Below, piece after piece: positions 1 through 64,000 of a DNA stretch of 64,000 bases (positions within the stretch are counted from its first letter, which is position 1; every line of letters begins with the position of its first letter). The stretch is taken from assembly GCA_945897805.1 (NCBI GenBank), contig CAMDFX010000002.1:248001-312000 (forward strand), written 5' to 3'. The DNA comes from Chryseobacterium gleum (GTDB lineage: Bacteria > Bacteroidota > Bacteroidia > Flavobacteriales_D > Crocinitomicaceae). Both the position numbers and the translations under genes were made by a program. The notes under the pieces are model-generated. The model did no database searches and had not been told where the DNA came from. It saw only the letters and a list, made by a program, of their open reading frames with translations.

Positions 1-314
1 TGCCTGAAGAGGGAAAAATTGGTGGCAATTATTTAGTTGATGTTTGGATGGAAACAAATTTTCAATTGGCAGCAGAAACCGACACACTAGAAAATACAAT
101 TGATTATGTCATTGTCAACAAAATTGTCGCTCAAGAAATGGCTATTCGCTCAAAATTGATTGAGCATGTAGGTTATCGAATAGTTGAAAAACTAAAATCT
201 ACTTTAAGTAATCTTCATCAGCTGAAAGTGAAAATCACAAAGATTTGTCCACCTATTAATGGAGACGTTGAAAATGTGGCAATAATTATAGAGGAAAGCA
301 TCAAAAAGGTTTGA
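1..314 (+). CDS. folB: Dihydroneopterin aldolase, 3' part (5' end outside the window)
   Basis: This is the C-terminal part of a FolB-type dihydroneopterin aldolase, the folate-pathway enzyme that converts 7,8-dihydroneopterin to 6-hydroxymethyl-dihydropterin and glycolaldehyde. The frame is open from base 3, before the first ATG at 48, so the gene starts upstream of the window. The visible protein reads GGNYLVDVWMET, then AAETDTLENTIDYVIV, which matches the family's substrate-site block (a D-x-L-x-x-T-V/I-x-Y pattern), followed by a helix with LIEHVGYRIVEKL and a final beta strand. The stop at 312-314 overlaps the promoter of the tRNA-Cys gene. The family assignment rests on this pattern only, as the N-terminal catalytic region is missing. 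Confidence 0.85.
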   Translation, partial: PEEGKIGGNYLVDVWMETNFQLAAETDTLENTIDYVIVNKIVAQEMAIRSKLIEHVGYRIVEKLKSTLSNLHQLKVKITKICPPINGDVENVAIIIEESIKKV

Positions 315-339
315 TTCAAAATAAATTTTGCTAATTTTG
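310..339 (+). promoter_or_regulatory. Promoter of tRNA-Cys (Bacteroidota type)
   Basis: TTTG at 310-313, then 18 bases, then TAATTTTG at 332-339. This fits the Bacteroidota housekeeping sigma consensus TTTG-N19-TAnnTTTG. It lies 12 bases upstream of the mature tRNA-Cys 5' end and overlaps the folB stop codon. Confidence 0.7.
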
Positions 340-350
340 CAATCCGTTCT

Positions 351-421
351 GGTCTCGTGGCCGAGCGGTTAGGCAGCGGTCTGCAAAACCGTCTACAGCG
401 GTTCGAATCCGCTCGAGACCT
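351..421 (+). tRNA. tRNA-Cys (anticodon GCA), integration target
   Basis: The acceptor stem GGTCTCG (351-357) pairs with CGAGACC (414-420), and position 421 is the U discriminator expected for tRNA-Cys. The anticodon loop CTGCAAA places GCA at 383-385. The T arm contains GGTTCGAATCC. CCA is not encoded. The 3' end from 405 is repeated exactly at 5497-5515, so the gene was the target of a tyrosine integrase and its 3' end was restored by the incoming element. Confidence 0.93.
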
Positions 422-423
422 CA
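405..423 (+). repeat. attL core (direct repeat copy 1, in tRNA-Cys 3' end)
   Basis: GAATCCGCTCGAGACCTCA, 19 bases identical to 5497-5515. It covers the T-arm 3' side, the acceptor 3' strand and the discriminator of tRNA-Cys. Flanking bases differ (C versus T upstream, T versus A downstream). Confidence 0.9.
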
Positions 424-436
424 TCAAAGTAAAATT

Positions 437-472
437 AAAACCCGTAATTATCAATTAGTTGCGGGTTTTTTA
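437..472 (+). terminator. Terminator behind tRNA-Cys, carried by the element
   Basis: AAAACCCG (437-444) pairs with CGGGTTTT (462-469), followed by a T run. It lies inside the left end of the integrated element, so the element brings its own tRNA terminator. A similar hairpin, with the same AAAACCCGTAA left arm, follows the right att copy at 5515-5549. Confidence 0.8.
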
Positions 473-479
473 TTTCTAT

Positions 480-501
480 GTTACCCCATTTTTTACCCCA
501 C
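480..501. repeat. Tandem TTTACCCCAC-type sites, left end of the element
   Basis: GTTACCCCA begins at 480 and TTTACCCCAC occupies 492-501, giving a 12-base period. An equally spaced pair in the same orientation lies at 5363-5384 inside the right end. The position about 60 bases inside the att core suggests arm-type binding sites for the integrase or excisionase; this is inference from placement. Confidence 0.6.
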
Positions 502-529
502 ATTTACAAAAACCATGATTTTTTACGGG

Positions 530-742
530 TCAATTAAGATTATCAATAAAAACTCTTAATTCTTTGCGCTTAAACATTTCTCTCAAAAGTTGGGCGCGTT
601 CCTTTGGCGTATGGTCGTAAATGAATAGACAATGAATAGAGGCGGTTCGTAAAAGTTCGTTAACCTGATTCGTTGTTAACTCATTTGATTCAATAAAGTG
701 TATTAAATCCTCCTTAGTGTTTATCTCTATTCTATTCCTCAT
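530..742 (-). CDS. Small unknown protein of the integrated element (70 aa)
   Basis: I do not recognise this 70-residue protein. It is charged and predicted helical, with no signal peptide or membrane segment, and ends in RKELRVFIDNLN. The ATG start at 742 lies inside the 3' end of the preceding 111-aa gene (11-bp overlap), which suggests translational coupling and supports it as a real gene. It is the last gene of the element's leftward gene series before the left att site. Some helix-turn-helix character is possible (TKEDLIHFIES, LTTNQVNELL), but I cannot support a function. Confidence 0.55.
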   Translation of the reverse strand: MRNRIEINTKEDLIHFIESNELTTNQVNELLRTASIHCLFIYDHTPKERAQLLREMFKRKELRVFIDNLN

Positions 743-1067
743 TGTATAATGTTTTTACAAAGTTTATTATCGGGCGTTGGTGTAATTGGTTACTGTTTTC
801 GCGGTCGGTTTCGTCGTTTGGTTTGGGTAGTACCAACCTACAAAGATGCATGAATAAAGTAAGTTTGTCTTTATCCTCAAGGGTATCCCACAAAGTTGTT
901 ATTTCGGGCGTTTTATCATTTAGAAAACCAGTTATAAACTCTCTTAAATCTCGGGTGGTCTTATTCGTTGCACCTTTGGGGCGTCCATCGTTACCTGTTT
1001 TAAATTTGCCGTTTTCGTCCACGTAATTCGACGTTAATAACGTTGTTTGATTTTGTTTTTTATTCAT
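732..1067 (-). CDS. Unknown protein with GRPKGATNKTT motif (111 aa)
   Basis: The protein carries GRPKGATNKTT at about residues 28-38, after an N-terminus containing NYVDENGKFKTGNDG. The motif resembles the basic G-x-P-K-G-x-x-N-K-T segment of DUF5681-like proteins found in phages and mobile elements, some of which sit near terminase genes. The middle is predicted helical (DLREFITGFLNDK, DKLTLFMHLCRLVLPKP). It follows the rep gene by 79 bases and overlaps the next small gene by 11. A nucleic-acid-binding role is plausible from the basic motif, but the function is unknown. Confidence 0.6.
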   Translation of the reverse strand: MNKKQNQTTLLTSNYVDENGKFKTGNDGRPKGATNKTTRDLREFITGFLNDKTPEITTLWDTLEDKDKLTLFMHLCRLVLPKPNDETDRENSNQLHQRPIINFVKTLYNEE

Positions 1068-1100
1068 GTCGTTTTACTTTTTTATATTCCATCTAATTAA

Positions 1101-1158
1101 ATGAGGGGGGGTAACGAATTACTTCTATAACTAAAGTAGTAAACAGTTACCCCCTCAT
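1101..1158. repeat. Inverted repeat at the 3' end of rep, candidate origin or operator
   Basis: ATGAGGGGGGGTAAC (1101-1115) and GTTACCCCCTCAT (1146-1158) form near-perfect inverted arms around about 30 bases. The right arm covers the rep stop codon. The segment CTAAAGTAGTAAACAGTTAC reaching into the right arm is echoed at 1442-1465 inside rep. Such a hairpin plus direct repeats by a rolling-circle-type rep gene could be a replication origin or Rep-binding site; this is inference. Confidence 0.5.
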
Positions 1159-2397
1159 GTTTTTTTGTTCAAAAGTTAGTACCTCAAAAATGGTTGTTTG
1201 TTGAGGGTTGTGGCGTTGGGTTTGTCGTGTGTAACGAGTTCGGATATTGTGTGCAATTTCTTTGATTTTTGTTTGATGCGTGGCGTTTGTCCATTTGCCT
1301 GATAAAAAACGTTTCTCGAGGTCTTTAAATCGTTCGGGGTGGTGTTTACTGATATACTTTAAACCGATATGCGATAACAAAAAACTATTTTTGCGTTGGT
1401 CTTTTATTTCGATTCCAGTTAGTTTACAGTACTTTTTTGTACTAAGTAGTAAAACGTTACCCCCTTGCATGGTTTGGACTTTCTCGAGTATTATATCCGA
1501 TATTTGTTTTTGAATATTTGCGCCTTTGGTGGCGTTTATTTCGCGTAATCTTTGGGCGTGGACTGAATACGTTTTATTTGATTTTGCGCGTAATCCATTC
1601 CAATAGTTTACGTCCCGATAATGTAAATATTTTGCGTTATCTGTTATCGTTGGGTCGTAAAATAGTACCTCATTCCATTTGTTGAGTAAATCGTTTACAA
1701 AGATCGTTTTATCATGATTAATAAATTCGTCGAGTGTATTCATTCCAATACGTCGGTACTTTGTCCAATCTGTTTGTTTTACTTCGATTCTCAAAATTTC
1801 CTCTTTGCGGTTGTATTGTTTGCCTTTGTTGTAGGTTTTAATAATATAATCCTGATGCTCAAATTGACGGTATTTTGCGCGGTCGTTTGAGAGTAAAATT
1901 TCAGAATCTTTTTGTTTGTGTTTTAATAGATGGTCAATTATTAAGTTGGGGTCTATTGGTGGCGTTATATTAAATCCATACTCTAAACATAAAATCCTCA
2001 TGTTTTCGGGTTTAATTCCTAATCGTTTGTATAGTTTATCCAGTACCTCAATAAATCGAATATTGTTAAAATCGTCGTGGTTGTGTATTCCATTATTTGC
2101 GTATTTGTGCAAACTACCATCAATAAAAATTTTGTTATTCTCATATACTTTTAATTTCATGTTTTCATCAATTAAGTAGTGAAAATGAAGTTCGTCACGG
2201 TCTTTGATTTTTGGGGTAAAAATTAAGTTCGGATTGTTTAAAAAATAATTTCTACTTAATCCAATAACTTCGCATTTGACGTAATCAATAGGGATATAAT
2301 CGTAATTTTGTACAACTCCATTTTTGTCGGTGGTGTTATTTGCAAAATAGAGAGGATGCGAAACGTTGCGCCCTCTCTTTTTTTTGTTGGTAACCAT
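1147..2397 (-). CDS. Replication initiator-like protein (filamentous-phage gpII/Rep type), 416 aa
   Basis: The protein looks like a replication initiation factor of the filamentous-phage gene II/X or rolling-circle Rep type. Visible features are IFIDGSLHKYANNGIHNHDD (a family-like G-S-x-x-K plus N-x-x-D/F block, residues about 91-110), the IIKTYNKGKQYN segment followed by EILRIEVKQ, which is the K-x-Y-x-K-G plus L-R-I-E pattern of these proteins, and a basic C-terminus. ELHFHYLI is a candidate HUH-type metal motif, but I am not sure of it. The N-terminus is strongly basic (KKKRGRN). The gene follows the 134-aa gene by 3 bases. Its 3' end is part of a large inverted repeat. The fold assignment is pattern-based and should be treated as probable. 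Confidence 0.62.
   Translation of the reverse strand: MVTNKKKRGRNVSHPLYFANNTTDKNGVVQNYDYIPIDYVKCEVIGLSRNYFLNNPNLIFTPKIKDRDELHFHYLIDENMKLKVYENNKIFIDGSLHKYANNGIHNHDDFNNIRFIEVLDKLYKRLGIKPENMRILCLEYGFNITPPIDPNLIIDHLLKHKQKDSEILLSNDRAKYRQFEHQDYIIKTYNKGKQYNRKEEILRIEVKQTDWTKYRRIGMNTLDEFINHDKTIFVNDLLNKWNEVLFYDPTITDNAKYLHYRDVNYWNGLRAKSNKTYSVHAQRLREINATKGANIQKQISDIILEKVQTMQGGNVLLLSTKKYCKLTGIEIKDQRKNSFLLSHIGLKYISKHHPERFKDLEKRFLSGKWTNATHQTKIKEIAHNIRTRYTRQTQRHNPQQTTIFEVLTFEQKNMRG
1442..1465. repeat. Internal copy of the rep 3'-end repeat
   Basis: CTAAGTAGTAAAACGTTACC continuing to CCCT at 1465 closely matches the sequence at 1131-1155 (shared blocks CTAA, GTAGT, AAA and GTTACCCCCT, with single-base shifts between blocks). 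The copies are 311 bases apart, one inside the rep reading frame and one at its end. They could be Rep-binding repeats. Confidence 0.5.
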
Positions 2398-2400
2398 TGG

Positions 2401-2805
2401 TTAAATGGTCTTAATAAGTAAATCAATAACGTTGCGGTGTGGGTCGTATCCCTTTGGATACTCATAAACTGTTAATTCGTGGTTCTCGGGGTCGATTTTA
2501 AATAATAGTAGGGATTTTGTCGCGCCCTCTTTGATATTGCCATAAAACGCGCCTTTGTGCAATGTTTTGAATAAACCTGTTATCTGTTTACTTTTTGCCC
2601 AACTCGATGAATCCTTTATTCTAAAATACAAACCTAAATTATAGGCGTTTGAATATCCCTGAAATTTTTCAATTTTTACTAATTCTGTAATAAATGAATC
2701 CGTTGGGTTGTTGCGCTGCGCCTGATAAATAGTATCATGTTTATTGAATTTAATCGGACTAAATTTGAATAAACGCGGTTTGTCGGTGGTGTTATTTGCT
2801 TGCAT
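2401..2805 (-). CDS. Unknown protein of the integrated element (134 aa)
   Basis: I do not recognise this protein. It has no signal peptide or membrane segment and appears to be a mixed alpha/beta soluble protein ending with a beta-rich part (SLLLFKIDPENHELTVYEYP). Its ATG at 2805 is 2 bases past the stop of the excisionase-like gene, and its stop precedes rep by 3 bases, so the three are very probably co-transcribed and translationally coupled. In filamentous phages the gene next to rep often encodes a single-stranded DNA-binding protein; that role is possible here by position only. Confidence 0.65.
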   Translation of the reverse strand: MQANNTTDKPRLFKFSPIKFNKHDTIYQAQRNNPTDSFITELVKIEKFQGYSNAYNLGLYFRIKDSSSWAKSKQITGLFKTLHKGAFYGNIKEGATKSLLLFKIDPENHELTVYEYPKGYDPHRNVIDLLIKTI

Positions 2806-2807
2806 GG

Positions 2808-3107
2808 TTACGCCGTTTTAGATTGGTTAAACATAACTTGCATTAACTCCGAACGTTTAAAATACGCCCTTTGACCTACCTTATAGGATTTTAGAATCCC
2901 TTTGTTTGTCCAATCGTTTAGGCAATTAAGAGAAACGCCAAAAAACTTTGCGGTTTCACGTCGCGTTAAATGTGGACTTTCTAAACTCTCGGGGTTTAGT
3001 GTTTTCTTAAGTTCTGTTAATTCGGACTTAATACCCTCTTTGATGAGGTTTGTTAAATCATTTGTTGTAATGTTTAACAGTTGAATTGTTTGAATTTGTG
3101 TACTCAT
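2808..3107 (-). CDS. Excisionase-like helix-turn-helix protein (99 aa)
   Basis: A MerR/excisionase-type winged helix (HTH_17-like) covers about residues 48-95: LTRRETAKFFGVSLNCLNDW, followed by TNKGILKSYKVGQRAYFKRS. This is the classic R-x-E-x-A-x-x-x-G-V-S helix-turn-helix with a wing ending in K-R-S-E-L. The N-terminal 45 residues are predicted coiled coil or helix. I chose the ATG at 3107 (MSTQ); a GTG six codons upstream is also in frame. Such proteins act as recombination directionality factors or transcription regulators. It heads the HTH/134-aa/rep gene series. Confidence 0.8.
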   Translation of the reverse strand: MSTQIQTIQLLNITTNDLTNLIKEGIKSELTELKKTLNPESLESPHLTRRETAKFFGVSLNCLNDWTNKGILKSYKVGQRAYFKRSELMQVMFNQSKTA

Positions 3108-3170
3108 TTTATATAAATTTTCCACAAAGAAATGTCGCGCTTGTACCTATATTTGGATACTATATTAGTA

Positions 3171-4034
3171 CTATTTTTTACTAAAGTTTTCGATTAGTTC
3201 TAAAAGTCTTTGATGGTCTCGGTTGTTGGGGTCTTTGGTATAACTATATTGGAATCTTCCAGTATAACCAAACCTTTTAATAATATATTTTTGATATTCG
3301 TTTTGATACGGGGCTTTATAATTTTCAGAAAATTCTATTCCATTCCAGATATCCGCATATTTTTGGTTTTTGGGGTAATCCCAATTATCTATAATGTATT
3401 CAAATAGTTCGGCGGTTTGTTTGTCTTTAAATGGATTAATTACGGGCGTGTTAAGTTTGTCGATTGGTTTTGTTTCGGCATCCTTAAAGGGCGGTTTAAT
3501 TGTGTTATCTTTTATTTCAGAATTTAATTTACCCTTTAGAAATTGTTTTACAAACTCTAACTGAAAACCAACAAAGGGAAATAATTTGTTTTTCATTTCC
3601 CTATAATTTACACAAACTTGAGTTTTATTTGTTTTTGGATTAATTTTTTCAAAGGTTGGTATAATCCATTGGTTTTTTTGATATTCACTTGTTGTTAAAT
3701 CATTTACAACTTCATTAAAAACTATATTTTCAAAAACATCTAGTTCAAAGAGGCCTAATTTTATAGATTCTCTTTGAAAATTATTTGTAGTACCATGTAA
3801 GTAATTTACAATATCAATTTCTGAAAATTCAATTGTTTTATCTTCAATGAATTTATGAATAAATCGTTTTACTTCAATGCTTTTTGTTTGGTCTGAAATG
3901 TTTTTTAATTGTTTAATGGTACCAATTATTTCATCCTCATAGTTAATGAGAATAGTATGTTTTTTTATTGTTGCAATACCACTAATTAGTTCTAAAAATT
4001 CATTAAAACTGATATCTTTTAAAGTCTTATTCAT
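3171..4034 (-). CDS. Unknown protein downstream of the integrase (287 aa)
   Basis: This soluble, lysine-rich protein has no recognised domain. The first half is predicted helical (ISFNEFLELISG, EIIGTIKQLKNI) and the C-terminal part is aromatic-rich (YADIWNGIEFSENYKAPYQN, RFGYTGRFQYSYT). The ATG at 4034 lies one base after the integrase stop codon, so the pair is almost certainly one transcript. A TTG three codons upstream is the alternative start. Genes of this size directly behind tyrosine integrases are common in Bacteroidota elements, but I cannot name a function. Confidence 0.7.
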   Translation of the reverse strand: MNKTLKDISFNEFLELISGIATIKKHTILINYEDEIIGTIKQLKNISDQTKSIEVKRFIHKFIEDKTIEFSEIDIVNYLHGTTNNFQRESIKLGLFELDVFENIVFNEVVNDLTTSEYQKNQWIIPTFEKINPKTNKTQVCVNYREMKNKLFPFVGFQLEFVKQFLKGKLNSEIKDNTIKPPFKDAETKPIDKLNTPVINPFKDKQTAELFEYIIDNWDYPKNQKYADIWNGIEFSENYKAPYQNEYQKYIIKRFGYTGRFQYSYTKDPNNRDHQRLLELIENFSKK

Positions 4035-4035
4035 A

Positions 4036-5331
4036 TCAAACAACTTTTAAGGAGGTTGCACCTGTAAAAAAAACGTGTTGACTCATTTTAGTTGCAATTT
4101 GTTCTGGGGTAACCTTGATATATTTCATGAAACTTGATTCTGTTTTGTGACCTGAAATTGACATGATATCAATAGAACTCATTCCAGATAAATACGCGTT
4201 GGAACAAAAGGAACGGCGCGCGGTGTGTGTCTTAACCAAATCAAATTTGAACTTCTTTTGAGTAACTTTTAAACCCCCTCTAGTTTGTTCAATATATTCG
4301 ATCGAATCCAAACCAATATCTTCTGCAACTTCTTTAATCAATAGGTTAATATCTGAATCTGGAATTCTCTTTGGCGCTTGACCGTTATTTTTATAAAGTA
4401 TGGATTCGACAATAGGGTGCAAAGGTATTGCAACAACTTTTTGAGTTTTTTGCGTTCTAATCTTAAACATTTTAACGCCGTTGTGAGTAATGATATTTTT
4501 ATCATTTATGTTGTTGTAATCTGAAACCCTCAAACCCGTGAACGCCCCTATTAAAAATAAATCTCTTGCAATTTCTTTTCGTGGTTGTTTAGATAAATCA
4601 AGTTTCCACATTTGATTTAATTCATCTAAATTTAGATAAATACTATCTGTTTCTTCTTTGGAAACTATGAACTTTCTGCTTTTAAAATTTTCGTTTTTAG
4701 TGAGTTTTAATTCAACTGCACCATTCATAAATGTTTTTAAGGTTTTAATGTGTTTACCAATGTAGTTAAGGGATAAATTTTGAGTGTTGCACCATTCAAC
4801 AAAATCGTAATACCATTCTAAATTGATACTTTCAAAATTGATTGGATAAACTTCTTTGTGAAACCTTTGTAAAAAAGTTTTTGTCAACAAATAACCTCTC
4901 AAAGTTCCACTTGAAACCATTTTTTTAGTATTAACATTTGGTTTGGTTTTCGCATCTTCAATAAACGATTCAATAAACGAGAATAAAGTGATTTCTTGTT
5001 TTGGTTCTGAAATTGTAAAATAAGAATCGTAATGTTTTCTTACATCTAAGTAACATGGTACAAACCCTATCTCTCTATTCTTATCATCCCAATCTTCAAT
5101 ATGTTTTTTTAAATTTTTGTTGAGGTTGTTAATTTCAAATCTGTTTAAGATTACAGTTCTATTCTTAACCTGTTGTTTTATTTCATCCCAATCTTCAAAT
5201 AAAACACTATATCCAATTGATGCCGAAAAATCAAGTTTGTTTTTTGACCTGTACCGTAAATAAATCATTTGAGGTTTGGTTTTGTCCTTAATACTTTTGC
5301 CGTTATTAAGTATAAATCTAATGTTTGCCAT
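4036..5331 (-). CDS. Tyrosine recombinase (site-specific integrase), 431 aa
   Basis: This is a phage-type integrase that would insert and excise the element at tRNA-Cys. An Arm/SAM-like N-terminal DNA-binding region with the Bacteroidota pattern (IRFILNNGKSIKDKTKPQMI, then GYSVLFEDWDEIKQQVKNR) is followed by a core-binding domain and a catalytic domain. Catalytic residues are visible as the Arg in AFTGLRVSDYNNI, the H-x-x-R of KTHTARRSFCSNAYL, the His of ISGHKTESSFMKYI and the nucleophile Tyr in FMKYIKV. The gene sits 166 bases inside the right att site with its start facing it, as expected for an integrase module. The paired repeats at 5363-5384 overlap its upstream region, hinting at autoregulation. 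Confidence 0.95.
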   Translation of the reverse strand: MANIRFILNNGKSIKDKTKPQMIYLRYRSKNKLDFSASIGYSVLFEDWDEIKQQVKNRTVILNRFEINNLNKNLKKHIEDWDDKNREIGFVPCYLDVRKHYDSYFTISEPKQEITLFSFIESFIEDAKTKPNVNTKKMVSSGTLRGYLLTKTFLQRFHKEVYPINFESINLEWYYDFVEWCNTQNLSLNYIGKHIKTLKTFMNGAVELKLTKNENFKSRKFIVSKEETDSIYLNLDELNQMWKLDLSKQPRKEIARDLFLIGAFTGLRVSDYNNINDKNIITHNGVKMFKIRTQKTQKVVAIPLHPIVESILYKNNGQAPKRIPDSDINLLIKEVAEDIGLDSIEYIEQTRGGLKVTQKKFKFDLVKTHTARRSFCSNAYLSGMSSIDIMSISGHKTESSFMKYIKVTPEQIATKMSQHVFFTGATSLKVV

Positions 5332-5351
5332 AAAATTGTTATTTGCTTGAA

Positions 5352-5359
5352 CAAATATA
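5352..5359 (-). promoter_or_regulatory. Possible -7 element of the integrase promoter
   Basis: On the minus strand TATATTTG (5359 down to 5352) fits the Bacteroidota TAnnTTTG -7 element, 21 bases upstream of the integrase ATG. No good -33 match is seen. The TTTACCCCAC repeats occupy that zone instead, so a bound integrase or excisionase could block or replace -33 recognition. Confidence 0.4.
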
Positions 5360-5362
5360 CAC

Positions 5363-5384
5363 TTTACCCCACAATTTACCCCAC
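5363..5384. repeat. Tandem TTTACCCCAC sites, right end of the element
   Basis: TTTACCCCAC occupies 5363-5372 and again 5375-5384, a 12-base period. The pair matches the one at 480-501 in sequence, spacing and orientation. It lies between the integrase gene and the right att core. Likely arm-type sites; inference from symmetry. Confidence 0.65.
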
Positions 5385-5496
5385 TTTTTTATTATTTATT
5401 ATTACTTACTTTGTTTTATTATTACTAAAACATTTCATTTATAGGTTAATACATGAATAAATGGAAACCACAATAAAACAATAAAAACTAATTAGT

Positions 5497-5515
5497 GAAT
5501 CCGCTCGAGACCTCA
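5497..5515 (+). repeat. attR core (direct repeat copy 2)
   Basis: A second copy of the tRNA-Cys 3' end, GAATCCGCTCGAGACCTCA, marks the right boundary of the element. No other part of a tRNA is present here. The hairpin that presumably terminated tRNA-Cys before integration follows directly. Confidence 0.9.
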
Positions 5516-5549
5516 AAAACCCGTAAGTTATTCATTTACGGGTTTTTTT
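5515..5549 (+). terminator. Former tRNA-Cys terminator, displaced by the element
   Basis: AAAAACCCGTAA (5515-5526) pairs with TTACGGGTTTTT (from 5536), followed by T residues, with a 9-base loop. It stands directly behind the right att copy and so is most simply the original terminator of tRNA-Cys. Confidence 0.75.
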
Positions 5550-5561
5550 ATGCGCTATAAT

Positions 5562-5598
5562 CAAAAAAAAAGAGGCTTCATGCGAAACCTCTTTTATT
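5562..5598 (-). terminator. Terminator of the sigma/anti-sigma operon
   Basis: AAAAGAGG (5568-5575) and CCTCTTTT (5588-5595) pair, with an inner TTC/GAA extension around an ATGC loop. On the minus strand the hairpin is followed by a run of nine T. It lies about 35 bases beyond the stop at 5631. Confidence 0.75.
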
Positions 5599-5630
5599 TA
5601 GAAATAAAGGAGTAATTATTTCTAGTTAAA

Positions 5631-6488
5631 TTACTTTATTGTCAAACTCTTAAACATTTTAATGTTTTTACCATTCAGATCTGTTGCGAAAATTATATAT
5701 CCGTAATTTCCAGGTTCAACCATATTGCCAACAGCGTTAACACCAAGCCATTTAAAATCTTTATCGCTAGATTGAAAAACCAATTGGTCTTTATCATTAA
5801 AAATTCGAATGGTAAAATCTTTCAAATTCTCCGAATTCAAAAAGAAAACATCATTCATTCCATCACCATTTGGTGTAAAAACATTGACAAATTCTTCAAT
5901 TTTTCCATCTTCAAAGGTTTTTACTTCTACTGGTTTTGGAGCAGAAAACGCAATCGCTGAAGCACTGGTGCTAGAAACAGATTCTGCAATCATTGGATTT
6001 GGAATTGTTTCGTCTTTGGGTTGCGAAACACCAGTAAATGAATTATCTAAACCTTTTGATTGTTTTTCACGAGCAATCCATTCGTCCAAATAATTGCTTG
6101 ATGGCAACTCTGCTTGCGGGATTGAAAAAACTGCCTGCTCCGAATTTTCTTCGCGAACATTGGTGATTTTTGCACCGCTTTTTACCCCGGTTTCAATTTC
6201 TTCTTTAATATTTTCGATTCCTTTATTTTGAGAAACGCTAACTTTTTGCTCTTCTTTTTTGTCTTCAGGCAAAGAAGAAATCCAAACAGCAGTTCCAATC
6301 ACCGCCAAAGAAGATGCCATTCCAATCATCCATTTCAAAGACGACGAAATGCCTTTTGCAACCACTGTTGGAGCGGCTGAGTTTCCTATTTGAGACTGTA
6401 TACCAGACCATAAATCGCTCCTCACAGGAACTTCATGTTTTGACAATTTCTCAGAAAACAAATCTTTTATGTAGTCTTTATCTTTCAA
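5631..6488 (-). CDS. Membrane anti-sigma-like protein with C-terminal gliding/T9SS type B-like domain (285 aa)
   Basis: The N-terminal ~50 residues (DYIKDLFSEKLSKHEVPV, LWSGIQSQIG) resemble the cytoplasmic part of Bacteroidota anti-sigma factors. A single membrane segment (SSLKWMIGMASSLAVIGTAV) follows at about 49-70, then a linker, and from about residue 200 a gliding motility-associated C-terminal domain (VNVFTPNGDGMNDVF, then FTIRIFNDKDQLVFQS, ending KNIKMFKSLTIK). The frame starts at a TTG at 6488 that overlaps the sigma gene's end by 11 bases; no ATG lies nearby, so coupled translation from TTG is likely. The likely role is to hold the neighbouring ECF sigma factor at the membrane. The unusual part is the outward-facing CHU_C-like domain. 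Confidence 0.75.
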   Translation of the reverse strand: MKDKDYIKDLFSEKLSKHEVPVRSDLWSGIQSQIGNSAAPTVVAKGISSSLKWMIGMASSLAVIGTAVWISSLPEDKKEEQKVSVSQNKGIENIKEEIETGVKSGAKITNVREENSEQAVFSIPQAELPSSNYLDEWIAREKQSKGLDNSFTGVSQPKDETIPNPMIAESVSSTSASAIAFSAPKPVEVKTFEDGKIEEFVNVFTPNGDGMNDVFFLNSENLKDFTIRIFNDKDQLVFQSSDKDFKWLGVNAVGNMVEPGNYGYIIFATDLNGKNIKMFKSLTIK

Positions 6489-7038
6489 TTTCTAATTTTT
6501 CTAATTGTATTCTTAAATGAGCCCTCGCCCTCGAATATTGTGATTTAGATGTGTTTTCACTCACACCTAATAAATCTGCTATTTCTTTGTGACTGTATCC
6601 TTCAATGGCAAAAAGGTTAAAAACAACTTTATATCCTTCTGGCAAAGCGTGAACTAATTTCATTAAATCATCCGCTTGAAGTTGGTCGGAAGTAGATTCT
6701 GAAGAGATAATTTTATATTCTACATCTTCCAATTTGGCGTCAGTCAAATGTTTTTTGTTTTTGCGAATTGCATCGAGCGACGTGTTGACCATAATCCTGC
6801 GTATCCAGCCTTCTAATGATCCTTCCATTTTAAAATCCGACAACTTACTAAAAACTTTTACAAAACCCTCTTGTAAAACATCCTCAGCATCTGCCGTATC
6901 TTTTGCATATCGCAAACAAATTGTCAACATTTTGGGAGCAAATTTATCAAACAACAATCGCTGAGCCTTGGGATTACATTTAACACATTCTATAACCAAA
7001 GTGTTGTCATCCATAACGCTTGCTTGAGTATTAGACAT
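6478..7038 (-). CDS. ECF-type RNA polymerase sigma factor (186 aa)
   Basis: This is a sigma-70 family protein with only regions 2 and 4. Region 2 includes FDKFAPKMLTICLRYAKD and DAEDVLQEGFVKVFSKL, with the region 2.4 segment LEGWIRRIMVNTSLDAIRK. Region 4 is LPEGYKVVFNLFAIEGYSHK followed by EIADLLGVSENTSKSQYSRA, the -35 recognition helix-turn-helix. The length is typical. The gene directly precedes and overlaps the membrane anti-sigma-like gene, a common pairing in which envelope signals release the sigma factor. Its regulon cannot be read from the sequence; the partner's sorting-type domain suggests a cell-surface or secretion signal. Confidence 0.93.
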   Translation of the reverse strand: MSNTQASVMDDNTLVIECVKCNPKAQRLLFDKFAPKMLTICLRYAKDTADAEDVLQEGFVKVFSKLSDFKMEGSLEGWIRRIMVNTSLDAIRKNKKHLTDAKLEDVEYKIISSESTSDQLQADDLMKLVHALPEGYKVVFNLFAIEGYSHKEIADLLGVSENTSKSQYSRARAHLRIQLEKLEIER

Positions 7039-7116
7039 AATTTCTCTCTAAAAAGTTGCATTCTACAAATGTTTTAAAGAAAAAAAGTATTTTCGTCATC
7101 TGAATCAAAGTTAAAG

Positions 7117-8349
7117 ATGTTTTTAAAATCAATCACTATTTTCTTTTTGAGTTTCTTTTTGAGTTTATATACCAGCACATTAAGTGGGGTTTTTGCGCAA
7201 TCTAAAATTCAATCTGGAAAATGGAGTGGTTCACTACAATTGAACAAAGAAACGGCTTTACCGTTTAGAATGGAAATCGAAAAACAGCAGAAACAAATTG
7301 TTTTTTCTATTCACAACGGGGAAGAAAAAATAGTTTTAAATCAACTAGAATATAAAAATGATTCTGTAAAAATTGACTTCCCAAATTTTCACTCATCCTT
7401 AAAATTTAAAGTTGTCAGTAAAAAATTACTTCTTGGATATTGGAAAAATTACAACAAAGGAAACGAATACAAAATTCCATTTAAAGCGGTTTTTGGTTCA
7501 ACAGAAAATGTTACTTCTGTAAATAATTTTGATTTTACTGGGCGCTGGAAAACCACTTTTAATCCAAAAACCACAGATGAATCTTTGGCCATTGGTGTTT
7601 TTAAATCCAAAGACTCTAAAGTAACCGGCACCTTTTTAACAGAAACAGGCGATTACCGATTTTTGGAGGGAAATGTGAACGGCAAAAACTTTACAATGTC
7701 TTGTTTTGACGGCTCACATGCTTTTCATTTTTCTGGCCATTTAGATTCAACAGCGACTATTCAAGGAAAATTTTATTCAGGAAAACATTATTCTACTAAT
7801 TGGACCGCTACAAACGATTCTTCTTTTAAACTTAGAAATCCTGACTCATTAACGTATACAGTAAAAAAAGAACCTTTCGCATTCAAAATGAAAAACTTAG
7901 AAGGGAAAGATTTTGTGTTTCCAAACGCCGCCTTCGACAACAAAGTAACCATTGTTCAAATTATGGGAACTTGGTGTCCTAATTGCATGGATGAAACTAA
8001 ATATTTTAATGAATTATATACAAAATATCATTCAAATGGTTTAGAAATAATTGCTGTAGGATATGAAACACCGAATGATTTTGAGGGGCAAGTAAATAAA
8101 ATAAAACTCCTAAAAGAAAGACACCACCTTGATTTTCATTTTTTGGTTGGTGGTTCCGCTAACAAAAGTTTAGCCTCCGAACAATTTTCCATGTTGAACC
8201 AAATCATGTCGTTTCCTACAGCAATAATTATTGGTAGAGACGGCGAAGTAAAAAGAGTACACACTGGTTTCAATGGTCCAGGAACTGGAAAATTATATGA
8301 TAATTATGTTCAAGAAATGGATTTATTTATTCAAGAACTACTGAAATAA
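7117..8349 (+). CDS. Secreted thioredoxin-like (TlpA-type) protein (410 aa)
   Basis: An N-terminal signal peptide (about residues 1-28, ending FAQS) is followed by a beta-rich N-terminal domain of about 220 residues and a C-terminal TlpA/peroxiredoxin-like thioredoxin domain. The active site reads GTWCPNCMDE, with Cys287 and Cys290 by my count. The cis-Pro region appears as MSFPTAIIIGRDGEVKRVHT. Proteins of this class act as periplasmic thiol-disulfide oxidoreductases in Bacteroidota. The gene is divergent from the sigma factor gene and convergent with the M28 peptidase, whose stop is only a base away. The substrate is unknown. Confidence 0.88.
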   Translation: MFLKSITIFFLSFFLSLYTSTLSGVFAQSKIQSGKWSGSLQLNKETALPFRMEIEKQQKQIVFSIHNGEEKIVLNQLEYKNDSVKIDFPNFHSSLKFKVVSKKLLLGYWKNYNKGNEYKIPFKAVFGSTENVTSVNNFDFTGRWKTTFNPKTTDESLAIGVFKSKDSKVTGTFLTETGDYRFLEGNVNGKNFTMSCFDGSHAFHFSGHLDSTATIQGKFYSGKHYSTNWTATNDSSFKLRNPDSLTYTVKKEPFAFKMKNLEGKDFVFPNAAFDNKVTIVQIMGTWCPNCMDETKYFNELYTKYHSNGLEIIAVGYETPNDFEGQVNKIKLLKERHHLDFHFLVGGSANKSLASEQFSMLNQIMSFPTAIIIGRDGEVKRVHTGFNGPGTGKLYDNYVQEMDLFIQELLK

Positions 8350-8350
8350 A

Positions 8351-9754
8351 TCAGTTCAAAGCAGGACGCTTTTCCGCATTTCCAAGCATCCACGTTGTGT
8401 GAAAAACCATTTTGGAAATCTGGGCTATTTTTCTAAAATTGATGCTTTCAATATCGTCCGTCGCTTTGTGATAATCAGTATGAAATCCGCCAAAATAAAA
8501 AACACTTGGTATTCCATTTTTCGCAAAATTAAAGTGATCTGAGCGATAATAAAGGCGTAATGGTTCGTTTACGTCATTGTACTTGTAATCTAAATTAAGC
8601 TTTGTAAACTGTTTATTGGCTAATTCTTGGGTGTTGTGTAAATCGTTACTCAACATATTTGAACCAATTACATACACCGAAAAGGTGTCTTTTTCTTCTG
8701 GCTTCGACGCTCTACCAATCATGTCAATATTAATATCTGCAATTGTATTTTCTAAAGGAATCCATGGATTTGAAACATAATAGGAAGAACCAAACAAACC
8801 CATTTCTTCGCCAGTTAACGCAACAAATAAAATCGACCTTTTTGGATTTTTCCCGTCGTTTTTCGCTCGTTGAAAGGCTTCCGCGATTTCTAGAAGGGAA
8901 GCTGTTCCTGATCCATTATCGTCTGCACCATTAAAGACTTTTCCTTTCTTGACGCCTAAATGATCATAATGTGCGCTAATCACAATTACCTCGTTTTTTA
9001 ATATTGAATCCCTTCCTTCTATAAAACCAATCACGTTTTCTGTTGACTTATACTTTTGAATTGGATTCAATTTAAAACTGAATGTAAATTTATTAGATGT
9101 ATTTAAAACTAAAGATTGAATAAATACCGAAGGAAGACTTTTCTTGTTTAAAAAAACCATGGGGGTTTTAACTGTTTTTTGAATCATTGCCAAATCATCT
9201 TTTTGCAATGTTTTGTAATTTTCTGCGCGGTAATCATTGACCAAAAAAAGTATTCCTTTTGATCTAATATTTTCCACCAAATCAAAATCAAAAGTTTGTA
9301 TATTGTCAATTTCAATCAAAACAAACTCATTATTAAAATTTGTTTTTGTGGCCATGAGATCTTCTCCCAAAATATAAACCGCTGATTTTACATCAAAATT
9401 CAACGTTTGATATAAACTTTTAAAACCAAAATCTTGTGGGAAATGAAACTCTTTATTTTCAAAGATCATCATTCCTGTTTTGTTTTTTTGAAGCAAATTA
9501 AATTTCTGAAAATAGTTTTCTTCAGGAAACGGTAAAACACCTGCTTTTTTAAATTGCTCTTGTATATAAGCGGCCGCTTGCTTTTGACCTTTTTCTCCCG
9601 TTTTTCTTCCTTTCAATTTATTAGCCGCTAAATAATCTAAGTTATTAAATAAATTTACGGTATCAATGTTATTCGCGTAGAATTCACTTAAATCTTGCGA
9701 AAAAAGAGTAAAACAGCACAAAATAAAGAAACAAAAAACGCGTGTTTTTAACAT
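8351..9754 (-). CDS. Secreted M28-family zinc aminopeptidase (467 aa)
   Basis: A signal peptide (VFCFFILCCFTLFSQ) precedes a protease-associated-type insert and an M28 catalytic domain. Metal-binding motifs are visible: ISAHYDHLG (His and following Asp), GADDNGSGTASLLE (Asp ligand), TGEEMGLFGS (Glu-Glu, general base and ligand), NIDMIGR (Asp) and FGGFHTDYHKATDD (His). The order matches bacterial M28 aminopeptidases, which release N-terminal residues from peptides outside the cytoplasm. It is followed 9 bases upstream by rpiB in the same direction, so the two may share a transcript with rpiB first. Confidence 0.92.
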   Translation of the reverse strand: MLKTRVFCFFILCCFTLFSQDLSEFYANNIDTVNLFNNLDYLAANKLKGRKTGEKGQKQAAAYIQEQFKKAGVLPFPEENYFQKFNLLQKNKTGMMIFENKEFHFPQDFGFKSLYQTLNFDVKSAVYILGEDLMATKTNFNNEFVLIEIDNIQTFDFDLVENIRSKGILFLVNDYRAENYKTLQKDDLAMIQKTVKTPMVFLNKKSLPSVFIQSLVLNTSNKFTFSFKLNPIQKYKSTENVIGFIEGRDSILKNEVIVISAHYDHLGVKKGKVFNGADDNGSGTASLLEIAEAFQRAKNDGKNPKRSILFVALTGEEMGLFGSSYYVSNPWIPLENTIADINIDMIGRASKPEEKDTFSVYVIGSNMLSNDLHNTQELANKQFTKLNLDYKYNDVNEPLRLYYRSDHFNFAKNGIPSVFYFGGFHTDYHKATDDIESINFRKIAQISKMVFHTTWMLGNAEKRPALN

Positions 9755-9763
9755 TTTATAAAA

Positions 9764-10204
9764 TTATTTGCAAGGGATTTTTTCAATTCTATTTTGGTGT
9801 CTTCCTCCTTCAAATTCGGTAGCAAAGAATACATCTACCATTTCCAGCGCTTCTACGTCAGAAATAAAGCGGGCAGGCAATGTCAAAATATTCGCATCAT
9901 TATGCTGTCTTGCCAACGCAGCAATTTCTTTGTTCCAGCACAAAGCACTTCTAACCCCTTGGTGCTTATTTGCGGTCATATTTATTCCATTTCCACTTCC
10001 GCATAACAAAATCCCTTTGGTTCCTGAATTTTTTTCCACCAAAGCAGCAACAGGATGCGCGTAATCTGCATAATCAATGCTATCAATAGAAAAACAACCT
10101 TGATCGTTTACAGAAAAACCTTTATCTTGCAGGTGTTTTATGATAATTTGCTTCATTTCAAAACCGGCATGATCACAACCGATCGGAATAACTATTTGTT
10201 GCAT
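9764..10204 (-). CDS. rpiB: Ribose-5-phosphate isomerase B
   Basis: RpiB interconverts ribose 5-phosphate and ribulose 5-phosphate in the pentose phosphate pathway. The 146-residue length is typical for the LacA/RpiB family. Visible motifs are IGCDHAGFEMK near the N-terminus (Asp-His phosphate and substrate site), DYADYAHPVA, and ILLCGSGNGINMTANK with the catalytic Cys. NDANILTLPARF and a C-terminal GGRHQNRIEKI also match. It lies upstream of the M28 peptidase gene on the same strand with a 9-base gap. The 450 bases before it are non-coding. Confidence 0.95.
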   Translation of the reverse strand: MQQIVIPIGCDHAGFEMKQIIIKHLQDKGFSVNDQGCFSIDSIDYADYAHPVAALVEKNSGTKGILLCGSGNGINMTANKHQGVRSALCWNKEIAALARQHNDANILTLPARFISDVEALEMVDVFFATEFEGGRHQNRIEKIPCK

Positions 10205-10654
10205 AATTTATATTTTTAATCAAAGGTAATGGATATTAACAATTGATACAAGTTGCAAACAAAATGTCTTTTCTGTTTTTATTAATCCTTTGTAAACATT
10301 GGTTTTATTTTATTAATCTTTCAACATAATTTTTTAATATTTTGTTAATATTGGTTGAAAGAAAATAAAAACTAATACTTGCATTATTCATTTATAATTA
10401 GAAGCTATATCATATTTGAATAATCCTAGTAAAGTTTGGTTCATTTTTAAGTAAAATATAAACCTAGTTATCTACAATTTTATATCCCTTTTTAGTATAA
10501 AAGTTATACAAAAAAGTGTTATTAACAACATTGTTAAGAAACACCTATTATGAAAGAAAAACAGTTACTTAGTTCTATTTGTTGTGTTCATAAAACGACT
10601 ATTTTTAGTAATAACTCAATAATCAAATAAAAAAGTAACATATTTGTAAACAGT
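10205..10654. other. Intergenic region, rpiB to MORN gene (no gene seen)
   Basis: About 450 bases of very AT-rich sequence lie between divergent genes. CTTTCAAC (10318-10325) and GTTGAAAG (10354-10361) form an 8-bp inverted repeat around an AT-rich loop, a possible regulator site. I see no open frame worth calling. Promoters for both neighbours must lie here, but no TTTG/TAnnTTTG pair stands out. Confidence 0.5.
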
Positions 10655-12199
10655 ATGAACAACTATAATAAAAAGAATAAATATCTTTTAATAAAAATCT
10701 TTTATTTTATTTATAATAAAAAGGGTTTGACTGTTGTATTTTGTTTTTTGAATTTCTTTGCCTACCTTCAGAAAACAGACTCTATTTATCACCAAAAGTA
10801 CTACTATAATTCTGGTAATTTATCAAGTGAAGGAAACCTTGAAAAGCGCTTGCCTATTGGACTTTGGAAAAATTATTACGAATCAGGAACAATCAAAAGT
10901 GAAGGAGAAAAAAGAGTTGGAAAATCAGAAGGAAAATGGATTTTTTATTCTCAAAATGGTCAAATTGAAAAAGAGATAGAATATGCTCAAAATTTAAAAA
11001 ATGGACGTTTTCAACAATTCGATTCTATAGGCAAATTACTTATAGATAACAATTACAAAAATGACACTTTGATAGGTGTTTCTAAGATTTTTAAAAATGG
11101 AATATTAATTCTTGAATCAAATTATGAAAAAGGATTAAAATCAGGTATTGAAAAAAAGTACGATGAAAATGATGGAAGATTAATAGAAACGATTAATTAC
11201 AGTGATAATATAGCAGAAGCAAATTTAGTAATCAATCAAATAGACTCAAGAAAGTATAAGAAAGGACTTTGGAGAACATTTTATCCTGATGGAAAGATAA
11301 AAAATGAATGTTTTTATGAGAACAATCAAATAGTTGGTCTATGTAAAGAATGGACAGAAAAAGGAAATTTAATCATAGATAACAAAAAAACAGATGACAA
11401 TAAAGTAATTGAAATAAAACAAACTTTTCATCCAAATGGAAAAGTAGCTTCTTTTCAAGCATATGTCGGAGCATATAAAAATGGTGCTGGCTCAACATAT
11501 GATTCTGTAGGAAAATTACTTGGATCTCAACTGTATAAATTAGATACATTATTAGCCAGAGGATTTATTTTGCCCAGTGGAATATATGACAGTACCTGGA
11601 TTTATTTTTATTCAAGTGGAATAAAACAGGCTACAGGAAAATATAGAAATGGAATTAAAGTAGGTGAATGGATTTATTTCAATGAAAATGAAAATGCCAT
11701 TCAAAAAGGAAAATATAGAAATGGAATTATTAATGGAGAATGGATTTGGTATTTTAATAATGGTCAAACCAAAATAAAGGAAAATTATTTAAATGGCAGA
11801 AGAGAGGGATTAAGTATTGAATATGATTCCTTGGGAACCAAAATTACAGAGGGAAATTATATAGATGATATTCAGGATGGAAAATGGTTTTATAAAAAAA
11901 ATAATTTAAAAGAGGTAGGTTTTTTTACAATGGGATCAAAAGAAGGTGAATGGAAACATTTTTACAATGAAAAAATAATATGTTTTAAAGGAACTTTTAA
12001 AAATAATATTCCAATTGGTAAGCATTTTTATTATTTCAATAATGGTCAAATAATGAAATATGGAAAATACAAGAAAGGGTTGAAAACAGGAGAATGGCAG
12101 TCATATAATAAAGAAGGAGTATTCATTCACACTTATTATTACGAAAGAGGAAAATTGGTTTCTGTTGATGGAGATAAATCTGTCAAATATGAAGATTAA
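10655..12199 (+). CDS. MORN-repeat (YwqK-like) protein, 514 aa
   Basis: An N-terminal hydrophobic stretch (about residues 24-40, GLTVVFCFLNFFAYLQ) could be a signal peptide or anchor. The rest is made of MORN-type repeats: GLWKNYYESGTIKSEGEKR, GKWIFYSQNGQIEKEIEY, GEWIYFNEN, GEWIWYFNNGQTKIKENY and GEWKHFYNEK, about 20-24 residues each. Bacterial proteins with this repeat are often annotated as YwqK-family antitoxins, but in Bacteroidota they are numerous and mostly of unknown role, probably beta-hairpin scaffolds at the cell envelope. Base composition is noticeably richer in A+T than the neighbours. The next gene, a LytTR regulator, starts 104 bases downstream with its own promoter. Confidence 0.8.
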   Translation: MNNYNKKNKYLLIKIFYFIYNKKGLTVVFCFLNFFAYLQKTDSIYHQKYYYNSGNLSSEGNLEKRLPIGLWKNYYESGTIKSEGEKRVGKSEGKWIFYSQNGQIEKEIEYAQNLKNGRFQQFDSIGKLLIDNNYKNDTLIGVSKIFKNGILILESNYEKGLKSGIEKKYDENDGRLIETINYSDNIAEANLVINQIDSRKYKKGLWRTFYPDGKIKNECFYENNQIVGLCKEWTEKGNLIIDNKKTDDNKVIEIKQTFHPNGKVASFQAYVGAYKNGAGSTYDSVGKLLGSQLYKLDTLLARGFILPSGIYDSTWIYFYSSGIKQATGKYRNGIKVGEWIYFNENENAIQKGKYRNGIINGEWIWYFNNGQTKIKENYLNGRREGLSIEYDSLGTKITEGNYIDDIQDGKWFYKKNNLKEVGFFTMGSKEGEWKHFYNEKIICFKGTFKNNIPIGKHFYYFNNGQIMKYGKYKKGLKTGEWQSYNKEGVFIHTYYYERGKLVSVDGDKSVKYED

Positions 12200-12253
12200 G
12201 TGAATTAAATTTAAACAAAATAAATAAATTTTAACTAAATATCTGATTTATAA

Positions 12254-12283
12254 ATTGAAACGGAAAAAATAGTTTTATATTTG
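12254..12283 (+). promoter_or_regulatory. Promoter of the LytTR response regulator gene
   Basis: TTG at 12254-12256, 19 bases, then TATATTTG at 12276-12283 fit the Bacteroidota promoter consensus. The ATG is 20 bases after the -7 element, so the leader is very short. Confidence 0.6.
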
Positions 12284-12303
12284 GTGCATAAAACACAAAC
12301 GCG

Positions 12304-13062
12304 ATGTTAAAAATAAAAGTACTTGTAGTGGAAGATGAATCCATCGTTTCCAAAGATATTCAATATAGTTTGACTAAATTGGGATACGAAGTAGTAGGTG
12401 CCTCCGCCACAGGTGAAAAAGCGATAGAGTTAGCTATATCAGAGCACCCAGACATCGTTTTGATGGATATTATGCTTAAAGGAGAAATGAACGGCATAGA
12501 AGCCGCAGAAATAATTAGAAAAGAATTAAAAAAACCTGTTATTTTCTTAACTGCTTATGCGGATGATGCCACTTTAAATAAAGCAAAATTTGCGGAGCCT
12601 TATGGTTATATAATTAAACCTTTTAAAGAAATTGATTTACATACTACAATTGAAATAGCACTATATAAAAATCAAAAAGAGCGAGAAATAGAAAGGCAAT
12701 TGGATTATTTAAGTTCGGTCAATGAAAATAAAAAAGACCACCAAGATGACTTTATTTTTGTAAAAAACAACAGTAAATTGATAAAATTAAACACCAATAG
12801 TATTCTTTTTATTGAAGCCTTAAAAGATTATGTGGTTATCAATACTCCTGATACGCGTTATACCATTCATTCAACTATGAAAGAAATAGAACAAAAAATG
12901 GGAATTAAAGATTTTATCCGCGTACACCGTTCTTTCATTGTAAGATTAGACAAAATTGTAACGATAGAATTTCCTAATTTACACTTAGAAAATGATAAAA
13001 AAACAATTCCAATAGGAGGTTCGTACAGAGATTATTTAAATAAACGAATTAAATTGATTTAA
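12304..13062 (+). CDS. LytTR-family response regulator (252 aa)
   Basis: Residues 1-120 form a receiver domain: VLVVEDES with acidic pocket residues, phospho-acceptor Asp55 in IVLMDIMLKG, the conserved Thr in VIFLTAYAD and Lys in YIIKPFKE. Residues about 150-250 form a LytTR DNA-binding domain (DFIFVKNNSKLIKLNTNSIL, FIRVHRSFIVRLDKI, IPIGGSYRDYLNKRI). Such proteins regulate transcription when phosphorylated by a sensor histidine kinase. No kinase gene is adjacent, so its partner must lie elsewhere. The gene is monocistronic, between its own promoter and a strong terminator. Confidence 0.95.
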   Translation: MLKIKVLVVEDESIVSKDIQYSLTKLGYEVVGASATGEKAIELAISEHPDIVLMDIMLKGEMNGIEAAEIIRKELKKPVIFLTAYADDATLNKAKFAEPYGYIIKPFKEIDLHTTIEIALYKNQKEREIERQLDYLSSVNENKKDHQDDFIFVKNNSKLIKLNTNSILFIEALKDYVVINTPDTRYTIHSTMKEIEQKMGIKDFIRVHRSFIVRLDKIVTIEFPNLHLENDKKTIPIGGSYRDYLNKRIKLI

Positions 13063-13077
13063 TAAATAAATTAAGAT

Positions 13078-13107
13078 AAATCCCGCTGCATTTGAAGCGG
13101 GATGTTT
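13078..13107 (+). terminator. Terminator after the LytTR regulator
   Basis: ATCCCGCT and AGCGGGAT pair around a short loop (13080-13102), followed by TTTT. The hairpin lies between the convergent regulator and DUF2007-like genes. Confidence 0.7.
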
Positions 13108-13110
13108 TAC

Positions 13111-13746
13111 TTAGAAAATACTGGAATTAAAAACAATATTACTTATCAGCTGCACACCAATAGAAATTAGTAGCATAATGGAAGAAATAATAACAATGTA
13201 TAAACCGTGTCTTCTATCAGACTCTATAAAACTGTAGATTTTTTCACCGTTTGGAAGTACTTTTTTACTCGACATCAAACTTAGACCAATAAATAAACCT
13301 AGAAAACCACTAACGACTCCTAAAATATAACCAGCATAAATCCATGTTTTTTGACTTACCTCGGGTATTTTCAACAACTCTAAACGTTGGTTTTCTAGTA
13401 ATTTAATTAATTCAGGATTTACTTCTTTTCCTCTATCTTTGAGTAATTTTTGGGCTAAATTGAAGTCAAAATCATTCCATTCATCGCGTTTGGTGATGAT
13501 TTCTAATAACTCACCGTCAGCAAAAGTGAGCAAATAATAATCTTTGGGAATATTGGAAACAAACAAAGCATTTGCTTTATCAAAGTCAGATTCATTCAAT
13601 AAAATTCGAAATTCAGCATCAAAAACAAAAGCTGGATCAAAACCAGGTTTTCCTACTTCTAATTTGTATTCAATTCCGTTTTCGATCAATACACGCCCCA
13701 ATTCGAGTGCGTCATGTTGAACGTTGAATTTCTGATAAAGAACCAT
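13111..13746 (-). CDS. DUF2007-like membrane protein (211 aa)
   Basis: The N-terminal ~70 residues (MVLYQKFNVQHDALELGRVL, IEYKLEVGKPGFDP, FRILLNESDFDKANALF) resemble the DUF2007 putative signal-transducing domain, a small ACT-like fold common in Bacteroidota. The C-terminal part has two membrane segments (IYAGYILGVVSGFLGLFIGL and LYIVIISSIMLLISIGVQLI). It follows RNase R by 11 bases in the same direction and probably shares its transcript. The function is unknown. Confidence 0.7.
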   Translation of the reverse strand: MVLYQKFNVQHDALELGRVLIENGIEYKLEVGKPGFDPAFVFDAEFRILLNESDFDKANALFVSNIPKDYYLLTFADGELLEIITKRDEWNDFDFNLAQKLLKDRGKEVNPELIKLLENQRLELLKIPEVSQKTWIYAGYILGVVSGFLGLFIGLSLMSSKKVLPNGEKIYSFIESDRRHGLYIVIISSIMLLISIGVQLISNIVFNSSIF

Positions 13747-13757
13747 TTTTGTAAAAA

Positions 13758-15899
13758 TTAAAAATCAACTAATTCTAAATTGATTTGTCGCTTTCTAGTA
13801 TCCACATCTTTGACCTTTACTTTCACTTTATCACCAAAATTGTATTCCATGTCTGTTTTTGGTCCTACAATTTTATATTTTTCAGCATCAAAATAAAAAC
13901 GATCACCAGGAATTTCAGAGATTGGAATCATTCCTTCACATTGGTTTTCATCCATTTTTACAAACATGCCAAAATCGGCAATTCCAGAAACTGTTCCTTC
14001 AAACTCTTCACCAACACGTTCTTTCATAAACAATGTTTGGAAGTATTTATTTGACTCTCTTTCTGCTTCAGTTGCTTTACGTTCGTTTCTTGAAATTCGT
14101 TTACACATATCACTCAAGTCAGATCCATAGCGGTGTTGCTTGGTAGTCAACTCTTCCAATAAGATTCTATGCACTAATAAGTCAGCATATCTCCTAATAG
14201 GCGAAGTGAAGTGGGTATAATGAGGAAAAGCCAAACCGTAATGACCTATATTTTCTGTTTCATAAGTTGCTTTAGCCATCGAACGAATAGCCATGGTTTG
14301 AATCAAGGAATATTCACCAGTTGATTTAATTTCATGTAGCAACGTATTGATTGCTTTTGAAATATCATCTGGACTTGTGTAATTCAATTCATATCCAAAT
14401 TTATCAATAAAAACCCTAAAAAGAGAAATTTTTTCAATGTCGGGCTTATCGTGGCAACGGTAAACGAAAGGAATTTTTTCTTCTTTTTTATTTGGTTTTG
14501 CAATAAATATTGCTACTTTTTTATTGGCTAATAACATAAACTCTTCTACCAATTTATGTGCGTCTTTAGATGTTTTTAGAATCACATTTACTGGATTTCC
14601 TTCAGCATCTAATTCAAAACGCATCTCTTCAGATTCAATATTCAAAGCGCCCTCTTTCAAGCGTTTTTTACGCATGATTTTGGCAATTTTATCCAAGAGT
14701 AAAACTTCTTTTTTGAAATCGCCGTCAGCACCCTCAATAATTTCTTGCGCTTGTTCATATGTGAATCGACGATTAGAATGAATGACTGTTTTTCCAAACC
14801 ATTGATCTAACACTTTTCCTTTTTCGTCCATTTCAAAAACAGCCGAAAAACTAAATTTATCTTCATTTGGTCGCAACGAACAAGCCATATTAGACAGTTG
14901 TTCTGGCAACATAGGAACTACGCGATCAACCAAATACACTGAGTTAGAACGTGTCAATGCCTCTTCATCCATTGGTGTTCCCGGTTGCACGTAGTGACTC
15001 ACATCGGCAATGTGAACACCAATTTCAATGTTGCCATTTTCTAACCATTGGATAGAAATAGCGTCGTCAAAATCTTTGGCATCAATAGGATCTATGGTAA
15101 TTGTTGTAATATTTCTAAAATCTCGTCTTTTTTTAACCTCTTCTGAATCTAAATCTATCGTCACTTTTTCCGCGGCAGAAATTACAGCTTGAGGAAATTT
15201 AATTTCTAATCCTTGATTGATCAAAATTCCCAACATTTCGGTATCGTTTGAACCGTGAGCACCTAAAACTTCCACGACTTCACCATAAGGACTTTGTGAA
15301 GACTTTGGCCAAGCCGTGATTCTTACCAACACTTTATCCTGACTTTTTGCCCCGTTGATTTTTTCCTTGGGAATGTAAATATCAACGCCATTTCTTTGAT
15401 TATCAGGAATAAAAAAGGCAAATTTATCATGTAAATCCAATGTGCCGACAAATTGTGTGCGTTCTCTGTGTAAAACTTCCACAACTTGTCCTTCTATTTT
15501 TGTAGCTGTTTTTTTGGTAATTGCCACCCGCACACTATCACCATTCATAGCGTGATTTACATGTTGCGGAGAAATGTAAATATCGGGCTCTGATTTGTCT
15601 GTCAATAGAAAACCAGCGCCACGTTGCGTCATTTGGAATTCACCCTCAACAGTTTTGGTGTTTTGATTCAGTTTGAAAGTTCCGTGGCTTGTTTCTTTCA
15701 AAAAATCAGCACTGACAAGGTCTTTTAAAACAGTGTATGTTTGTTTTCTAAGTTCATTTTCTTTGATACTTAAATGAACACAAAGTTCTTTAACGCTGTA
15801 TTCTTTAGAAGGGTTTTTGTCGTATAACTTTCTAATAATATGGGTTAAGCTTCCTTTGAATTTGTTTGGTTTGTTGTGTTTAGCTTTTTTTTTAGCCAT
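13758..15899 (-). CDS. rnr: Ribonuclease R
   Basis: This is a 713-residue RNB-family 3'-5' exoribonuclease that degrades structured RNA. In order it has a basic N-terminus with a helix-turn-helix-like segment (KEYSVKELCVHLSIKENELR), two cold-shock domains, the RNB catalytic domain with TITIDPIDAKDFDDAIS (the cluster of metal-binding Asp residues), the VVPMLPEQLSNMACSLRPNE block and HYTHFTSPIRRYADLLVHR, and a C-terminal S1 domain (GEEFEGTVSGIADFGMFVKM). All key motifs are intact and the length is typical. The start is the ATG at 15899, giving MAKKKAKHNKPNKFKG. Confidence 0.97.
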   Translation of the reverse strand: MAKKKAKHNKPNKFKGSLTHIIRKLYDKNPSKEYSVKELCVHLSIKENELRKQTYTVLKDLVSADFLKETSHGTFKLNQNTKTVEGEFQMTQRGAGFLLTDKSEPDIYISPQHVNHAMNGDSVRVAITKKTATKIEGQVVEVLHRERTQFVGTLDLHDKFAFFIPDNQRNGVDIYIPKEKINGAKSQDKVLVRITAWPKSSQSPYGEVVEVLGAHGSNDTEMLGILINQGLEIKFPQAVISAAEKVTIDLDSEEVKKRRDFRNITTITIDPIDAKDFDDAISIQWLENGNIEIGVHIADVSHYVQPGTPMDEEALTRSNSVYLVDRVVPMLPEQLSNMACSLRPNEDKFSFSAVFEMDEKGKVLDQWFGKTVIHSNRRFTYEQAQEIIEGADGDFKKEVLLLDKIAKIMRKKRLKEGALNIESEEMRFELDAEGNPVNVILKTSKDAHKLVEEFMLLANKKVAIFIAKPNKKEEKIPFVYRCHDKPDIEKISLFRVFIDKFGYELNYTSPDDISKAINTLLHEIKSTGEYSLIQTMAIRSMAKATYETENIGHYGLAFPHYTHFTSPIRRYADLLVHRILLEELTTKQHRYGSDLSDMCKRISRNERKATEAERESNKYFQTLFMKERVGEEFEGTVSGIADFGMFVKMDENQCEGMIPISEIPGDRFYFDAEKYKIVGPKTDMEYNFGDKVKVKVKDVDTRKRQINLELVDF

Positions 15900-16033
15900 G
15901 TTGTAATATTTATCTTTCGCTAAATTACGACAAAAAAACGAGATAGAATTTTGTGAGAAATAATGTTAATCAAAGCATCACAATTGGAAAAACGCAAAAT
16001 CAACTTAAAAACATTTCCAAACAAAATTTGTTT

Positions 16034-16041
16034 TAACTTTG
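16034..16041 (+). promoter_or_regulatory. Possible -7 element upstream of ferritin
   Basis: TAACTTTG fits TAnnTTTG and lies 16 bases before the ferritin ATG. No clear TTTG is found 19-21 bases upstream, so support is partial. Confidence 0.4.
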
Positions 16042-16056
16042 TAAAAATCAATTATT

Positions 16057-16578
16057 ATGAATGCAAGGGTTGAGGCAGCATTGAATGAGCAAGTATTGAA
16101 AGAGTGTTCATCATCACAATATTATTTAGCAATGGCTTCTTGGTCTGAAAACCAAGGATTAAACGGAACGGCGCAATTTTTATACGGTCAATCGGATGAA
16201 GAGCGTTTTCACATGTTGAAATTGGTTCGTTTCATCAACGAGCGCGGAGGAAAAGCAATCATTCCTTTTATAAATCAACCGCCGGTTGAGTACAACGGTT
16301 TAGAAAGTGTTTTTGAATCTTTGTTGCGTCATGAAATTGCTGTAACAGAAAGTATCAATAATTTGGTTGATATTTGCTTGCAAGAAAAAGATTACACGAC
16401 GCACAATTTCGTTCAATGGTATGTGGCAGAGCAACTTGAAGAAGAGGCACAAGCGCGCACAATTTTGGATAAACTGAAATTAATCGGCGGCGATAAAGGA
16501 GGAATGTATATGTTTGACCGCGATTTAGAAAATTCAGCAATTACGCCAAACATGGCTTCTGCCTCACCAGCAAAATAA
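16057..16578 (+). CDS. ftnA: Ferritin (non-heme iron storage protein), 173 aa
   Basis: This is a bacterial ferritin that oxidises and stores iron in a 24-subunit shell. Ferroxidase-centre residues are visible: Glu in LKECSSSQYYLAM, Glu and His in SDEERFHMLKL, Glu in LLRHEIAVTESIN and the EQLEEEAQA segment of the fourth helix. The C-terminus carries a short family-typical tail (GGMYMFDRDLENSA). The maf gene starts three bases after its stop, so the two probably share a transcript. No heme-binding Met typical of bacterioferritin is evident. Confidence 0.95.
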   Translation: MNARVEAALNEQVLKECSSSQYYLAMASWSENQGLNGTAQFLYGQSDEERFHMLKLVRFINERGGKAIIPFINQPPVEYNGLESVFESLLRHEIAVTESINNLVDICLQEKDYTTHNFVQWYVAEQLEEEAQARTILDKLKLIGGDKGGMYMFDRDLENSAITPNMASASPAK

Positions 16579-16581
16579 TTC

Positions 16582-17160
16582 ATGGAAAAACACAATTTAG
16601 GTTTCCAATTGGTTTTGGGATCAAAATCTCCGCGCAGACAAGAATTGTTGGAAGGAATGGGTTTTGACTTTGATGTTAGAACCAAAGATACCGATGAACG
16701 TTTTCCAGATTCTCTTTCTCCGAAAGAAGTTCCTTTGTATTTGGCTGCATTAAAAGCCAATGCATTGATTGATGAATTAAAGCAAGGTGAAGTTTTAATT
16801 ACCTCAGACACTATTGTTTTGCTTGATAATGAAATTTTAGGCAAACCAACTTCGCCAGCAAACGCCAAAGAAATGTTGCGAAAATTGGCTTCAAACAATC
16901 ACGAAGTAATTACCGGCGTTCACCTAAAAAGCTTGGAAAAAAGTCATTCTTTTTCTGTTTCTACCAAAGTTTTTTTCAAGCCGTTGACGGAGGAAATGAT
17001 AGATTTTTATATTGAAAATTACAATCCTTTTGACAAAGCAGGATCCTACGGAATACAAGAATGGATTGGTTTTGTAGGAATTGATCGAATTGAAGGGTCC
17101 TATTTCAATGTTGTTGGTTTGCCTGTTGCTGAACTTTGGGACGCACTCAATAATTTTTAA
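16582..17160 (+). CDS. maf: Maf-like nucleoside triphosphate pyrophosphatase
   Basis: Maf proteins hydrolyse non-canonical or specific nucleoside triphosphates (dTTP/UTP in the YhdE type) to monophosphates. The N-terminal LVLGSKSPRRQELLEGMGF is the signature S-x-S-P-R-R motif. TSDTIVLLDNEILGKP holds the conserved Asp, and EVITGVHL and GSYGIQEWIG are the remaining signature blocks. The 192-residue length is typical. It lies three bases behind ferritin and converges with the EnvC-like gene. Confidence 0.93.
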   Translation: MEKHNLGFQLVLGSKSPRRQELLEGMGFDFDVRTKDTDERFPDSLSPKEVPLYLAALKANALIDELKQGEVLITSDTIVLLDNEILGKPTSPANAKEMLRKLASNNHEVITGVHLKSLEKSHSFSVSTKVFFKPLTEEMIDFYIENYNPFDKAGSYGIQEWIGFVGIDRIEGSYFNVVGLPVAELWDALNNF

Positions 17161-17167
17161 GACAATT

Positions 17168-18481
17168 TTAATGTGCAATCCATAAACTTGGATTGATTCG
17201 GATAACTTGGCCTTCTTCCACCAAGTGAATTTCAAAATGTGCTATAGAAAGCGATTCTCCATCAACGGCCAGCAAAGAGCCAATAGATTGTTTGGTGTTT
17301 ACTTTTGCACCAACACTTACATAGGATTCTTGCAAATTACTGTAAACTGTTCTGTAATTTCCATGTTTGATAATGACCACTTTTCCTGCCCCAGGAATAG
17401 ACAAAACGCTGGTCACTTCACCCTCATAAACAGATCGTACTTGCGCTGATTTTGGTGCGCTGATATCTACGCCATTGTTATTTGTTGTCACATTTGGAAG
17501 CGTTGGGTGCGCGTGTTTTCCATAGCCCTCTGTGATTGAACCAGAAGCAACAGGCCACAACAATCTTCCCTTGTTGTTTTCAAAACCTTTATTAAGGGCT
17601 AATTCTTTGGTTTCGGATATGGTAACGGTTTTCTTTTCAACCTCTTTTATTGCTGGAGTTGTTGAGGAGCCAGAAGTACTCTTTTTCTTTGCGTTTTTGG
17701 CCTCTTCTGCTTTTTTCTCTTTGCGTTCTTTTTCTTTGCGCGCTTTCTCAGCGGCAGCAATTTCAGCATCTATTGCTTCTTTGATTTTCTGTTTTAAAAT
17801 GGCTTTTTTATTTTCTTCTTTTTTTAAGTTTTCCATCAAAATAGACTCTTCACCTTTTAATTTGGTAAGTGTTTTTAGCTGAACAACCTTGTCTTTCAAC
17901 ATTTCCTCTTTTTCTTGCCTTTTTTCTTCAGCAACGCGTATTTTTCTCTCTTTTTCCGTTTCTAAAGATTTTTTCTCATTAGAAATTAAACCTTGGTGTT
18001 GTAGAATAATGAGTTTTTGTTTTTTCTGAATCTCTGCTATTTTCTCTAAATATTTATTCCTTTTTAAAGCTTCAAAATAAGTAGATGCAGAGAATATATA
18101 CATCATTTTTCCCTCTTTACTTCGGTGTTTGTAGGCGTAAATAATTAATTTTTTGTATTGTTCTTTTAGCTTTTTGAGTTTCTTTTCTAAATCAATTATT
18201 TGTTGGTCTTTTTGTTCAATTTTTAATTCTGCACCTCGAATTTGGTTGTCAAAATTCAACAAAAGCTCTTCACGTGATTTAACCTGATTGTCTATTAATT
18301 TAAGTTCGTTTAAAGAGGCTTGTGTTGAATTTTTTGCTTTATTTAGAAGAGATTTAGTGTTGTTTATATTCTTTTCAAGGCGTTCTTGTTCTTTGCGTAA
18401 TTTATCACTGTTTTTTTGGGCGTTGGAAAATCCAACACAGAACACAAAAAGAAAGACCAATATTTTACTCACAAATTTCAT
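17168..18481 (-). CDS. EnvC-like murein hydrolase activator with degenerate LytM domain (437 aa)
   Basis: A signal peptide (ILVFLFVFCVGFSNAQ) is followed by a long coiled coil (about residues 22-250), a lysine/alanine-rich linker, and a C-terminal M23/LytM domain (LLWPVASGSITEGYGKHAHP to the end). Two of the four zinc ligands of active LytM enzymes appear lost: the H-x-x-x-D motif reads NNNGVDIS, with Asn for His, and the H-x-H motif reads IAHFEI, with Ala for the first His. This is the signature of EnvC-type proteins, which activate cell-wall amidases rather than cut peptidoglycan. The gene ends a same-strand run that starts at dut, and overlaps the preceding lipoprotein gene by 17 bases. 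Confidence 0.85.
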   Translation of the reverse strand: MKFVSKILVFLFVFCVGFSNAQKNSDKLRKEQERLEKNINNTKSLLNKAKNSTQASLNELKLIDNQVKSREELLLNFDNQIRGAELKIEQKDQQIIDLEKKLKKLKEQYKKLIIYAYKHRSKEGKMMYIFSASTYFEALKRNKYLEKIAEIQKKQKLIILQHQGLISNEKKSLETEKERKIRVAEEKRQEKEEMLKDKVVQLKTLTKLKGEESILMENLKKEENKKAILKQKIKEAIDAEIAAAEKARKEKERKEKKAEEAKNAKKKSTSGSSTTPAIKEVEKKTVTISETKELALNKGFENNKGRLLWPVASGSITEGYGKHAHPTLPNVTTNNNGVDISAPKSAQVRSVYEGEVTSVLSIPGAGKVVIIKHGNYRTVYSNLQESYVSVGAKVNTKQSIGSLLAVDGESLSIAHFEIHLVEEGQVIRINPSLWIAH

Positions 18482-19295
18482 AATTTTCAGGAATTACCAA
18501 AAACAAAGGTTGTGGTTGATTTATTTCAATTTTCTCGTACGTAAGATTTACCAAAATGTTATTTCTAGGCGTTTTTACATTTACTGTTACCTCTTTTGGA
18601 ATATTGAAGTTGTCAACCATTTCGCGGGAAAGATATTCCACAAAAATTTGGGTTGAATCATCAGGGCTTTCAATTTCCATTTTTTTTAGCCCTTTTGCAT
18701 CCGCAGTTAAAAAGTACTTGATAATAATGTCGCTGCCTTCATTTCTGCGATTTGGTCGAGCTCGGTCGTTTCGCTTAATTTCTTTTTTTCGATGTGATGA
18801 AAGAATATAGTTGAAAGGGTCGTGAATTTGAAAATACTTTTGATTTGTGTCGTAAGCAACCGGCAAACCCAGAATAATTTCTTCTATGTTTTTGTATTCA
18901 AAGTCGTATCCAAAATTATCTTTCAATGAAGAAAGTTTTGATTTAGAATAACATTTACTCCTTTTATTCAAAATCGTCAATGAATCTTTGGTCAACATTG
19001 TGTTGAAGATCGGAATGGCTGCATAAGTAATCAACGCATTTGTGGCGCTGTCTTTGACCATTCGGATAGATGTTTTGAAAGAAACACTTTGATTGGTATC
19101 TTGAAATTGTGTTGAAATTTTAGAATAGAAAAAAGTTGGTCTCAACAAAAACAAACTGTCCAAGGTGTGAACCAATTCTGGTGTTTTTTTTCTTTCCAGT
19201 TTTTCTGGGTGAATGACAACCAGTTTTTCAGAACAAGAAACTAAAAACAATGTTAGAAATGTGCCAATAAGAAAGTATTTAATATTCTGGCTCAT
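18465..19295 (-). CDS. DUF4292 family lipoprotein (276 aa)
   Basis: The N-terminus is a lipoprotein signal with the lipobox FLVSCSEK. The body matches the Bacteroidota DUF4292 family, which is predicted to adopt a LolA/LolB-like fold: TFFYSKISTQFQDTNQSVSF, IRMVKDSATNALITYAAIP and EEIILGLPVA. I chose the ATG at 19295 (MSQNIKYF); an in-frame TTG six codons upstream is less likely. It overlaps both neighbours by 17 bases, which indicates coupled translation with the TPR gene before it and the EnvC-like gene after it. A role in outer-membrane or lipoprotein assembly is plausible but unproved. Confidence 0.8.
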   Translation of the reverse strand: MSQNIKYFLIGTFLTLFLVSCSEKLVVIHPEKLERKKTPELVHTLDSLFLLRPTFFYSKISTQFQDTNQSVSFKTSIRMVKDSATNALITYAAIPIFNTMLTKDSLTILNKRSKCYSKSKLSSLKDNFGYDFEYKNIEEIILGLPVAYDTNQKYFQIHDPFNYILSSHRKKEIKRNDRARPNRRNEGSDIIIKYFLTADAKGLKKMEIESPDDSTQIFVEYLSREMVDNFNIPKEVTVNVKTPRNNILVNLTYEKIEINQPQPLFLVIPENYEICE

Positions 19296-20991
19296 AGTAA
19301 ATTTTCTTTTCAATTTTTTGATCTAAGTTTTTATTGGTGGCACCAAGTTCTTTTGCTTTCTCCCAAAACACTACCGCTTCTGCAATTTTATTTAATTTAA
19401 AAGAAACATCTCCCAAATGTTCGTGAATCAATTTATCATTAGCATTGATATTTAAAGCTTCAGTAAATTTAATTTTAGCCTCTGCAAATTGTCCTTTTTG
19501 AAACAAAATCCAACCGTAAGTGTCTAGATATCTAGATTCATTAGGATATTTTGCCAGAACTTTTTGAATCATCGTTTCAGCATTATTCAAATCCATTTTC
19601 GCCAAGGCTAAATGATAGGCGTAGTTGTTCAAAGTTAGAATTTGTTCCGGCTTTATTTTCAAAGATTCTTCGTAATTGATTTTACCGTCTTTGTAATTTT
19701 TTAAATTGAAAAAAGCCTCCCCTTTTTGGGCCAAAAACTCTGCTTTCATCGGTAAATCATTAACAATTAAATCTATTCCTAAGTCTAAAATTTCAATTGA
19801 TTCTTGATACTTTTTGGTTTGTGTACAACTAATACCATTTAGTAAATACACATTTACCAATGTTGGGAAAAGCTCCAAACACCTTTTACTGTCTTTATAT
19901 AACCGTTTAAAGTCTTGGATTTGGTATTCCATTATCAATACTTGATCCCAAATTGCATAGCGAGATTCATCAAACTCTAGTGCTTTTTGAAAATTCTCCA
20001 GTGCTTTTGCATCGTTCTCGTTTTTTAAATAAAAATCTCCTGCCATCGCATAAACCTTGGCTTCTTCCGGGTATTTTGTTGATAAAACAGCAATTAAATC
20101 AAACATTTCAGCATCAAGCTTGGATTGAGAATCGTATAACGACAACAAAAATTTCATTTTTTGATCGATTTTGATATCATCACAAACAAATGCTTTTTTC
20201 AAAGCAAGGTAGGTAGATGCTCGGTCTCCTTTTTGGTCATAATATTGTGCCAATGCCAGCTGTGCATTTCCGTTGGTTGGATCACTTTCTGAAAGCAGAT
20301 ACAAATAATCAAAAGCCATTTGTGGTTGATTTTTTTCAAAATAATAATCAACTAAATTGGCTAATAATTGTACGTTTTTAGGGTTTTCTTTTAGTGCTTT
20401 ATTTATTTCAGCAATTCCTTTTTCGTCTTGCTTAATTTGTCTGTAAAGTCTAAACTTTTCAATTGTTAATTCCGGATTTACTCCAACTTGGTCTTCCAAT
20501 TTATCAAGCACTTTTATTGCGCCTGTTGCGTCGTTAGAACGCATTAAAGATTCTGCGTAGGAAAACAACCAATTGACGTTTTTTGGCTCCTTGTCTGTTA
20601 ATTTTTGAAATTGCTTAGCGGCAGCAGAATAATTTTTGTTTTGAAAGTTCATGTAAGCAATTTCTTCCAAATACCATTTGTTTTTAGGGTCTAAGTTGGA
20701 GGCATTTTGAATAGCAACCATTGATTTTGAGACCTGTTGTGTTTGCAAATACAATTGTGAAAGGACAAACTGCACCGCATCATCCTTCGGATTTATATTT
20801 TGACAATATTCAAAAGCAGCTATTGCTTCTTTCAATTGTCCGCGCTGTTTCAAACGAACACCTTCATGAAATTTCTCAATATATGGATAATCAGCTTTCG
20901 AGAACCCTTTAGATTCTTTGGGTTTTTTTAACGAACCACAAGCGGCTGAAAGCGCTAAAATGATGAAAATTGAGAAAAGTTTATTTATCAT
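19279..20991 (-). CDS. TPR-repeat lipoprotein (570 aa)
   Basis: The N-terminus (LFSIFIILALSAACGS) is a lipoprotein signal. The remainder is a continuous series of tetratricopeptide repeats, visible as GQLKEAIAAFEYCQNINPKD, KNYSAAAKQFQKLTDKEPKN, NDAKALENFQKALEFDESRY and GQFAEAKIKFTEALNINAND, among others, covering roughly residues 40-560. TPR arrays of this kind act as protein-interaction scaffolds at the inner face of the outer membrane. Its start codon abuts the stop of the nucleotidyltransferase gene, and it overlaps the DUF4292 gene, fitting one transcript from dut to the EnvC-like gene. Confidence 0.88.
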   Translation of the reverse strand: MINKLFSIFIILALSAACGSLKKPKESKGFSKADYPYIEKFHEGVRLKQRGQLKEAIAAFEYCQNINPKDDAVQFVLSQLYLQTQQVSKSMVAIQNASNLDPKNKWYLEEIAYMNFQNKNYSAAAKQFQKLTDKEPKNVNWLFSYAESLMRSNDATGAIKVLDKLEDQVGVNPELTIEKFRLYRQIKQDEKGIAEINKALKENPKNVQLLANLVDYYFEKNQPQMAFDYLYLLSESDPTNGNAQLALAQYYDQKGDRASTYLALKKAFVCDDIKIDQKMKFLLSLYDSQSKLDAEMFDLIAVLSTKYPEEAKVYAMAGDFYLKNENDAKALENFQKALEFDESRYAIWDQVLIMEYQIQDFKRLYKDSKRCLELFPTLVNVYLLNGISCTQTKKYQESIEILDLGIDLIVNDLPMKAEFLAQKGEAFFNLKNYKDGKINYEESLKIKPEQILTLNNYAYHLALAKMDLNNAETMIQKVLAKYPNESRYLDTYGWILFQKGQFAEAKIKFTEALNINANDKLIHEHLGDVSFKLNKIAEAVVFWEKAKELGATNKNLDQKIEKKIYYEPEY

Positions 20992-21999
20992 TTAATCAAT
21001 AATTGAATAATCGCTCAAACTTAAATCTCGGGCCAAACCATGGTATTTAGCGTGGTTTCCAATCATTGAGTTTTTAATGTTACCATCTGAAATGGTAGAA
21101 TAATTCTGCAAAATACTGTTTTTTATGATAGAATTGGTCACAACAGAACCTTTGCCTAACGAAACGTGTGGACCAACAATTGAATTTTCTAAAATAACTT
21201 TTTCACCTATATAACATGGAGGAATGATTATTGAATTTACCAATTTTGATGTTGGATCAATCATCGGTATTTTTTTCTCGTAGTCAAACTCCAAAACGCG
21301 CTGATTGGTGAAAACGGTTACTTCTTTGTTTCCACAGTCCAACCATTCATTCACTTTTCCTGGTTTGAATTTTTTTCCTCCTTCTGTCAATCGACGCAAA
21401 GCATCTGGCAATTGGTATTCGCCACTTTTAATCACATCGTTGTCGATGAGGTAGTCCAATTCTGTTTTTAAATTTTCACCATTTTTGAAATAATAAATTC
21501 CAATCATTGCTAAATCTGAAACATATGTCTGTGGTTTTTCAATGAAGTCGATTATTTCGTCGTTTTCATTTAACTGAACCACGCCAAAAGCAGAAGGATC
21601 ATCAATTTGTTTCACCCACAAAATTCCGTCTGCATTTGGATCAATTTTAAAATCTGCTTTAAACAAAGTATCCGCAAACGCTACAACAACTGGTCCGTTT
21701 AATAATTCTTTTGCACAAAGAACAGCATGTGCCGTCCCGAGCGGTTTGTCTTGATAAAAAATAGAACCTTTGGCACCTAATTTTTCCGCAACTTTGATTA
21801 ATTCTTCTTCGATTTCTTTTCCAAAATCACCAATAACGAAAGCGATTTCTTCAATTGGTTCACTGCAAACCGCAGCAATGTCTTCCACTAAACGGTGAAC
21901 AATCGGTTTTCCGCCCACGGGAACCAAAGGTTTAGGAACGGTTAATGTGTGTGGCCTTAAACGGCTGCCACGACCAGCCATAGGTACGATTACTTTCAT
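20992..21999 (-). CDS. Sugar-phosphate nucleotidyltransferase (335 aa)
   Basis: The N-terminal domain has the nucleotidyltransferase signature IVPMAGRGSRLRPHTLTVPK, followed by PLVPVGGKPIVHR, QDKPLGTAHAV and VAFADTLF (catalytic metal Asp), with NEWLDCGNKE later in the fold. The C-terminal ~80 residues form left-handed beta-helix hexapeptide repeats (IIPPCYIGEKVILENSIVGP, SLGKGSVVTNSIIKNS). Such enzymes make NDP-sugars, with dTDP-glucose or UDP/GDP-sugars as usual products; I cannot decide the sugar. It follows dut by 39 bases. Confidence 0.88.
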   Translation of the reverse strand: MKVIVPMAGRGSRLRPHTLTVPKPLVPVGGKPIVHRLVEDIAAVCSEPIEEIAFVIGDFGKEIEEELIKVAEKLGAKGSIFYQDKPLGTAHAVLCAKELLNGPVVVAFADTLFKADFKIDPNADGILWVKQIDDPSAFGVVQLNENDEIIDFIEKPQTYVSDLAMIGIYYFKNGENLKTELDYLIDNDVIKSGEYQLPDALRRLTEGGKKFKPGKVNEWLDCGNKEVTVFTNQRVLEFDYEKKIPMIDPTSKLVNSIIIPPCYIGEKVILENSIVGPHVSLGKGSVVTNSIIKNSILQNYSTISDGNIKNSMIGNHAKYHGLARDLSLSDYSIID

Positions 22000-22038
22000 T
22001 TTTATGGTTTTAAATGTAAAATTTGCAATGTAAATGTT

Positions 22039-22473
22039 TTAATTTTTTCCAGTACTTCCAAATCCTCCATCACCGCGATTTGTTTCGCTTAATGAATCAG
22101 TCAATTGCCATTCTGCTTGCTCAACTTGAGCAAAAACCAATTGAGCGATGCGATCTCCAGATTGAATTTCGAAGGAATCTTGAGAAAGATTGATCAAAAT
22201 AACCCCAATTTCGCCACGATAATCAGCGTCAATGGTGCCGGGGGAATTAAGGACAGTAATTCCGTTTTTCAAAGCCAATCCACTTCTAGGGCGTACTTGT
22301 GCTTCGTACCCGACAGGAATTTCGATAAATAAACCTGTTTTTACTAATTTCCTTTCCAAGGGCAAAAGCACCATTTTCTCCAACAAAAAAGCCCTCAAAT
22401 CCAAACCCGCAGAAGCGATAGTTTCATATTCAGGAAGTTCATTGTTGGATTTATTGATGATATTTACTTTCAT
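22039..22473 (-). CDS. dut: dUTP diphosphatase
   Basis: This homotrimeric enzyme hydrolyses dUTP to dUMP, keeping uracil out of DNA and supplying dTMP synthesis. All five family motifs are visible in 144 residues: AGLDLRAF (I), RPRSGLALK (II), [15 protein letters not shown] (III, with the catalytic Asp), [11 protein letters not shown] (IV) and the glycine-rich tail [10 protein letters not shown] (V). It is the first gene of the minus-strand run dut, nucleotidyltransferase, TPR lipoprotein, DUF4292 lipoprotein, EnvC-like. Confidence 0.97.
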
Positions 22474-22689
22474 TCTTTCTTTGCTATTCTGCGAATATAG
22501 TGTTTTTTAAAAAGAATGATTTTGAGGGATTGTTATATTATTAACAAATAAACGTTTGAATGGGCTCAAAAAGGGATAAGATATTAAAATGTTTACGTGT
22601 GAATTCTACTTTTCAATCAAATAAAAATGAGGGAAAAGACACATTTATTGCAAAATCTTAATCATTTTTGTCCCGGATAAGAAAGGTTT

Positions 22690-24267
22690 ATGTTTCAAAA
22701 ACTAAAAAAAGCAATTGTAATTCTCGTTTTTTTGTCGTCAAATTATTTGATGGCGCAACAAAACAGTTTGCCATTGAACAGTTTTTTTAAAGATAAATTT
22801 GTTGAAGTTTCGGGCAAGAAATCGATAGAAACGTTCTTCCCGGCAAACGAAAATCAATTAAATCTAAATCATTTAATTCGCGATTCTTCAGTTCAATATG
22901 TTGACATAGGCATCTGGCTTTTCAAAAAACATTTTGTGTCGGTTAATAAACCAGAGGGAAATATTAGCATTAGTCCTTTGTTGGATTTTAGTTTTGGTAA
23001 GGAAGTAACAGATTCGTCTAGAAGCACAATTTACAGAAACACAAGGGGCGTTTTTGTGGAAGGAGAATTATTGAATAAAATCGGATTCAATTTCATCTTT
23101 GCTGAAAACCAATCCAAATTTATGCAATATGAATCTGATTACTTCAATTCACGGGGTGAAATACGAATTTCAGGCAATGCTTATTATGTTGAAAATGCTG
23201 TGATTCCCGGTGGAACAAGAACCAAACCATTCAAAGTTGGAGGCTATGATTACGCGTATTCTGTTGGAAGCATTTCTTATCAGATGAATAAAAACTTGCG
23301 CTTTCACTTTGGAAACAATCAGCATTTTATTGGCTCTGGTTATCGCTCGATTTTGCTATCCGACAACACTTATGGAACACCATCTTTGAGAGTCAATTGG
23401 AAAATTAATCCTAAATGGACGTATCAAGTTTTGGTGAGAAGAAACCAAAATTTATACAGAAAGCCATTGACGAAAGCTGTTGAAGCGAGTTATGAATCGA
23501 AGTTTTTTGGCGCGACTTATTTGACTTATAAACCAAAGGAAAATATCTCAATAAGCCTCTTCACCGCAGGAAATCAACTGCGTGGAGATTCTATTATTAA
23601 ACATGGTTTTGAATGGCAAATGTTGACTCCAATTCCTTTATTTCAAAACGATGCATTATTCGGTAATTCCGCAAAATTCAATGGAATTTCTGGATTAAAC
23701 GTGGATTTTGCCTTAAAAAACGTTCGTTTATATGGTCAAATGGCGATGGATAAATTCAACAAAAAGTATCTATTGGCAGGACAATTTGGCGTTCATTTTT
23801 TCAAGATTTTGAAAGTGAAAAACCTAAATGCCCAAATGGAAATGAACATTGTTCCAGAGAATTTTTATGTGGCAAATAATCCAAAATTGAGTTACAGCAA
23901 TTACAATTTACCATCTGCTCATCCGAAGGGAAATAACTTCCAGGAAATTGTAGTAAGATTAAATTATGAATACAAAAGGTTGTTCATTAATTCGAAAACG
24001 GTCAACTATGTTTCAAAATTGACCAATGATTCAATTCCTGTTTTGTCGAATTCTATTTTCAATGTGAACAACAATTTAGGAAGTAAAACAACAAACACTT
24101 TGGTGCAAGAATTTGAAGTTGGATACAGATTTAACCGCAGATATAACGGAATGATTGTGGTTGGATGGAAGGGGAGATATTCTGAATTTGCGGATAAAAA
24201 GATTGAGCAGCAAATGTTTTTTGTAGGCTTGAGAACAGGAATATTTAATCAATATTTAGATTTTTGA
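22690..24267 (+). CDS. Outer-membrane beta-barrel protein, Wzi/RemB-like (525 aa)
   Basis: A signal peptide ends at about LMAQQ. The rest alternates aromatic and polar residues as in outer-membrane barrels, and ends in an aromatic residue (NQYLDF). The block LRFHFGNNQHFIGSGYRSIL resembles the capsule-assembly Wzi-like barrels, and such flavobacterial proteins are often annotated as gliding motility protein RemB. The next gene encodes a related barrel and starts at the stop codon (TGATG overlap), so they are one operon and probably paralogues. A role in surface polysaccharide attachment or gliding is inference. Confidence 0.72.
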   Translation: MFQKLKKAIVILVFLSSNYLMAQQNSLPLNSFFKDKFVEVSGKKSIETFFPANENQLNLNHLIRDSSVQYVDIGIWLFKKHFVSVNKPEGNISISPLLDFSFGKEVTDSSRSTIYRNTRGVFVEGELLNKIGFNFIFAENQSKFMQYESDYFNSRGEIRISGNAYYVENAVIPGGTRTKPFKVGGYDYAYSVGSISYQMNKNLRFHFGNNQHFIGSGYRSILLSDNTYGTPSLRVNWKINPKWTYQVLVRRNQNLYRKPLTKAVEASYESKFFGATYLTYKPKENISISLFTAGNQLRGDSIIKHGFEWQMLTPIPLFQNDALFGNSAKFNGISGLNVDFALKNVRLYGQMAMDKFNKKYLLAGQFGVHFFKILKVKNLNAQMEMNIVPENFYVANNPKLSYSNYNLPSAHPKGNNFQEIVVRLNYEYKRLFINSKTVNYVSKLTNDSIPVLSNSIFNVNNNLGSKTTNTLVQEFEVGYRFNRRYNGMIVVGWKGRYSEFADKKIEQQMFFVGLRTGIFNQYLDF

Positions 24268-25703
24268 TGGGAAAGATTTTGTTATTCATATTGATTTTTA
24301 TTGCTCGTTTTATCCAAGCGCAAGAAGTTGATATAGAAAGATTTTGGACAGCAAATACCGCAATAATTCATTCTGCTGTGAAAATCAAATCATTTTATCA
24401 AATTGATTCTTTGGCAAAAGATTCTACCTCCAACATCAGCGTGTCAATTGCACCAGATGTACTTTTTGCGTATCAGCAAGATGCATTTAGAATGAAAACA
24501 GGAATCAATGTGGTTTTTCAAGCCAATTGGAAATCTAAAATAAGTTTCATTTCTAATTACCGTGTTGGCTATTCAAATCAAGCAACGACGATTTTTGAAT
24601 CTGTTTTGCAGCCGAAAGCGTTTTTTGCTAATCCATTAAAAAACGACCAAAGCATCTACCACGACATCCGGGGAAGATTTACTTTTACACCCAATAAATA
24701 TTTGCAATTTCAAACAGGAATAGACCATTTGTTTATTGGAGAGGGAGATAGGTCATTGTTTTTGGGAAATCAAGGTGTGCCAAATCCATTTGCGCAATTG
24801 AAAGTAAAATTGTGGAAATTTGAATATCATTTTATCCAACAATTTTGGCGTGAAGGAATTTACAAAAGATATGCTCCAAAAGCAAACACGACACACTATT
24901 TGAGTTTTAAAGCAAATAAAAAATGGTCTTTCGGGTTTTTTGAAACAGTTGTTTATGACATGAAAGACACGCTTTACGACCGTGGATTGGAGTTAGAATA
25001 TTTGAATCCTGTGGTCTTTTTTAGGCCTCAAGAATACAATTTAGGTTCATCAGACAATGTGATATTGGGAATAGATTTTGCTTATCAAAAAAAGAAAAGC
25101 ATGTTGTACGGACAAATAATTGTCGATGATTTTTTCTTGACAGAAATGCGTGCAAGAAATCGGTGGTGGGCAAATAAATTTGGTGTGCAATTGGGATTTA
25201 AAAAATGGGTTGACAAAGGAGAAAATCACTTTTTTGTGCGTTCAGAATTAAACATTGTTCGGCCATTCACTTATTCGCAGGTCAATCGAAATGCGGTTTA
25301 TGGCAATTCAGGCTTGACGGCAGCACACCCATTGGGATCAAATTTTGTAGAATTTTACCAAGAAGTTTCGTTTCAAAGAAAAGACTGGAAAGTTCAACTT
25401 TGGGCGCAAGCTTATTTAAAAGGTTTGGATTCAATCAAGGGAGCAGGAGCTTCTTTTGGTGGAGATATTTATCAATCTTACAATTATAGACCTGAAGAAT
25501 ATAATTTCACGATTGGAAGAGGAATGACCACACATGTTTTACAAATTGGAACACAAGTGTCAAAGTCAATTTTGAACCAAAACCTGCAATTGTTTGTTGA
25601 ACCAAGACTAAGGATTATTAATTCTGAAGGTTCTGTCCACAATCAATTTTATTTCACCGCAGGAATTCAAAGGAAATTGGGCTCAGACAGAAGGAATTAT
25701 TAG
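24267..25703 (+). CDS. Second Wzi/RemB-like outer-membrane barrel (478 aa)
   Basis: It starts at the ATG of a TGATG overlap with the preceding gene's stop; an in-frame TTG lies just upstream. A short signal peptide (ILLFILIFIARFIQAQ) precedes a barrel-type sequence. The block FQTGIDHLFIGEGDRSLFLG parallels the FGNNQHFIGSGYRSILLS block of the first protein, and both share AHPLGSNF/AHPKGNNF near the C-terminal third, so the two are paralogues. An outer-membrane location is likely; the partner or substrate is unknown. Confidence 0.72.
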   Translation: MGKILLFILIFIARFIQAQEVDIERFWTANTAIIHSAVKIKSFYQIDSLAKDSTSNISVSIAPDVLFAYQQDAFRMKTGINVVFQANWKSKISFISNYRVGYSNQATTIFESVLQPKAFFANPLKNDQSIYHDIRGRFTFTPNKYLQFQTGIDHLFIGEGDRSLFLGNQGVPNPFAQLKVKLWKFEYHFIQQFWREGIYKRYAPKANTTHYLSFKANKKWSFGFFETVVYDMKDTLYDRGLELEYLNPVVFFRPQEYNLGSSDNVILGIDFAYQKKKSMLYGQIIVDDFFLTEMRARNRWWANKFGVQLGFKKWVDKGENHFFVRSELNIVRPFTYSQVNRNAVYGNSGLTAAHPLGSNFVEFYQEVSFQRKDWKVQLWAQAYLKGLDSIKGAGASFGGDIYQSYNYRPEEYNFTIGRGMTTHVLQIGTQVSKSILNQNLQLFVEPRLRIINSEGSVHNQFYFTAGIQRKLGSDRRNY

Positions 25704-25772
25704 TTTCGACAGCGATTAAGCGCGTTTAAGAAAGGCAATTTTAATCCAAATATAAAATTCAATTACTTTAAG

Positions 25773-26441
25773 ATGAGCGAAAAAAAGAAGAAATCTTTTG
25801 ATAAAAAAGACATAGAAAATCTAGATAAAAGATTTAGAACAGCATTTATCAATTCGCTTTCAGGATTTAAAAGTTTGGCTTTAATCGGCACGAAAGACAA
25901 AAACGATCAAACAAATTTAGCCGTATTTAATTCCTTGATTCACATTGGTGCAAATCCAGCGTTGGTTGGTTTTATTTCAAGGCCAGGAGTTGTTGAGCGA
26001 CAAACCTTGGAAAACATCATTGAGACACGGTTTTACACGATTAATCATGTAACAGAAGATTTTTATAGACAGGCGCATCAAACATCTGCACGTTATCCAA
26101 GAGAAGTTTCCGAATTCGATGCTACAGGTTTGACAGTAGAGTATAAGAACGATTTTTTCGCGCCTTTTGTTGCTGAAAGTCAGGTTCAAATCGAAGTTGA
26201 ATTTAAAGAGCAAGTAGACCTAACAATCAACAATACAGTTTTGATTATAGGTGAAATTCAAGCCGTTTATTTTCCTGCTGATTGTATTTTTGAAGACGGT
26301 GCTTTGGACTTAGAAAAAGCAGGAAGTTTGGCAAGTTTGGGATTAGATGGTTATTACAAAACGCAAAGATTGGCACGGTTGAGTTATGCTAAGCCGGACA
26401 GAACGCCAGAAGATTTGCATCCAAATTATTTTACTGAGTAA
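25773..26441 (+). CDS. Flavin reductase-family protein (FMN-binding split barrel), 222 aa
   Basis: The protein fits the flavin reductase-like/flavoredoxin family, which binds FMN in a split beta-barrel. Seen are SGFKSLALIGTKDKNDQTNL, NSLIHIGANPALVGFISRPG (the flavin-contact loop) and TIINHVT-like segment YTINHVTEDFYRQAHQTSAR, with TNNTVLIIGEIQAVY-type strands near the C-terminus. Members use NAD(P)H or partner proteins to reduce flavin or act on small molecules. It stands alone, behind the two barrel genes (70-base gap) and before a long non-coding region. Confidence 0.8.
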   Translation: MSEKKKKSFDKKDIENLDKRFRTAFINSLSGFKSLALIGTKDKNDQTNLAVFNSLIHIGANPALVGFISRPGVVERQTLENIIETRFYTINHVTEDFYRQAHQTSARYPREVSEFDATGLTVEYKNDFFAPFVAESQVQIEVEFKEQVDLTINNTVLIIGEIQAVYFPADCIFEDGALDLEKAGSLASLGLDGYYKTQRLARLSYAKPDRTPEDLHPNYFTE

Positions 26442-27174
26442 ACAATAAAATTCTTATTATGAGTCAATTAGCTTTTGTTGTGAAAAGCCGAAATCATGAG
26501 AGGACCAAATGAAAGATCAACGAGAATAAAAATAAATAATTATCAAGTCTCAAAGCGTTATTAATAATAAGGTAATTAACTGTTACCTGTAAACCCAAAA
26601 CGGCATTTAAGTAAAAACGTTCACCCTTTTTAGGAAGAGATACAGGTTAACTGATTTTGGGAAAATCGATTGTTGGTGACTGTAGTTGATAACCATAAAC
26701 TTGTTAATATCAGCGTAATATTTTTCTTAAACTAATTATTAATCGAATTATACTTCGTGTTTTTTGAAATTCTTGTATTTTTCCTTAAATTTTTTTACTT
26801 GCAATTTAACGTACCTTTTGGATTATATCATAATTTATTGCTAGTGACTATCCGAATGCAGATATGACAGTCTTTCATGCTCTTATTTATGTTGGTTAAT
26901 TTCGATTTCCCATGTATTTTGCCATCGTCAAGATGTCTCGGCTTTTTGCCGCTAAAAACGTAAAAATTAAAAATTTATTAATCTGTGATCCAACAAAACA
27001 ACTATAAACTGAATTCTGTAAAATTTTGTCATTAACATCTAAAATGGTCTCCCAAACTTCAGTAAGACCTTTGAGCTAGATTACGAAAATAAGTTGGTTC
27101 ATTTTAAAATAAGACAAAGATTTAAAAACGAACAGCGGGTTTTAACGGTTGCTTTTAAAAATTAACACATATAA
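26442..27174. other. Long intergenic region (no gene recognised)
   Basis: About 730 bases without a convincing reading frame on either strand. The sequence is AT-rich, with a small GGC/GCC hairpin near 26939-26951 (GGCTTTTTGCC). I looked for transposase or tRNA remnants and saw none that I could name. The last part holds the promoter of the following T9SS protein. Confidence 0.5.
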
Positions 27175-27206
27175 TTTGGCATTTATAGCGTGTAGTTTTA
27201 TATTTG
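27175..27206 (+). promoter_or_regulatory. Promoter of the T9SS type A protein gene
   Basis: TTTG at 27175-27178, 20 bases, then TATATTTG at 27199-27206: a near-ideal Bacteroidota promoter. The ATG follows 21 bases after the -7 element. Confidence 0.75.
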
Positions 27207-27227
27207 CTCATTAAAAAACTAAAAAAT

Positions 27228-29087
27228 ATGAAAAAAAACTATTTATTCGGATTGGCAATTCTTTTCGCAACGGGTGCATCAGCACAAGTGACGAAAAATT
27301 TTTCTAAGCACATTGAAAAGTCTTTCTCTACATCTGCAGTAGGAAACAAAGCAGATGGAACAATAACACCTAAAGCAGGTGGTGATATTGTGTGGCAGGA
27401 TGATTTTTCAAATCCATTAAACTGGACAATAGACAACGCTGGCCAAACAGCAGCAACTTTTGGTTGGAATGTTAACTCAACAGAAAGCTCTTGGTGGACG
27501 AACCAAGTGATTAATTCCACTTCAGATGGAAATTTTGCTGAAGTTAACAACGGTAATCCAACAGCAAATCCAGGTACTCAGGCTTTAAATGTTGTATATA
27601 CATTGACCACAGCACAACCGATTGCAATAACAACAAACGCGTTAACTTTAAGCTTTTTGCAATATGGTGCAAAGTTTAATGATGCACAAGAAATGTACAT
27701 TTCAACTGATGGTACAACATGGGTATTGGTAGGCGACAACAGTGATCTTCCTACGCTTTCTGCTGCTGGCGGTGCACCTTATGCAAATTCTTCTGAAAAG
27801 TCTATAAATCTAGCGACATTAGTGCCAACTACAGCAACTCAAATTTGGGTTCGTTTCAGTTGGACAACAGCTTTTCCTGCAGAAGCAGCCAATCCAAATG
27901 TTTGGATTACTTACGGATGGATGATTGATGATGTCAAACTTATTGAAACATTTGGAAACGATTTAAAATTAAATGGAATCGTTTGGGGAGTTGACAATGG
28001 ATTTGAAATTTTACCTTATTACAAAACACCAATTGCTCAAGTACAACCAGTAAACATTGGTGGGGTTGTTGAAAATGCGGGATCTTTAGACAAGTCTGAT
28101 GCCGTTTTCAATGCAAACATTACCTCAGCTGCTTTCAGCGGATCAAGTGCTGCATCTACCATCTTAGCATATCAGTCAGATACACTTTTCACTACAGCAA
28201 ATTTTACACCAACTGCAGCTGTAGGAACGTTTATTATTGATGGATTCGCAGTGCAATCAGCTGTAGATGATATTCCTAGTAATAATGCAATTACTGAGAC
28301 GGTTAATTTTGAGGTAACAGATTATACTTATGCGCGTGATAAAGGTGTTCAATCAGGAACTTTTTCTAATCAAGATGCGCAAGGCTTGCCTTCACAATAT
28401 GAATTGTGTAATCAATTTGATATTTTTACCGGAACACCAGCTTCAGGGGTTGATTTCTTTGTAGATCAAACTACCGCAACGGATGCAGTAGTTTTTGTAA
28501 CGATCCGTGATCTTAATTCTGCTACTTTGGATGTTTTAGAGCAAAGTGCTGATTATATTATTCAAGCTGGAGATAAAAACAAATTTATTACTTTACAATT
28601 TGATATTGATTATATTACAACAGATGCAACTAGTTATCTAGTTTGTGCTGGTACTTATGGTGGAGTAGGAACAACGGATTTAGTTATCGGTACATCTGGA
28701 GAATCAGCAGTACAAACATCGTTTTTATACGATCAGCCTGTAGACACATGGTTTTATACTACAAGCACTCCAATGGTGAGATTGAGCTTTGCTCCAAATA
28801 CGACATCAGCTACTGAGTTGTCAAATGAGTTTATTGCAGCGGCCAACGTTTATCCTAACCCAACATCAGGCGCAGTAAATGTTGATTTTACATTGAATTC
28901 AGCTTCTGATGTTTCTTTAGAAGTTATTGATATCACAGGAAAAATTATTTACACGAATAATGCAGGAGTTTTAGCTAATGGTTCAAACAGCTTGTCTATT
29001 GATGCAAATTCTTTTCAAGCGGGTGTTTACTATGTAAACGTTTTAACGAACGGAACAAAGGTTACTAGAAAATTGATCAAAGAATAA
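27228..29087 (+). CDS. Secreted protein with T9SS type A sorting domain (619 aa)
   Basis: A signal peptide (NYLFGLAILFATGASAQ) is followed by a beta-sandwich region resembling MAM/jelly-roll surface modules (IVWQDDFSNPLNWTIDNAGQ, later ITYGWMIDDVKLIETFGND). The C-terminal ~75 residues are a type A sorting signal: NVYPNPTSGAVNVDF, SLEVIDITGKIIY, FQAGVYYVNVLTNG and TRKLIKE. Such proteins cross the outer membrane by the type IX system and are anchored or released after cleavage of that domain. I start at the ATG at 27228; a TTG eight codons upstream lies inside the promoter. The gene is monocistronic between a strong promoter and a terminator. Confidence 0.9.
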   Translation: MKKNYLFGLAILFATGASAQVTKNFSKHIEKSFSTSAVGNKADGTITPKAGGDIVWQDDFSNPLNWTIDNAGQTAATFGWNVNSTESSWWTNQVINSTSDGNFAEVNNGNPTANPGTQALNVVYTLTTAQPIAITTNALTLSFLQYGAKFNDAQEMYISTDGTTWVLVGDNSDLPTLSAAGGAPYANSSEKSINLATLVPTTATQIWVRFSWTTAFPAEAANPNVWITYGWMIDDVKLIETFGNDLKLNGIVWGVDNGFEILPYYKTPIAQVQPVNIGGVVENAGSLDKSDAVFNANITSAAFSGSSAASTILAYQSDTLFTTANFTPTAAVGTFIIDGFAVQSAVDDIPSNNAITETVNFEVTDYTYARDKGVQSGTFSNQDAQGLPSQYELCNQFDIFTGTPASGVDFFVDQTTATDAVVFVTIRDLNSATLDVLEQSADYIIQAGDKNKFITLQFDIDYITTDATSYLVCAGTYGGVGTTDLVIGTSGESAVQTSFLYDQPVDTWFYTTSTPMVRLSFAPNTTSATELSNEFIAAANVYPNPTSGAVNVDFTLNSASDVSLEVIDITGKIIYTNNAGVLANGSNSLSIDANSFQAGVYYVNVLTNGTKVTRKLIKE

Positions 29088-29110
29088 TTTTCTTTTTTAA
29101 AATATAAAAG

Positions 29111-29138
29111 TGCTCTCAAGAAATTGAGGGCATTTTTT
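29111..29138 (+). terminator. Terminator after the T9SS type A gene
   Basis: TGCTCTCAA (29111-29119) pairs with TTGAGGGCA (29124-29132) around a GAAA tetraloop, followed by a run of T. One G-T wobble lies in the stem. Confidence 0.85.
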
Positions 29139-29145
29139 ATTTCTG

Positions 29146-29925
29146 TTAAAATACATCTTTCAAGAAAGACAGTTGTTTTCTAATATCATCGAGTTTTTCT
29201 TTGTTTAACTCAACTTTTTTGACAGCCTCTTGCGCATATTCAAAAGTCATAAGTTGATTTCCAAGCGCATCAATTACGGCTGAATCACCACTGTAATCAA
29301 GTGCTTTTCCGTCTTTCCCAACACGATTTACGCCAAGCACAAAGCTTTGATTTTCGATGGCTCTTGCCGCCAAAAGTGCTTTCCAATGCAACACTCTTTT
29401 TTCGGGCCAATTGGCTACGTACAACATGACGTCATATGCAGGGTTGTCATTGGAAACCCATCTATTTCTCGATATTTCAGGAAAGCGTAAATCGTAGCAA
29501 ATTTGCAATTGAATTTTCCAACCTAAATATTCAATGATTGTTTCTTTTGTTCCAGCAGTGAAAACTTCATGTTCACCCGCGAGACTGAATAATTTTCGCT
29601 TATCATAGATTTTAAAATCTCCCGATGGAAACATAAAAATTCCGCGGTTGAAAAAAGCATTATTTTCTTGGGCGATGAATGAAGTATAAATGGCGCAATT
29701 TTTTTCATTCGCCGTTTTTTTTAGCCAATTCAATGCCAAAGAGTCTTCCATTGATTCAGCCAGTTTTGCAGGATTCATCGAGAAACCCGTGTGAAACATT
29801 TCCGGTAGCAAAATTAAATCTGTTGTTTCAATCTCTTTGAGTAAAGAATCAAAATGCGCTAGATTTGCTGTTTTATCTTCCCAAAACTGCTGACATTGAA
29901 CGAGTGTTACGGTTAAATTTTGCAT
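29146..29925 (-). CDS. Omega-amidase (nitrilase family), 259 aa
   Basis: A carbon-nitrogen hydrolase with the nitrilase triad visible as Glu in ILLPEMFHTGF, Lys in YDKRKLFSLAGEHEVF and Cys in QICYDLRFPE. The closest known subgroup is YafV/NIT2-type omega-amidase, which hydrolyses alpha-ketoglutaramate or alpha-ketosuccinamate, the products left when glutamine or asparagine acts as amino donor. It overlaps by 13 bases the downstream end of a glutamine-type transaminase gene, which supports that role: the amidase would pull the transamination forward. The 259-residue length is typical. Confidence 0.9.
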   Translation of the reverse strand: MQNLTVTLVQCQQFWEDKTANLAHFDSLLKEIETTDLILLPEMFHTGFSMNPAKLAESMEDSLALNWLKKTANEKNCAIYTSFIAQENNAFFNRGIFMFPSGDFKIYDKRKLFSLAGEHEVFTAGTKETIIEYLGWKIQLQICYDLRFPEISRNRWVSNDNPAYDVMLYVANWPEKRVLHWKALLAARAIENQSFVLGVNRVGKDGKALDYSGDSAVIDALGNQLMTFEYAQEAVKKVELNKEKLDDIRKQLSFLKDVF

Positions 29926-31040
29926 AATTTCTCTGCTGCCTTTTCAAGTGTTTCATTGTCTTTTGCAAAACAAAATCGAATAATTTTTTCATCGCGGCGA
30001 TCATTGTAAAACGCCGAAAAAGGAATTGCCGCAACGCCATGTTTTTGAACCATTTCAGTCACAAAATCCATGTCAGATTGATTGGAGATTTCTTTGTAAC
30101 TCGCGGTTTGGAAATAAGAACCTTCAGAAGGCAATAATTCAAACCTACTGCCAGAAATCAATTTTTGGAAATAATCTCTTTTAGATTGATAAAAAGCACC
30201 AAGTTTCTGAACGGCCACTTCTTTTAGGTATTTTGCCAAAGAGATTTGTGCCACACTATTCACACAAAAAACCAAAAATTGATGCACTTTTTTAATTTCA
30301 ATCATCAGATTTTCAGGCGCTATCAAATAACCAATCTTCCATCCGGTGATGTGAAAAGTTTTTCCAAAAGAGGAAACAACAATCGTTCGATCAATCAAAC
30401 TATTTCTTGTGTTTGCCGAAATATGCTTTTGTTCAAATGTGATGTATTCATAAACTTCATCAGAAAGCAACAATAATTGTGGATGTTTCTCCATCAATTT
30501 TTCCAGTTCGATGAGATCCGCTTCTTGCAAAATTTTTCCAGAAGGATTGTGTGGATTATTCACCATAATCATCGCCGTTTTGCGATTTACTTTTTCATTG
30601 ATTTTTTCCCAATCGGGCGTAAAATCCAATTTCATGTTGATATGAATAGGCGTTCCTCCGGCTAAAATTACAGCCGGCGCGTAACAATCATATGCAGGAT
30701 CTAAAATCACTACTTCTTGACCCGTTTTTACCAATGCTTGAATTGCTGTGAAAATTCCTTGCGTTGCACCTGCGGTCACTAAAATTTCAGTCGCGGGATT
30801 TACTTTTCTCTGGTAATTTTCCATTGTCAAAGTTGTGATTCCTTCCAACAGCGCAGGCAAACCGCTCATGGGAACATATTGATGTGCGTTTTCTTTGGCT
30901 GTTTCTACCAAGATGTCCGTCAATTTTTCATCCACAGGAAAATTTGGAAACCCTTGAGAAAGATTGATTGCTTGGTGATCCATTGCCATTTTTGACATGG
31001 TGGTGAAAATCGTCGTTCCTACGTGTGGAAGTTTTGACAT
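29913..31040 (-). CDS. PLP-dependent aminotransferase, methionine/kynurenine type (YbdL-like)
   Basis: Fold type I class I/II aminotransferase with INLSQGFPNFPVDEKL near the N-terminus, VTAGATQGIFTAIQAL, DPAYDCYAP, MIMVNNPHNPSGKIL, LLLSDEVYEYITF and the PLP lysine in SSFGKTFHITGWKIGYLIAP. The pattern fits the YbdL/glutamine transaminase K group, which uses glutamine or methionine and recycles methionine from its keto acid. I chose the ATG at 31040 (MSKLPHVGTTIF), where homology begins; 17 extra in-frame codons lie upstream. The overlapping omega-amidase gene gives the complete glutamine transaminase/omega-amidase pathway. Confidence 0.9.
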   Translation of the reverse strand: MSKLPHVGTTIFTTMSKMAMDHQAINLSQGFPNFPVDEKLTDILVETAKENAHQYVPMSGLPALLEGITTLTMENYQRKVNPATEILVTAGATQGIFTAIQALVKTGQEVVILDPAYDCYAPAVILAGGTPIHINMKLDFTPDWEKINEKVNRKTAMIMVNNPHNPSGKILQEADLIELEKLMEKHPQLLLLSDEVYEYITFEQKHISANTRNSLIDRTIVVSSFGKTFHITGWKIGYLIAPENLMIEIKKVHQFLVFCVNSVAQISLAKYLKEVAVQKLGAFYQSKRDYFQKLISGSRFELLPSEGSYFQTASYKEISNQSDMDFVTEMVQKHGVAAIPFSAFYNDRRDEKIIRFCFAKDNETLEKAAEKLCKI

Positions 31041-31124
31041 AACTGCTTTTTGAGTCCGAAAATTACAAACAACAAACGAATGATTCGCCATTTTTATCTA
31101 ATTTGGCAGTAAAATTTAGTCATC

Positions 31125-31376
31125 ATGCGATATTATTTATTCATTTCTGCATTTATATTGTTTTCATGCGGAGCGAAAGACACTAAAATGTGTGAATGTT
31201 TGGAGGTTGGCGAGGAATTAAATCAGTTGTCTGCTAAATTGTTAACAAGTGATGTGACAGAACAACAGAAAAAAGATTTGTTTCGACTTCGCGCTGAAAA
31301 AGACAACAAGTGCAAAGATTTTCAAACCATGGGCGGCGAAGAAATGCTGAAGCGCAAAGCAGAATGTCAAAAATAA
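31125..31376 (+). CDS. Small lipoprotein (83 aa)
   Basis: The protein starts with a lipoprotein signal (FISAFILFSCGAK, lipobox FSCG) and continues with a short helical, cysteine-containing domain (TKMCECLEVGEELNQLSA, DNKCKDFQTMGG, KAECQK). The four non-lipobox cysteines could form two disulfides in the periplasm. It lies 7 bases before tatD in the same direction, so it is probably the first gene of a three-gene transcript with tatD and ansA. The function is unknown. Confidence 0.75.
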   Translation: MRYYLFISAFILFSCGAKDTKMCECLEVGEELNQLSAKLLTSDVTEQQKKDLFRLRAEKDNKCKDFQTMGGEEMLKRKAECQK

Positions 31377-31383
31377 ATACACC

Positions 31384-32154
31384 ATGTTTATAGACACGCA
31401 CACGCATTTGTATGCAGACACTTTTTCGGAAGACAGAGATTTAGTCATTCAACAAGCGATTGAAGCAGGCGTGACCAAAATGTTACTTCCAAATATTGAC
31501 AAAGATTCTATAGCAGGAATGTTTGATTTGGAGCAAAAATATCCTGCGAATTGTTTTCCAATGATGGGTTTGCATCCAACTTCTGTGGAAGAAGATTGGG
31601 AAGCGCAATTGACGATAATTCAAAAACATTTGTTTGCCAGAAAATTTGTTGCTGTAGGAGAAATTGGCATCGATTTATATTGGGAAGAAAGTTACAAAGC
31701 GCAACAAATAGAAGCTTTTATCAGACAAATAAATTGGGCTAAAGAACTAAATTTACCGATTGTGATTCACGCAAGAAGTTCTTTTCCAGATATTTTTGAA
31801 GTATTGAATCAACACAATGATGAACGATTGCGTGGTGTTTTTCATTGTTTTTCGGGAACATTGGAAGACGTGCAAAAAATACAATCTTACGGAGGGTTTT
31901 TATTTGGTATTGGAGGAGTAGTAACCTTCAAAAAATCAGGACTGGACGAGGTGGTCAAGCACATTCCATTGGAGCAATTGATTTTAGAAACAGATTCGCC
32001 CTATTTAGCGCCAACGCCTCATCGAGGTAAGCGAAATGAAAGCGCATATATACCATTTATTGCTGATAAGATTTCCAACATCTTTGAAATTTCAGTTTCT
32101 AAAGTAGGAGAAATAACCACTGCGAACGCAGAAAAAATGTTTTTCAATTCATAA
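31384..32154 (+). CDS. tatD: TatD-family metal-dependent DNase
   Basis: This is a TIM-barrel hydrolase of the TatD family, which has 3'-5' exonuclease activity on DNA. Metal ligands are visible: IDTHTHLYAD (H-x-H), VAVGEIGIDLYW (Glu), LPIVIHARSSFPD (His), GVFHCFSGT (His) and ILETDSPYLAPTPHRGKRNE (Asp, with the family signature). The 256-residue length is standard. It sits between a small lipoprotein gene and ansA, with gaps of 7 and 2 bases. Confidence 0.95.
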   Translation: MFIDTHTHLYADTFSEDRDLVIQQAIEAGVTKMLLPNIDKDSIAGMFDLEQKYPANCFPMMGLHPTSVEEDWEAQLTIIQKHLFARKFVAVGEIGIDLYWEESYKAQQIEAFIRQINWAKELNLPIVIHARSSFPDIFEVLNQHNDERLRGVFHCFSGTLEDVQKIQSYGGFLFGIGGVVTFKKSGLDEVVKHIPLEQLILETDSPYLAPTPHRGKRNESAYIPFIADKISNIFEISVSKVGEITTANAEKMFFNS

Positions 32155-32156
32155 AT

Positions 32157-33179
32157 ATGAAAAAGCCGAGCGTTTTAATGATTTATACCGGTGGCACAAT
32201 CGGGATGATAAATGACCCAAAGACAGGTGTTTTGAAAGCGTTTGATTTCAATCATTTATCAAATCAAATTCCCGAGTTGGACAGATTAAATGTTGACCTA
32301 AAAGCCATTTCATTTGAGAAACCGCTAGATTCTTCTGAAATGAATCCTGCAAGATGGGCGGAAATTGCCTCGATTTTATTTGTTTACAACACTCAATTTG
32401 ATGGATTTGTAATTTTACATGGTTCTGACACAATGGCTTACACGGCCTCAGCTTTGAGTTTTATGTTGCAAGGATTATCTAAACCAGTGATTTTGACAGG
32501 ATCTCAGTTGCCAATTGGAACGATTCGCACAGATGGGAAGGAAAACTTGATTACAGCGATTGAGATTGCAGCGGCGAAAGATGAAAACGGCAATGCTAAA
32601 ATTCAAGAAGTAGCAATTTATTTTGAATACTCGCTTTACCGCGGAAATCGCACGTCTAAAATATCAGCCACTGAATTTGAAGCGTTTAGTTCGCCAAACT
32701 ATCCAGAATTGGCTGTTGCTGGGGTTGCGATTCGTTACCACCACGAACCGTCGATAAAAGACCAAAATCTAAGCTTGTTCACGGCATTTGACAACCGGGT
32801 TGCTTTATTGAAAATTTTCCCTGGTTTTAGTGCTGAAGTGTACAAAAGTTTGTTCGACTTTCAGTTGGTGAAAGGAATTATCATCGAAACATTTGGCGCT
32901 GGAAATTCACCATCAGACGCAAGATTTACGGAATTAATAAAAGCATATTTAGAGCAAGGCGGCATCGTGCTCAACATTACGCAATGCAGCACAGGAAGCG
33001 TGGAGCAAGGCCGATATGAAACCAGTTCTTTTTTCCAAAAAGCAGGCGTTATTGGCGGTTTTGATTTAACGACTGAAGCAGCAGTTACCAAAATGATGTA
33101 TGCATTAGGAAAAGGACAAAACGCAGATGAAATTCGTCAAATTTTGTCTCAAGATTTGAATGGAGAAATGACTTGTTGA
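32157..33179 (+). CDS. ansA: Type I L-asparaginase
   Basis: This enzyme hydrolyses asparagine to aspartate and ammonia in the cytoplasm. The first catalytic Thr is in VLMIYTGGTIGMIND and the second catalytic block is FVILHGSDTMAYTASALSF (Thr with Asp), followed by VILTGSQLP. No signal peptide is present, so it is the cytoplasmic type I enzyme, and the 340-residue length fits. It starts 2 bases behind tatD. The tRNA-Ser gene follows 67 bases after its stop. Confidence 0.95.
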   Translation: MKKPSVLMIYTGGTIGMINDPKTGVLKAFDFNHLSNQIPELDRLNVDLKAISFEKPLDSSEMNPARWAEIASILFVYNTQFDGFVILHGSDTMAYTASALSFMLQGLSKPVILTGSQLPIGTIRTDGKENLITAIEIAAAKDENGNAKIQEVAIYFEYSLYRGNRTSKISATEFEAFSSPNYPELAVAGVAIRYHHEPSIKDQNLSLFTAFDNRVALLKIFPGFSAEVYKSLFDFQLVKGIIIETFGAGNSPSDARFTELIKAYLEQGGIVLNITQCSTGSVEQGRYETSSFFQKAGVIGGFDLTTEAAVTKMMYALGKGQNADEIRQILSQDLNGEMTC

Positions 33180-33208
33180 CGAAACTGCAACGATTGAGAT
33201 AAATTTAG

Positions 33209-33216
33209 TATTTTTG
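33209..33216 (+). promoter_or_regulatory. -7 element of the tRNA-Ser promoter
   Basis: TATTTTTG matches TAnnTTTG and lies 30 bases before the tRNA 5' end. A well-spaced TTTG is not evident, so only the -7 half is supported. Confidence 0.5.
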
Positions 33217-33246
33217 TGACCCCGAAAGGGAAACCAAAAAAAAAAA

Positions 33247-33337
33247 GGAGAGGTGTCCGAGTGGTTGAAGGAGCACGCCTGGAAAGTGTGTATACGCCAA
33301 AAGTGTATCGCGGGTTCGAATCCCGCCCTCTCCGCCA
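33247..33337 (+). tRNA. tRNA-Ser (anticodon GGA), CCA encoded
   Basis: The acceptor stem GGAGAGG (33247-33253) pairs with CCTCTCC (33327-33333), with discriminator G and an encoded CCA (33335-33337). The anticodon stem CACGC/GTGTG encloses CTGGAAA, giving GGA at 33281-33283. The long variable arm (TATACGCCAAAAGTGTA) is typical of class II serine tRNAs. Confidence 0.95.
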
Positions 33338-33347
33338 AACTAGCAAA

Positions 33348-33376
33348 AGAGTCTTAAGTTTTTAAGGCTCTTTTTT
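33348..33376 (+). terminator. Terminator of tRNA-Ser
   Basis: AGAGTCTTAA (33348-33357) pairs with TTAAGGCTCT (33362-33371) around a GTTT loop, followed by T residues. Confidence 0.85.
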
Positions 33377-33384
33377 GTGTACAA

Positions 33385-33470
33385 AAGAACGGGATGAGAA
33401 CCTGGTTCGAGCCGCAACGCAGTGGAGCCCATCGTAGCGATAGCGCAGATAATCCCGCTCTTTCCGTTAG
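33385..33470. repeat. GC-rich structured element with degenerate tRNA-Ser 3' end
   Basis: AAGAACGGGAT (33385-33395) and ATCCCGCTCTT (33452-33462) are inverted arms with one mismatch enclosing 56 bases. Inside are GGTTCGAGCC and ATCGTAGCGAT, each self-complementary. The right side AATCCCGCTCTTTCCG (33451-33466) resembles the tRNA-Ser 3' end at 33319-33334 with two changes. It is much richer in G+C than its surroundings. It may be an old integration scar, a repeat element or a small structured RNA. Confidence 0.45.
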
Positions 33471-33505
33471 ACCAGAAGAAAGATTTCAATTTCTCAGACT
33501 TTCTC

Positions 33506-33955
33506 TTATTTCGCATCAATAAGAGCTTCTAAAGTAATGTTATTGTCTATAACAATCCCATATCTTACCAAACCACCATACTGTGCTGTAGCGGTTGCAC
33601 AAAACTCAGTGAATCTGCATCTTTTCAAAGCTTTTTCGTCAAAATAAAGCACGTCTTCGATATACTTTTTGTAAGCAACAACTAATCTAATAGCTTCCTC
33701 TGTTTCGTCATTTTCGGTATTTACCATTCCTCCTTTTTTAGTTCCATAGCATTCTGGATACCCGGCTTCTGCTTGACTAATAGCACTTGTTGCAAATCTA
33801 AGAGTTGTATCTAAGGTCATACCAGGAAATGTAATTTCCATTTGACTAATCAATGCTTTTTCAAATTTTTCAACATTGAACTTTTTAGTTTCTTGTGCAA
33901 AGTTTTGAGCTGCAACTCCAACAATCAATGCCACGGATAAAAATAGACTTTTCAT
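33506..33955 (-). CDS. Small secreted protein of unknown function (149 aa)
   Basis: A signal peptide (FLSVALIVGVAAQNFAQE) precedes a ~128-residue soluble domain with three cysteines (YPECYGTK, KRCRFTEFCATA). The protein is predicted mostly helical at first (VEKFEKALISQMEITF), and I recognise no family. Location is periplasmic or extracellular; no sorting domain or lipobox is present. It is the first gene downstream of tRNA-Ser and reads towards it. A 164-base gap separates it from the divergent AAA+ gene. Confidence 0.7.
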   Translation of the reverse strand: MKSLFLSVALIVGVAAQNFAQETKKFNVEKFEKALISQMEITFPGMTLDTTLRFATSAISQAEAGYPECYGTKKGGMVNTENDETEEAIRLVVAYKKYIEDVLYFDEKALKRCRFTEFCATATAQYGGLVRYGIVIDNNITLEALIDAK

Positions 33956-34119
33956 AACTTTTCTTTTTATGTTTTAATACTCGATTTTAAAGTATAATCC
34001 ACATCAAAAGAAATTGTGACAAAAAAAATGAATTTAAAATGTCACAAATAATAAGTTTCTGGATTATGCATATAAAGCTGTAGAGATTAAGCTCAAAAAA
34101 AAATCAAATTAAACAAGCC

Positions 34120-35568
34120 ATGAAAAATAAAATTGAAGACGAACCAAATAATATTTTTGTTCAGTACTTAACTGAAAAACAAAAATCAGATAATTGGGAA
34201 ATAAATTTCAGTCAACTGATCGATGAGAAATTACTGAAATTACGAGATAAAAAATCAGTCAAAGCCTTTTTTGAATTGATTCTTTCAGATCAAATTGAAC
34301 TCGCCAAAAACAAGAGATTTCCCTATGAATACACTGTCAAATTAGCAAATAACAACTTTAAAAACAAACTGACAGGTATTTTAAAATGTGTTGAGCTATA
34401 TCATCTTTACACAAAGGAAATTTCAAGTTGTATCCGTTGGAATGAGTTTGAGAAGATAACAGGAAATGTATTTTCTGACTTTGGTATTTGTAAAGAAATT
34501 AAAAAGCTGAAATTATCTCCTCCGGAAATTAAAATACTATTCAAAACTGTTAGTGGATTTTTAATGGGACAACATCCTGTTTTTTTGAACGACATGCAAT
34601 TAAACCCTGAAGAGTTGATTGATTTTAGTTTGTTGCTTTCGGATGAACAAAATGCGCTCCTAAAACAAGATTTAATTTGTTTACAAATTGACCAAGATGG
34701 TGTTTCTATTCGAACCACAATTACTAAAAAAACCTTGTCCCTAATTGGTAATTTGACTCCAAACAATAAGCTAAAAACCACTGTAGTTGCAAAAGATTCA
34801 CTTTTTGAAATTATTAAATGTGATGATTTAGAGAAAGTAAATCTTCAATATGCAACGAATATGAATACTACGTTCAATGATTTTTGTGCTTTATCACAAA
34901 AAATAACGAAAAATGAGAATCTATCTTTGCTATTACATGGTGCTCCTGGAACTGGTAAAACTGAATTCGCTAAACAATTAACCAAAAATGTCAATGGAAC
35001 TTTGTTTCAACTAAATTTCCCTCAAATTCAATCAAAATGGATTGGCGAAACGGAAAAGAACATACGTCGCGCTTTTATGGCCTATGAGGAAGCTTGGACA
35101 AAATCAAAAGAGCCAATTATTTTATTAATCAATGAGGCTGATGGTTTGATGAATAAGCGCGTGAGCGTAAATACCAGCAATGATGCATTTGCAAATCAAG
35201 CACAAACCGAATTATTAGAACAACTGGAGAAATTCAACGGAATTTTGATTGCAACAACTAACCTTTTGGGAAACATTGATTCAGCTTTTCACAGGCGATT
35301 TTTATTCAAAACAGAAATTCAAGCGCCAGATGCAACTGGCAGAACAAACTTCTTAAAACAAAGTAGTATTTATCATCTATTAAATCCAATGCAAATATCA
35401 ACACTCAATCAATCGTGCTTTACAATTGCAGAATTGAAAAATCTGGAACAAAAAATAAATTTGATTCAACGAATTAGAAATATTTCCACGCAAGATATTG
35501 ATGATTTATTTATAAATGAAACAATTACGAGAAAAAGAACCGAAGCCATTGGTTATGCTTCAAGCTGA
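34120..35568 (+). CDS. AAA+ ATPase with N-terminal unknown domain (482 aa)
   Basis: Residues 1-~230 have no recognised domain. A classic AAA module follows: Walker A GAPGTGKT at residues 274-281, Walker B IILLINEAD with Asn338 where the usual Asp stands before the catalytic Glu339, then a sensor segment ILIATTNL and the arginine finger region DSAFHRRFLFK. The pattern resembles proteasome/spastin-type AAA ATPases (QSKWIGETEKNIRRAF is the pore-loop and adjacent region). Such proteins remodel or unfold substrates. The neighbours are unknown or secreted proteins, so the substrate cannot be inferred. The NEAD form of Walker B also occurs in other bacterial AAA proteins. Confidence 0.87.
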   Translation: MKNKIEDEPNNIFVQYLTEKQKSDNWEINFSQLIDEKLLKLRDKKSVKAFFELILSDQIELAKNKRFPYEYTVKLANNNFKNKLTGILKCVELYHLYTKEISSCIRWNEFEKITGNVFSDFGICKEIKKLKLSPPEIKILFKTVSGFLMGQHPVFLNDMQLNPEELIDFSLLLSDEQNALLKQDLICLQIDQDGVSIRTTITKKTLSLIGNLTPNNKLKTTVVAKDSLFEIIKCDDLEKVNLQYATNMNTTFNDFCALSQKITKNENLSLLLHGAPGTGKTEFAKQLTKNVNGTLFQLNFPQIQSKWIGETEKNIRRAFMAYEEAWTKSKEPIILLINEADGLMNKRVSVNTSNDAFANQAQTELLEQLEKFNGILIATTNLLGNIDSAFHRRFLFKTEIQAPDATGRTNFLKQSSIYHLLNPMQISTLNQSCFTIAELKNLEQKINLIQRIRNISTQDIDDLFINETITRKRTEAIGYASS

Positions 35569-35576
35569 TTGAAAAA

Positions 35577-36128
35577 TTAAGGAGTGATAACTCCGAAATC
35601 TATATTCACAACATATTCATAGTATCCTGGAATTTTTGATTTAACTTTTATGACAGAGATCCCAACAATAGGTTTAAATCTTTCATCGCCCTCAAAATCA
35701 GTCATCATGATTTCATTGTGCCCTGGTGAACTTGCGAATCCATCAATTATAGCTTTACATAAAGTAACAATACTAGCTGAGGAATCAATAGGAAAAGACT
35801 GGTATTGAATTTCACCATATAAATTTCCCTCTGGATACATTGCAGCGCGCTCATCTGCATTCAATTCTATGTGATCACTAATATCAAACTCCTCATCATG
35901 TGGCAATTTATCATAATGAACAACGTGACCTACAGAACTGCATTTTGCTAAATAATTAGCATGATAAAACGCCACAGTGCTCAATTTTGAATTAAGGGAC
36001 ATGGTCTCTAAGCCCTTTTCTTTGCGGTATAAATTAAGCTGGTTTAAAAGTTCTTTTTCAATTTCCGTATGTGAAAAAAGATTAGATGTCATCAATATTG
36101 ACAAAATGAAGATTAAATAGCTTTTCAT
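35577..36128 (-). CDS. Secreted CAP/SCP-domain protein (183 aa)
   Basis: A signal peptide (LIFILSILMTSNLFSH) is followed by a CAP superfamily (SCP/PR-1-like) domain: LLNQLNLYRKEKGLETMSLN, LSTVAFYHANYLAK, GHVVHYDKLPH and ASSPGHNEIMMTD, with conserved His residues and the helical start typical of the fold. CAP proteins are extracellular and have been linked to lipid binding or other functions; no catalytic role can be stated. It converges on the AAA+ gene, with 8 bases between the stops. Confidence 0.78.
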   Translation of the reverse strand: MKSYLIFILSILMTSNLFSHTEIEKELLNQLNLYRKEKGLETMSLNSKLSTVAFYHANYLAKCSSVGHVVHYDKLPHDEEFDISDHIELNADERAAMYPEGNLYGEIQYQSFPIDSSASIVTLCKAIIDGFASSPGHNEIMMTDFEGDERFKPIVGISVIKVKSKIPGYYEYVVNIDFGVITP

Positions 36129-36362
36129 GACTTTCTGTTTTAGATTTGAATAAATGTAAAGAAACTGACAGAGTAAAAAAAAAGATTTTATGAGATTTCT
36201 AAAATTATTTAATTGAAAATAAAAATGTTGGTAATAGCAATTAAATTGTAGATGCGAGATCTAATTACTACTTAATATCAAAAAAGCAGAAAAGTTACAA
36301 AATCATTTTTTTTGTTAGAAAATGATATTTATTTTTGAGTACACTATTTAACACTAATTGCT

Positions 36363-36599
36363 ATGAACTGGGAAAAATGCAAAAACTTCGGCTTGATACA
36401 AGTTGATCCGAATAATAATACAATCAGACTTTACTACAGTCCGTATGACTTTCAGTTGGCTGGCAGTCCAAACTTCCTAAAAATTGAGAGTGTGATTTGG
36501 CAAGGCAATCATCTTCAAGTGAGAGGAACGGATGATTATGGCAATTACTATGTCTACATGATGGACGGGTTTAATAGTTATCGAAGAATAGTAATTTAA
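36363..36599 (+). CDS. Small unknown protein (78 aa)
   Basis: This short protein is predicted to be all-beta (TIRLYYSPYDFQLA, VIWQGNHLQVRGTDDYGNYY, DGFNSYRRIVI), with no signal peptide and no family that I recognise. A possible -7 element TATTTTTG (36330-36337) lies 25 bases upstream, though the only TTTG is too close. Downstream, in the same frame after two stops (36597 and 36606), the sequence stays open to 36815, so the protein may be a shortened form of a longer ancestor. Confidence 0.5.
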   Translation: MNWEKCKNFGLIQVDPNNNTIRLYYSPYDFQLAGSPNFLKIESVIWQGNHLQVRGTDDYGNYYVYMMDGFNSYRRIVI

Positions 36600-36608
36600 A
36601 AAATCTGA

Positions 36609-36815
36609 AATTCAACAATAAGAATTCGAGCCAAAAAACTAGCAGGAGCTGTAAATGGTTTTAGCAAACTTCTGCCAAGAATAAATGTCATTAAAGACAT
36701 AGTTCTAAAATCAAATTTAACCGCTAACGAACTAAAAAATTGGTTAATTAATCTTTTTTTTAAAATCGTTTTTTTTAATATAAATTATTTTTTAGTTTTA
36801 TCCCATGACAAATAA
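36609..36815 (+). pseudogene. Possible coding remnant, open frame without a start
   Basis: The frame is open for 68 codons with protein-like content (RIRAKKLAGAVNGFSKLLPR, LKSNLTANELKNWLINLFF) but has no ATG. It is in the same frame as the 78-aa gene before it, separated by TAA and TGA. It may be the decayed C-terminus of a longer gene. The 607-aa gene starts at 36805 within its last codons. Confidence 0.3.
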
Positions 36816-38628
36816 AGATTTCTCCCAAATTTTTCCTGAGATTTTAAATCCAGATGCTACTTTTTCAAATTTAAAGTCTTTGTGTCGTTCAAAAAAATAT
36901 CCTGAGGATGAGTTTGCCTCTTGTTTAAATGATTTTTCATTGGTAAGAAATAACTATCCAGGTTATATGGAGAATCCTGGAGGGTATCTTTATTCAACTA
37001 TTTTAAATAGTATCAAAAAATATTTTAGAGGAGTAAAAAATGATTTTTCAGATATTGAAAATCTATCAGATACAGTTGAAATCGATGATTTTGATAAAAA
37101 ATCAATCCAAAGAAAATTAGATGATTTTTTGAATGAGATTTATAAGTTGAGTTTACCTCCAAATCAAGTTAGACTGATTGAAGACATGAGAAAAATTTGT
37201 GAGTATGATCACGAAACATTTAGGGATTTCATGAAAGAAGTAAAGGAGACGCAAGCTAATCATGGGGTGTCTGATACAAATTTCAGAAAGCTTCTCGAGC
37301 GATTGAAAAATAATTTGAAAGGAAATGATAGGTTAAAAGATATGTTATCCTTTATTCCAGCTGACGATCAGAACATAAATGAATTAATTGAACTTTTATT
37401 ATCTTATATTCCTATGGCAACTAATAAAATTGATGCGTATCGTTTCTCAAGCGAAGAAATGAAAAAAATGCTTTGGTTAAAAGACCTTTTTGAAGACAAT
37501 GGTTATACTGTTGAGCGTTTTCCAGAGGTGTATTATGATACGTTTGAAAATTTAAAAGAGGATTTGGAATTAAAACTTGAAAAAATTGAGAATTCAAATA
37601 TTCGAGATTGGTATAAAGAAATTTCTGATGACTCAAAATGGAATAATCTTTTTGAAGGGTTTAAACACATGTATGAAAATCATCGGTTTGAACTTACCCC
37701 TAGTCAGTTAGAGGAACTTAAAAGCAAATTAACGCTTGATATGTTAGGTGTTTATACAATAAGTGAAAACACTTCAGAACCAAAATGTGATTGTGGAATA
37801 AAAATTAACGAAGGAAAAATTATTCTATTCAAAGATCGTATTGAAAAAGTCGCTGCATTTATTTCATATGCTGAAAGTCAAAATCTTAATACGATTATCG
37901 CCACTCTCCGTTTTAAAGTTTTAATGCATGAATTAGGTCATTGGTTCACACATTGGCCAAGAAGTTATGATTTTGATAAAAAATTAAATGTTAATTGGGA
38001 GTGTGGATATTATATAAATTCATTTGCTAGTAAACCCGATAAGATAACTCATGAATCACTGGCCCAATTAATATGCTTTTGGACAACAAACGATTCACAT
38101 TTGTCAAGAAAGATATTAATTGAATACTGTACTCCAAGTAATAAGGATAATGAGTATAATAAGTACCTGCCTCTTATTAACTCAAGTAAACATGAGATAT
38201 TAAAAAAGTTGAAAATTATCAGAGATTTATGCAAGTTTTCAGATGATGAAAAATATAAATTTTTGAAATCAAATTTTACTGATATTCATTCATATGTTGC
38301 AAATGAAGTTTATCTTGAAATTAAAAATAATAATAGCGATTATGGTTTAAATGTGCATTTGGATGATATTACTCGAATCTCTTCTATTTTAATAGAATTT
38401 GTTTATTCTGAATTAATTGAAGAAAAGAAAAATAGTAGCTCACCATATGATTTTCAAATAGTATATAAAAAGCTTAATAAAATAGAGAATAAGGACAGTG
38501 ACAAGGAAATATTTGAATTATGGGAAAAGAATAAAAAATTCTTTGGAAATGAGATGGAGGGTGATTTGGAAGGTATTAGAATAATGAAAAAAATGGGATT
38601 TTTTGACGATGACGATGATGATAATTAA
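36805..38628 (+). CDS. Unknown protein: sigma-like N-terminus plus HELGH zinc-peptidase motif (607 aa)
   Basis: I do not know this protein as a family. Two parts can be described. Residues about 50-175 resemble ECF sigma region 2.4 (ENPGGYLYSTILNSIKKYF) and region 4 (LPPNQVRLIEDM, then GVSDTNFRKLLERLKNNL). Residues 375-379 are HELGH within LMHELGHWFTHW, a zinc-metallopeptidase motif, with a candidate third ligand Glu417 in THESLAQLI, as in IrrE/ImmA-type or gluzincin proteases. The C-terminus is an acidic run of aspartates. No signal peptide is visible, so it is probably cytoplasmic. It recalls the HTH-plus-HExxH design of ImmA/IrrE regulators, but with a sigma-like domain. The sigma-like reading is weaker than the peptidase motif. 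Confidence 0.7.
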   Translation: MTNKDFSQIFPEILNPDATFSNLKSLCRSKKYPEDEFASCLNDFSLVRNNYPGYMENPGGYLYSTILNSIKKYFRGVKNDFSDIENLSDTVEIDDFDKKSIQRKLDDFLNEIYKLSLPPNQVRLIEDMRKICEYDHETFRDFMKEVKETQANHGVSDTNFRKLLERLKNNLKGNDRLKDMLSFIPADDQNINELIELLLSYIPMATNKIDAYRFSSEEMKKMLWLKDLFEDNGYTVERFPEVYYDTFENLKEDLELKLEKIENSNIRDWYKEISDDSKWNNLFEGFKHMYENHRFELTPSQLEELKSKLTLDMLGVYTISENTSEPKCDCGIKINEGKIILFKDRIEKVAAFISYAESQNLNTIIATLRFKVLMHELGHWFTHWPRSYDFDKKLNVNWECGYYINSFASKPDKITHESLAQLICFWTTNDSHLSRKILIEYCTPSNKDNEYNKYLPLINSSKHEILKKLKIIRDLCKFSDDEKYKFLKSNFTDIHSYVANEVYLEIKNNNSDYGLNVHLDDITRISSILIEFVYSELIEEKKNSSSPYDFQIVYKKLNKIENKDSDKEIFELWEKNKKFFGNEMEGDLEGIRIMKKMGFFDDDDDDN

Positions 38629-38671
38629 AAAATAGCTAACCAAATGAGAAAATAATTTAATAAGTAAAATA

Positions 38672-39571
38672 ATGTTAATACAAGCAAATTATAATGACCT
38701 ATGGACTATTAACTTAGGTCAACCTCTTATCGAAATCCCATGTTATTATCAATATTTAAAGCGGGAAGTCTATTTTCAAGATTACTTGGATTTGTTTTGT
38801 TGTCGAGAAAACGGAGGTCCTACCTTCGAAAGAATCGTTGTTCAAGGACATCAAACTGTTTCTATTCAAGGTTTACAAGCCGATCCAAATGGGGAATTTA
38901 CGGTAATTGATAGTAAAGGAATTGTTCGATTAATTGTAGAATATGATTTTCCGTTTAATAAAAAAGAGTTTTGTAAAGGTAGAAAAATAAAATACATATT
39001 AATTGGCGAGGCAGCCCCACCTTCAGGAGGTTACATTTACAAAGATGCCAAGGGTTCTTACATTACTGCTCCATTATATGCTGTTGGCCTTAATCCGGCA
39101 AGAATGAGTAAAACAGAGAGATTGTTAGAGTTTGCTAACAACGGTTTTTTACTATTAGATTTCTTTCCGTTTGCAATAAATTTTAAAACCACAAGAATAA
39201 TTTTGAATAATCCTATTTTAGGAGTTTTAACAAATTTATTGTCTGTTAAAATCAAAAAACTAGCTTGTTTAAATACAGAATGGGATTTTTGCTTTGTTGG
39301 TCCAAAACGAACTTCTCTTTCTATTCTAAATTACCTTGATCTATTTAATGCTTATAATTTAAACGGTAAATCAACACTTCACCCACTTGATTTAATAGGT
39401 ACGTCTGATTTTATAGATAGAGCAGGTAAAGTTCATATTGATCACACAATTAATCCAACTATTCTTGCTTGGCCAATTGGCCATTTAAGTAAACGTGCGA
39501 AATTCACTGTTTTAATTGGAGGGACAGGTCCAAATGCTCAATTAATTAGAAGGGTTTTTTATTTACCTTAA
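38672..39571 (+). CDS. Unknown protein with UDG-like GEA motif (299 aa)
   Basis: A motif YILIGEAAPPSGGYIYKD starts near residue 108, followed by ITAPLYAVGL and LLLDFFPFAINF, then FCFVGPKRTSLSIL. The order of a V/I-L-x-G-E-A-P block, a hydrophobic strand and a later G-x-K segment is reminiscent of the uracil-DNA glycosylase superfamily, which also includes proteins without glycosylase activity. No iron-sulfur cysteine pattern is evident. No signal peptide or membrane segment is seen. The gene lies 15 bases before the first NADAR gene in the same direction. The superfamily link is tentative. Confidence 0.6.
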   Translation: MLIQANYNDLWTINLGQPLIEIPCYYQYLKREVYFQDYLDLFCCRENGGPTFERIVVQGHQTVSIQGLQADPNGEFTVIDSKGIVRLIVEYDFPFNKKEFCKGRKIKYILIGEAAPPSGGYIYKDAKGSYITAPLYAVGLNPARMSKTERLLEFANNGFLLLDFFPFAINFKTTRIILNNPILGVLTNLLSVKIKKLACLNTEWDFCFVGPKRTSLSILNYLDLFNAYNLNGKSTLHPLDLIGTSDFIDRAGKVHIDHTINPTILAWPIGHLSKRAKFTVLIGGTGPNAQLIRRVFYLP

Positions 39572-39586
39572 TATCTGTTATTCAAT

Positions 39587-40063
39587 ATGTCTATATGGTT
39601 TAATATGTTTAGAGGGAATGAAAACAGTTGGATGAGAAATTTGGCACCATACCCTATTATTTATAATGGGCAAGAATGGCGAACTAGTGCAGCCTTATTT
39701 CAATCAATGCGTTATGAAGACCCGCTTATTAAAGAGATAATTCGTAATGAAAAAAGTATTTTGAGTGTAATAATAAAGCTAAAAAAATACAAGAATCAAA
39801 TGGTGGTTGTTCCAATGTCAGAATTGGATGTTGAAAATATGAGAAAATGTGTAAAAATGAAATTTGATCAGCACCCTCAATTAAAAAATACCTTGATTGA
39901 AACTGGTAAATCTCTGATTTATCAAGAAACAGGTAATAAAAATGGTAAAAGAGAGATGTTTTGGGGTGTTAAAAGGCTGATTAATAGCGAGTGGGATGGT
40001 AATAATATGATGGGTAAGATTTTGATGGATTTGAGAGATGAGTATGTGGCGGAAATAAAGTAA
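39587..40063 (+). CDS. NADAR-domain protein, copy 1 (158 aa), probably degenerate
   Basis: A single NADAR (YbiA/DUF1768) domain fills the protein: SWMRNLAPYPIIYNGQEW, ALFQSMRYEDPLIKEII, MRKCVKMKFDQHPQLKNTLI and NMMGKILMDLRDEY. NADAR enzymes cleave N-glycosidic bonds of ADP-ribose-type or riboflavin-pathway substrates, and one branch is the antitoxin of DarT1 toxins, removing ADP-ribose from guanine in DNA. Here the motif that reads TSEALFQ in the other two copies reads TSAALFQ (Ala35), and the following SPMGAKMK segment is SILSVIIK, so activity may be lost. The last two thirds are very similar to copy 3 at the DNA level. Confidence 0.88.
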   Translation: MSIWFNMFRGNENSWMRNLAPYPIIYNGQEWRTSAALFQSMRYEDPLIKEIIRNEKSILSVIIKLKKYKNQMVVVPMSELDVENMRKCVKMKFDQHPQLKNTLIETGKSLIYQETGNKNGKREMFWGVKRLINSEWDGNNMMGKILMDLRDEYVAEIK

Positions 40064-40147
40064 GTTTACTTTTGGCAAAGATAATTTGGCATTTTCTCAT
40101 TCCACATTAGATAATTGAATAAACAAAAAAACAAAATATTATAAATT

Positions 40148-40222
40148 ATGAGTCTTTGGTTTAAAGGTGTAAAAGAACCAAACAGTTGGATGAGAAATTT
40201 TGCACCATGGCACAACCTGTAA
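40148..40222 (+). pseudogene. 5' fragment of a fourth NADAR gene (24 codons)
   Basis: From the ATG at 40148 the frame reads MSLWFKGVKEPNSWMRNFAP and then WHNL before a stop at 40220-40222. The first 20 residues match the NADAR start MSIWFKGVNEPNGWMGNMAP of copy 2. After that the homology ends abruptly and the unrelated 277-aa gene begins in another frame at 40207. This is a truncated NADAR copy, joined to the next gene by recombination. Confidence 0.75.
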
Positions 40223-41040
40223 AACCAAAAAAGAATCACAATAAAAAAATGGAAAACAGATTAACAAACTTATTTACTTACCAAAAAAGTCAAAATGACT
40301 ACAATTTGGCATTTGTTAAGTTGAAAAGCATCCTGAGACCGCATTTTGAAAATATCCCAAATTATGACCTTATTGAAGAGACATTTATTGATTGTTTCAT
40401 ACCTGCCATTAAATATTACGATCCTTCAATAATAGGCTCTGTTTTTTATAATGTTGTTTCGTGTTTAGAATTTGATGAAAATCTTTTTTTTGGTCAAATT
40501 TCAGAAAACATTATAATTGATATTTTAAAAGAAATAAATAATATAAAAAATGATTTTACTTGCTTGAAGTACTACAAAGAAACTGGCGTTGAACCAAAAA
40601 ACCAAGATAATTATAGAAAAAAGGTCTATAAGTTTTTGCATGAAGTTGGGATATGGGAAGTTGAGCCTTATGTAGGCATGGACGTATATCCAGATGAGTG
40701 GCATGAAGAAGGTTGGTATGAATGGCAATATGAGTGGGATGTAGAGTTTTTTGAAATATTGAATATTGCATATTACTGTAACGAATTAGAGGAAGTAAAT
40801 GAAGTTTATAAATTAGTTTGGTTTATTTGGTTAAGTGACATTTTTCCACAAGAAATTCATCCAAATGCAAAAATTATTTGGGAAAATTTAGATTATTGGA
40901 AAAATATAATTGACAATGAACTTACTGAAAAAGTGCTTAAAAATCAACCAGAAGAAGACAAATATGAGTTAGATGAATTGGAAGATAATTTATCAATGGA
41001 AGAAAAGTTAGAAGCTTTAAAAAGAAAATTTGGTAAATAG
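40207..41040 (+). CDS. Unknown acidic protein between NADAR copies (277 aa)
   Basis: I do not recognise this protein. It has a short basic N-terminus (QPVKPKKNHNKKMENRL), a helical first half, a tryptophan- and acid-rich middle (VYPDEWHEEGWYEWQYEWDV) and an acidic, probably coiled-coil end (DELEDNLSMEEKLEALKRKF). The start may be the ATG at 40207 or 40249; the reading frame extends further into the broken NADAR fragment, but that part overlaps the fragment's other frame. It lies between NADAR copies and may be associated with them. No signal peptide or membrane segment is seen. Confidence 0.65.
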   Translation: MAQPVKPKKNHNKKMENRLTNLFTYQKSQNDYNLAFVKLKSILRPHFENIPNYDLIEETFIDCFIPAIKYYDPSIIGSVFYNVVSCLEFDENLFFGQISENIIIDILKEINNIKNDFTCLKYYKETGVEPKNQDNYRKKVYKFLHEVGIWEVEPYVGMDVYPDEWHEEGWYEWQYEWDVEFFEILNIAYYCNELEEVNEVYKLVWFIWLSDIFPQEIHPNAKIIWENLDYWKNIIDNELTEKVLKNQPEEDKYELDELEDNLSMEEKLEALKRKFGK

Positions 41041-41070
41041 TATAAATTATTATAAATTATTGTAAATTAT
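41041..41070 (+). repeat. Tandem 10-bp repeat at the start of NADAR copy 2
   Basis: TATAAATTAT, TATAAATTAT and TGTAAATTAT stand in a row, the last ending in the AT of the start codon (ATG at 41069). One similar unit, TATAAATTATG, precedes the broken NADAR copy (from 40140). The repeats may affect translation or have arisen with the gene copies. Confidence 0.6.
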
Positions 41071-41584
41071 GAGTATCTGGTTTAAAGGTGTTAACGAACC
41101 TAACGGTTGGATGGGAAATATGGCTCCTTATCCTATTACCTATGGTGGTCAAGTTTGGTTAACAAGCGAAGCATTATTTCAATCAATGCGCTTTAACGAC
41201 CCCGTTATTAAAGACATCATTCGTGGTGAAAAAAGCCCGATGTCAGCTAAAATGAAAGCTAAAAGTCATCGTGCACATCATATTATTGCACCAATGTCGC
41301 CGCAAGATATTGCAAATATGGAGGCATGCGTTTTATTGAAATTCCAACAACATCCAAAAATAGCACGTTTGCTAATGGCTACGGGAAATCACCATATTTA
41401 TGAAGATGCAACAGGTCGAAACAGACCAAATGACTTATTTTGGGGAACACATCGTGATCCTAAAAACCCGACGCTGCCAATCAAAGGACAAAACATGAAA
41501 AACATGATGGGGGAAATATTAATGAAAGTTAGAGAAATTTTACTTGCTGCTGCGCCACAACCGCAACCAAAACCAATTATTTAA
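41069..41584 (+). CDS. NADAR-domain protein, copy 2 (171 aa)
   Basis: An intact-looking NADAR domain: WFKGVNEPNGWMGNMAPYPI, WLTSEALFQSMRFNDPVIK with Glu34, EKSPMSAKMKAKSHRAH, VLLKFQQHPKIARLLMATG, HIYEDATGRNRPNDLFWG and NMMGEILMKVREI. The C-terminus has a proline/glutamine tail (QPQPKPII). By family knowledge it would act on ADP-ribose-linked or related N-glycosides, possibly as a de-ADP-ribosylating enzyme. It is the most divergent of the three at the DNA level. A terminator follows at 41649-41678. Confidence 0.92.
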   Translation: MSIWFKGVNEPNGWMGNMAPYPITYGGQVWLTSEALFQSMRFNDPVIKDIIRGEKSPMSAKMKAKSHRAHHIIAPMSPQDIANMEACVLLKFQQHPKIARLLMATGNHHIYEDATGRNRPNDLFWGTHRDPKNPTLPIKGQNMKNMMGEILMKVREILLAAAPQPQPKPII

Positions 41585-41648
41585 ATTAAATTATTTTTTA
41601 ATTAGCGCATAAACAAGTATTAATCAATAACATATAATTTGTTTAATC

Positions 41649-41678
41649 AAATCCTTGAGAAATTAAGGATTTTTTTTG
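41649..41678 (+). terminator. Terminator after NADAR copy 2
   Basis: AATCCTT (41650-41656) pairs with AAGGATT (41665-41671) around an 8-base loop, followed by a T run. It separates copy 2 from copy 3, so copy 3 should have its own promoter. Confidence 0.75.
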
Positions 41679-41733
41679 TCACAAACTTTTAGGTGGTTGG
41701 CTTATACTTATATAACCCCTTAAAATTTAGAAA

Positions 41734-42210
41734 ATGAAAAGTATTTGGTTTAAAAAAGTTGCTGAAGATTATGGTTGGATGGGAAATATGGCTCCTTATC
41801 CCATAAAGTTTGATGGAAAAGTTTGGCTCACAAGTGAAGCTTTGTTTCAAAGTATGCGCTATGATATTGATAGTATTAAGGAAATTATTCGAGTTGAAAA
41901 AAGTCCTATGGGTGCAAAAATGAAGTCAAAAAAATACAAAGATCAAATGGTGGTTGTTCCAATGTCAGAGTTGGATGTTGAAAATATGAGAAAGTGTGTG
42001 AAGGTGAAATTTGATCAACACCCTCAGTTAAAAAAGGCGTTGATTCAAACTGGAATGTCTCCTATATATGAAAATATAGGTAATAGAAATGGGGAGAGAC
42101 ACAAGTTTTGGGGTGTGAAAAAATTGAGTGAGAATGAGGCTGATGGGAATAATATGATGGGTCGAATTTTGATGGATTTGAGAGATGAATATTTGAAGGA
42201 AATAAAGTAG
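41734..42210 (+). CDS. NADAR-domain protein, copy 3 (158 aa)
   Basis: An intact-looking NADAR domain: YGWMGNMAPYPIKFDGKVW, LTSEALFQSMRYD with Glu35, VEKSPMGAKMKSKKYKDQ, MRKCVKVKFDQHPQLKKALI and NMMGRILMDLRDEY. From about residue 68 onward it is close to copy 1 at DNA level (for example the 20 bases TCAAATGGTGGTTGTTCCAA are identical), whereas the N-terminal third is nearer copy 2 in motif content. That points to duplication followed by conversion between copies. The likely activity is as for the other NADAR proteins. Confidence 0.92.
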   Translation: MKSIWFKKVAEDYGWMGNMAPYPIKFDGKVWLTSEALFQSMRYDIDSIKEIIRVEKSPMGAKMKSKKYKDQMVVVPMSELDVENMRKCVKVKFDQHPQLKKALIQTGMSPIYENIGNRNGERHKFWGVKKLSENEADGNNMMGRILMDLRDEYLKEIK

Positions 42211-42217
42211 TTTTTTT

Positions 42218-42248
42218 GGGAAAGGGAATTTAATAGATTCTCTTTCCC
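42218..42248. repeat. Inverted repeat after NADAR copy 3
   Basis: GGGAAAGGGAAT (42218-42229) and ATTCTCTTTCCC (42237-42248) form a 12-bp stem with one wobble and a 7-base loop. The T run stands upstream on the plus strand, not downstream, so a standard terminator is not certain. It may end or slow transcription of copy 3. Confidence 0.5.
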
Positions 42249-42286
42249 TCCCCAATCAAATTTTAATTTACGATAAAATCATTGCT

Positions 42287-42721
42287 ATGGACAGAATAGA
42301 AAAAATGGAGCACTTACAAACCAACTTGAATAAGTGGTTTTCTGAATGGGCAAGTTATGCCAACGAAAAGGAGAGGATTGGCGCGAGAATGTTGGGGAGA
42401 AACAAAAGCTTGGAACTTTCAATTTCATTCAGGACGATAAAACCATTCATCGCAAATTTGGCTTACGATGTGTGTTTTTATACTGGTGAGCCTACTTTGA
42501 AAATTAGTTATTCAACAGCTTATAATTTCCCTCAAGAAATTAAGGATGTTTTAAAAGGAATCGATACTTCACAAGAAGATTATTACAAATTGGAAGAAAT
42601 TGCACTTATTGGAGAATCAGCGCTAGCTAAAGTTCAGATTAAAAATCTTATCGGTGAAAAAGCGATTGCCTTTTTTGTATGGAAAACAAAATTAGATAGT
42701 ACAAATTTTATAATACCTTGA
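42287..42721 (+). CDS. Unknown protein (144 aa)
   Basis: A soluble protein of unknown family. The N-terminus is helical (EKMEHLQTNLNKWFSEWASY) and the rest looks alpha/beta (LELSISFRTIKPFI, PTLKISYSTAYNF, AIAFFVWKTKLDS). It lies 76 bases after NADAR copy 3 and three bases before a 69-aa gene, in the same direction, so these small genes and the tandem-domain gene that follows may form one transcript. I see no motif that supports a function. Confidence 0.6.
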   Translation: MDRIEKMEHLQTNLNKWFSEWASYANEKERIGARMLGRNKSLELSISFRTIKPFIANLAYDVCFYTGEPTLKISYSTAYNFPQEIKDVLKGIDTSQEDYYKLEEIALIGESALAKVQIKNLIGEKAIAFFVWKTKLDSTNFIIP

Positions 42722-42724
42722 ATT

Positions 42725-42934
42725 ATGTCACACCAAATTATACAATCCATTTTTGATCAGGGAGCAAATATGATGTATATTCATATTGTAGCGCAAGTAT
42801 TATCATCCGAAGGACTACATCCAATTTATAAGGATAAATTTTTTATGGATGAACTCATTCGTTATTTTGTAGAAAAAGAAGAATATGAAAAGTGCGAACG
42901 CTTGGTCATGATTCGCGAAGCATTTAAATTTTAA
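42725..42934 (+). CDS. Small unknown protein (69 aa)
   Basis: A 69-residue soluble, mostly helical protein (QIIQSIFDQGANMMYIHIVA, DELIRYFVEKEEYEKCERLV). It starts 3 bases after the previous stop and ends 27 bases before the tandem-domain gene, so it fits a short operon. Its size and position would suit an accessory or antitoxin-like protein for the next gene, but nothing in its sequence shows that. Confidence 0.55.
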   Translation: MSHQIIQSIFDQGANMMYIHIVAQVLSSEGLHPIYKDKFFMDELIRYFVEKEEYEKCERLVMIREAFKF

Positions 42935-42961
42935 TTTTTTAATAATTTAAAACAATTAACT

Positions 42962-44179
42962 ATGAATTACGAGCATTTAGAAGATGTACCAGGTATTGAA
43001 AGAATTGTACCAGAAAGATACGTTTGGCACGTTTCTTCCCCTGAAAAAAGAGCATCAATACTAAAGTTTGGTTTAACGCTAGAATTTGGAGACCACAAAT
43101 GTATTTTTGCCAATAATCAATCTTTTAACGTCATATTTATGTATCCATTTTGTTTGGAAGAGGAAAATGGAAGATATAGACCAGATAATTTGATGAAATA
43201 TGATTTTTGGCGAATTGATACTGCTAGGTTCAAAGCAGATTGGTACATTGATCCCAATATGAAAGATGGTCCAATAGAATACATGGGTGATGAAAAATAT
43301 TTTGTTGCTACCGAAACTCCGATTCCATGCGAAGCTATTGAACTATTTGAAGTAGGTCAAGAATTTATCTATAAAAGGATGTATGTAATATTATCTGGTA
43401 AAAATAAAGCCTCAGGCTGGAGCGAAAATATTGCTTTAAGAGGCAAAAAGAATTTAGACATTAAGAAAGAAATATCCGAATACAGAAAGACGCATGATGC
43501 AATCAAAACAAAAGCAATGCGATCCCTTGACGTAAAGGATCATTTGTTTCCGTTAGTTATGCATAACGATCATTTGAAAGAAGTATCAGGAATTGAAAGA
43601 ATTGTGCCAGAAAGATATGTTTGGCACGTTTCTAAACCTAAGAAAAGAAAAGCTATATTAGAGTTTGGATTAAAACTAGATGTAGGTAAACACAATTGCA
43701 TTTTTGCCAACAATCAATCATTTAACGTAATATTTATGTATCCATTTTGTTTGGAAGCGGAAAATGGAAGATATAGACCAAATATTTTGCTAAAATATGA
43801 TTTTTGGCGCATTGATACCCATAGTTTTCAAGCTGAATGGTACATCGATCCTAACATGAAAGATGATTCAAAAAAATACAATAGTAATGAAAAGGAGTTT
43901 GTTTTTACCGTAACTCCAATTCCTTGTAAAGCTCTAGAATTATTTAAAGTAGGTCAAGAATTCATTGATATTAAAAAAAATGTATACATTACTTCAATTG
44001 AGAAATCAACAGGACTCGAAGGAATAACCATAATCAATAACATTGATGACAATTACATTAAAAATTACATGAAAGATATAAAATCGGACATAAGAAAAAC
44101 AGATAAAATTATAAAAATTGAAACTTCAAGGTTTTCTTGTGTCAAAGATGTTCCATTTCCTTTGGTGAAAGTTCAATAA
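42962..44179 (+). CDS. Protein of two tandem ADP-ribosyltransferase-like domains (405 aa)
   Basis: The protein is an internal duplication with a 199-residue period (units about 1-199 and 200-405), clear at protein and DNA level. Each unit reads IERIVPERYVWHVS, then a helix ending A-I/S-I-L-x-F-G-L, CIFANNQSFNVIFMYPFCLE, YDFWRIDT, WYIDPNMKD and TPIPC. This order (Y-x-W-H-V-S; helix I-L-x-x-G-L; F-A-N; W-R-I-D; E/x-T-P-I-P) resembles ADP-ribosyltransferase folds of the DarT/KptA-like type. His23 and His222 would be the first-motif residues. The Glu118 before TPIP in unit 1 is Val317 in unit 2, so unit 2 may be inactive if that Glu is catalytic. Neighbouring NADAR genes support an ADP-ribose link. 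The family is my inference. Confidence 0.65.
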   Translation: MNYEHLEDVPGIERIVPERYVWHVSSPEKRASILKFGLTLEFGDHKCIFANNQSFNVIFMYPFCLEEENGRYRPDNLMKYDFWRIDTARFKADWYIDPNMKDGPIEYMGDEKYFVATETPIPCEAIELFEVGQEFIYKRMYVILSGKNKASGWSENIALRGKKNLDIKKEISEYRKTHDAIKTKAMRSLDVKDHLFPLVMHNDHLKEVSGIERIVPERYVWHVSKPKKRKAILEFGLKLDVGKHNCIFANNQSFNVIFMYPFCLEAENGRYRPNILLKYDFWRIDTHSFQAEWYIDPNMKDDSKKYNSNEKEFVFTVTPIPCKALELFKVGQEFIDIKKNVYITSIEKSTGLEGITIINNIDDNYIKNYMKDIKSDIRKTDKIIKIETSRFSCVKDVPFPLVKVQ

Positions 44180-44328
44180 CGAAATGGCAGAGTCAATAAA
44201 ATATTGGAGAAATAAAATAATTTGAATTAAACTGTTAGATTTAATTCGTTAATCAGTAAAGAAATATTAAAGACTAAAACACTGTTTTTTTCGGCTTAAA
44301 TACTTAGAGAATTAGCTTTATTTTCGAA

Positions 44329-44369
44329 AATCATTTTTTTTATCCGCTTCATTTAATTAGGTTTGATTA
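44329..44369. repeat. 41-bp repeat, copy A (partner at 47426-47466)
   Basis: AATCATTTTTTTTATC, then TTCA and TAATTAGGTTTG blocks match 47426-47466 at 34 of 41 positions by my count, without gaps. On the minus strand it corresponds to the segment KPN-LIKKMI of the remnant at 47357-47539, here with a stop. Confidence 0.6.
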
Positions 44370-44444
44370 TATGATTGTTCAATCTTAAAATTCTAAAAAA
44401 AATATTTTTTATTCATTCAGATTTTAAATTCTTTAAAAAAGGAT

Positions 44445-44534
44445 ATGAGGAAATTTATGTCCAAAAAATTTCGAAGAATTAAAATAAAAAAGAGAAAGCG
44501 TCACAAAATGATTTTTTTTGACTCTTACTTATAG
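44445..44534 (+). CDS. Possible basic micropeptide (29 aa)
   Basis: The frame starts at the ATG at 44445, with a second ATG at 44457, and ends TAG at 44532-44534. The peptide MRKFMSKKFRRIKIKKRKRH is very basic. The piece KKRKRHKM equals the motif of the short AURKAIP1/COX24-type ribosome-associated proteins in Bacteroidota, but the continuation differs (IFFDSYL). It may be chance in AT-rich DNA. Confidence 0.25.
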   Translation: MRKFMSKKFRRIKIKKRKRHKMIFFDSYL

Positions 44535-44556
44535 TAACTAACTAAAACGATAAAAA

Positions 44557-44928
44557 ATGGAAAAAAGAGAAAGTGTTAAGCCTATTAAAGGAAGTGAGAA
44601 ATTATTTAAAATTTCAAACAAACGTGTTGTAATTGGAGTTTCAAACAAAAACAAATCTGGGAAAACTTTTTCTTTGATTGAAGATTTAGTTGCCACACGA
44701 ATCACGTATCAAAATATAGTAAATTCGATTCCAGCACAGCCAGGAATTTTGATTATCACTGGTCATTATAAAAACTCTTATAAAACCATAGGAGTTTTAA
44801 AGTCTGACGAAAATATTCGCTCTGCCTTTTCAAGACCTCGAGATAACAATCGTTTTCAAACTCTTCTCAAAGAATTAAAAAATGAACTTTTTGATCACAT
44901 TGAGATTCAACTTGCGAAAGTAAGTTGA
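44557..44928 (+). CDS. Unknown protein (123 aa)
   Basis: A basic soluble protein without recognised domains. NKRVVIGVSNKNKSGKTFSL resembles a short P-loop-like segment (G-V-S-N-K-N-K-S-G-K-T), but no further nucleotide-binding motif is visible, so this may be chance. The C-terminus is helical (FQTLLKELKNELFDHIEIQL). It is followed by a small secreted protein gene 68 bases downstream. The function is unknown. Confidence 0.6.
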   Translation: MEKRESVKPIKGSEKLFKISNKRVVIGVSNKNKSGKTFSLIEDLVATRITYQNIVNSIPAQPGILIITGHYKNSYKTIGVLKSDENIRSAFSRPRDNNRFQTLLKELKNELFDHIEIQLAKVS

Positions 44929-44996
44929 ATCTCTCCAAACAAAAAATAGAATTAAAATCACTAAAAATTATGTATAATCTATTAAAATTTAAAACC

Positions 44997-45524
44997 ATGA
45001 AAAGTAACATTTTGTTCGCATTTGTATTGATTTACAGCACAACTCAAGCACAATTTTCTGAAGAGAAAATTTTAGAAGATGGCAGCCATTATATTGTTTA
45101 TACTCCTAGACATTTTTCGGCAGAAGAAATTGCAAATTGGAAACTGCGAAGAATTCCAACGCCAGCTGAAGTTCAAAAAAATCCACTTATTCCTTTGAGT
45201 AATTTAATGATGATGCAACTTGAAAAGGAATTTAAAAGCAATATTACAGAAGATAGTTCCTTGGTTGAGGCAAGTGATCAGAATTTTTTAAATCACCTAG
45301 GAATTACTGCTATCAAAAGCGATTGCCAGCAGGTACGTTATCATCAAATTTGGGAGATGGATGAATCAGTGGTTAATTATAATTTGAATGATTTAGCACA
45401 AAGCCTAGTCAAGATGCTTAAGGAAAATCATTTGGATAATTATTTTGAAAAAACAGTTCACTTTTACTGCAAGGAATATTTTTATAATGAGACATATTAT
45501 CTGGTGGTTCTTCTAGATGATTGA
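44997..45524 (+). CDS. Small secreted protein of unknown function (175 aa)
   Basis: I start at the ATG at 44997 because it gives a clean signal peptide (KSNILFAFVLIYSTTQAQ). Upstream in-frame TTG codons would add an unlikely N-terminus. The mature part is acidic with aromatic residues, one helical stretch (PLSNLMMMQLEKEFKSN) and a C-terminal strand region (TVHFYCKEYFYNETYYLVVL). No lipobox or sorting domain is seen, so it should be periplasmic or released. No family is recognised. Confidence 0.65.
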   Translation: MKSNILFAFVLIYSTTQAQFSEEKILEDGSHYIVYTPRHFSAEEIANWKLRRIPTPAEVQKNPLIPLSNLMMMQLEKEFKSNITEDSSLVEASDQNFLNHLGITAIKSDCQQVRYHQIWEMDESVVNYNLNDLAQSLVKMLKENHLDNYFEKTVHFYCKEYFYNETYYLVVLLDD

Positions 45525-45583
45525 AATGCTGGAAGTTTTTAAAATGATTTAAGGTAAAATACATTCACAAAAGTTTGATCATT

Positions 45584-47371
45584 ATGGAATATAAGCAAAT
45601 TTTTATTCAGCTCAATGAAGAGACACAGTTTAATACAGTAAAAATTACTAGACAATTAAACAATACTGAAGATAGAGTTGACAGACAAAGAAATGGACTC
45701 ATCGCTGCCATAAAAATAGACTTTGGGAAACCATCTCCTATTTTCTTAAAAGACCTCAATGATTTATATCAATCAACGGAAATTCCACTTTTAAGTAATT
45801 TGACTGTTCTTATGATTTATAAAAAATGGACAATAAATAAGTCCATTTTTGAAGTTTTAAGATTTCTTTTTAATGAAATAAATGATAGTACCCTACTAGA
45901 AAGTAAGGAGCTAACGGATAAAATCATTCATCTTATTGAATTACAATCGAATCTTAATGTCGAACATGTAAAATATAAAATTTGGCTCACCACTAAAATT
46001 ATCTTAAAAGTATACGATGATGGCAATTTTGAGAGACTCGATGACTTTATTTTCATGATCTGGAGAAATTATACTTTTATGCCTAAATTGTTTGTGCCAG
46101 ATGTTTTCAAGCCGCAAATAGTTGATGCTTATTTTAAACCAATTTGGTTTGCTTTTTCCATCTTTAAAAAACAAAAGGCAAAACGCGAAATTTATTATTC
46201 ATTTTGCAATGACTTCTTGGCAAAACTTTTAGAGCCTGAATTAGCAGAGAATGATTTTTTGAATTTCCTGCAGATCATATTTAAAAAAAATAAAATTGAA
46301 GTTGTTAAAAGTTTCACATTTAAAGATTACATGCGATTATATGAAATTAAAAAGTTAAATAATCAACTTTTTAATCGATTACCTGATTTGTCAAAAACAG
46401 CAATTGAACACGGCTATAGAGATCGGGCTAACGAGGAGAACCATTGTTTTAAGCTGGTTTATAATTTGTTTGCTGACTTTGGTATTTCTTATTTTTTCAT
46501 TTTTCATTTTATGAATGGATATTTAAATACCCAAGAAAAAGAATGGTTACATGATATGCTGCAAGGAAGAAATTTAGTGTATTCTAAAAACCTGCCTTGT
46601 ACCTTAACTAAAAAAACAACACATTTTTTCAATACCATTCCTCAAGAATGGAAAAACGATGCTAATGAACTGAATTTTAAATCTCCAAAGGGTCTTTACG
46701 GAATCACGAAGGAAAATTACTCCTTGACACAAAGTTTAATTTATTGTACCATATATTTTGAAGTAAGAAATGAAATTTATACCAAGGAAGTTTTACGAAA
46801 TCTGAGAGGAGCTGATAATATTGATTTCTGGATTAGTACTTTATGTAAACTTTATCATAAAGGACTTAGAGTAGAGGACATGAATCAAATTATTGATTAT
46901 ATAGATGATCAGGTAATTAGAAATGGCAGGAAAATTGACTTTAATACAAAAAAAGTATCCAACCTTTGGGCAGAAGCATTAATCTGGCACCGAGAATTGA
47001 GATTAATGCGAGTAGGAAATTATAGTAGAACATTTAACTTGCCTAAATCGGAGATCAATACTTATAAAACCAAATTTCAAGATAAAAAATATAAGATAGT
47101 GCAGTTACTCACAAATAAAGATTTAATAGAAGAAGGACGTACTTTATCACATTGCGTTGGAACATATACAAATAACTGCATTGATAGAGGTTCATATATT
47201 TTTTCTTTGTGTTTGGAGCAAGAAAATGAAAAGAATACACCATTAATCACCATTGAGGTAAATGCGAATACCATACGCCAAAAAAAGGGTAAAAGGAACC
47301 GCACTTGTTCAAAAGAAGAGGATTACATTATCCGAAAATGGGCCAAAGAAAACAAATTAAAATTTCTTTAA
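45584..47371 (+). CDS. PcfJ-like protein (595 aa)
   Basis: The N-terminal ~480 residues have no recognised domain and are rich in lysine and aromatic residues. The C-terminal ~90 residues match the PcfJ-like domain: LLTNKDLIEEGRTLSHCVGT, YIFSLCLEQE, TIEVNANTIRQKKGKRNRTC and a final helix with IIRKWAKENK. The H-C-V-G-T/S-Y and G-K-x-N-R signatures are characteristic. PcfJ is named after a gene of the enterococcal plasmid pCF10, but its biochemical role is unknown, and PcfJ-like proteins occur on mobile elements and in accessory regions. The start is the ATG at 45584; a TTG three codons earlier is also in frame. No PcfK-like or conjugation gene is nearby. Confidence 0.82.
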   Translation: MEYKQIFIQLNEETQFNTVKITRQLNNTEDRVDRQRNGLIAAIKIDFGKPSPIFLKDLNDLYQSTEIPLLSNLTVLMIYKKWTINKSIFEVLRFLFNEINDSTLLESKELTDKIIHLIELQSNLNVEHVKYKIWLTTKIILKVYDDGNFERLDDFIFMIWRNYTFMPKLFVPDVFKPQIVDAYFKPIWFAFSIFKKQKAKREIYYSFCNDFLAKLLEPELAENDFLNFLQIIFKKNKIEVVKSFTFKDYMRLYEIKKLNNQLFNRLPDLSKTAIEHGYRDRANEENHCFKLVYNLFADFGISYFFIFHFMNGYLNTQEKEWLHDMLQGRNLVYSKNLPCTLTKKTTHFFNTIPQEWKNDANELNFKSPKGLYGITKENYSLTQSLIYCTIYFEVRNEIYTKEVLRNLRGADNIDFWISTLCKLYHKGLRVEDMNQIIDYIDDQVIRNGRKIDFNTKKVSNLWAEALIWHRELRLMRVGNYSRTFNLPKSEINTYKTKFQDKKYKIVQLLTNKDLIEEGRTLSHCVGTYTNNCIDRGSYIFSLCLEQENEKNTPLITIEVNANTIRQKKGKRNRTCSKEEDYIIRKWAKENKLKFL

Positions 47372-47539
47372 ATCGATGGTGAAAACACCTTCCTGTTCTT
47401 CGGCACTCTTGCGCTTAACTATCTCAATCATTTTTTTTATCAAGTTCAAATAATTAGGTTTGGTAAATGAGATGTTGTAGTTCTTCCTTTTAGCAGATTC
47501 TCCACAAATAGATTTAGCATTAAATTTTAATTTTTTGAC
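47357..47539 (-). pseudogene. Coding remnant on the minus strand (60 codons)
   Basis: The minus-strand frame is open from 47539 to a stop at 47357-47359, with protein-like content: KSICGESAKRKNYNISF, TKPNYLNLIKKMIEIVKR and AEEQEGVFTIDLKKF. No start codon stands at its head. The 41-bp repeat at 44329-44369 carries part of the same segment. It overlaps the PcfJ-like gene's end by 15 bases. It looks like the 3' remains of a gene once present in more than one copy here. Confidence 0.4.
47426..47466. repeat. 41-bp repeat, copy B (partner at 44329-44369)
   Basis: AATCATTTTTTTTATC, TTCA and TAATTAGGTTTG are shared with copy A in the same order and spacing. This copy lies inside the minus-strand coding remnant. 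Confidence 0.6.
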
Positions 47540-47541
47540 TT

Positions 47542-47871
47542 ATGAAAACGAAAGCTGATATTTTAAACGCCATTCCTGCAGATATGAATTTAGAAACATA
47601 TTTTGAGACATTAAATATTTTTGAAAAGAGAGAATTGATAAATGAATTAGAAGTTTGTAAAAGTCATTTTACTAAACACTTTAAGCAAAAAGTTCACCTT
47701 GCAATAATTTCATACACCTGCTCTTTTGTATGCTATTTCGGAATTGGAGAGGCCTGGTTTTTGTATTATTTAATTGGGATCAATATACCATTAAGTATTA
47801 TCTTATTCTTAGATTTTAAGGATGCGTCACTTTATGAAAAATCGATAAAAAAATTGACTGGTTTACTTTAA
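47542..47871 (+). CDS. Small membrane protein (109 aa)
   Basis: The N-terminal ~50 residues are soluble and helical (LETYFETLNIFEKRELINEL). Two hydrophobic segments follow (LAIISYTCSFVCYFGIG and WFLYYLIGINIPLSIILFLD), which suggest a helical hairpin in the inner membrane, and a short charged tail. No family is recognised. It is the last gene of the accessory region before the T9SS locus, whose 569-aa gene converges on it. Confidence 0.65.
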   Translation: MKTKADILNAIPADMNLETYFETLNIFEKRELINELEVCKSHFTKHFKQKVHLAIISYTCSFVCYFGIGEAWFLYYLIGINIPLSIILFLDFKDASLYEKSIKKLTGLL

Positions 47872-47910
47872 ATCATGCTTCTTCGTTGTTTAAACCAACT
47901 CCGGCGGTTT

Positions 47911-49620
47911 TTACCTCACCAAATGCAGAAACCCATGACCAATTATATCTGTTTTTGTGGTGAATTTGTAGGTATAAACCCCCTCAACAAACACTCGTCC
48001 CGAATCGTCTTTTCCATCCCAATTGTTTTGGTAATTTGTTGTGTAGAACACGACATTTCCCCAGCGGTTTAGAATGATTACCTCCGTGTTTTCGGGTAAA
48101 TTTTTAACCTCCAAAAGATCGTTGATACCATCATTATTGGGTGATATGACATTAGGGAATTCAAGTGAAAGAATAGGTGTTACGGAGTCTGTGCAATTAA
48201 ACAAAGTGATATTTTGCGTGATAGTGTCTGTATAGCAATCAAATTCAACAATAGCACTAATTTGATAGGTTCCTATTGCGGAAAATTGATGGCTTGGATT
48301 TAAAGACGATGAACTATTATTTGCTCCTGAAGTTGGGTCACCAAAATTCCAATTTACTTGATTGATGGGTGATGCTGTTGCAATTGAAAATGAAATAGAA
48401 CTCTGCAAACACGAATCAGGAAGAAATGCAATGGTGGAACTAGCTGCAAATCCCCCAAGCGGGACTTGAGCCGGCAGACCGAGTTGACATGTTGCAGGAC
48501 TAAAACTGACAGCATTGGTTACATAATCGCAGCCTAGCCCCAATGAATTAGGATTTGAGATCTCATCCAGCCTTTCAGCGTTACCTATTGCCACGTACAA
48601 TTTATTGTTTGGAGCTTGTTCTATTTGTAAACAAGGATAACCGTTGGGTTCAAGATTTGGAGAATAAATAAAGGTATTTGAAGATGCTATGGCAGCTGAA
48701 GTATAGGTGCTTAAATTTAATTGATAAACCGAATTGATATTTGTGTAGTAAAATTTTGATCCATCGGGAGAAAAACAAGCGCCATACTTTCTGAGAAATT
48801 CTGGTGGTGAATCATCCGTAACATTAACGGTTAGTAGGTTGCTAACAACTCCCGTTGTCTTGTTGAAATCGAAAAATTCAATGCGGTCACTCCAATCTAC
48901 AGGCATACCAATCCGATTTCCATCAGGAGACGCATCCATTGCTCCTGCCCAAGCTTCATAAGCACCAAAGAAGGGAGAAATCGCAAAAATTGAACCTACT
49001 GTACTAATAACGGGTTGTGTAGAGACACCACAGGCATCAATTTTCCAAGCTAAAAATTCATTTGCATTCTTTTTATGAGCAATCACCCAAAAACCTTGTA
49101 TTTCAGTACTTCTAATAACAATTAATTTTTCGGTCAAATCAGTTGCTAGTTGCGTATTTATTGTTGCAACTTGCACATCTCCAAGACCTCCATTCAATGT
49201 CATGTCCACCACACTATACCTCAAGCCATCATCAGGAACAGGATTGTTCGGATCTATTTCCAATTCATCGAGTGTAAATAAATAGTATCGTTGGCTATCC
49301 TCAGGAAAAGGTACGATCAACGCCCCTTGAGTGCATGAGTTATAAAATCCACCCAACAGATTGGCTCCATTTGGCATAACCTGATTGTTTGCATTCCAGA
49401 CCTTTCTGCCATCGGTATAGAAAAGCAACTGCCCCGTGGTAGGATCCGACACACTTGCCGTTGATTCATTTGAGTTGATGGCTGCATTGCTTGATCCTAT
49501 TGGGATTGGGCCGGAAAAATTTACGCGGGCTCCATAGCCGAAAATCCAATTATTGTTTTGTAGCTGGCTATTAACAGCGCAGTTTATGATTAAAAAGCTA
49601 AAACAAAATAGAAACTTCAT
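47911..49620 (-). CDS. Secreted beta-propeller-like protein with T9SS type B sorting domain (569 aa)
   Basis: A signal peptide (FCFSFLIINCAVNSQ) is followed by a beta-rich region that begins NNWIFGYGARVNFSG and includes TGQLLFYTDGRKVWNANNQV, the repeated start motif of WD40-like secreted proteins in Bacteroidota. A PKD-like domain lies near residues 400-475 (VNWNFGDPTSGANNSS, HQFSAIGTYQISAI). The C-terminal ~85 residues are a type B sorting/gliding domain: FPNVISPNNDGINDLLEVKN, VIILNRWGNVVFYT, WDGKDDSGRVFVEGVYTY and GHGFLHLVR. It lies 10 bases behind the paralogous 561-aa gene. Confidence 0.9.
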   Translation of the reverse strand: MKFLFCFSFLIINCAVNSQLQNNNWIFGYGARVNFSGPIPIGSSNAAINSNESTASVSDPTTGQLLFYTDGRKVWNANNQVMPNGANLLGGFYNSCTQGALIVPFPEDSQRYYLFTLDELEIDPNNPVPDDGLRYSVVDMTLNGGLGDVQVATINTQLATDLTEKLIVIRSTEIQGFWVIAHKKNANEFLAWKIDACGVSTQPVISTVGSIFAISPFFGAYEAWAGAMDASPDGNRIGMPVDWSDRIEFFDFNKTTGVVSNLLTVNVTDDSPPEFLRKYGACFSPDGSKFYYTNINSVYQLNLSTYTSAAIASSNTFIYSPNLEPNGYPCLQIEQAPNNKLYVAIGNAERLDEISNPNSLGLGCDYVTNAVSFSPATCQLGLPAQVPLGGFAASSTIAFLPDSCLQSSISFSIATASPINQVNWNFGDPTSGANNSSSSLNPSHQFSAIGTYQISAIVEFDCYTDTITQNITLFNCTDSVTPILSLEFPNVISPNNDGINDLLEVKNLPENTEVIILNRWGNVVFYTTNYQNNWDGKDDSGRVFVEGVYTYKFTTKTDIIGHGFLHLVR

Positions 49621-49630
49621 ATTCTATAAT

Positions 49631-51316
49631 TTATCTAATTAAATGCACAAACCCGTGATTAATTACACCTGTTTTTGTTATGAATTTATAGGTGTAAACC
49701 CCATCAACAAGGGCTCCATCCGAATTGTCTTTACCACCCCAATTGTTTTGATAATTTGTTGATGAGAAAACAACATTTCCCCAACGATTTAGAACAATTA
49801 CTTCGGTGTTTTCTGGTAAATTTTCAATTGTAAAAAGATCATTAATTCCGTCTGAATTTGGTGTGATCACATTGGGGAAGGTAAATTCTACTGTGTTACT
49901 ATCCGCTGGTTCTTCATTTGCACAAGGCAATACTACAACTTGATCACTTCCTAAACCACATGTGCTCGTAACTGTAGCACTAAAAATTCCAGGACTTGTT
50001 ACCGTAAAAAATTGACTCGTATTGGTAGATGCATCTCCACCCCACGACCAAGATGTTCCTTCCCCTGCATTTAAAAGCAGTATATCACCTGGACATAGAT
50101 AAACGGTGTCGGGTCCAAACTGAATTTGTGCTTCATAATTGTTGTAAAAAATCCATGAAGGAAAATTGGGTAGAGAGAAAAAACCAATCGAAGTATTGGG
50201 GTCATTCGGAAAGGATAAAACACCAGAACTGACAGTTGGTATTGAAGTATTTGGGCAATTAATCGTTCCCAAAATCGTAGTAAAACCGAAACTTTGTTCC
50301 GTGAAATAGATTTTTCCATCCGAAGCTAATTGCAAATACAAACCATTGAAGTTTGGTTCAATAATTTGTGCGGTTGATTCCACGGTTTGTCCTGTTTGAA
50401 AAGGGGCAAAAATATTGTATTGAACTAATTGATTAACCGAGGAAACTTGATCGAATATGGAGGCATACAAGTAAGACCCATTCGGAGAAAACTCAAAATA
50501 GTAGGGCAACGCATTTCCCAAATCACTTTCAAAGGTGAGTACACCTGTCGACAAATTGAAGTCATAAAGTCCCGCGGATGTCATCACTTTGTTGCAACAA
50601 GGCGCCCCTATTCCCACTGGATTTGGGCTAGATTTGATAATGCTGTATCCACTATAGAATGCCGGATAAGGATAAACACCTGCTAGTTCAATTCCACTTT
50701 GCGTAACGCTGTAAACACCGACACCACTAGTGCCCTGGTTGATTAAAATCCAGTAATCTGTTCCATTTGAATGGCGAATCGCACATATTCCTTCATACGA
50801 GTAATCATATACTTGAACATCTGCTTCAACAACATCTCCCAAACCTCCATTTAGAGCCATGTCGATTTTAAAATACCGCAACCCTCTGCCGTTTGGTTCA
50901 GAAGGAACAACCCCGTCTAGATCAAATTCGATTTCCTCCATTGTAAAAAGAAAGTACACATTTGGTTCTCCGGGAGCAGGTACAACAACGGATGACTGCG
51001 CTGCACTCCAGCCCCCGCCTTCAGTTCCTTGCATGTCATACATTACCTGGTTGTTCTTGTTCCAGATTTTACCTCCGTCTTGTCCACTCGCTGGAATTCT
51101 GCCACCGCCGTTGGAATAGAATAGCAAATTGCCATTTTCATCACAATAGGAGGTGCAACCTTCGAAAGTATACATTTGACTACCTGAGGTTTGTATTGGA
51201 GACCCACTATTGAAATCTAAACTATGGCCAATCCCAAAATGCCATACATTGGCCTCCTTTTGGGAAAAGGATACCCCAACTAAAAGTAACAAAATGAATG
51301 TAACACGAAGATTCAT
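49631..51316 (-). CDS. Secreted paralogue with T9SS type B sorting domain (561 aa)
   Basis: This is a paralogue of the next gene downstream. It has a signal peptide (VTFILLLLVGVSFSQ), the start motif ANVWHFGIGHSLDFNSG, GNLLFYSNGGGR and later YFLFTMEEIEFDLDG and YFKIDMALNGGLGDV, matched one to one in the 569-aa protein. The C-terminal domain FPNVITPNSDGINDLFTIEN, VIVLNRWGNVVFSSTNYQNN, LVDGVYTYKF and NHGFVHLIR is almost identical to the neighbour's, closer than the rest of the two proteins, which suggests recent duplication or exchange. An Ig-like domain precedes it. It overlaps the 781-aa gene by 4 bases. Confidence 0.9.
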   Translation of the reverse strand: MNLRVTFILLLLVGVSFSQKEANVWHFGIGHSLDFNSGSPIQTSGSQMYTFEGCTSYCDENGNLLFYSNGGGRIPASGQDGGKIWNKNNQVMYDMQGTEGGGWSAAQSSVVVPAPGEPNVYFLFTMEEIEFDLDGVVPSEPNGRGLRYFKIDMALNGGLGDVVEADVQVYDYSYEGICAIRHSNGTDYWILINQGTSGVGVYSVTQSGIELAGVYPYPAFYSGYSIIKSSPNPVGIGAPCCNKVMTSAGLYDFNLSTGVLTFESDLGNALPYYFEFSPNGSYLYASIFDQVSSVNQLVQYNIFAPFQTGQTVESTAQIIEPNFNGLYLQLASDGKIYFTEQSFGFTTILGTINCPNTSIPTVSSGVLSFPNDPNTSIGFFSLPNFPSWIFYNNYEAQIQFGPDTVYLCPGDILLLNAGEGTSWSWGGDASTNTSQFFTVTSPGIFSATVTSTCGLGSDQVVVLPCANEEPADSNTVEFTFPNVITPNSDGINDLFTIENLPENTEVIVLNRWGNVVFSSTNYQNNWGGKDNSDGALVDGVYTYKFITKTGVINHGFVHLIR

Positions 51317-53658
51317 CGCATTAAGTTTACATGACCAGAAATAACTTTGGACTGTTCCTGATTTTTAAGTTTGTAATTTAGCTTGTAAGTGTAGGTTCCA
51401 TTTGGTGACATTTCTCCTGTTTTGCCATAACTTCCATCCCATCCTATTTCTGGATTTTTTGAAACAAAAATTAATTCACCCCAACGGTTGTAAATTTCTA
51501 AAAGAAAGGTGGAAGGGTCAATTCCATATCCAGACACCTTAAACAAGTTATTGTACTCATTGCCATCTGGACTAAATGAATTGGGTACAAACAAGGTGTA
51601 ATTTTCGATAACCGTAATTGTTCCAACTATTGTATCTGCACAACCATTAGAATTACTCACAATCAACTCAACTGCATAAGCACCTCCAACATCATTTGGA
51701 AATGAAAATTGGGGATTTTGTTGATTACTGTTTTCTTCTGAAGGGGGGACATAAAAAGTCCAATTCCATGAACTGATTTCACCCGATGACTGATCTGTAA
51801 AAGATACCAGAGGATTGTCTACTTCAACAATAGTAGGTGTTGCAGAAAAATCTGCTTCCGGAGAAGGTAAAGAAAGAAGGGCATTTGAAAGAAGTGTATC
51901 GTAGACACACCCAAGTGAATTGGTTATTTGAAGTCCTATGGAATACGAACCGGGCTGGCTTGGGTTAAAAACAAATATTTGTTGGTTGGAGTATACAACA
52001 TCATTCACAAGCCACATTTGCGAGGTAAACGTATTCTGATTGGTTTCATTGATAATCGAAAAAGTTTCCGGCCAACAAAGAACAGTATCAAGAAGAGAAA
52101 ATTGAGGATTGACCTGTGGAGAAACAATGATATTCAGGCAGTCTGAAAGTGTATCACCATTGGCGTCTGTCACAATTAAACATGCTGTTCCGCTTTGTGC
52201 TGGAGAAAAGGTAAATTGTTCAATAGTGCTCACTACATTGCCATTGAACGACCATTCATAGGTGAAAGGAGCTATGCCGCCGGTATTTGTAAGTAAGGTA
52301 GGAATAACATTTTCACCACAACAAATAGAAGTGTCATTGGAAATTGAAATCTGCCAATCGGGAATGGTTACAAAAGGATTGGTGCAACAGGTTCCTCCAT
52401 CAGATAAATCGTAGATTTCTGTAAGCCAACAATTGTATTGTGTGTGATGAAAACGCAGATTACCATTGAAAGCATTTAAGAAATATGCTACCACTTCATC
52501 GGGTGTATTTCCTCCGCCAGCATAATAAATCGTATCGCATTGGCCGCTGACACCAGCCATTAAACTGCTTGTAAAGGCTTGTCCATTTTGATGAGTTGGA
52601 GCGTATTCTAATGGCGGTGCAGTTAGTATTTGAACCAATGCAGGATTCACACCTGAAATACTGGTTGTAAAATTTCCCAATCCACAGTTATTATTGTTTT
52701 GATTGGAATTAAAACCTGCGTATAAGACTTCTGTGATGTTTCCTACAAACGGACCGTTGATATTTACAATTACTGGTTCATACGTACAAATTCCAATTTT
52801 TAGATTGGGAATGTTTTGGTCGCAGTTGATATTAAGCGTGCCTCCATCATAGTTGGAATAAATAACGACGTTCCCGTTTTGATCACAAATGGGAGAAGTG
52901 TTCACCGTAGGTTGATTATTGTTGTATAGAAGATACCATTGATGTGTCATCCCTGAAGGCGGTAGACCTGCGGAACCGGTTGCAGATGGAAATAAACACG
53001 CTGAATTAACATTCGTACCAAATTGTTGCGGCACCCAGGTATCGCCATTATTGACTTGGATATTTTGAAAATTGGTAGATGCATTGCCATTTCCAATACG
53101 AATACCCACTTCAATTGGAGTTTGAGTGCTATTCGAAGAAGAATAATCACCGTATACAAACTCAATTCCAGGCAAGATATATGAGGTAAAGTTGAGTTTA
53201 GCTTGAAACGAAAAAGACTCGCCTTGCATACCAACTCTCCTCACATTCTCCCATTGAATGATGATACTTGTTGGCACATTATTAAAACTAGTTACAATTT
53301 GATAACTTATTCTTGCATTGTTATTGGCACTCTCCAGGTTGCATGCAAATGGAGCTATTACAGGTGTTCCCGGGGGCTGAGAAATGGGGTTATAATTAGC
53401 AATACTGGGAGCCTGACCCAAAGTTAGAAATCCATTGGCGCTGACAAAAAGGCTATTGTATGCTTGTCCTCCGATAGTAAAGGGTGTAATTGGAATTGCA
53501 GCGGATACCTGATCATCAAAGTTTTGTGTGAAAAGGGGAGTGTCGTTGGATAAACTGTTATAAACATTCAGTTGCTGATTCGTATATAAGAACTCCAATT
53601 GTTGACCCCATGAAATAGAGTAGTATAGAAATACAAATATCAAAAATGTTGTTTTCAT
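51313..53658 (-). CDS. Large secreted protein with PKD-like repeats and T9SS type B sorting domain (781 aa)
   Basis: A signal peptide (MKTTFLIFVFLYYSISWGQ) starts at the ATG at 53658; seven extra in-frame codons lie upstream. The N-terminal part reads FTIGGQAYNSLFVSANGFLT, a nidogen-like or Ig-type surface segment. PKD or Ig-like modules follow (IAPFTYEWSFNGNVV, WNWTFYVPPSEE, FSFPNDVGGAYAVELIVSNS). The end is a type B sorting domain (FVPNSFSPDGNEYNNLFKVS, LEIYNRWGELIFVSKNPEIG and SGHVNLMR). It is the first gene of a three-gene series and should be delivered to the cell surface by T9SS. Likely roles are adhesion or matrix; no enzymatic motif is seen. Confidence 0.9.
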   Translation of the reverse strand: MKTTFLIFVFLYYSISWGQQLEFLYTNQQLNVYNSLSNDTPLFTQNFDDQVSAAIPITPFTIGGQAYNSLFVSANGFLTLGQAPSIANYNPISQPPGTPVIAPFACNLESANNNARISYQIVTSFNNVPTSIIIQWENVRRVGMQGESFSFQAKLNFTSYILPGIEFVYGDYSSSNSTQTPIEVGIRIGNGNASTNFQNIQVNNGDTWVPQQFGTNVNSACLFPSATGSAGLPPSGMTHQWYLLYNNNQPTVNTSPICDQNGNVVIYSNYDGGTLNINCDQNIPNLKIGICTYEPVIVNINGPFVGNITEVLYAGFNSNQNNNNCGLGNFTTSISGVNPALVQILTAPPLEYAPTHQNGQAFTSSLMAGVSGQCDTIYYAGGGNTPDEVVAYFLNAFNGNLRFHHTQYNCWLTEIYDLSDGGTCCTNPFVTIPDWQISISNDTSICCGENVIPTLLTNTGGIAPFTYEWSFNGNVVSTIEQFTFSPAQSGTACLIVTDANGDTLSDCLNIIVSPQVNPQFSLLDTVLCWPETFSIINETNQNTFTSQMWLVNDVVYSNQQIFVFNPSQPGSYSIGLQITNSLGCVYDTLLSNALLSLPSPEADFSATPTIVEVDNPLVSFTDQSSGEISSWNWTFYVPPSEENSNQQNPQFSFPNDVGGAYAVELIVSNSNGCADTIVGTITVIENYTLFVPNSFSPDGNEYNNLFKVSGYGIDPSTFLLEIYNRWGELIFVSKNPEIGWDGSYGKTGEMSPNGTYTYKLNYKLKNQEQSKVISGHVNLMR

Positions 53659-53851
53659 AATTTTTTTTTTATTAAACAAAACAAATTTAAAAATGTTTGC
53701 TTTAGTTTTATTTCCAACACTAATGTTCCAAAATTAAATAGATGATTGATAAAAATCACCGCTCAACAATTAAACTAAATACTTAGTTTTTTAATAAAAA
53801 CTAAACCATTTTGTATTTTAAGCGTCTGTAATAAGTAAAAACAGTATTTAA

Positions 53852-56800
53852 ATGAGACAAAATAATTTTATGAAGGCTATTTTCATTATTGTTCTTACCT
53901 TTTTTCTTTCAAACAATAGAATTTTAGCACAATGCACTTGGTCAAATTATTTTTTCGATTCTTATGAATACACAACAGTAATTCCATACATAGTTCCAGG
54001 TGCCACCTATCAAAACACACCCCAAACATTTCCTGGCTGCATTCATACTGGATCTCGTGGATTGTATCTGAATATTGCAGATGGATATATTGGGATGATT
54101 TATGATCAGCCGTTTGATGATTTGTGTGTTGGTGCAACGTATCAATTTTCAATGTGGACAAGAGATGCATGGTCATCAAGCAACAATTTTACTTTTCAGG
54201 TAGTATCATCAACCAATCAAGTTCTTTCTACTCAAAATATAATTACAAACTCAACGTGGGCAAATGTTAATTTACCTGCATTTGTAGCAACGACTTCATC
54301 AATCAGATTTCAAATTATCACCAACACAGCAGGGGGCCCAGGAAATGACGGTGCGGTGGATGATTTGACGCTTTCAATTTGTAATCCTAATCCAGCAAAT
54401 TATAATATTACACAATGCACAGGTGCCGGAAACATTGACTTATATCCATCAATAAACACTCCTATTTTAACCCAAAATGGAGTTTGGACGGGACCATCGG
54501 CATTGAATAATGGTTATCTAGGAACGTTTACACCAAACACAAATACGAATGGCGTTTACCAATACACTATTGCAGGTGCGGGTAATTGCCCAGATTCTCT
54601 AGCAAATGTAAATGTTCAATTAATTTCTACCCCAGTAATCAATTCTTTAGGGCCAATAAACGCATGTAATTTTTATGTGCTACCGGCAATATCGGGGACG
54701 AATTTGTCAAGTAATGTAAATTATCACACAGCACCAAATGGTGGCGGTTTAATTGTTCCCGTGGGAACATCAATCAGCACGTCCCAAACGTTATATATGT
54801 ATGCCGGTTCTGCTGGTTGTTCAGATGAGGAGCCGCTTGTTATTAATATCAGCGCTCCAGGAAATGCAGGCGCAGATAATGGCGCAGGATTTTGCGGATC
54901 AGGAAGTTCAATCGATTTAAATACTTTTTTATCTGTTGGAGCAACTACTGGAGGCACCTGGTCAGAAACAACAAATCCACCGTCGGGATTGTTGAATTTA
55001 ACAACAGGGATTTGGAATTCAACGGGTGTTGTCGCTGGAAACTATACTTTTCAATATACTGCTCCTGTTATTCTCGGTTGTGTTTCAGATGTGGCTAATT
55101 TTGTGCTTAATATTGGAAATGTACCAAATGTAGAAATCGGCAATGATACAACGCTTTGTCAAGGCCAAACACTTTTACTTGATGCGGGTATAGGATACGA
55201 TTCTTATTTATGGAATAATGGCTCTACCGGAACAACGTTAAATGTGAATTCACCCGGCACATATTCAGTGACCGTAAATACACTGGGAGCTAATCTAATC
55301 GTTAACGGGGATTTTGAGCAAGGAAATACTGGTTTTTCAACTGATTATAGTCCAGGAACAGGAGGAACATATGGATTATTGTCAAATGAAGGTCAATATG
55401 CAATAAGTTCTTCGCCCAGTTTGGTGCATAATAATTTTGTTTTTTGCAATGATCATACAGTTGCGCCAGGTGTTAACCAGCTGGTGGTGAATGGTTCTGA
55501 TTTTGCGAATCAAAACATTTGGTGTCAAACGGTGCTTGTTCAACCCAATACTACTTATCAGTTTGGAGCATGGGTAAGCGCAGTTTATAATGACCCGAAT
55601 CCTGCTCAATTACAATTTTACATTAATGGTAGCCCATTAGGATCTAATTTTTCCCCCAGCGGTAATCAATGTGATTGGACACAATTTACAGAAAATTGGA
55701 TTTCTGGTACAGCTGTAAGTGCTCAAATTTGCGTCGTGAATCTTCTTTCAACAATAAGTCAGAATGATTTTTCAATTGATGATATTACGTTTAGTCCAGT
55801 TTGTGAATCTCAAGATGTTGTAGTTGTTCAATATAGTCCTTCTCCTATTGTAAACTTAGGAAATGATCAGTTTTTATGCTCAGGAGCAACAGCTACATTA
55901 AACGCTCAAAACACAGGATTAAATTTTTTATGGAGTACAAACGAAACAAGCCAAAGTATTGATGTGACGACAACAGGAACTTATTCTGTAACGGTTACCA
56001 ATTTACAAAACTGTTCTGCGACTGATAATGTTTCTGTAACATTTCAAAATCTTCAATTGGCAGGAAATGATAACAATACTGTTATTTGTTCTACCCAAAC
56101 TCAATTAAATCTTTTCACTTTATTGCAAGCTAACGCAGCGCTTGGCGGAACATGGTCATCATTATCACCTTCTTTTGGCGGAACTTTAAATGCAAATGGT
56201 CTATTGAATTTTACAGGTCAAACTGGGAATTTTGATTTTGATTATGTTGTAAATAGTGCTTTTTGTCCCAATGACACAGCTGTCATATCAATTACAATTA
56301 ATCAGCAACCAGAGGCAGCCATTGATCAGTCTTTTAGTTTTTGCAATACTGCCGGAACAAATGTTGATTTTACAGGATACATAAATAATACAGCGGAACC
56401 AATCGCTGGAAATTGGCTTATTCCGCCAACGATTCCCGCTACTGCGTTTAATAATCAGACAAATTTGCTTGATTTAACTAATTTAAGTCAAGGAATTTAT
56501 ATTTTTCAATATATACTTCCGCCACCTTTGGGTTGTGTTCAAGATGCCTTGTCTATAAACGTTGCCATCACAGAGGTTCCTATTGTGCTTTTTAATTCAG
56601 ATTTAGTGGAAGGTTGTCAACCATTGCAAATCAACTTTACAAATCAAAGTAATCCTCAGGGCGTGCTGACTTATTTGTGGGATTTAGGCGATGGAGTAAC
56701 ATCAAACAGTTCAACAACAGTAACAAACGTATATGAAGCTGCTCAATGTTATGATGTTTCTTTAACTGTAACAGCAAATGGTTTTTGTTCAAGTACTTTG

Positions 56801-57367
56801 TCAATAAATGATATGATTTGCGCCTATGATTTGCCTGTGGCGGATTTTATTTATAGCCCAACAGCCCTTTATTCTTTCGATCCAACGATTCAGATTGTTA
56901 ATACATCAATCAATAACGACTTTAATTTTTGGACTTTTAGCGATGGCGGAATTTCAGACGTAGAAAACCCAAGTTACACATTCCCAAGTGAAATCGCCGG
57001 AAATTATTCGATACAATTGGTGGTTTCCACAGATTTTGGATGCACAGACACAACCATTCAATTGGTTGAAGTAAAAGAGGATGTAATTTACTATATTCCA
57101 AATACGTTTACGCCTGACGGAGATGAGCATAATAATATTTTTAAGCCAATTATGACAGCAGGGATTGATGTGAACGATTACACCCTCAAAATATTTAACC
57201 GTTGGGGCGAATTAATTTTCGAATCTTATGATGTTCAATATGGTTGGGATGGAACATATAATGGTGAAATTGTGCAACAGGGAACTTTCGTTTGGGAACT
57301 ACAGTTTGGTTTAATTGATAATGACAAAGACATTAAATTAAACGGTCATGTTTCCCTAATTAGGTAG
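53852..57367 (+). CDS. Very large secreted multidomain protein with T9SS type B sorting domain (1171 aa)
   Basis: A signal peptide (FMKAIFIIVLTFFLSNNRIL ending LAQ) starts at 53852 or at the ATG at 53870. Two carbohydrate-binding/MAM-like jelly-roll segments are visible, at about residues 90-180 (YQFSMWTRDAW, GPGNDGAVDDLTLSICNP) and 480-630 (LIVNGDFEQGNTGFSTDY, QNDFSIDDITFSPVCES). Cadherin/Ig-type repeats (ATGGTWSETTNPPSGL, LGNDQFLCSGATATLNAQN) and PKD modules (LTYLWDLGDGVTSNSSTTVT) follow. The C-terminal domain is YIPNTFTPDGDEHNNIFKPI, LKIFNRWGELIFES and LNGHVSLIR. It is transcribed away from the three-gene series. A surface adhesin role is likely but not shown. Confidence 0.9.
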   Translation: MRQNNFMKAIFIIVLTFFLSNNRILAQCTWSNYFFDSYEYTTVIPYIVPGATYQNTPQTFPGCIHTGSRGLYLNIADGYIGMIYDQPFDDLCVGATYQFSMWTRDAWSSSNNFTFQVVSSTNQVLSTQNIITNSTWANVNLPAFVATTSSIRFQIITNTAGGPGNDGAVDDLTLSICNPNPANYNITQCTGAGNIDLYPSINTPILTQNGVWTGPSALNNGYLGTFTPNTNTNGVYQYTIAGAGNCPDSLANVNVQLISTPVINSLGPINACNFYVLPAISGTNLSSNVNYHTAPNGGGLIVPVGTSISTSQTLYMYAGSAGCSDEEPLVINISAPGNAGADNGAGFCGSGSSIDLNTFLSVGATTGGTWSETTNPPSGLLNLTTGIWNSTGVVAGNYTFQYTAPVILGCVSDVANFVLNIGNVPNVEIGNDTTLCQGQTLLLDAGIGYDSYLWNNGSTGTTLNVNSPGTYSVTVNTLGANLIVNGDFEQGNTGFSTDYSPGTGGTYGLLSNEGQYAISSSPSLVHNNFVFCNDHTVAPGVNQLVVNGSDFANQNIWCQTVLVQPNTTYQFGAWVSAVYNDPNPAQLQFYINGSPLGSNFSPSGNQCDWTQFTENWISGTAVSAQICVVNLLSTISQNDFSIDDITFSPVCESQDVVVVQYSPSPIVNLGNDQFLCSGATATLNAQNTGLNFLWSTNETSQSIDVTTTGTYSVTVTNLQNCSATDNVSVTFQNLQLAGNDNNTVICSTQTQLNLFTLLQANAALGGTWSSLSPSFGGTLNANGLLNFTGQTGNFDFDYVVNSAFCPNDTAVISITINQQPEAAIDQSFSFCNTAGTNVDFTGYINNTAEPIAGNWLIPPTIPATAFNNQTNLLDLTNLSQGIYIFQYILPPPLGCVQDALSINVAITEVPIVLFNSDLVEGCQPLQINFTNQSNPQGVLTYLWDLGDGVTSNSSTTVTNVYEAAQCYDVSLTVTANGFCSSTLSINDMICAYDLPVADFIYSPTALYSFDPTIQIVNTSINNDFNFWTFSDGGISDVENPSYTFPSEIAGNYSIQLVVSTDFGCTDTTIQLVEVKEDVIYYIPNTFTPDGDEHNNIFKPIMTAGIDVNDYTLKIFNRWGELIFESYDVQYGWDGTYNGEIVQQGTFVWELQFGLIDNDKDIKLNGHVSLIR

Positions 57368-57418
57368 TCGTTTCAAGGTAAACCTATTTAACTTAAAAAA
57401 TCTAAAGGGCTCCCTAAA

Positions 57419-58972
57419 CTAAATAATTTCTTTTTTGGAATTTGATAAAAACAGCCCAAAAAAGAAAGCAAAAAATGTAACGCCCATTTGGGTTTCTAGC
57501 GTGTCCTCCACCAAAAAGGAAAGACAGGCGATAGTGAGGAATAAGAGCGCCAATACATCTTTTTGTGATTTGGCGAATTTCCAAAATTGGTACAAAATAC
57601 CGATGAAAATGAACAATCCAAAAACGCCAAACGTGATAAAATAACTCAAATATTGATTGTGCGTTCGATTCCTGTTTTCTTTTGTAAGTGGAGATTTGTC
57701 TCGGTTGTACTGCATTTGAAAAGCCAAATGAATATCGCCAGAACCAACGCCAATCAGCCAGTTTTTTTGAATTATTTTCAATCCTGTTTTCCAATAAATG
57801 AATCTTTGAGAAACACTTTGTCCGTTTGGATCATTGTTGTTTAACAATTCATTCTTTAGTCCAGAAAGACGACCCATGAAGCCGCCATTGGTTGCCAAAA
57901 CAGAAGGAATTCCATTTTCAATGTTGCGTATATCTTCACTGGTCAACTTACGAATGGCCGCGCCATCTTTATAAACGCCTTTCGAGGTTAAGTAAAAAAT
58001 GATTGTCGCCTCTAAATGCTGTCCTTTTCGGTCTAATGAATCATAAGGTAAACTTGATCGCTGGTTCCAGTTTTCTCGCATTTCTTCTTGACATAAAAAA
58101 TAGTACAGCGGGTATCCATTTTCAAGCGCGAGATTATTCCAATGATAAAAATAACGGTTTCCATCTTCAGTAACCCAAGGTAATTTATCTAAGGAAATTT
58201 TCAATTTTTGAGGTTGAAAAAACAGGTATAAACCAATACAAAAAGAGACCGTTACAAGCGCGCCGAATGAAATGGTAATGGCAGTAAAAATCTTGTTATT
58301 TCTTCTAAAAACTTCCACAATTAAAAGGGCAATTAAAATTCCTACAAAGGTCATTACCCCGCTCAATATTTGTGCGTAATACGTGTAAAATCCAAACCAA
58401 AAAAAGAGCAAAACAGCGAGCCATTTGAAACTGATTTTTGAATATAAAAACCAAACAACACAAATGCTTGCAGCCATCGTGATCATCAATGAATATCGAA
58501 TATGGGAAATAAGCAAAGACATGCCTCGAATATCGTCATATACACGATTTCCCCACCAATGCTGATAACTACCAAAATTGTAAACAGAAGTGATAAGCAT
58601 AATCAAAACAAAGACACCTAATAGCCAATTTTTGTGTTTGTCATTTTTCAAAGGTTGTGCAACAAAAACTACCGGAATAGAATAAAGCGGCAGTTTTGAA
58701 TTCAAATCTTCCAAAGCAAACTTGAGATCCCAAGACCACAGAAAACTAATTAATTGAATCAATAAAAGTGCAAATAAAAAAAGAATGGTTTTGTTCTGTC
58801 GCAAATTTTGAAAGTACATTTTGAAATTTCCTTCCAAAAGTAGAATCAATAAAATCCACATGGATGAAATGGATAAAACCACTTTATTTAAAGGAAGTCC
58901 AACTGCTAAGCCTAAATAACCAATAAAAAGTAAGTTGTGGTAAGTATTTGCACCCAAATGTTTACTTAGCAT
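57419..58972 (-). CDS. O-antigen ligase/polymerase family membrane protein (517 aa)
   Basis: About 11-12 hydrophobic segments are separated by a large periplasmic loop between residues about 255 and 420. The segment RTHNQYLSYFITFGVFGLFI is the Wzy_C motif of O-antigen ligases and polymerases (WaaL/Wzy superfamily), followed by a hydrophobic end (LSFLVEDTLETQMGVTFFAF). Such enzymes join or polymerise surface polysaccharide on a lipid carrier in the periplasm. The gene stands alone and converges on the large T9SS gene. The specific glycan is unknown, and related protein O-glycosylation ligases cannot be excluded. Confidence 0.85.
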   Translation of the reverse strand: MLSKHLGANTYHNLLFIGYLGLAVGLPLNKVVLSISSMWILLILLLEGNFKMYFQNLRQNKTILFLFALLLIQLISFLWSWDLKFALEDLNSKLPLYSIPVVFVAQPLKNDKHKNWLLGVFVLIMLITSVYNFGSYQHWWGNRVYDDIRGMSLLISHIRYSLMITMAASICVVWFLYSKISFKWLAVLLFFWFGFYTYYAQILSGVMTFVGILIALLIVEVFRRNNKIFTAITISFGALVTVSFCIGLYLFFQPQKLKISLDKLPWVTEDGNRYFYHWNNLALENGYPLYYFLCQEEMRENWNQRSSLPYDSLDRKGQHLEATIIFYLTSKGVYKDGAAIRKLTSEDIRNIENGIPSVLATNGGFMGRLSGLKNELLNNNDPNGQSVSQRFIYWKTGLKIIQKNWLIGVGSGDIHLAFQMQYNRDKSPLTKENRNRTHNQYLSYFITFGVFGLFIFIGILYQFWKFAKSQKDVLALLFLTIACLSFLVEDTLETQMGVTFFAFFFGLFLSNSKKEII

Positions 58973-59045
58973 ATTGAATCAGTGAAATAGAATAAAATAA
59001 TAAGACACCAAAAATAGTTCATTGGTGCGCTAAAAAACAAAACGC

Positions 59046-60689
59046 TTATTTTTTTAAAATAGTGTTATATTCTTGCGTATTTTTTAAAACTTCTATCGCT
59101 TTCTTCAAATAATCATCGTTTCTAAAGGAGTCTATCGTTCTACCTTTTTGATAATAGTACCTTGAAATGATTTCATTTTCAATAATATTTTTGATTTCTT
59201 CTTTAAATTTTTCTAAATCGCGCTCTTTGGAAGGCACGACTTTTTGCATCAATTCGTCATATTGCGCTTTAGCATCTTCAAAATAACCTTCTTCTTCTGC
59301 CGTTTCTTTCATTTTTTTCAACATTTCTTCTGAGGCTGTCGAATAATCAAAAGTATCTTTGATTGCCAATTGTTTGAACGCTTCATAATCAGCATCGCTC
59401 AATGCAAATTTTCCTGCTTCAGCAATTGTAAGATGATTGTAAAAATAATCAGTCGCGTAGTTGAACACTAAATTATTTCCAACCAGCATTGCTGTCAATC
59501 GGCTATATTCTTTTTCTTTGATGGTAACTTCTGGTTCAATTCCGCGCGCATCAATCACTTCTCTGCCGTTCACTGTTTTGAAAACTTTGATCAAAGAATC
59601 TGGAATTGCTTTCGCTTTTTGCCCGCTTTCTTTGTCGTAATATTCCAAACGCTGCACACATCTTCCAGATGGCGTATAATATTTGGCGATGGTCAATTTA
59701 ATTTTTGAACCATATTTTAAATCGTAGGTTCTTTGCACCAAACCTTTTCCGTAGGAAGTGTTTCCAATAATTACTGCACGGTCTAGATCTTGCAAGCTTC
59801 CAGCAACGATTTCACTGGCAGATGCAGAGCCTTCATCCACTAAAACAACCAAGGGGATATTCAAATCTACAGGCTCATCTAGTGTTTTGTAAACGCGATT
59901 TTCTTCTTCCACCCGTCCCTTTGTTGTCACAACAACTTGTCCTTTTTTGACAAAAAAATTGACAATTTTTACGGCCTCAATTAATAATCCACCGCCATTT
60001 CCTCTTAAGTCGAGCACCAATTCTTTCATCCCTTTGGATTTCAAATCAAGCACCGCTGCTTTTACATCTGTCGCAGTTGTGGGCTGCATGAAAGTATTTA
60101 AGTTGATGTATCCAACAGTTTCTGAAACCATTCCAGTATAAGGAATGTGTGGAATTTTAATTTCGTCTCTTGTAATCGGAATGGTAACTTCGTCTTTGTT
60201 GTTTCTCAACACTTTTACTTGAATGGTAGAACCTTTTGGTCCTTTCAAAGAGGAAGAAACATCATCGCTTTTTTTGGCTTTCATGTCGCGACCGTCGATG
60301 GAAAGAATTTTATCGCCTGCTTTCAAGCCAGATTTTTGTGCCGGATTTCCTTCGTAAGGCTCAGCGATGTAAGTGTAATCACCAATTTTCCGAATCACAG
60401 CGCCAATTCCTCCGTATTGTCCAGTGGTCATCAGCAAATAATCTTCCATATTGGATTCGTGGTAATACACCGTGTAAGGATCCAATTCTTTCAACATGGC
60501 ATCAATCGCAAATTTTGAAAGCGTGCCAGGTTTTGGTTCGTCCACGTAATACATATCCAAATGCTGATAGATTAAATCCATCAACTCCATGCTTTTGATT
60601 ACTTCAAATCCGCTGGTTTGTGCATGAGATTGAAAGGAGAAAATGGAAATTGAAAAAACCAGAATGAGGCGAGAAAACTTATTGATCAT
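59046..60689 (-). CDS. C-terminal processing serine protease (S41, CtpA-like), 547 aa
   Basis: A signal peptide (LILVFSISIFSFQSHAQ) is followed by an N-terminal helical region, a PDZ domain (QYGGIGAVIRKIGDYTYIAE, NPAQKSGLKAGDKILSIDGR) and the S41 catalytic domain. The catalytic Ser is in VDEGSASASEIVAGSLQD and the Lys in IGNTSYGKGLVQRTYDLK, with YYTPSGRCVQRLEY after it. The protease acts in the periplasm on C-termini of substrates. The length is normal for Bacteroidota members. It follows rnpA by 11 bases on the same strand. Confidence 0.95.
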   Translation of the reverse strand: MINKFSRLILVFSISIFSFQSHAQTSGFEVIKSMELMDLIYQHLDMYYVDEPKPGTLSKFAIDAMLKELDPYTVYYHESNMEDYLLMTTGQYGGIGAVIRKIGDYTYIAEPYEGNPAQKSGLKAGDKILSIDGRDMKAKKSDDVSSSLKGPKGSTIQVKVLRNNKDEVTIPITRDEIKIPHIPYTGMVSETVGYINLNTFMQPTTATDVKAAVLDLKSKGMKELVLDLRGNGGGLLIEAVKIVNFFVKKGQVVVTTKGRVEEENRVYKTLDEPVDLNIPLVVLVDEGSASASEIVAGSLQDLDRAVIIGNTSYGKGLVQRTYDLKYGSKIKLTIAKYYTPSGRCVQRLEYYDKESGQKAKAIPDSLIKVFKTVNGREVIDARGIEPEVTIKEKEYSRLTAMLVGNNLVFNYATDYFYNHLTIAEAGKFALSDADYEAFKQLAIKDTFDYSTASEEMLKKMKETAEEEGYFEDAKAQYDELMQKVVPSKERDLEKFKEEIKNIIENEIISRYYYQKGRTIDSFRNDDYLKKAIEVLKNTQEYNTILKK

Positions 60690-60700
60690 ATTTAAAGTAA

Positions 60701-61078
60701 TTATATTTCGTTCGTAAATTTAAGAAGTAAACTTTCCATCTTACGCAAAAGTAAAGTGTATTCCATTTCTTCTTTGTTGGTGTAGACTAGAAACAACGCC
60801 ATTTGTTGTTGATTTGTTGTTAACTTCTCTTCCAAAATTAATTTATTCTTTCTAAAAACCTCCTTCATCAATCTTTTTATGCGATTTCTATCGTGTGCTT
60901 TTCGAAAAATTCTTTTGGGCGCTGAGATTACCACCTGAAAAGATTTATCTGTCGGAAGTTCCATTGGCGCATAATGCAGCACAAATGGAAATTGTTTCAC
61001 ACTTTTCTTTTGCTCAAAAATAGAAGCAATTGCTTTTTGACTGCAAAGTTTATATGCTTTTCCGAAAGTTTCGTCCAT
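60701..61078 (-). CDS. rnpA: Ribonuclease P protein component
   Basis: This small basic protein binds RNase P RNA and helps process tRNA 5' ends. The signature is seen as FQVVISAPKRIFRKAHDRNR followed by IKRLMKEVFRKNK, which holds the R-N-x-x-K-R-x-x-R/K pattern. I chose the ATG at 61078 (MDETFGKAYKLCSQKAIASI), because homologues begin with such a short lead; 25 more in-frame codons lie upstream. It precedes the S41 protease gene by 11 bases. The usual rpmH neighbour is not seen here. Confidence 0.92.
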   Translation of the reverse strand: MDETFGKAYKLCSQKAIASIFEQKKSVKQFPFVLHYAPMELPTDKSFQVVISAPKRIFRKAHDRNRIKRLMKEVFRKNKLILEEKLTTNQQQMALFLVYTNKEEMEYTLLLRKMESLLLKFTNEI

Positions 61079-61202
61079 GAAAGCGCTAAGATAAAAAGAT
61101 TTAAGACGCCAAAAGTCAGTTGAAGGAAAATCAACAACATTTAATAACATCAAAAGCGCTAAATGAGAGCAGATTTTAATGTAAGAAAAAAGAAAAGAAA
61201 GC

Positions 61203-61652
61203 TTATGCTTGAACCAAATTAGTCGTCACTTTTCGGTGCACGTAATTATTGCAAATTTGTCTTCTTGCAAAACGGTTTTGAGAATCTGCATTGATAAATT
61301 TGGTGAAAATATTTTTCGGAACGTCGAAATATTCGTAACTGTTTCCGTCTGCATAATCGATGCGCAAAGTCACGCCTTTATATGCAATGTCTGCGATCAA
61401 AGAAGAAGAAATCGTTGCTTCATAAGCTTCTTTGTAAGCAGCCCAAGTTTCTGGACAAACACTGACGATGAAATGATACGCTTCAATGATGTTTTTACTT
61501 TTCTCTTCCGCTTCAGTTTTCGCTTCTTCGTTGTCTTGAATTTTATCTGGATGGAAATCCTTCATCAATCCTCGGTAAACGGATTTAAGCTCTTTTAAAG
61601 TTGCGGCTTTGTTAACACCAAGTAACTTTCTGTAATCGTCAATTTTTTTCAT
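61203..61652 (-). CDS. J-domain protein with C-terminal KTSC domain (149 aa)
   Basis: Residues 1-~65 are a DnaJ J-domain: YRKLLGVNKAATLKELKSVY, then RGLMKDFHPDKIQDN with the HPD motif, and a helix ending KNIIEAYHFIVS. Residues about 85-140 look like a KTSC domain (IADIAYKGVTLRIDYADGNS, YEYFDVPKNIFTKFINADSQ). J-domains stimulate the ATPase of Hsp70; KTSC is a small domain of unknown role also found at the end of some lysyl-tRNA synthetases. The start is the ATG at 61652 (MKKIDDYRKLLG); seven earlier codons are in frame. It stands alone. Confidence 0.85.
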   Translation of the reverse strand: MKKIDDYRKLLGVNKAATLKELKSVYRGLMKDFHPDKIQDNEEAKTEAEEKSKNIIEAYHFIVSVCPETWAAYKEAYEATISSSLIADIAYKGVTLRIDYADGNSYEYFDVPKNIFTKFINADSQNRFARRQICNNYVHRKVTTNLVQA

Positions 61653-61792
61653 AATAAATAAAAGGGTAATCAAGAAATAGACTACAAAACAAAAGTTTAT
61701 CTATTCCAGCTTGAAATATTCGGTGCAAAGGTAGGGATTTAATGTTTGAGAATGAAAGGAAATGTCTATTTGATCTTATAAAACTAAGGTTT

Positions 61793-62470
61793 TCATTCAA
61801 ACTTTACTATAGCATTAGAAATGGACTTAACTTGTTTGCCATTGATTTTTGCAGGAATCCATTTAGGCATGTTTTCTATTAATCGTTTCGCTTCTTTGTC
61901 ACATTGAGGACAAGATTCAACGCCTCTCAGGATAACCACATTTGAAATACCTCCATCTAAATCAACCACAAATCTCAAATAACACTTCCCCCCAACTTCC
62001 ATTTCTGAAATCAATTTCATATTCTTTTCAATGTACTGCAGAAATTTTATTTTGCCTCCAGGAAATTCTGCATTTTCGTCTACAATCGTGTAGGGTTCAT
62101 CTTGCTTATTTGCGCTAATATTTGTTCTTAAAAGTGGCTCTTCTTGAAAGACATCTCCCTGTTGAATTTTTTCAGGACTATAGTAATTTCCATTTGATCG
62201 AATTTCGTCAGTGTTTTCTATCAAAATAGGTGGTGTGATTTCATCAAAATTTTGAGAAGGAGGAGGAGGAAATGGAAATTTGTTTTCCTGCTTTTTCGAG
62301 TCAATTTTTGGTGCTAATTTTTCTTTCTCATTTTTTGGAACGCTCTCGGTTGGCGTATTTACATTTTTGTTTATTGAGACTGGAAAATGCTCTGTTGATT
62401 TTTTTGATTCTTGTTTGCAAGCTGTCAAAAAAATCAAAATGAGGAACAAAAAATAAAACGGGCTTTTCAT
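61793..62470 (-). CDS. TonB C-terminal-domain lipoprotein (225 aa)
   Basis: The N-terminus is a lipoprotein signal (FYFLFLILIFLTACKQES, lipobox LTAC). A proline/lysine-rich, low-complexity linker of about 90 residues follows. The C-terminal ~90 residues are a TonB C-terminal-like domain: GGKIKFLQYIEKNMKLISEM, GKCYLRFVVDLDGGISNVVI, then AKRLIENMPKWIPAKINGKQ. An unusual CPQC lies in SCPQCDKEAKRL, where most members have no cysteines. As a lipoprotein it is unlikely to act as a classic TonB with an inner-membrane helix. Bacteroidota have many such proteins of unknown role. Confidence 0.85.
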   Translation of the reverse strand: MKSPFYFLFLILIFLTACKQESKKSTEHFPVSINKNVNTPTESVPKNEKEKLAPKIDSKKQENKFPFPPPPSQNFDEITPPILIENTDEIRSNGNYYSPEKIQQGDVFQEEPLLRTNISANKQDEPYTIVDENAEFPGGKIKFLQYIEKNMKLISEMEVGGKCYLRFVVDLDGGISNVVILRGVESCPQCDKEAKRLIENMPKWIPAKINGKQVKSISNAIVKFE

Positions 62471-62506
62471 AAAATTATGAGTTAAAAATTGAAGTAAAAA
62501 TACACA

Positions 62507-64000
62507 TTATTCCAACTCGGGATTTTCGCTTCCGCGGAAATATTCCCACACGATTTTTCCTTTCGCTTGACCAATCACACTCGCCAAACTTTCGAGGTTG
62601 GCGAGTGTGATTTTACTCACCGTTTTGAAAGCTTTCATTAACTCTTCATGTGTCTTCGGACCTACGCCTTCGATGCTCGTTAATTCAGAAACAAATGCAC
62701 CTTTGCTTCGGCGATTTCTGTGGTGCGTAATTCCAAATCTATGCGCTTCATTTCTGAGGTGTTGAATGACCTTCAACGATTCTGATCTTTTATCTAAATA
62801 GATTGGAATGCTATCGCCTGGAAAATAGATTTCTTCCAATCGTTTCGCAATGCCGATAATTGCAATTTTTCCTCTTAAACCTAAAATCTCTAACGCTTTT
62901 AGTGCAGCGCTCAATTGTCCTTTTCCTCCATCTATAATAATAAGTTGTGGCAAAGGTTGATTTTCATCTAACATCCTTCGATACCTTCTTCCGACCGCTT
63001 CTTCCATAGATGCAAAATCGTCGGGACCAACTACCGTTTTCACATTAAAATGACGGTAATCTTTTTTGCTCGGTTTGGCATTTCGAAATACCACGCAAGC
63101 AGAAACAGGATTCGTACCTTGTATATTGGAATTATCAAAACACTCGATGTGAACCGGCAGATCTTTCAAACGTAAATCTTTTTGAAGTTGGCTCAAAATT
63201 CGATCAGTGTGCTCTTCTGGATTTTTGATCTTTTCGTGTTTCAATTTTTCCAATCGGTAAAATTTCGCATTGCGAATCGAGAGGTCAACTAAGTGTTTTT
63301 TATCGCCTCTTTGTGGAACAAAAAATTGTAACCCCGGAATCTCTAAATCAATTTCCTTTTCAAGCAAAATTTCTTTCGATTGACTGTTGAATCTTTCCCT
63401 CATTTCGAGCAGTACAAAAGCAATAATTTCCGCGTCTGTTTCGTCTAGTTTTTTCTTCACTTCAATCGTGAACCCGTGAATGATCGAACCATTGCTAATG
63501 ACAAAATAATTTACAAAAGCCGACTTATCATCTTCCACCATCGTGATCACATCCACCTTGTCAACTGTGGGCGACACAATCGTTGATTTAGACTGATAGT
63601 TTTCCAGTATTTGAATCTTCTCTTTAATACCCTGTGCCTCCTCAAATTTATAGTTTTCCGCAAATTCTTGCATAATTTTGCGTAAATGTGTTATAACCGA
63701 ACCAATATTTCCTTTTAAAATGGATTCGATTTGGTCGATATATTCTTGGTAGTTTGTCTCCGTTTGATTTCCTACGCAAGGGCCTTGGCAATTTCCTAGG
63801 TGATATTCTAGACAAACTTTATACTTTTTTTCAGCCACTTTTTTGGGAGATAAATCCAATGAACAAGTTCTTAATTGATAAATTTCTTTCAACAAATTGA
63901 GCAAGGTATTCATCACTTTTACATTCGCATATGGCCCCAAATATTTAGACCCATCTTTGATTAAATTTCTGGTGGAAAAGAGGCGTGGAAAAGCTTCTTT
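62507..64000 (-). CDS. uvrC: Excinuclease ABC subunit C, 5' end beyond the window
   Basis: UvrC makes the incisions on both sides of DNA damage in nucleotide excision repair with UvrA and UvrB. The visible part covers the family after the N-terminal GIY-YIG nuclease: the cysteine-rich region CLEYHLGNCQGPCVGN, the UVR motif (IMQEFAENYKFEEAQGIKEK), the second nuclease domain (HIECFDNSNIQGTNPVSACV, PQLIIIDGGKGQLSAAL, LRNEAHRFGITHHR) and the C-terminal HhH segment (LTSIEGVGPKTHEELMKAF). The frame stays open to base 64000, so the N-terminal part lies beyond the window. Confidence 0.97.
   Translation of the reverse strand, partial: KEAFPRLFSTRNLIKDGSKYLGPYANVKVMNTLLNLLKEIYQLRTCSLDLSPKKVAEKKYKVCLEYHLGNCQGPCVGNQTETNYQEYIDQIESILKGNIGSVITHLRKIMQEFAENYKFEEAQGIKEKIQILENYQSKSTIVSPTVDKVDVITMVEDDKSAFVNYFVISNGSIIHGFTIEVKKKLDETDAEIIAFVLLEMRERFNSQSKEILLEKEIDLEIPGLQFFVPQRGDKKHLVDLSIRNAKFYRLEKLKHEKIKNPEEHTDRILSQLQKDLRLKDLPVHIECFDNSNIQGTNPVSACVVFRNAKPSKKDYRHFNVKTVVGPDDFASMEEAVGRRYRRMLDENQPLPQLIIIDGGKGQLSAALKALEILGLRGKIAIIGIAKRLEEIYFPGDSIPIYLDKRSESLKVIQHLRNEAHRFGITHHRNRRSKGAFVSELTSIEGVGPKTHEELMKAFKTVSKITLANLESLASVIGQAKGKIVWEYFRGSENPELE

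Follow-up and report, generated by a model that had tools for sequence, protein, structure and literature searches.

The question raised by this locus is whether a single protein can join a promoter-recognition module to a peptidase and, if so, which genes such a protein would control. An initial annotation of the window (the whole stretch of 64,000 nucleotides that was analysed) had proposed a fusion of a sigma-like region with an HELGH metallopeptidase, and the reading frame, the motif and the downstream glutamate are all found where it had placed them (Table 1). On the strand opposite this gene, no open reading frame of at least 80 aa is listed. The whole protein has no significant match in Pfam, NCBIfam, PADLOC or PHROGs, and no relative turned up in the records of phages and plasmids or in the viral contigs searched; its sole match among PDB sequences, to Diaphanous (E = 0.025), is a chance hit. 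The reading preferred here, to which a probability of roughly 0.5 is assigned as a full scheme, is that a promoter-recognition module carrying a metallopeptidase in cis regulates a cassette of IetA-like AAA ATPase and NADAR genes.

A search of genome contigs for close relatives of the protein returned four loci, all in Bacteroidota MAGs by title, while the family profile A1 (E <= 0.001) has matches in 20 of 240 genomes of the same taxonomic family, the host included, the weakest of which are distant peptidases. A profile search of four congeners did not find the family. The two parts of the protein also occur separately: in G107 the N module alone forms a 202-aa protein matching residues 1-200, with a clean end and the next cassette gene 25 nt further on, and the peptidase part alone is present at 17 loci (192 to 345 aa, the shortest being cut at a contig end). 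The boundaries of the modules are consequently shown by nature. Both modules occur together in the window, in the g2 genomes and in G483, as well as in G162 if two pieces at contig ends represent one gene; in G801 the contig stops inside the peptidase part of the copy. The dN/dS ratios, of 0.25-0.58 for five N-module pairs and of 0.18 and 0.23 for two peptidase pairs, imply that the fusion gene is under purifying selection. At the level of sequence, the joining of a sigma-like to a metallopeptidase-like module is confirmed as real, and it is highly probable that the single chain combines a sigma-like module with a gluzincin-type peptidase. The AlphaFold model of the full-length protein has a mean pLDDT of 50, and Foldseek searches with this model and with that of the N module gave no match at E < 1.

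Table 1. Features of the fusion gene, its cassette and the promoter-like element, in positions of the window.
Feature	Coordinates	Strand	Details
Fusion gene, open reading frame	36805-38628	+	607 aa
N module, sigma-like	36805..37425	+	residues 1-207; family alignment A2; ECF profile match; stand-alone in G107
Region 2.4-like helix	36973..37053	+	residues 57-83; hhalign
Region 4-like helix-turn-helix	37147..37323	+	residues 115-173; hhalign; VIA
Predicted gluzincin-type metallopeptidase domain	37426..38304	+	about residues 208-500; invariant columns of A3; VIA matches
HELGH (375-379) to H383	37927..37953	+	11/11 rows
E417, expected third metal ligand	38053..38055	+	11/11 rows
C-terminal tail	38305..38628	+	residues 501-607; poorly conserved in alignment A1
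Element, divergent copy	33994..34021	-	faces gene 33506-33955
Element TGTCACA-N16-ATTAT	34040..34067	+	upstream of AAA gene
Element TGTCACA-N17-CTTAT	41677..41705	+	upstream of NADAR gene 41734
Divergent small gene	33506..33955	-	no Pfam match; under divergent element
IetA-like AAA ATPase, partner gene	34120..35568	+	PADLOC IetA 1.1e-20; NCBIfam IteA 1.5e-19
LIGEA.PP-motif gene	38672..39571	+	adjoins sigma-like gene in several cassettes; no Pfam match
NADAR-domain gene	39587..40063	+	PF08719 1.6e-13
NADAR-domain gene	41069..41584	+	PF08719 7.6e-18
NADAR-domain gene, element upstream	41734..42210	+	PF08719 1.1e-15
Cassette gene, uncharacterised	42287..42721	+	relatives in G107, G162, g2 and G483 cassettes
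Two-repeat cassette gene	42962..44179	+	Imm-NTF2 5.4e-4, below cut-off
Cassette gene, uncharacterised	44557..44928	+	G107, G162 and g2 relatives with TGTCACA upstream

The case for a sigma-like N module rests on comparisons between profiles. Sixteen sigma factors were found in the host genome, of which the 14 ECF-type paralogues were used to build an ECF profile, the two sigma70-type ones being kept out. Alignment of the N-module family to this profile with hhalign is colinear over residues 57-173 (score 42.2, E = 4.3e-6, probability 86.7%). It begins at region 2.4 and runs to where region 4 ends, in agreement with the positions proposed in the initial annotation. By comparison, 200 column-shuffled ECF profiles score no more than 20.5, the reversed profile scores 13.9, and three AraC-type loci and one TetR-type locus of the host genome score 9.8-16.6. 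Among 29 family profiles obtained by clustering 430 ORFs, two of which represent the module's own family, the ECF profile is the best non-self match (38.8 over 114 columns) and the runner-up reaches 27.0 over 30 columns. When the ECF profile is applied to 386 ORFs, the stand-alone relative in G107 scores higher (37.8) than one of the two sigma70-type paralogues (35.2). Region 2.4 gives a local profile match on its own (E = 8.5e-4); N68 and R75 are kept in four of the five A2 rows, i.e. in every row covering them, and the distance of seven between them is that seen in the aligned ECF sequences. Region 4 on its own is weak (E = 0.0034), and so is the VIA match of residues 91-183 of the full-length model to region 4 of SigA/sigma70 (Z 4.5-5.1); about 10 additional residues precede the helix-turn-helix in this part of the protein.

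The likeness detected does not cover a complete factor. Regions 2.1-2.2, through which genuine sigma factors contact the core enzyme, are not reached by the local profile alignment and are spanned only by a forced global one. Nor does the N module reach the Pfam cut-offs for Sigma70_r2 or Sigma70_r4, the latter matching one of five N-module rows at E = 0.0086, below its cut-off and no better than unrelated families. The signal from individual sequences is similarly faint: the window protein alone matches the ECF profile at E = 0.03, among chance hits, the N modules of g2 and G483 alone do not match it (probabilities of 0.1 and 0.8%), and when the N-module profile is used in the reverse scan, the highest-ranking sigma factor (E = 0.012) stands below several unrelated ORFs (best E = 2.6e-4). 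In partly overlapping sets of 299 and 395 genomes, the N-module family HMM produced three matches outside the family. Two are ECF factors above the Pfam cut-offs; the strongest (E = 5.8e-5) is a class I tRNA synthetase by its Pfam identity and is taken as a false hit, which implies that E-values near 1e-4 are not decisive. The score of 52.3 that results from adding both HMM-found sigma factors to the ECF profile is circular and was not used. The AlphaFold model of the N module is of low confidence (pLDDT 46), and sigma chains match it at Z of about 4, amid unrelated helical bundles at up to Z 6.7. Given the weak single-sequence signal, the undetected regions 2.1-2.2, the Pfam scores below cut-off and the mixed outside hits, the module is described here as sigma-like from region 2.4 to region 4, and not as an ECF factor; the two regions originally annotated, 2.4 and 4, are supported by profile comparison.

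The peptidase module is conserved in its predicted active site. Alignment A3, which comprises 11 rows from residue 207 onward (the window and 10 relatives), has H375, E376, G378, H379, W380, H383, E417, A420 and W426 identical in every row. This indicates that the HELGH motif is conserved and not present by chance, and the annotated zinc-peptidase-like site is borne out as a predicted site of gluzincin type. By eye, HExxH and a downstream E are also present in eight more distant relatives, one of which (L088) has D where H383 stands. In VIA comparisons, all of them under the tool's level for safe matches, residues 212-489 of the model match ACE2 (9krb_B; Z 7.0, 153 residues, rmsd 4.1), a trypanosomal metallocarboxypeptidase (3dwc; Z 6.6), the YbeY-like AQ_1354 (1oz9; Z 6.2), DPP III (5na8; Z 5.8) and a Zincin_1-like protein (3e11; Z 4.1). 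Confidence in the model is good at residues 341-380 (pLDDT 75-84) and 421-470, and is 28-53 at 381-420, the site of E417. These matches, together with the HExxH...E pattern, fit a predicted gluzincin across residues ~208-500 and would argue against a buried, non-metal HELGH helix. Zincin_1 (PF06262) matches five of the 11 A3 rows at E <= 1 (best 5.6e-4, 20.3 bits against a cut-off of 22.4), and the peptidase M78 profile matches none of them at E <= 1. Among the families covered by the HMM search suggested in the initial annotation, Sigma70_r4 and Zincin_1 are hit below their Pfam cut-offs and M78 not at all.

The fusion gene is part of a cassette whose composition varies between genomes. The gene for the AAA ATPase, which scores 70.4 bits with NCBIfam and is far below the cut-off of 510, lies upstream on the same strand within 1.3 kb in seven of nine sigma-module genomes, these nine including G054, where a contig edge prevents judgement. 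It is adjacent as the next gene in G107, G162 and G801, where the sigma-module gene starts 61-70 nt after it; an opposite-strand CAP gene is interposed in the window, as are two small genes in three g2 genomes, and in G483 the sole AAA match is a weaker one at a distance of about 8 kb. Within the stretches examined, an AAA gene is present at just one of the 17 peptidase-only loci (L054, in G584). All three NADAR genes of the host genome are located 1-3.6 kb downstream of the fusion gene; NADAR genes are also found at six of the 17 peptidase-only loci, and none in the g2 and G483 stretches examined. The g2 cassettes additionally contain a cpYpsA SLOG gene (PF12694, 2.1e-39) and a UDG-superfamily gene (PF03167, 5.8e-7). 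In the window, the product of the LIGEA.PP-motif gene presumably resembles UDG, and that of the two-repeat gene is assumed, by motif likeness only, to be a possible ADP-ribosyltransferase.

Alignment of the AAA upstream regions of four genomes, in which divergent copies were also visible, revealed TGTCACA and GGATTAT blocks in common, and from it the element TGTCACA-N16/17-NTTAT was defined. Of the 57 ORFs in sigma-module cassettes, 16 have the first block in the preceding 120 nt (11/39 for the window subtype, 4/14 for g2, counting one representative drawn from L033 and part of L032 and leaving out the near-identical L034 and L035, and 1/4 for G483), against 0 of 262 control ORFs, from which L053, L054, L055 and L094 are excluded; the best of the 629 other permutations of TGTCACA reaches 3 cassette ORFs. 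In L053 a single TGTCACA, without TTAT, precedes a SLOG gene by about 35-40 nt. In 12 of the 16 cassette sites TTAT follows TGTCACA by 17 or 18 nt (8/12 without the AAA upstreams), compared with 0 of 23 other TGTCACA sites, five of these within cassettes. Start codons are 50-82 nt after the first block, and the 16-17 nt between the blocks is like the -35/-10 spacing of sigma70-family promoters. Consensus sigma70 promoters are no commoner than in shuffled sequence (68 vs 58.9, sd 8.1), and no element lies directly upstream of the window's fusion gene.

A matrix derived from the four AAA upstreams only assigns five of 35 other cassette ORFs scores (27.4, 23.3, 17.8, 17.1 and 14.4) above the maximum of 365 controls (14.2, at the peptidase-only locus L026). 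Loci of g2 and G483 were still part of this control set, and its ten highest scores include three g2 upstreams that are near-identical. The pattern TGTCACAN{13,16}GGMTTAT, widened to GGMTTAT after the window's NADAR copy had been seen, was applied to 40 genomes. The four that carry this module subtype have seven occurrences, always in the cassette, and the remaining 36 have five; reversed, the pattern has three occurrences across all 40. In the host genome, all three exact matches to the element fall inside the cassette. Cleaner evidence comes from the matrix built on AAA upstreams only and from the counts that omit AAA sites, and as the cassettes are mutually related the sites are not independent events. 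The element is present in G107, where the peptidase is missing, and in G483, which has no adjacent AAA gene and one site; none was seen in front of any ORF of the 13 peptidase-only loci that belong to the control set. Its occurrence tracks the sigma-like module, not the peptidase.

Because of this, and because none of the other cassette genes scanned exceeds the cut-off for any transcription-factor family, the sigma-like module is the simplest reader of the element, although this is an association and not proof. Judged from sequence, the module probably acts at the element, and the link to promoter choice proposed in the initial annotation is made plausible by an element that is specific to the cassette and tracks the module. 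Any other DNA-binding protein could also read the element, which counts against the full scheme.

Under the preferred scheme, a sigma70/ECF-like module (regions 2.4-4) that shares its chain with a cytosolic metallopeptidase of gluzincin type would regulate a mobile cassette of IetA-like AAA ATPase, NADAR and other nucleic-acid-related genes by recognising TGTCACA-N16/17-NTTAT before the AAA, divergent, NADAR and other cassette genes. Upon infection or nucleic-acid damage, the AAA ATPase would alter the state of the fusion protein, and the attached peptidase would then cleave either the fusion itself or a bound inhibitor, such that promoter activity is freed or ended. In G107, G162 and G801 the module gene could share the AAA promoter, which would produce feedback. 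Phage infection is one possible trigger, and nucleic acid that is ADP-ribosylated or damaged is another, as deduced from the biochemistry of NADAR enzymes, which reverse guanosine ADP-ribosylation of DNA and RNA (PMC11833690, PMC11125620). For the fusion protein, we infer binding to the element and to RNA polymerase, an active peptidase, the trigger and the order of events. The parts of this scheme are of unequal likelihood: control of the sigma-like module by the peptidase in cis is proposed tentatively, at clearly less than even odds, and slightly less likely again is a self-contained switch in which one chain comprises a sigma factor and its peptidase, the AAA ATPase does the gating, and the element serves to drive a dedicated regulon of NADAR and further repair or conflict genes for nucleic acids.

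Other explanations would retain parts of this scheme. The N module might be a degenerate, sigma-derived DNA-binding adaptor without RNA polymerase binding, which brings the peptidase to promoters to cleave a repressor there in the manner of IrrE and DdrO, the element then being an operator with an ordinary promoter. Such an adaptor would explain why regions 2.1-2.2 are undetected while region 2.4 and the helix-turn-helix are retained, and IrrE-DdrO, as far as the available portions of that literature describe it, offers a precedent; it is nevertheless rather unlikely, since orientation and spacing of the element's two blocks are fixed, as in sigma70-family promoters, start codons follow 50-82 nt after the first block, and none of the cassette genes scanned was recognised as encoding a repressor. 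Alternatively, the sigma likeness may be convergent, arising from short helices in a protein of AT-rich composition, such that the N-terminal domain is an unrelated helical one and a host sigma factor reads the element. While the inconclusive Pfam results, the weak single-sequence comparisons, an unrelated protein as the best outside HMM match and the low-confidence model are all as would be expected from this, convergence fits poorly with a colinear match over 98-114 columns that exceeds shuffled, reversed and natural controls, with ECF factors being two of the three outside matches, and with an element that tracks the N module; it is considered the least likely of these explanations.

Scarcely more probable than convergence is a defence pair of the IetAS kind, in which the peptidase is a toxic or clearing effector, the AAA ATPase a sensor and the sigma-like module a means of docking only. 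The matches of the ATPase to IetA profiles are in keeping with such a pair, and so is G584, where an AAA gene precedes a peptidase that lacks the sigma-like module, but in G107 the AAA gene is paired with the sigma-like module in the absence of the peptidase, and the other 16 peptidase-only loci have no AAA match in the stretches examined. The partner in IetAS, IetS, is a subtilisin-like (serine) protease, whereas here an IetA-like AAA ATPase, with a score far below the NCBIfam cut-off, stands beside the gene of an HExxH protein that has no serine protease match and is fused to a sigma-like module.

The preferred reading of a promoter-recognition module with a peptidase in cis can be set against several further systems. 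With ECF sigma factors, the fusion protein shares the order and spacing of regions 2.4 to 4, and its cassette shares a candidate promoter pair with a 16-17 nt spacer at the regulator's own cassette; it differs in that regions 2.1-2.2 are undetectable and the extension is metallopeptidase-like. The groups compared, which have C-terminal extensions or proteolytic control, are ECF41, ECF42, ECF243 IutY and ECF54. The available portions of PMC8999054 and PMC8103513 describe extensions that are SnoaL-like, TPR, metal-sensing or anti-sigma, with proteases acting in trans, and no peptidase fused in cis. Protease-controlled sigma factors are known, in these texts with the protease in trans, including the protease-released ECF factor of the antiviral CalpL/CalpT/CalpS circuit of type III CRISPR, in which a Lon protease with a SAVED sensor, an anti-sigma factor and a sigma factor are separate proteins according to the accessible part of PMC11417357. 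A peptidase-like and a sigma-like module are likewise joined in the fusion protein, there as one chain. The cassette genes scanned have no SAVED or Lon match, though an anti-sigma factor of unrecognised type may be present. ECF-like helix-turn-helix domains fused within conflict proteins are also known already, from the TRADD-N proteins in the available text of PMC8195603, in which zincin-like domains belong to a different system and NADAR does not appear; the sigma-like domain is held in common with the fusion protein and the other partner domains differ.

The initial annotation's comparison with ImmA/IrrE (peptidase M78) with DdrO or ImmR is useful as an analogy, as those proteins, in the sources partly available, tie an HExxH peptidase to transcription control. 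Membership of that family is not upheld, there being no M78 match at E <= 1 and a sigma-like module in place of an Xre-type helix-turn-helix. With Zincin_1 (PF06262), ACE2, trypanosomal carboxypeptidase and DPP III, the fusion protein has in common an HExxH helix with a downstream Glu and a weak profile or fold similarity; it differs in remaining below the Pfam cut-off and in the extra conserved W380 and H383. In the literature covered, from which subscription journals are mostly absent, no description was found of a sigma factor joined to a metallopeptidase or other peptidase domain. If confirmed, a peptidase fused to a sigma-like module would be a one-protein link from proteolysis to promoter choice, with a candidate regulon addressable at base resolution, and would suggest how the NADAR cassette gets switched on; the fusion may connect protein cutting with gene switching in a defence or DNA-repair cluster.

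The stretch that contains the cassette differs in composition from its surroundings. Its GC content is 28-33%, compared with 34-40% around it, and tRNA-Ser (33247-33337) adjoins the cassette. No direct repeat marking integration ends was recognised among the 20 repeat families checked. In three congeners, the left flank alone is matched in the stretches read. In another, G015, the tRNA flank and the sequence matching the window from 57443 onward adjoin within about 170 nt, which implies that about 24 kb is absent there.

The stretch adjoining tRNA-Ser is missing from a congener, in which its flanks meet within approximately 170 nt. Large proteins, secreted-looking by eye, are encoded in its distal part, which is possibly a second insertion. 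It also encodes a PcfJ-like protein (PF14284, 3.1e-15), a member of a family associated with conjugative elements. The ORF at 40186 is preceded by a fragment similar to the 5' end of a NADAR gene, with 84% identity to 41054-41127, which looks like a relic of duplication. A further duplication is internal to the gene at 42962-44179 (82% across 300 nt), the product of which could be an ADP-ribosyltransferase partnering NADAR; only a single repeat is found in its relatives in the g2 genomes, a group carrying both the sigma-like module and the peptidase.

Coordinates of features in the window and the compared loci
Locus	Position	Feature
Window	33484-57442	Stretch missing from congener
Window	40133-40206	NADAR-start-like fragment
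Window	42726-42732	TGTCACA
Window	45575-47371	PcfJ-like gene
Window	47.9-57.4 kb	Large proteins
L025	10924-13476	740-850 aa protein
L025	14596	TGTCACA
L038	2873-5428	740-850 aa protein
L052	7882-10110	740-850 aa protein
L054	1764-4705	AAA ATPase

In two genomes, TGTCACA lies shortly 3' of the stop codon that ends the 42287-type gene, and the second block is missing there. The 740-850 aa protein adjoining NADAR genes in three genomes has no significant match in Pfam, and no counterpart was found in the window cassette. At L054, from a different family of the same class, the AAA ATPase lies upstream of a peptidase relative lacking the sigma-like module, and is a second AAA-peptidase pairing. Distant HExxH relatives at L090, L091 and L031 adjoin genes that by eye resemble type I restriction subunits.
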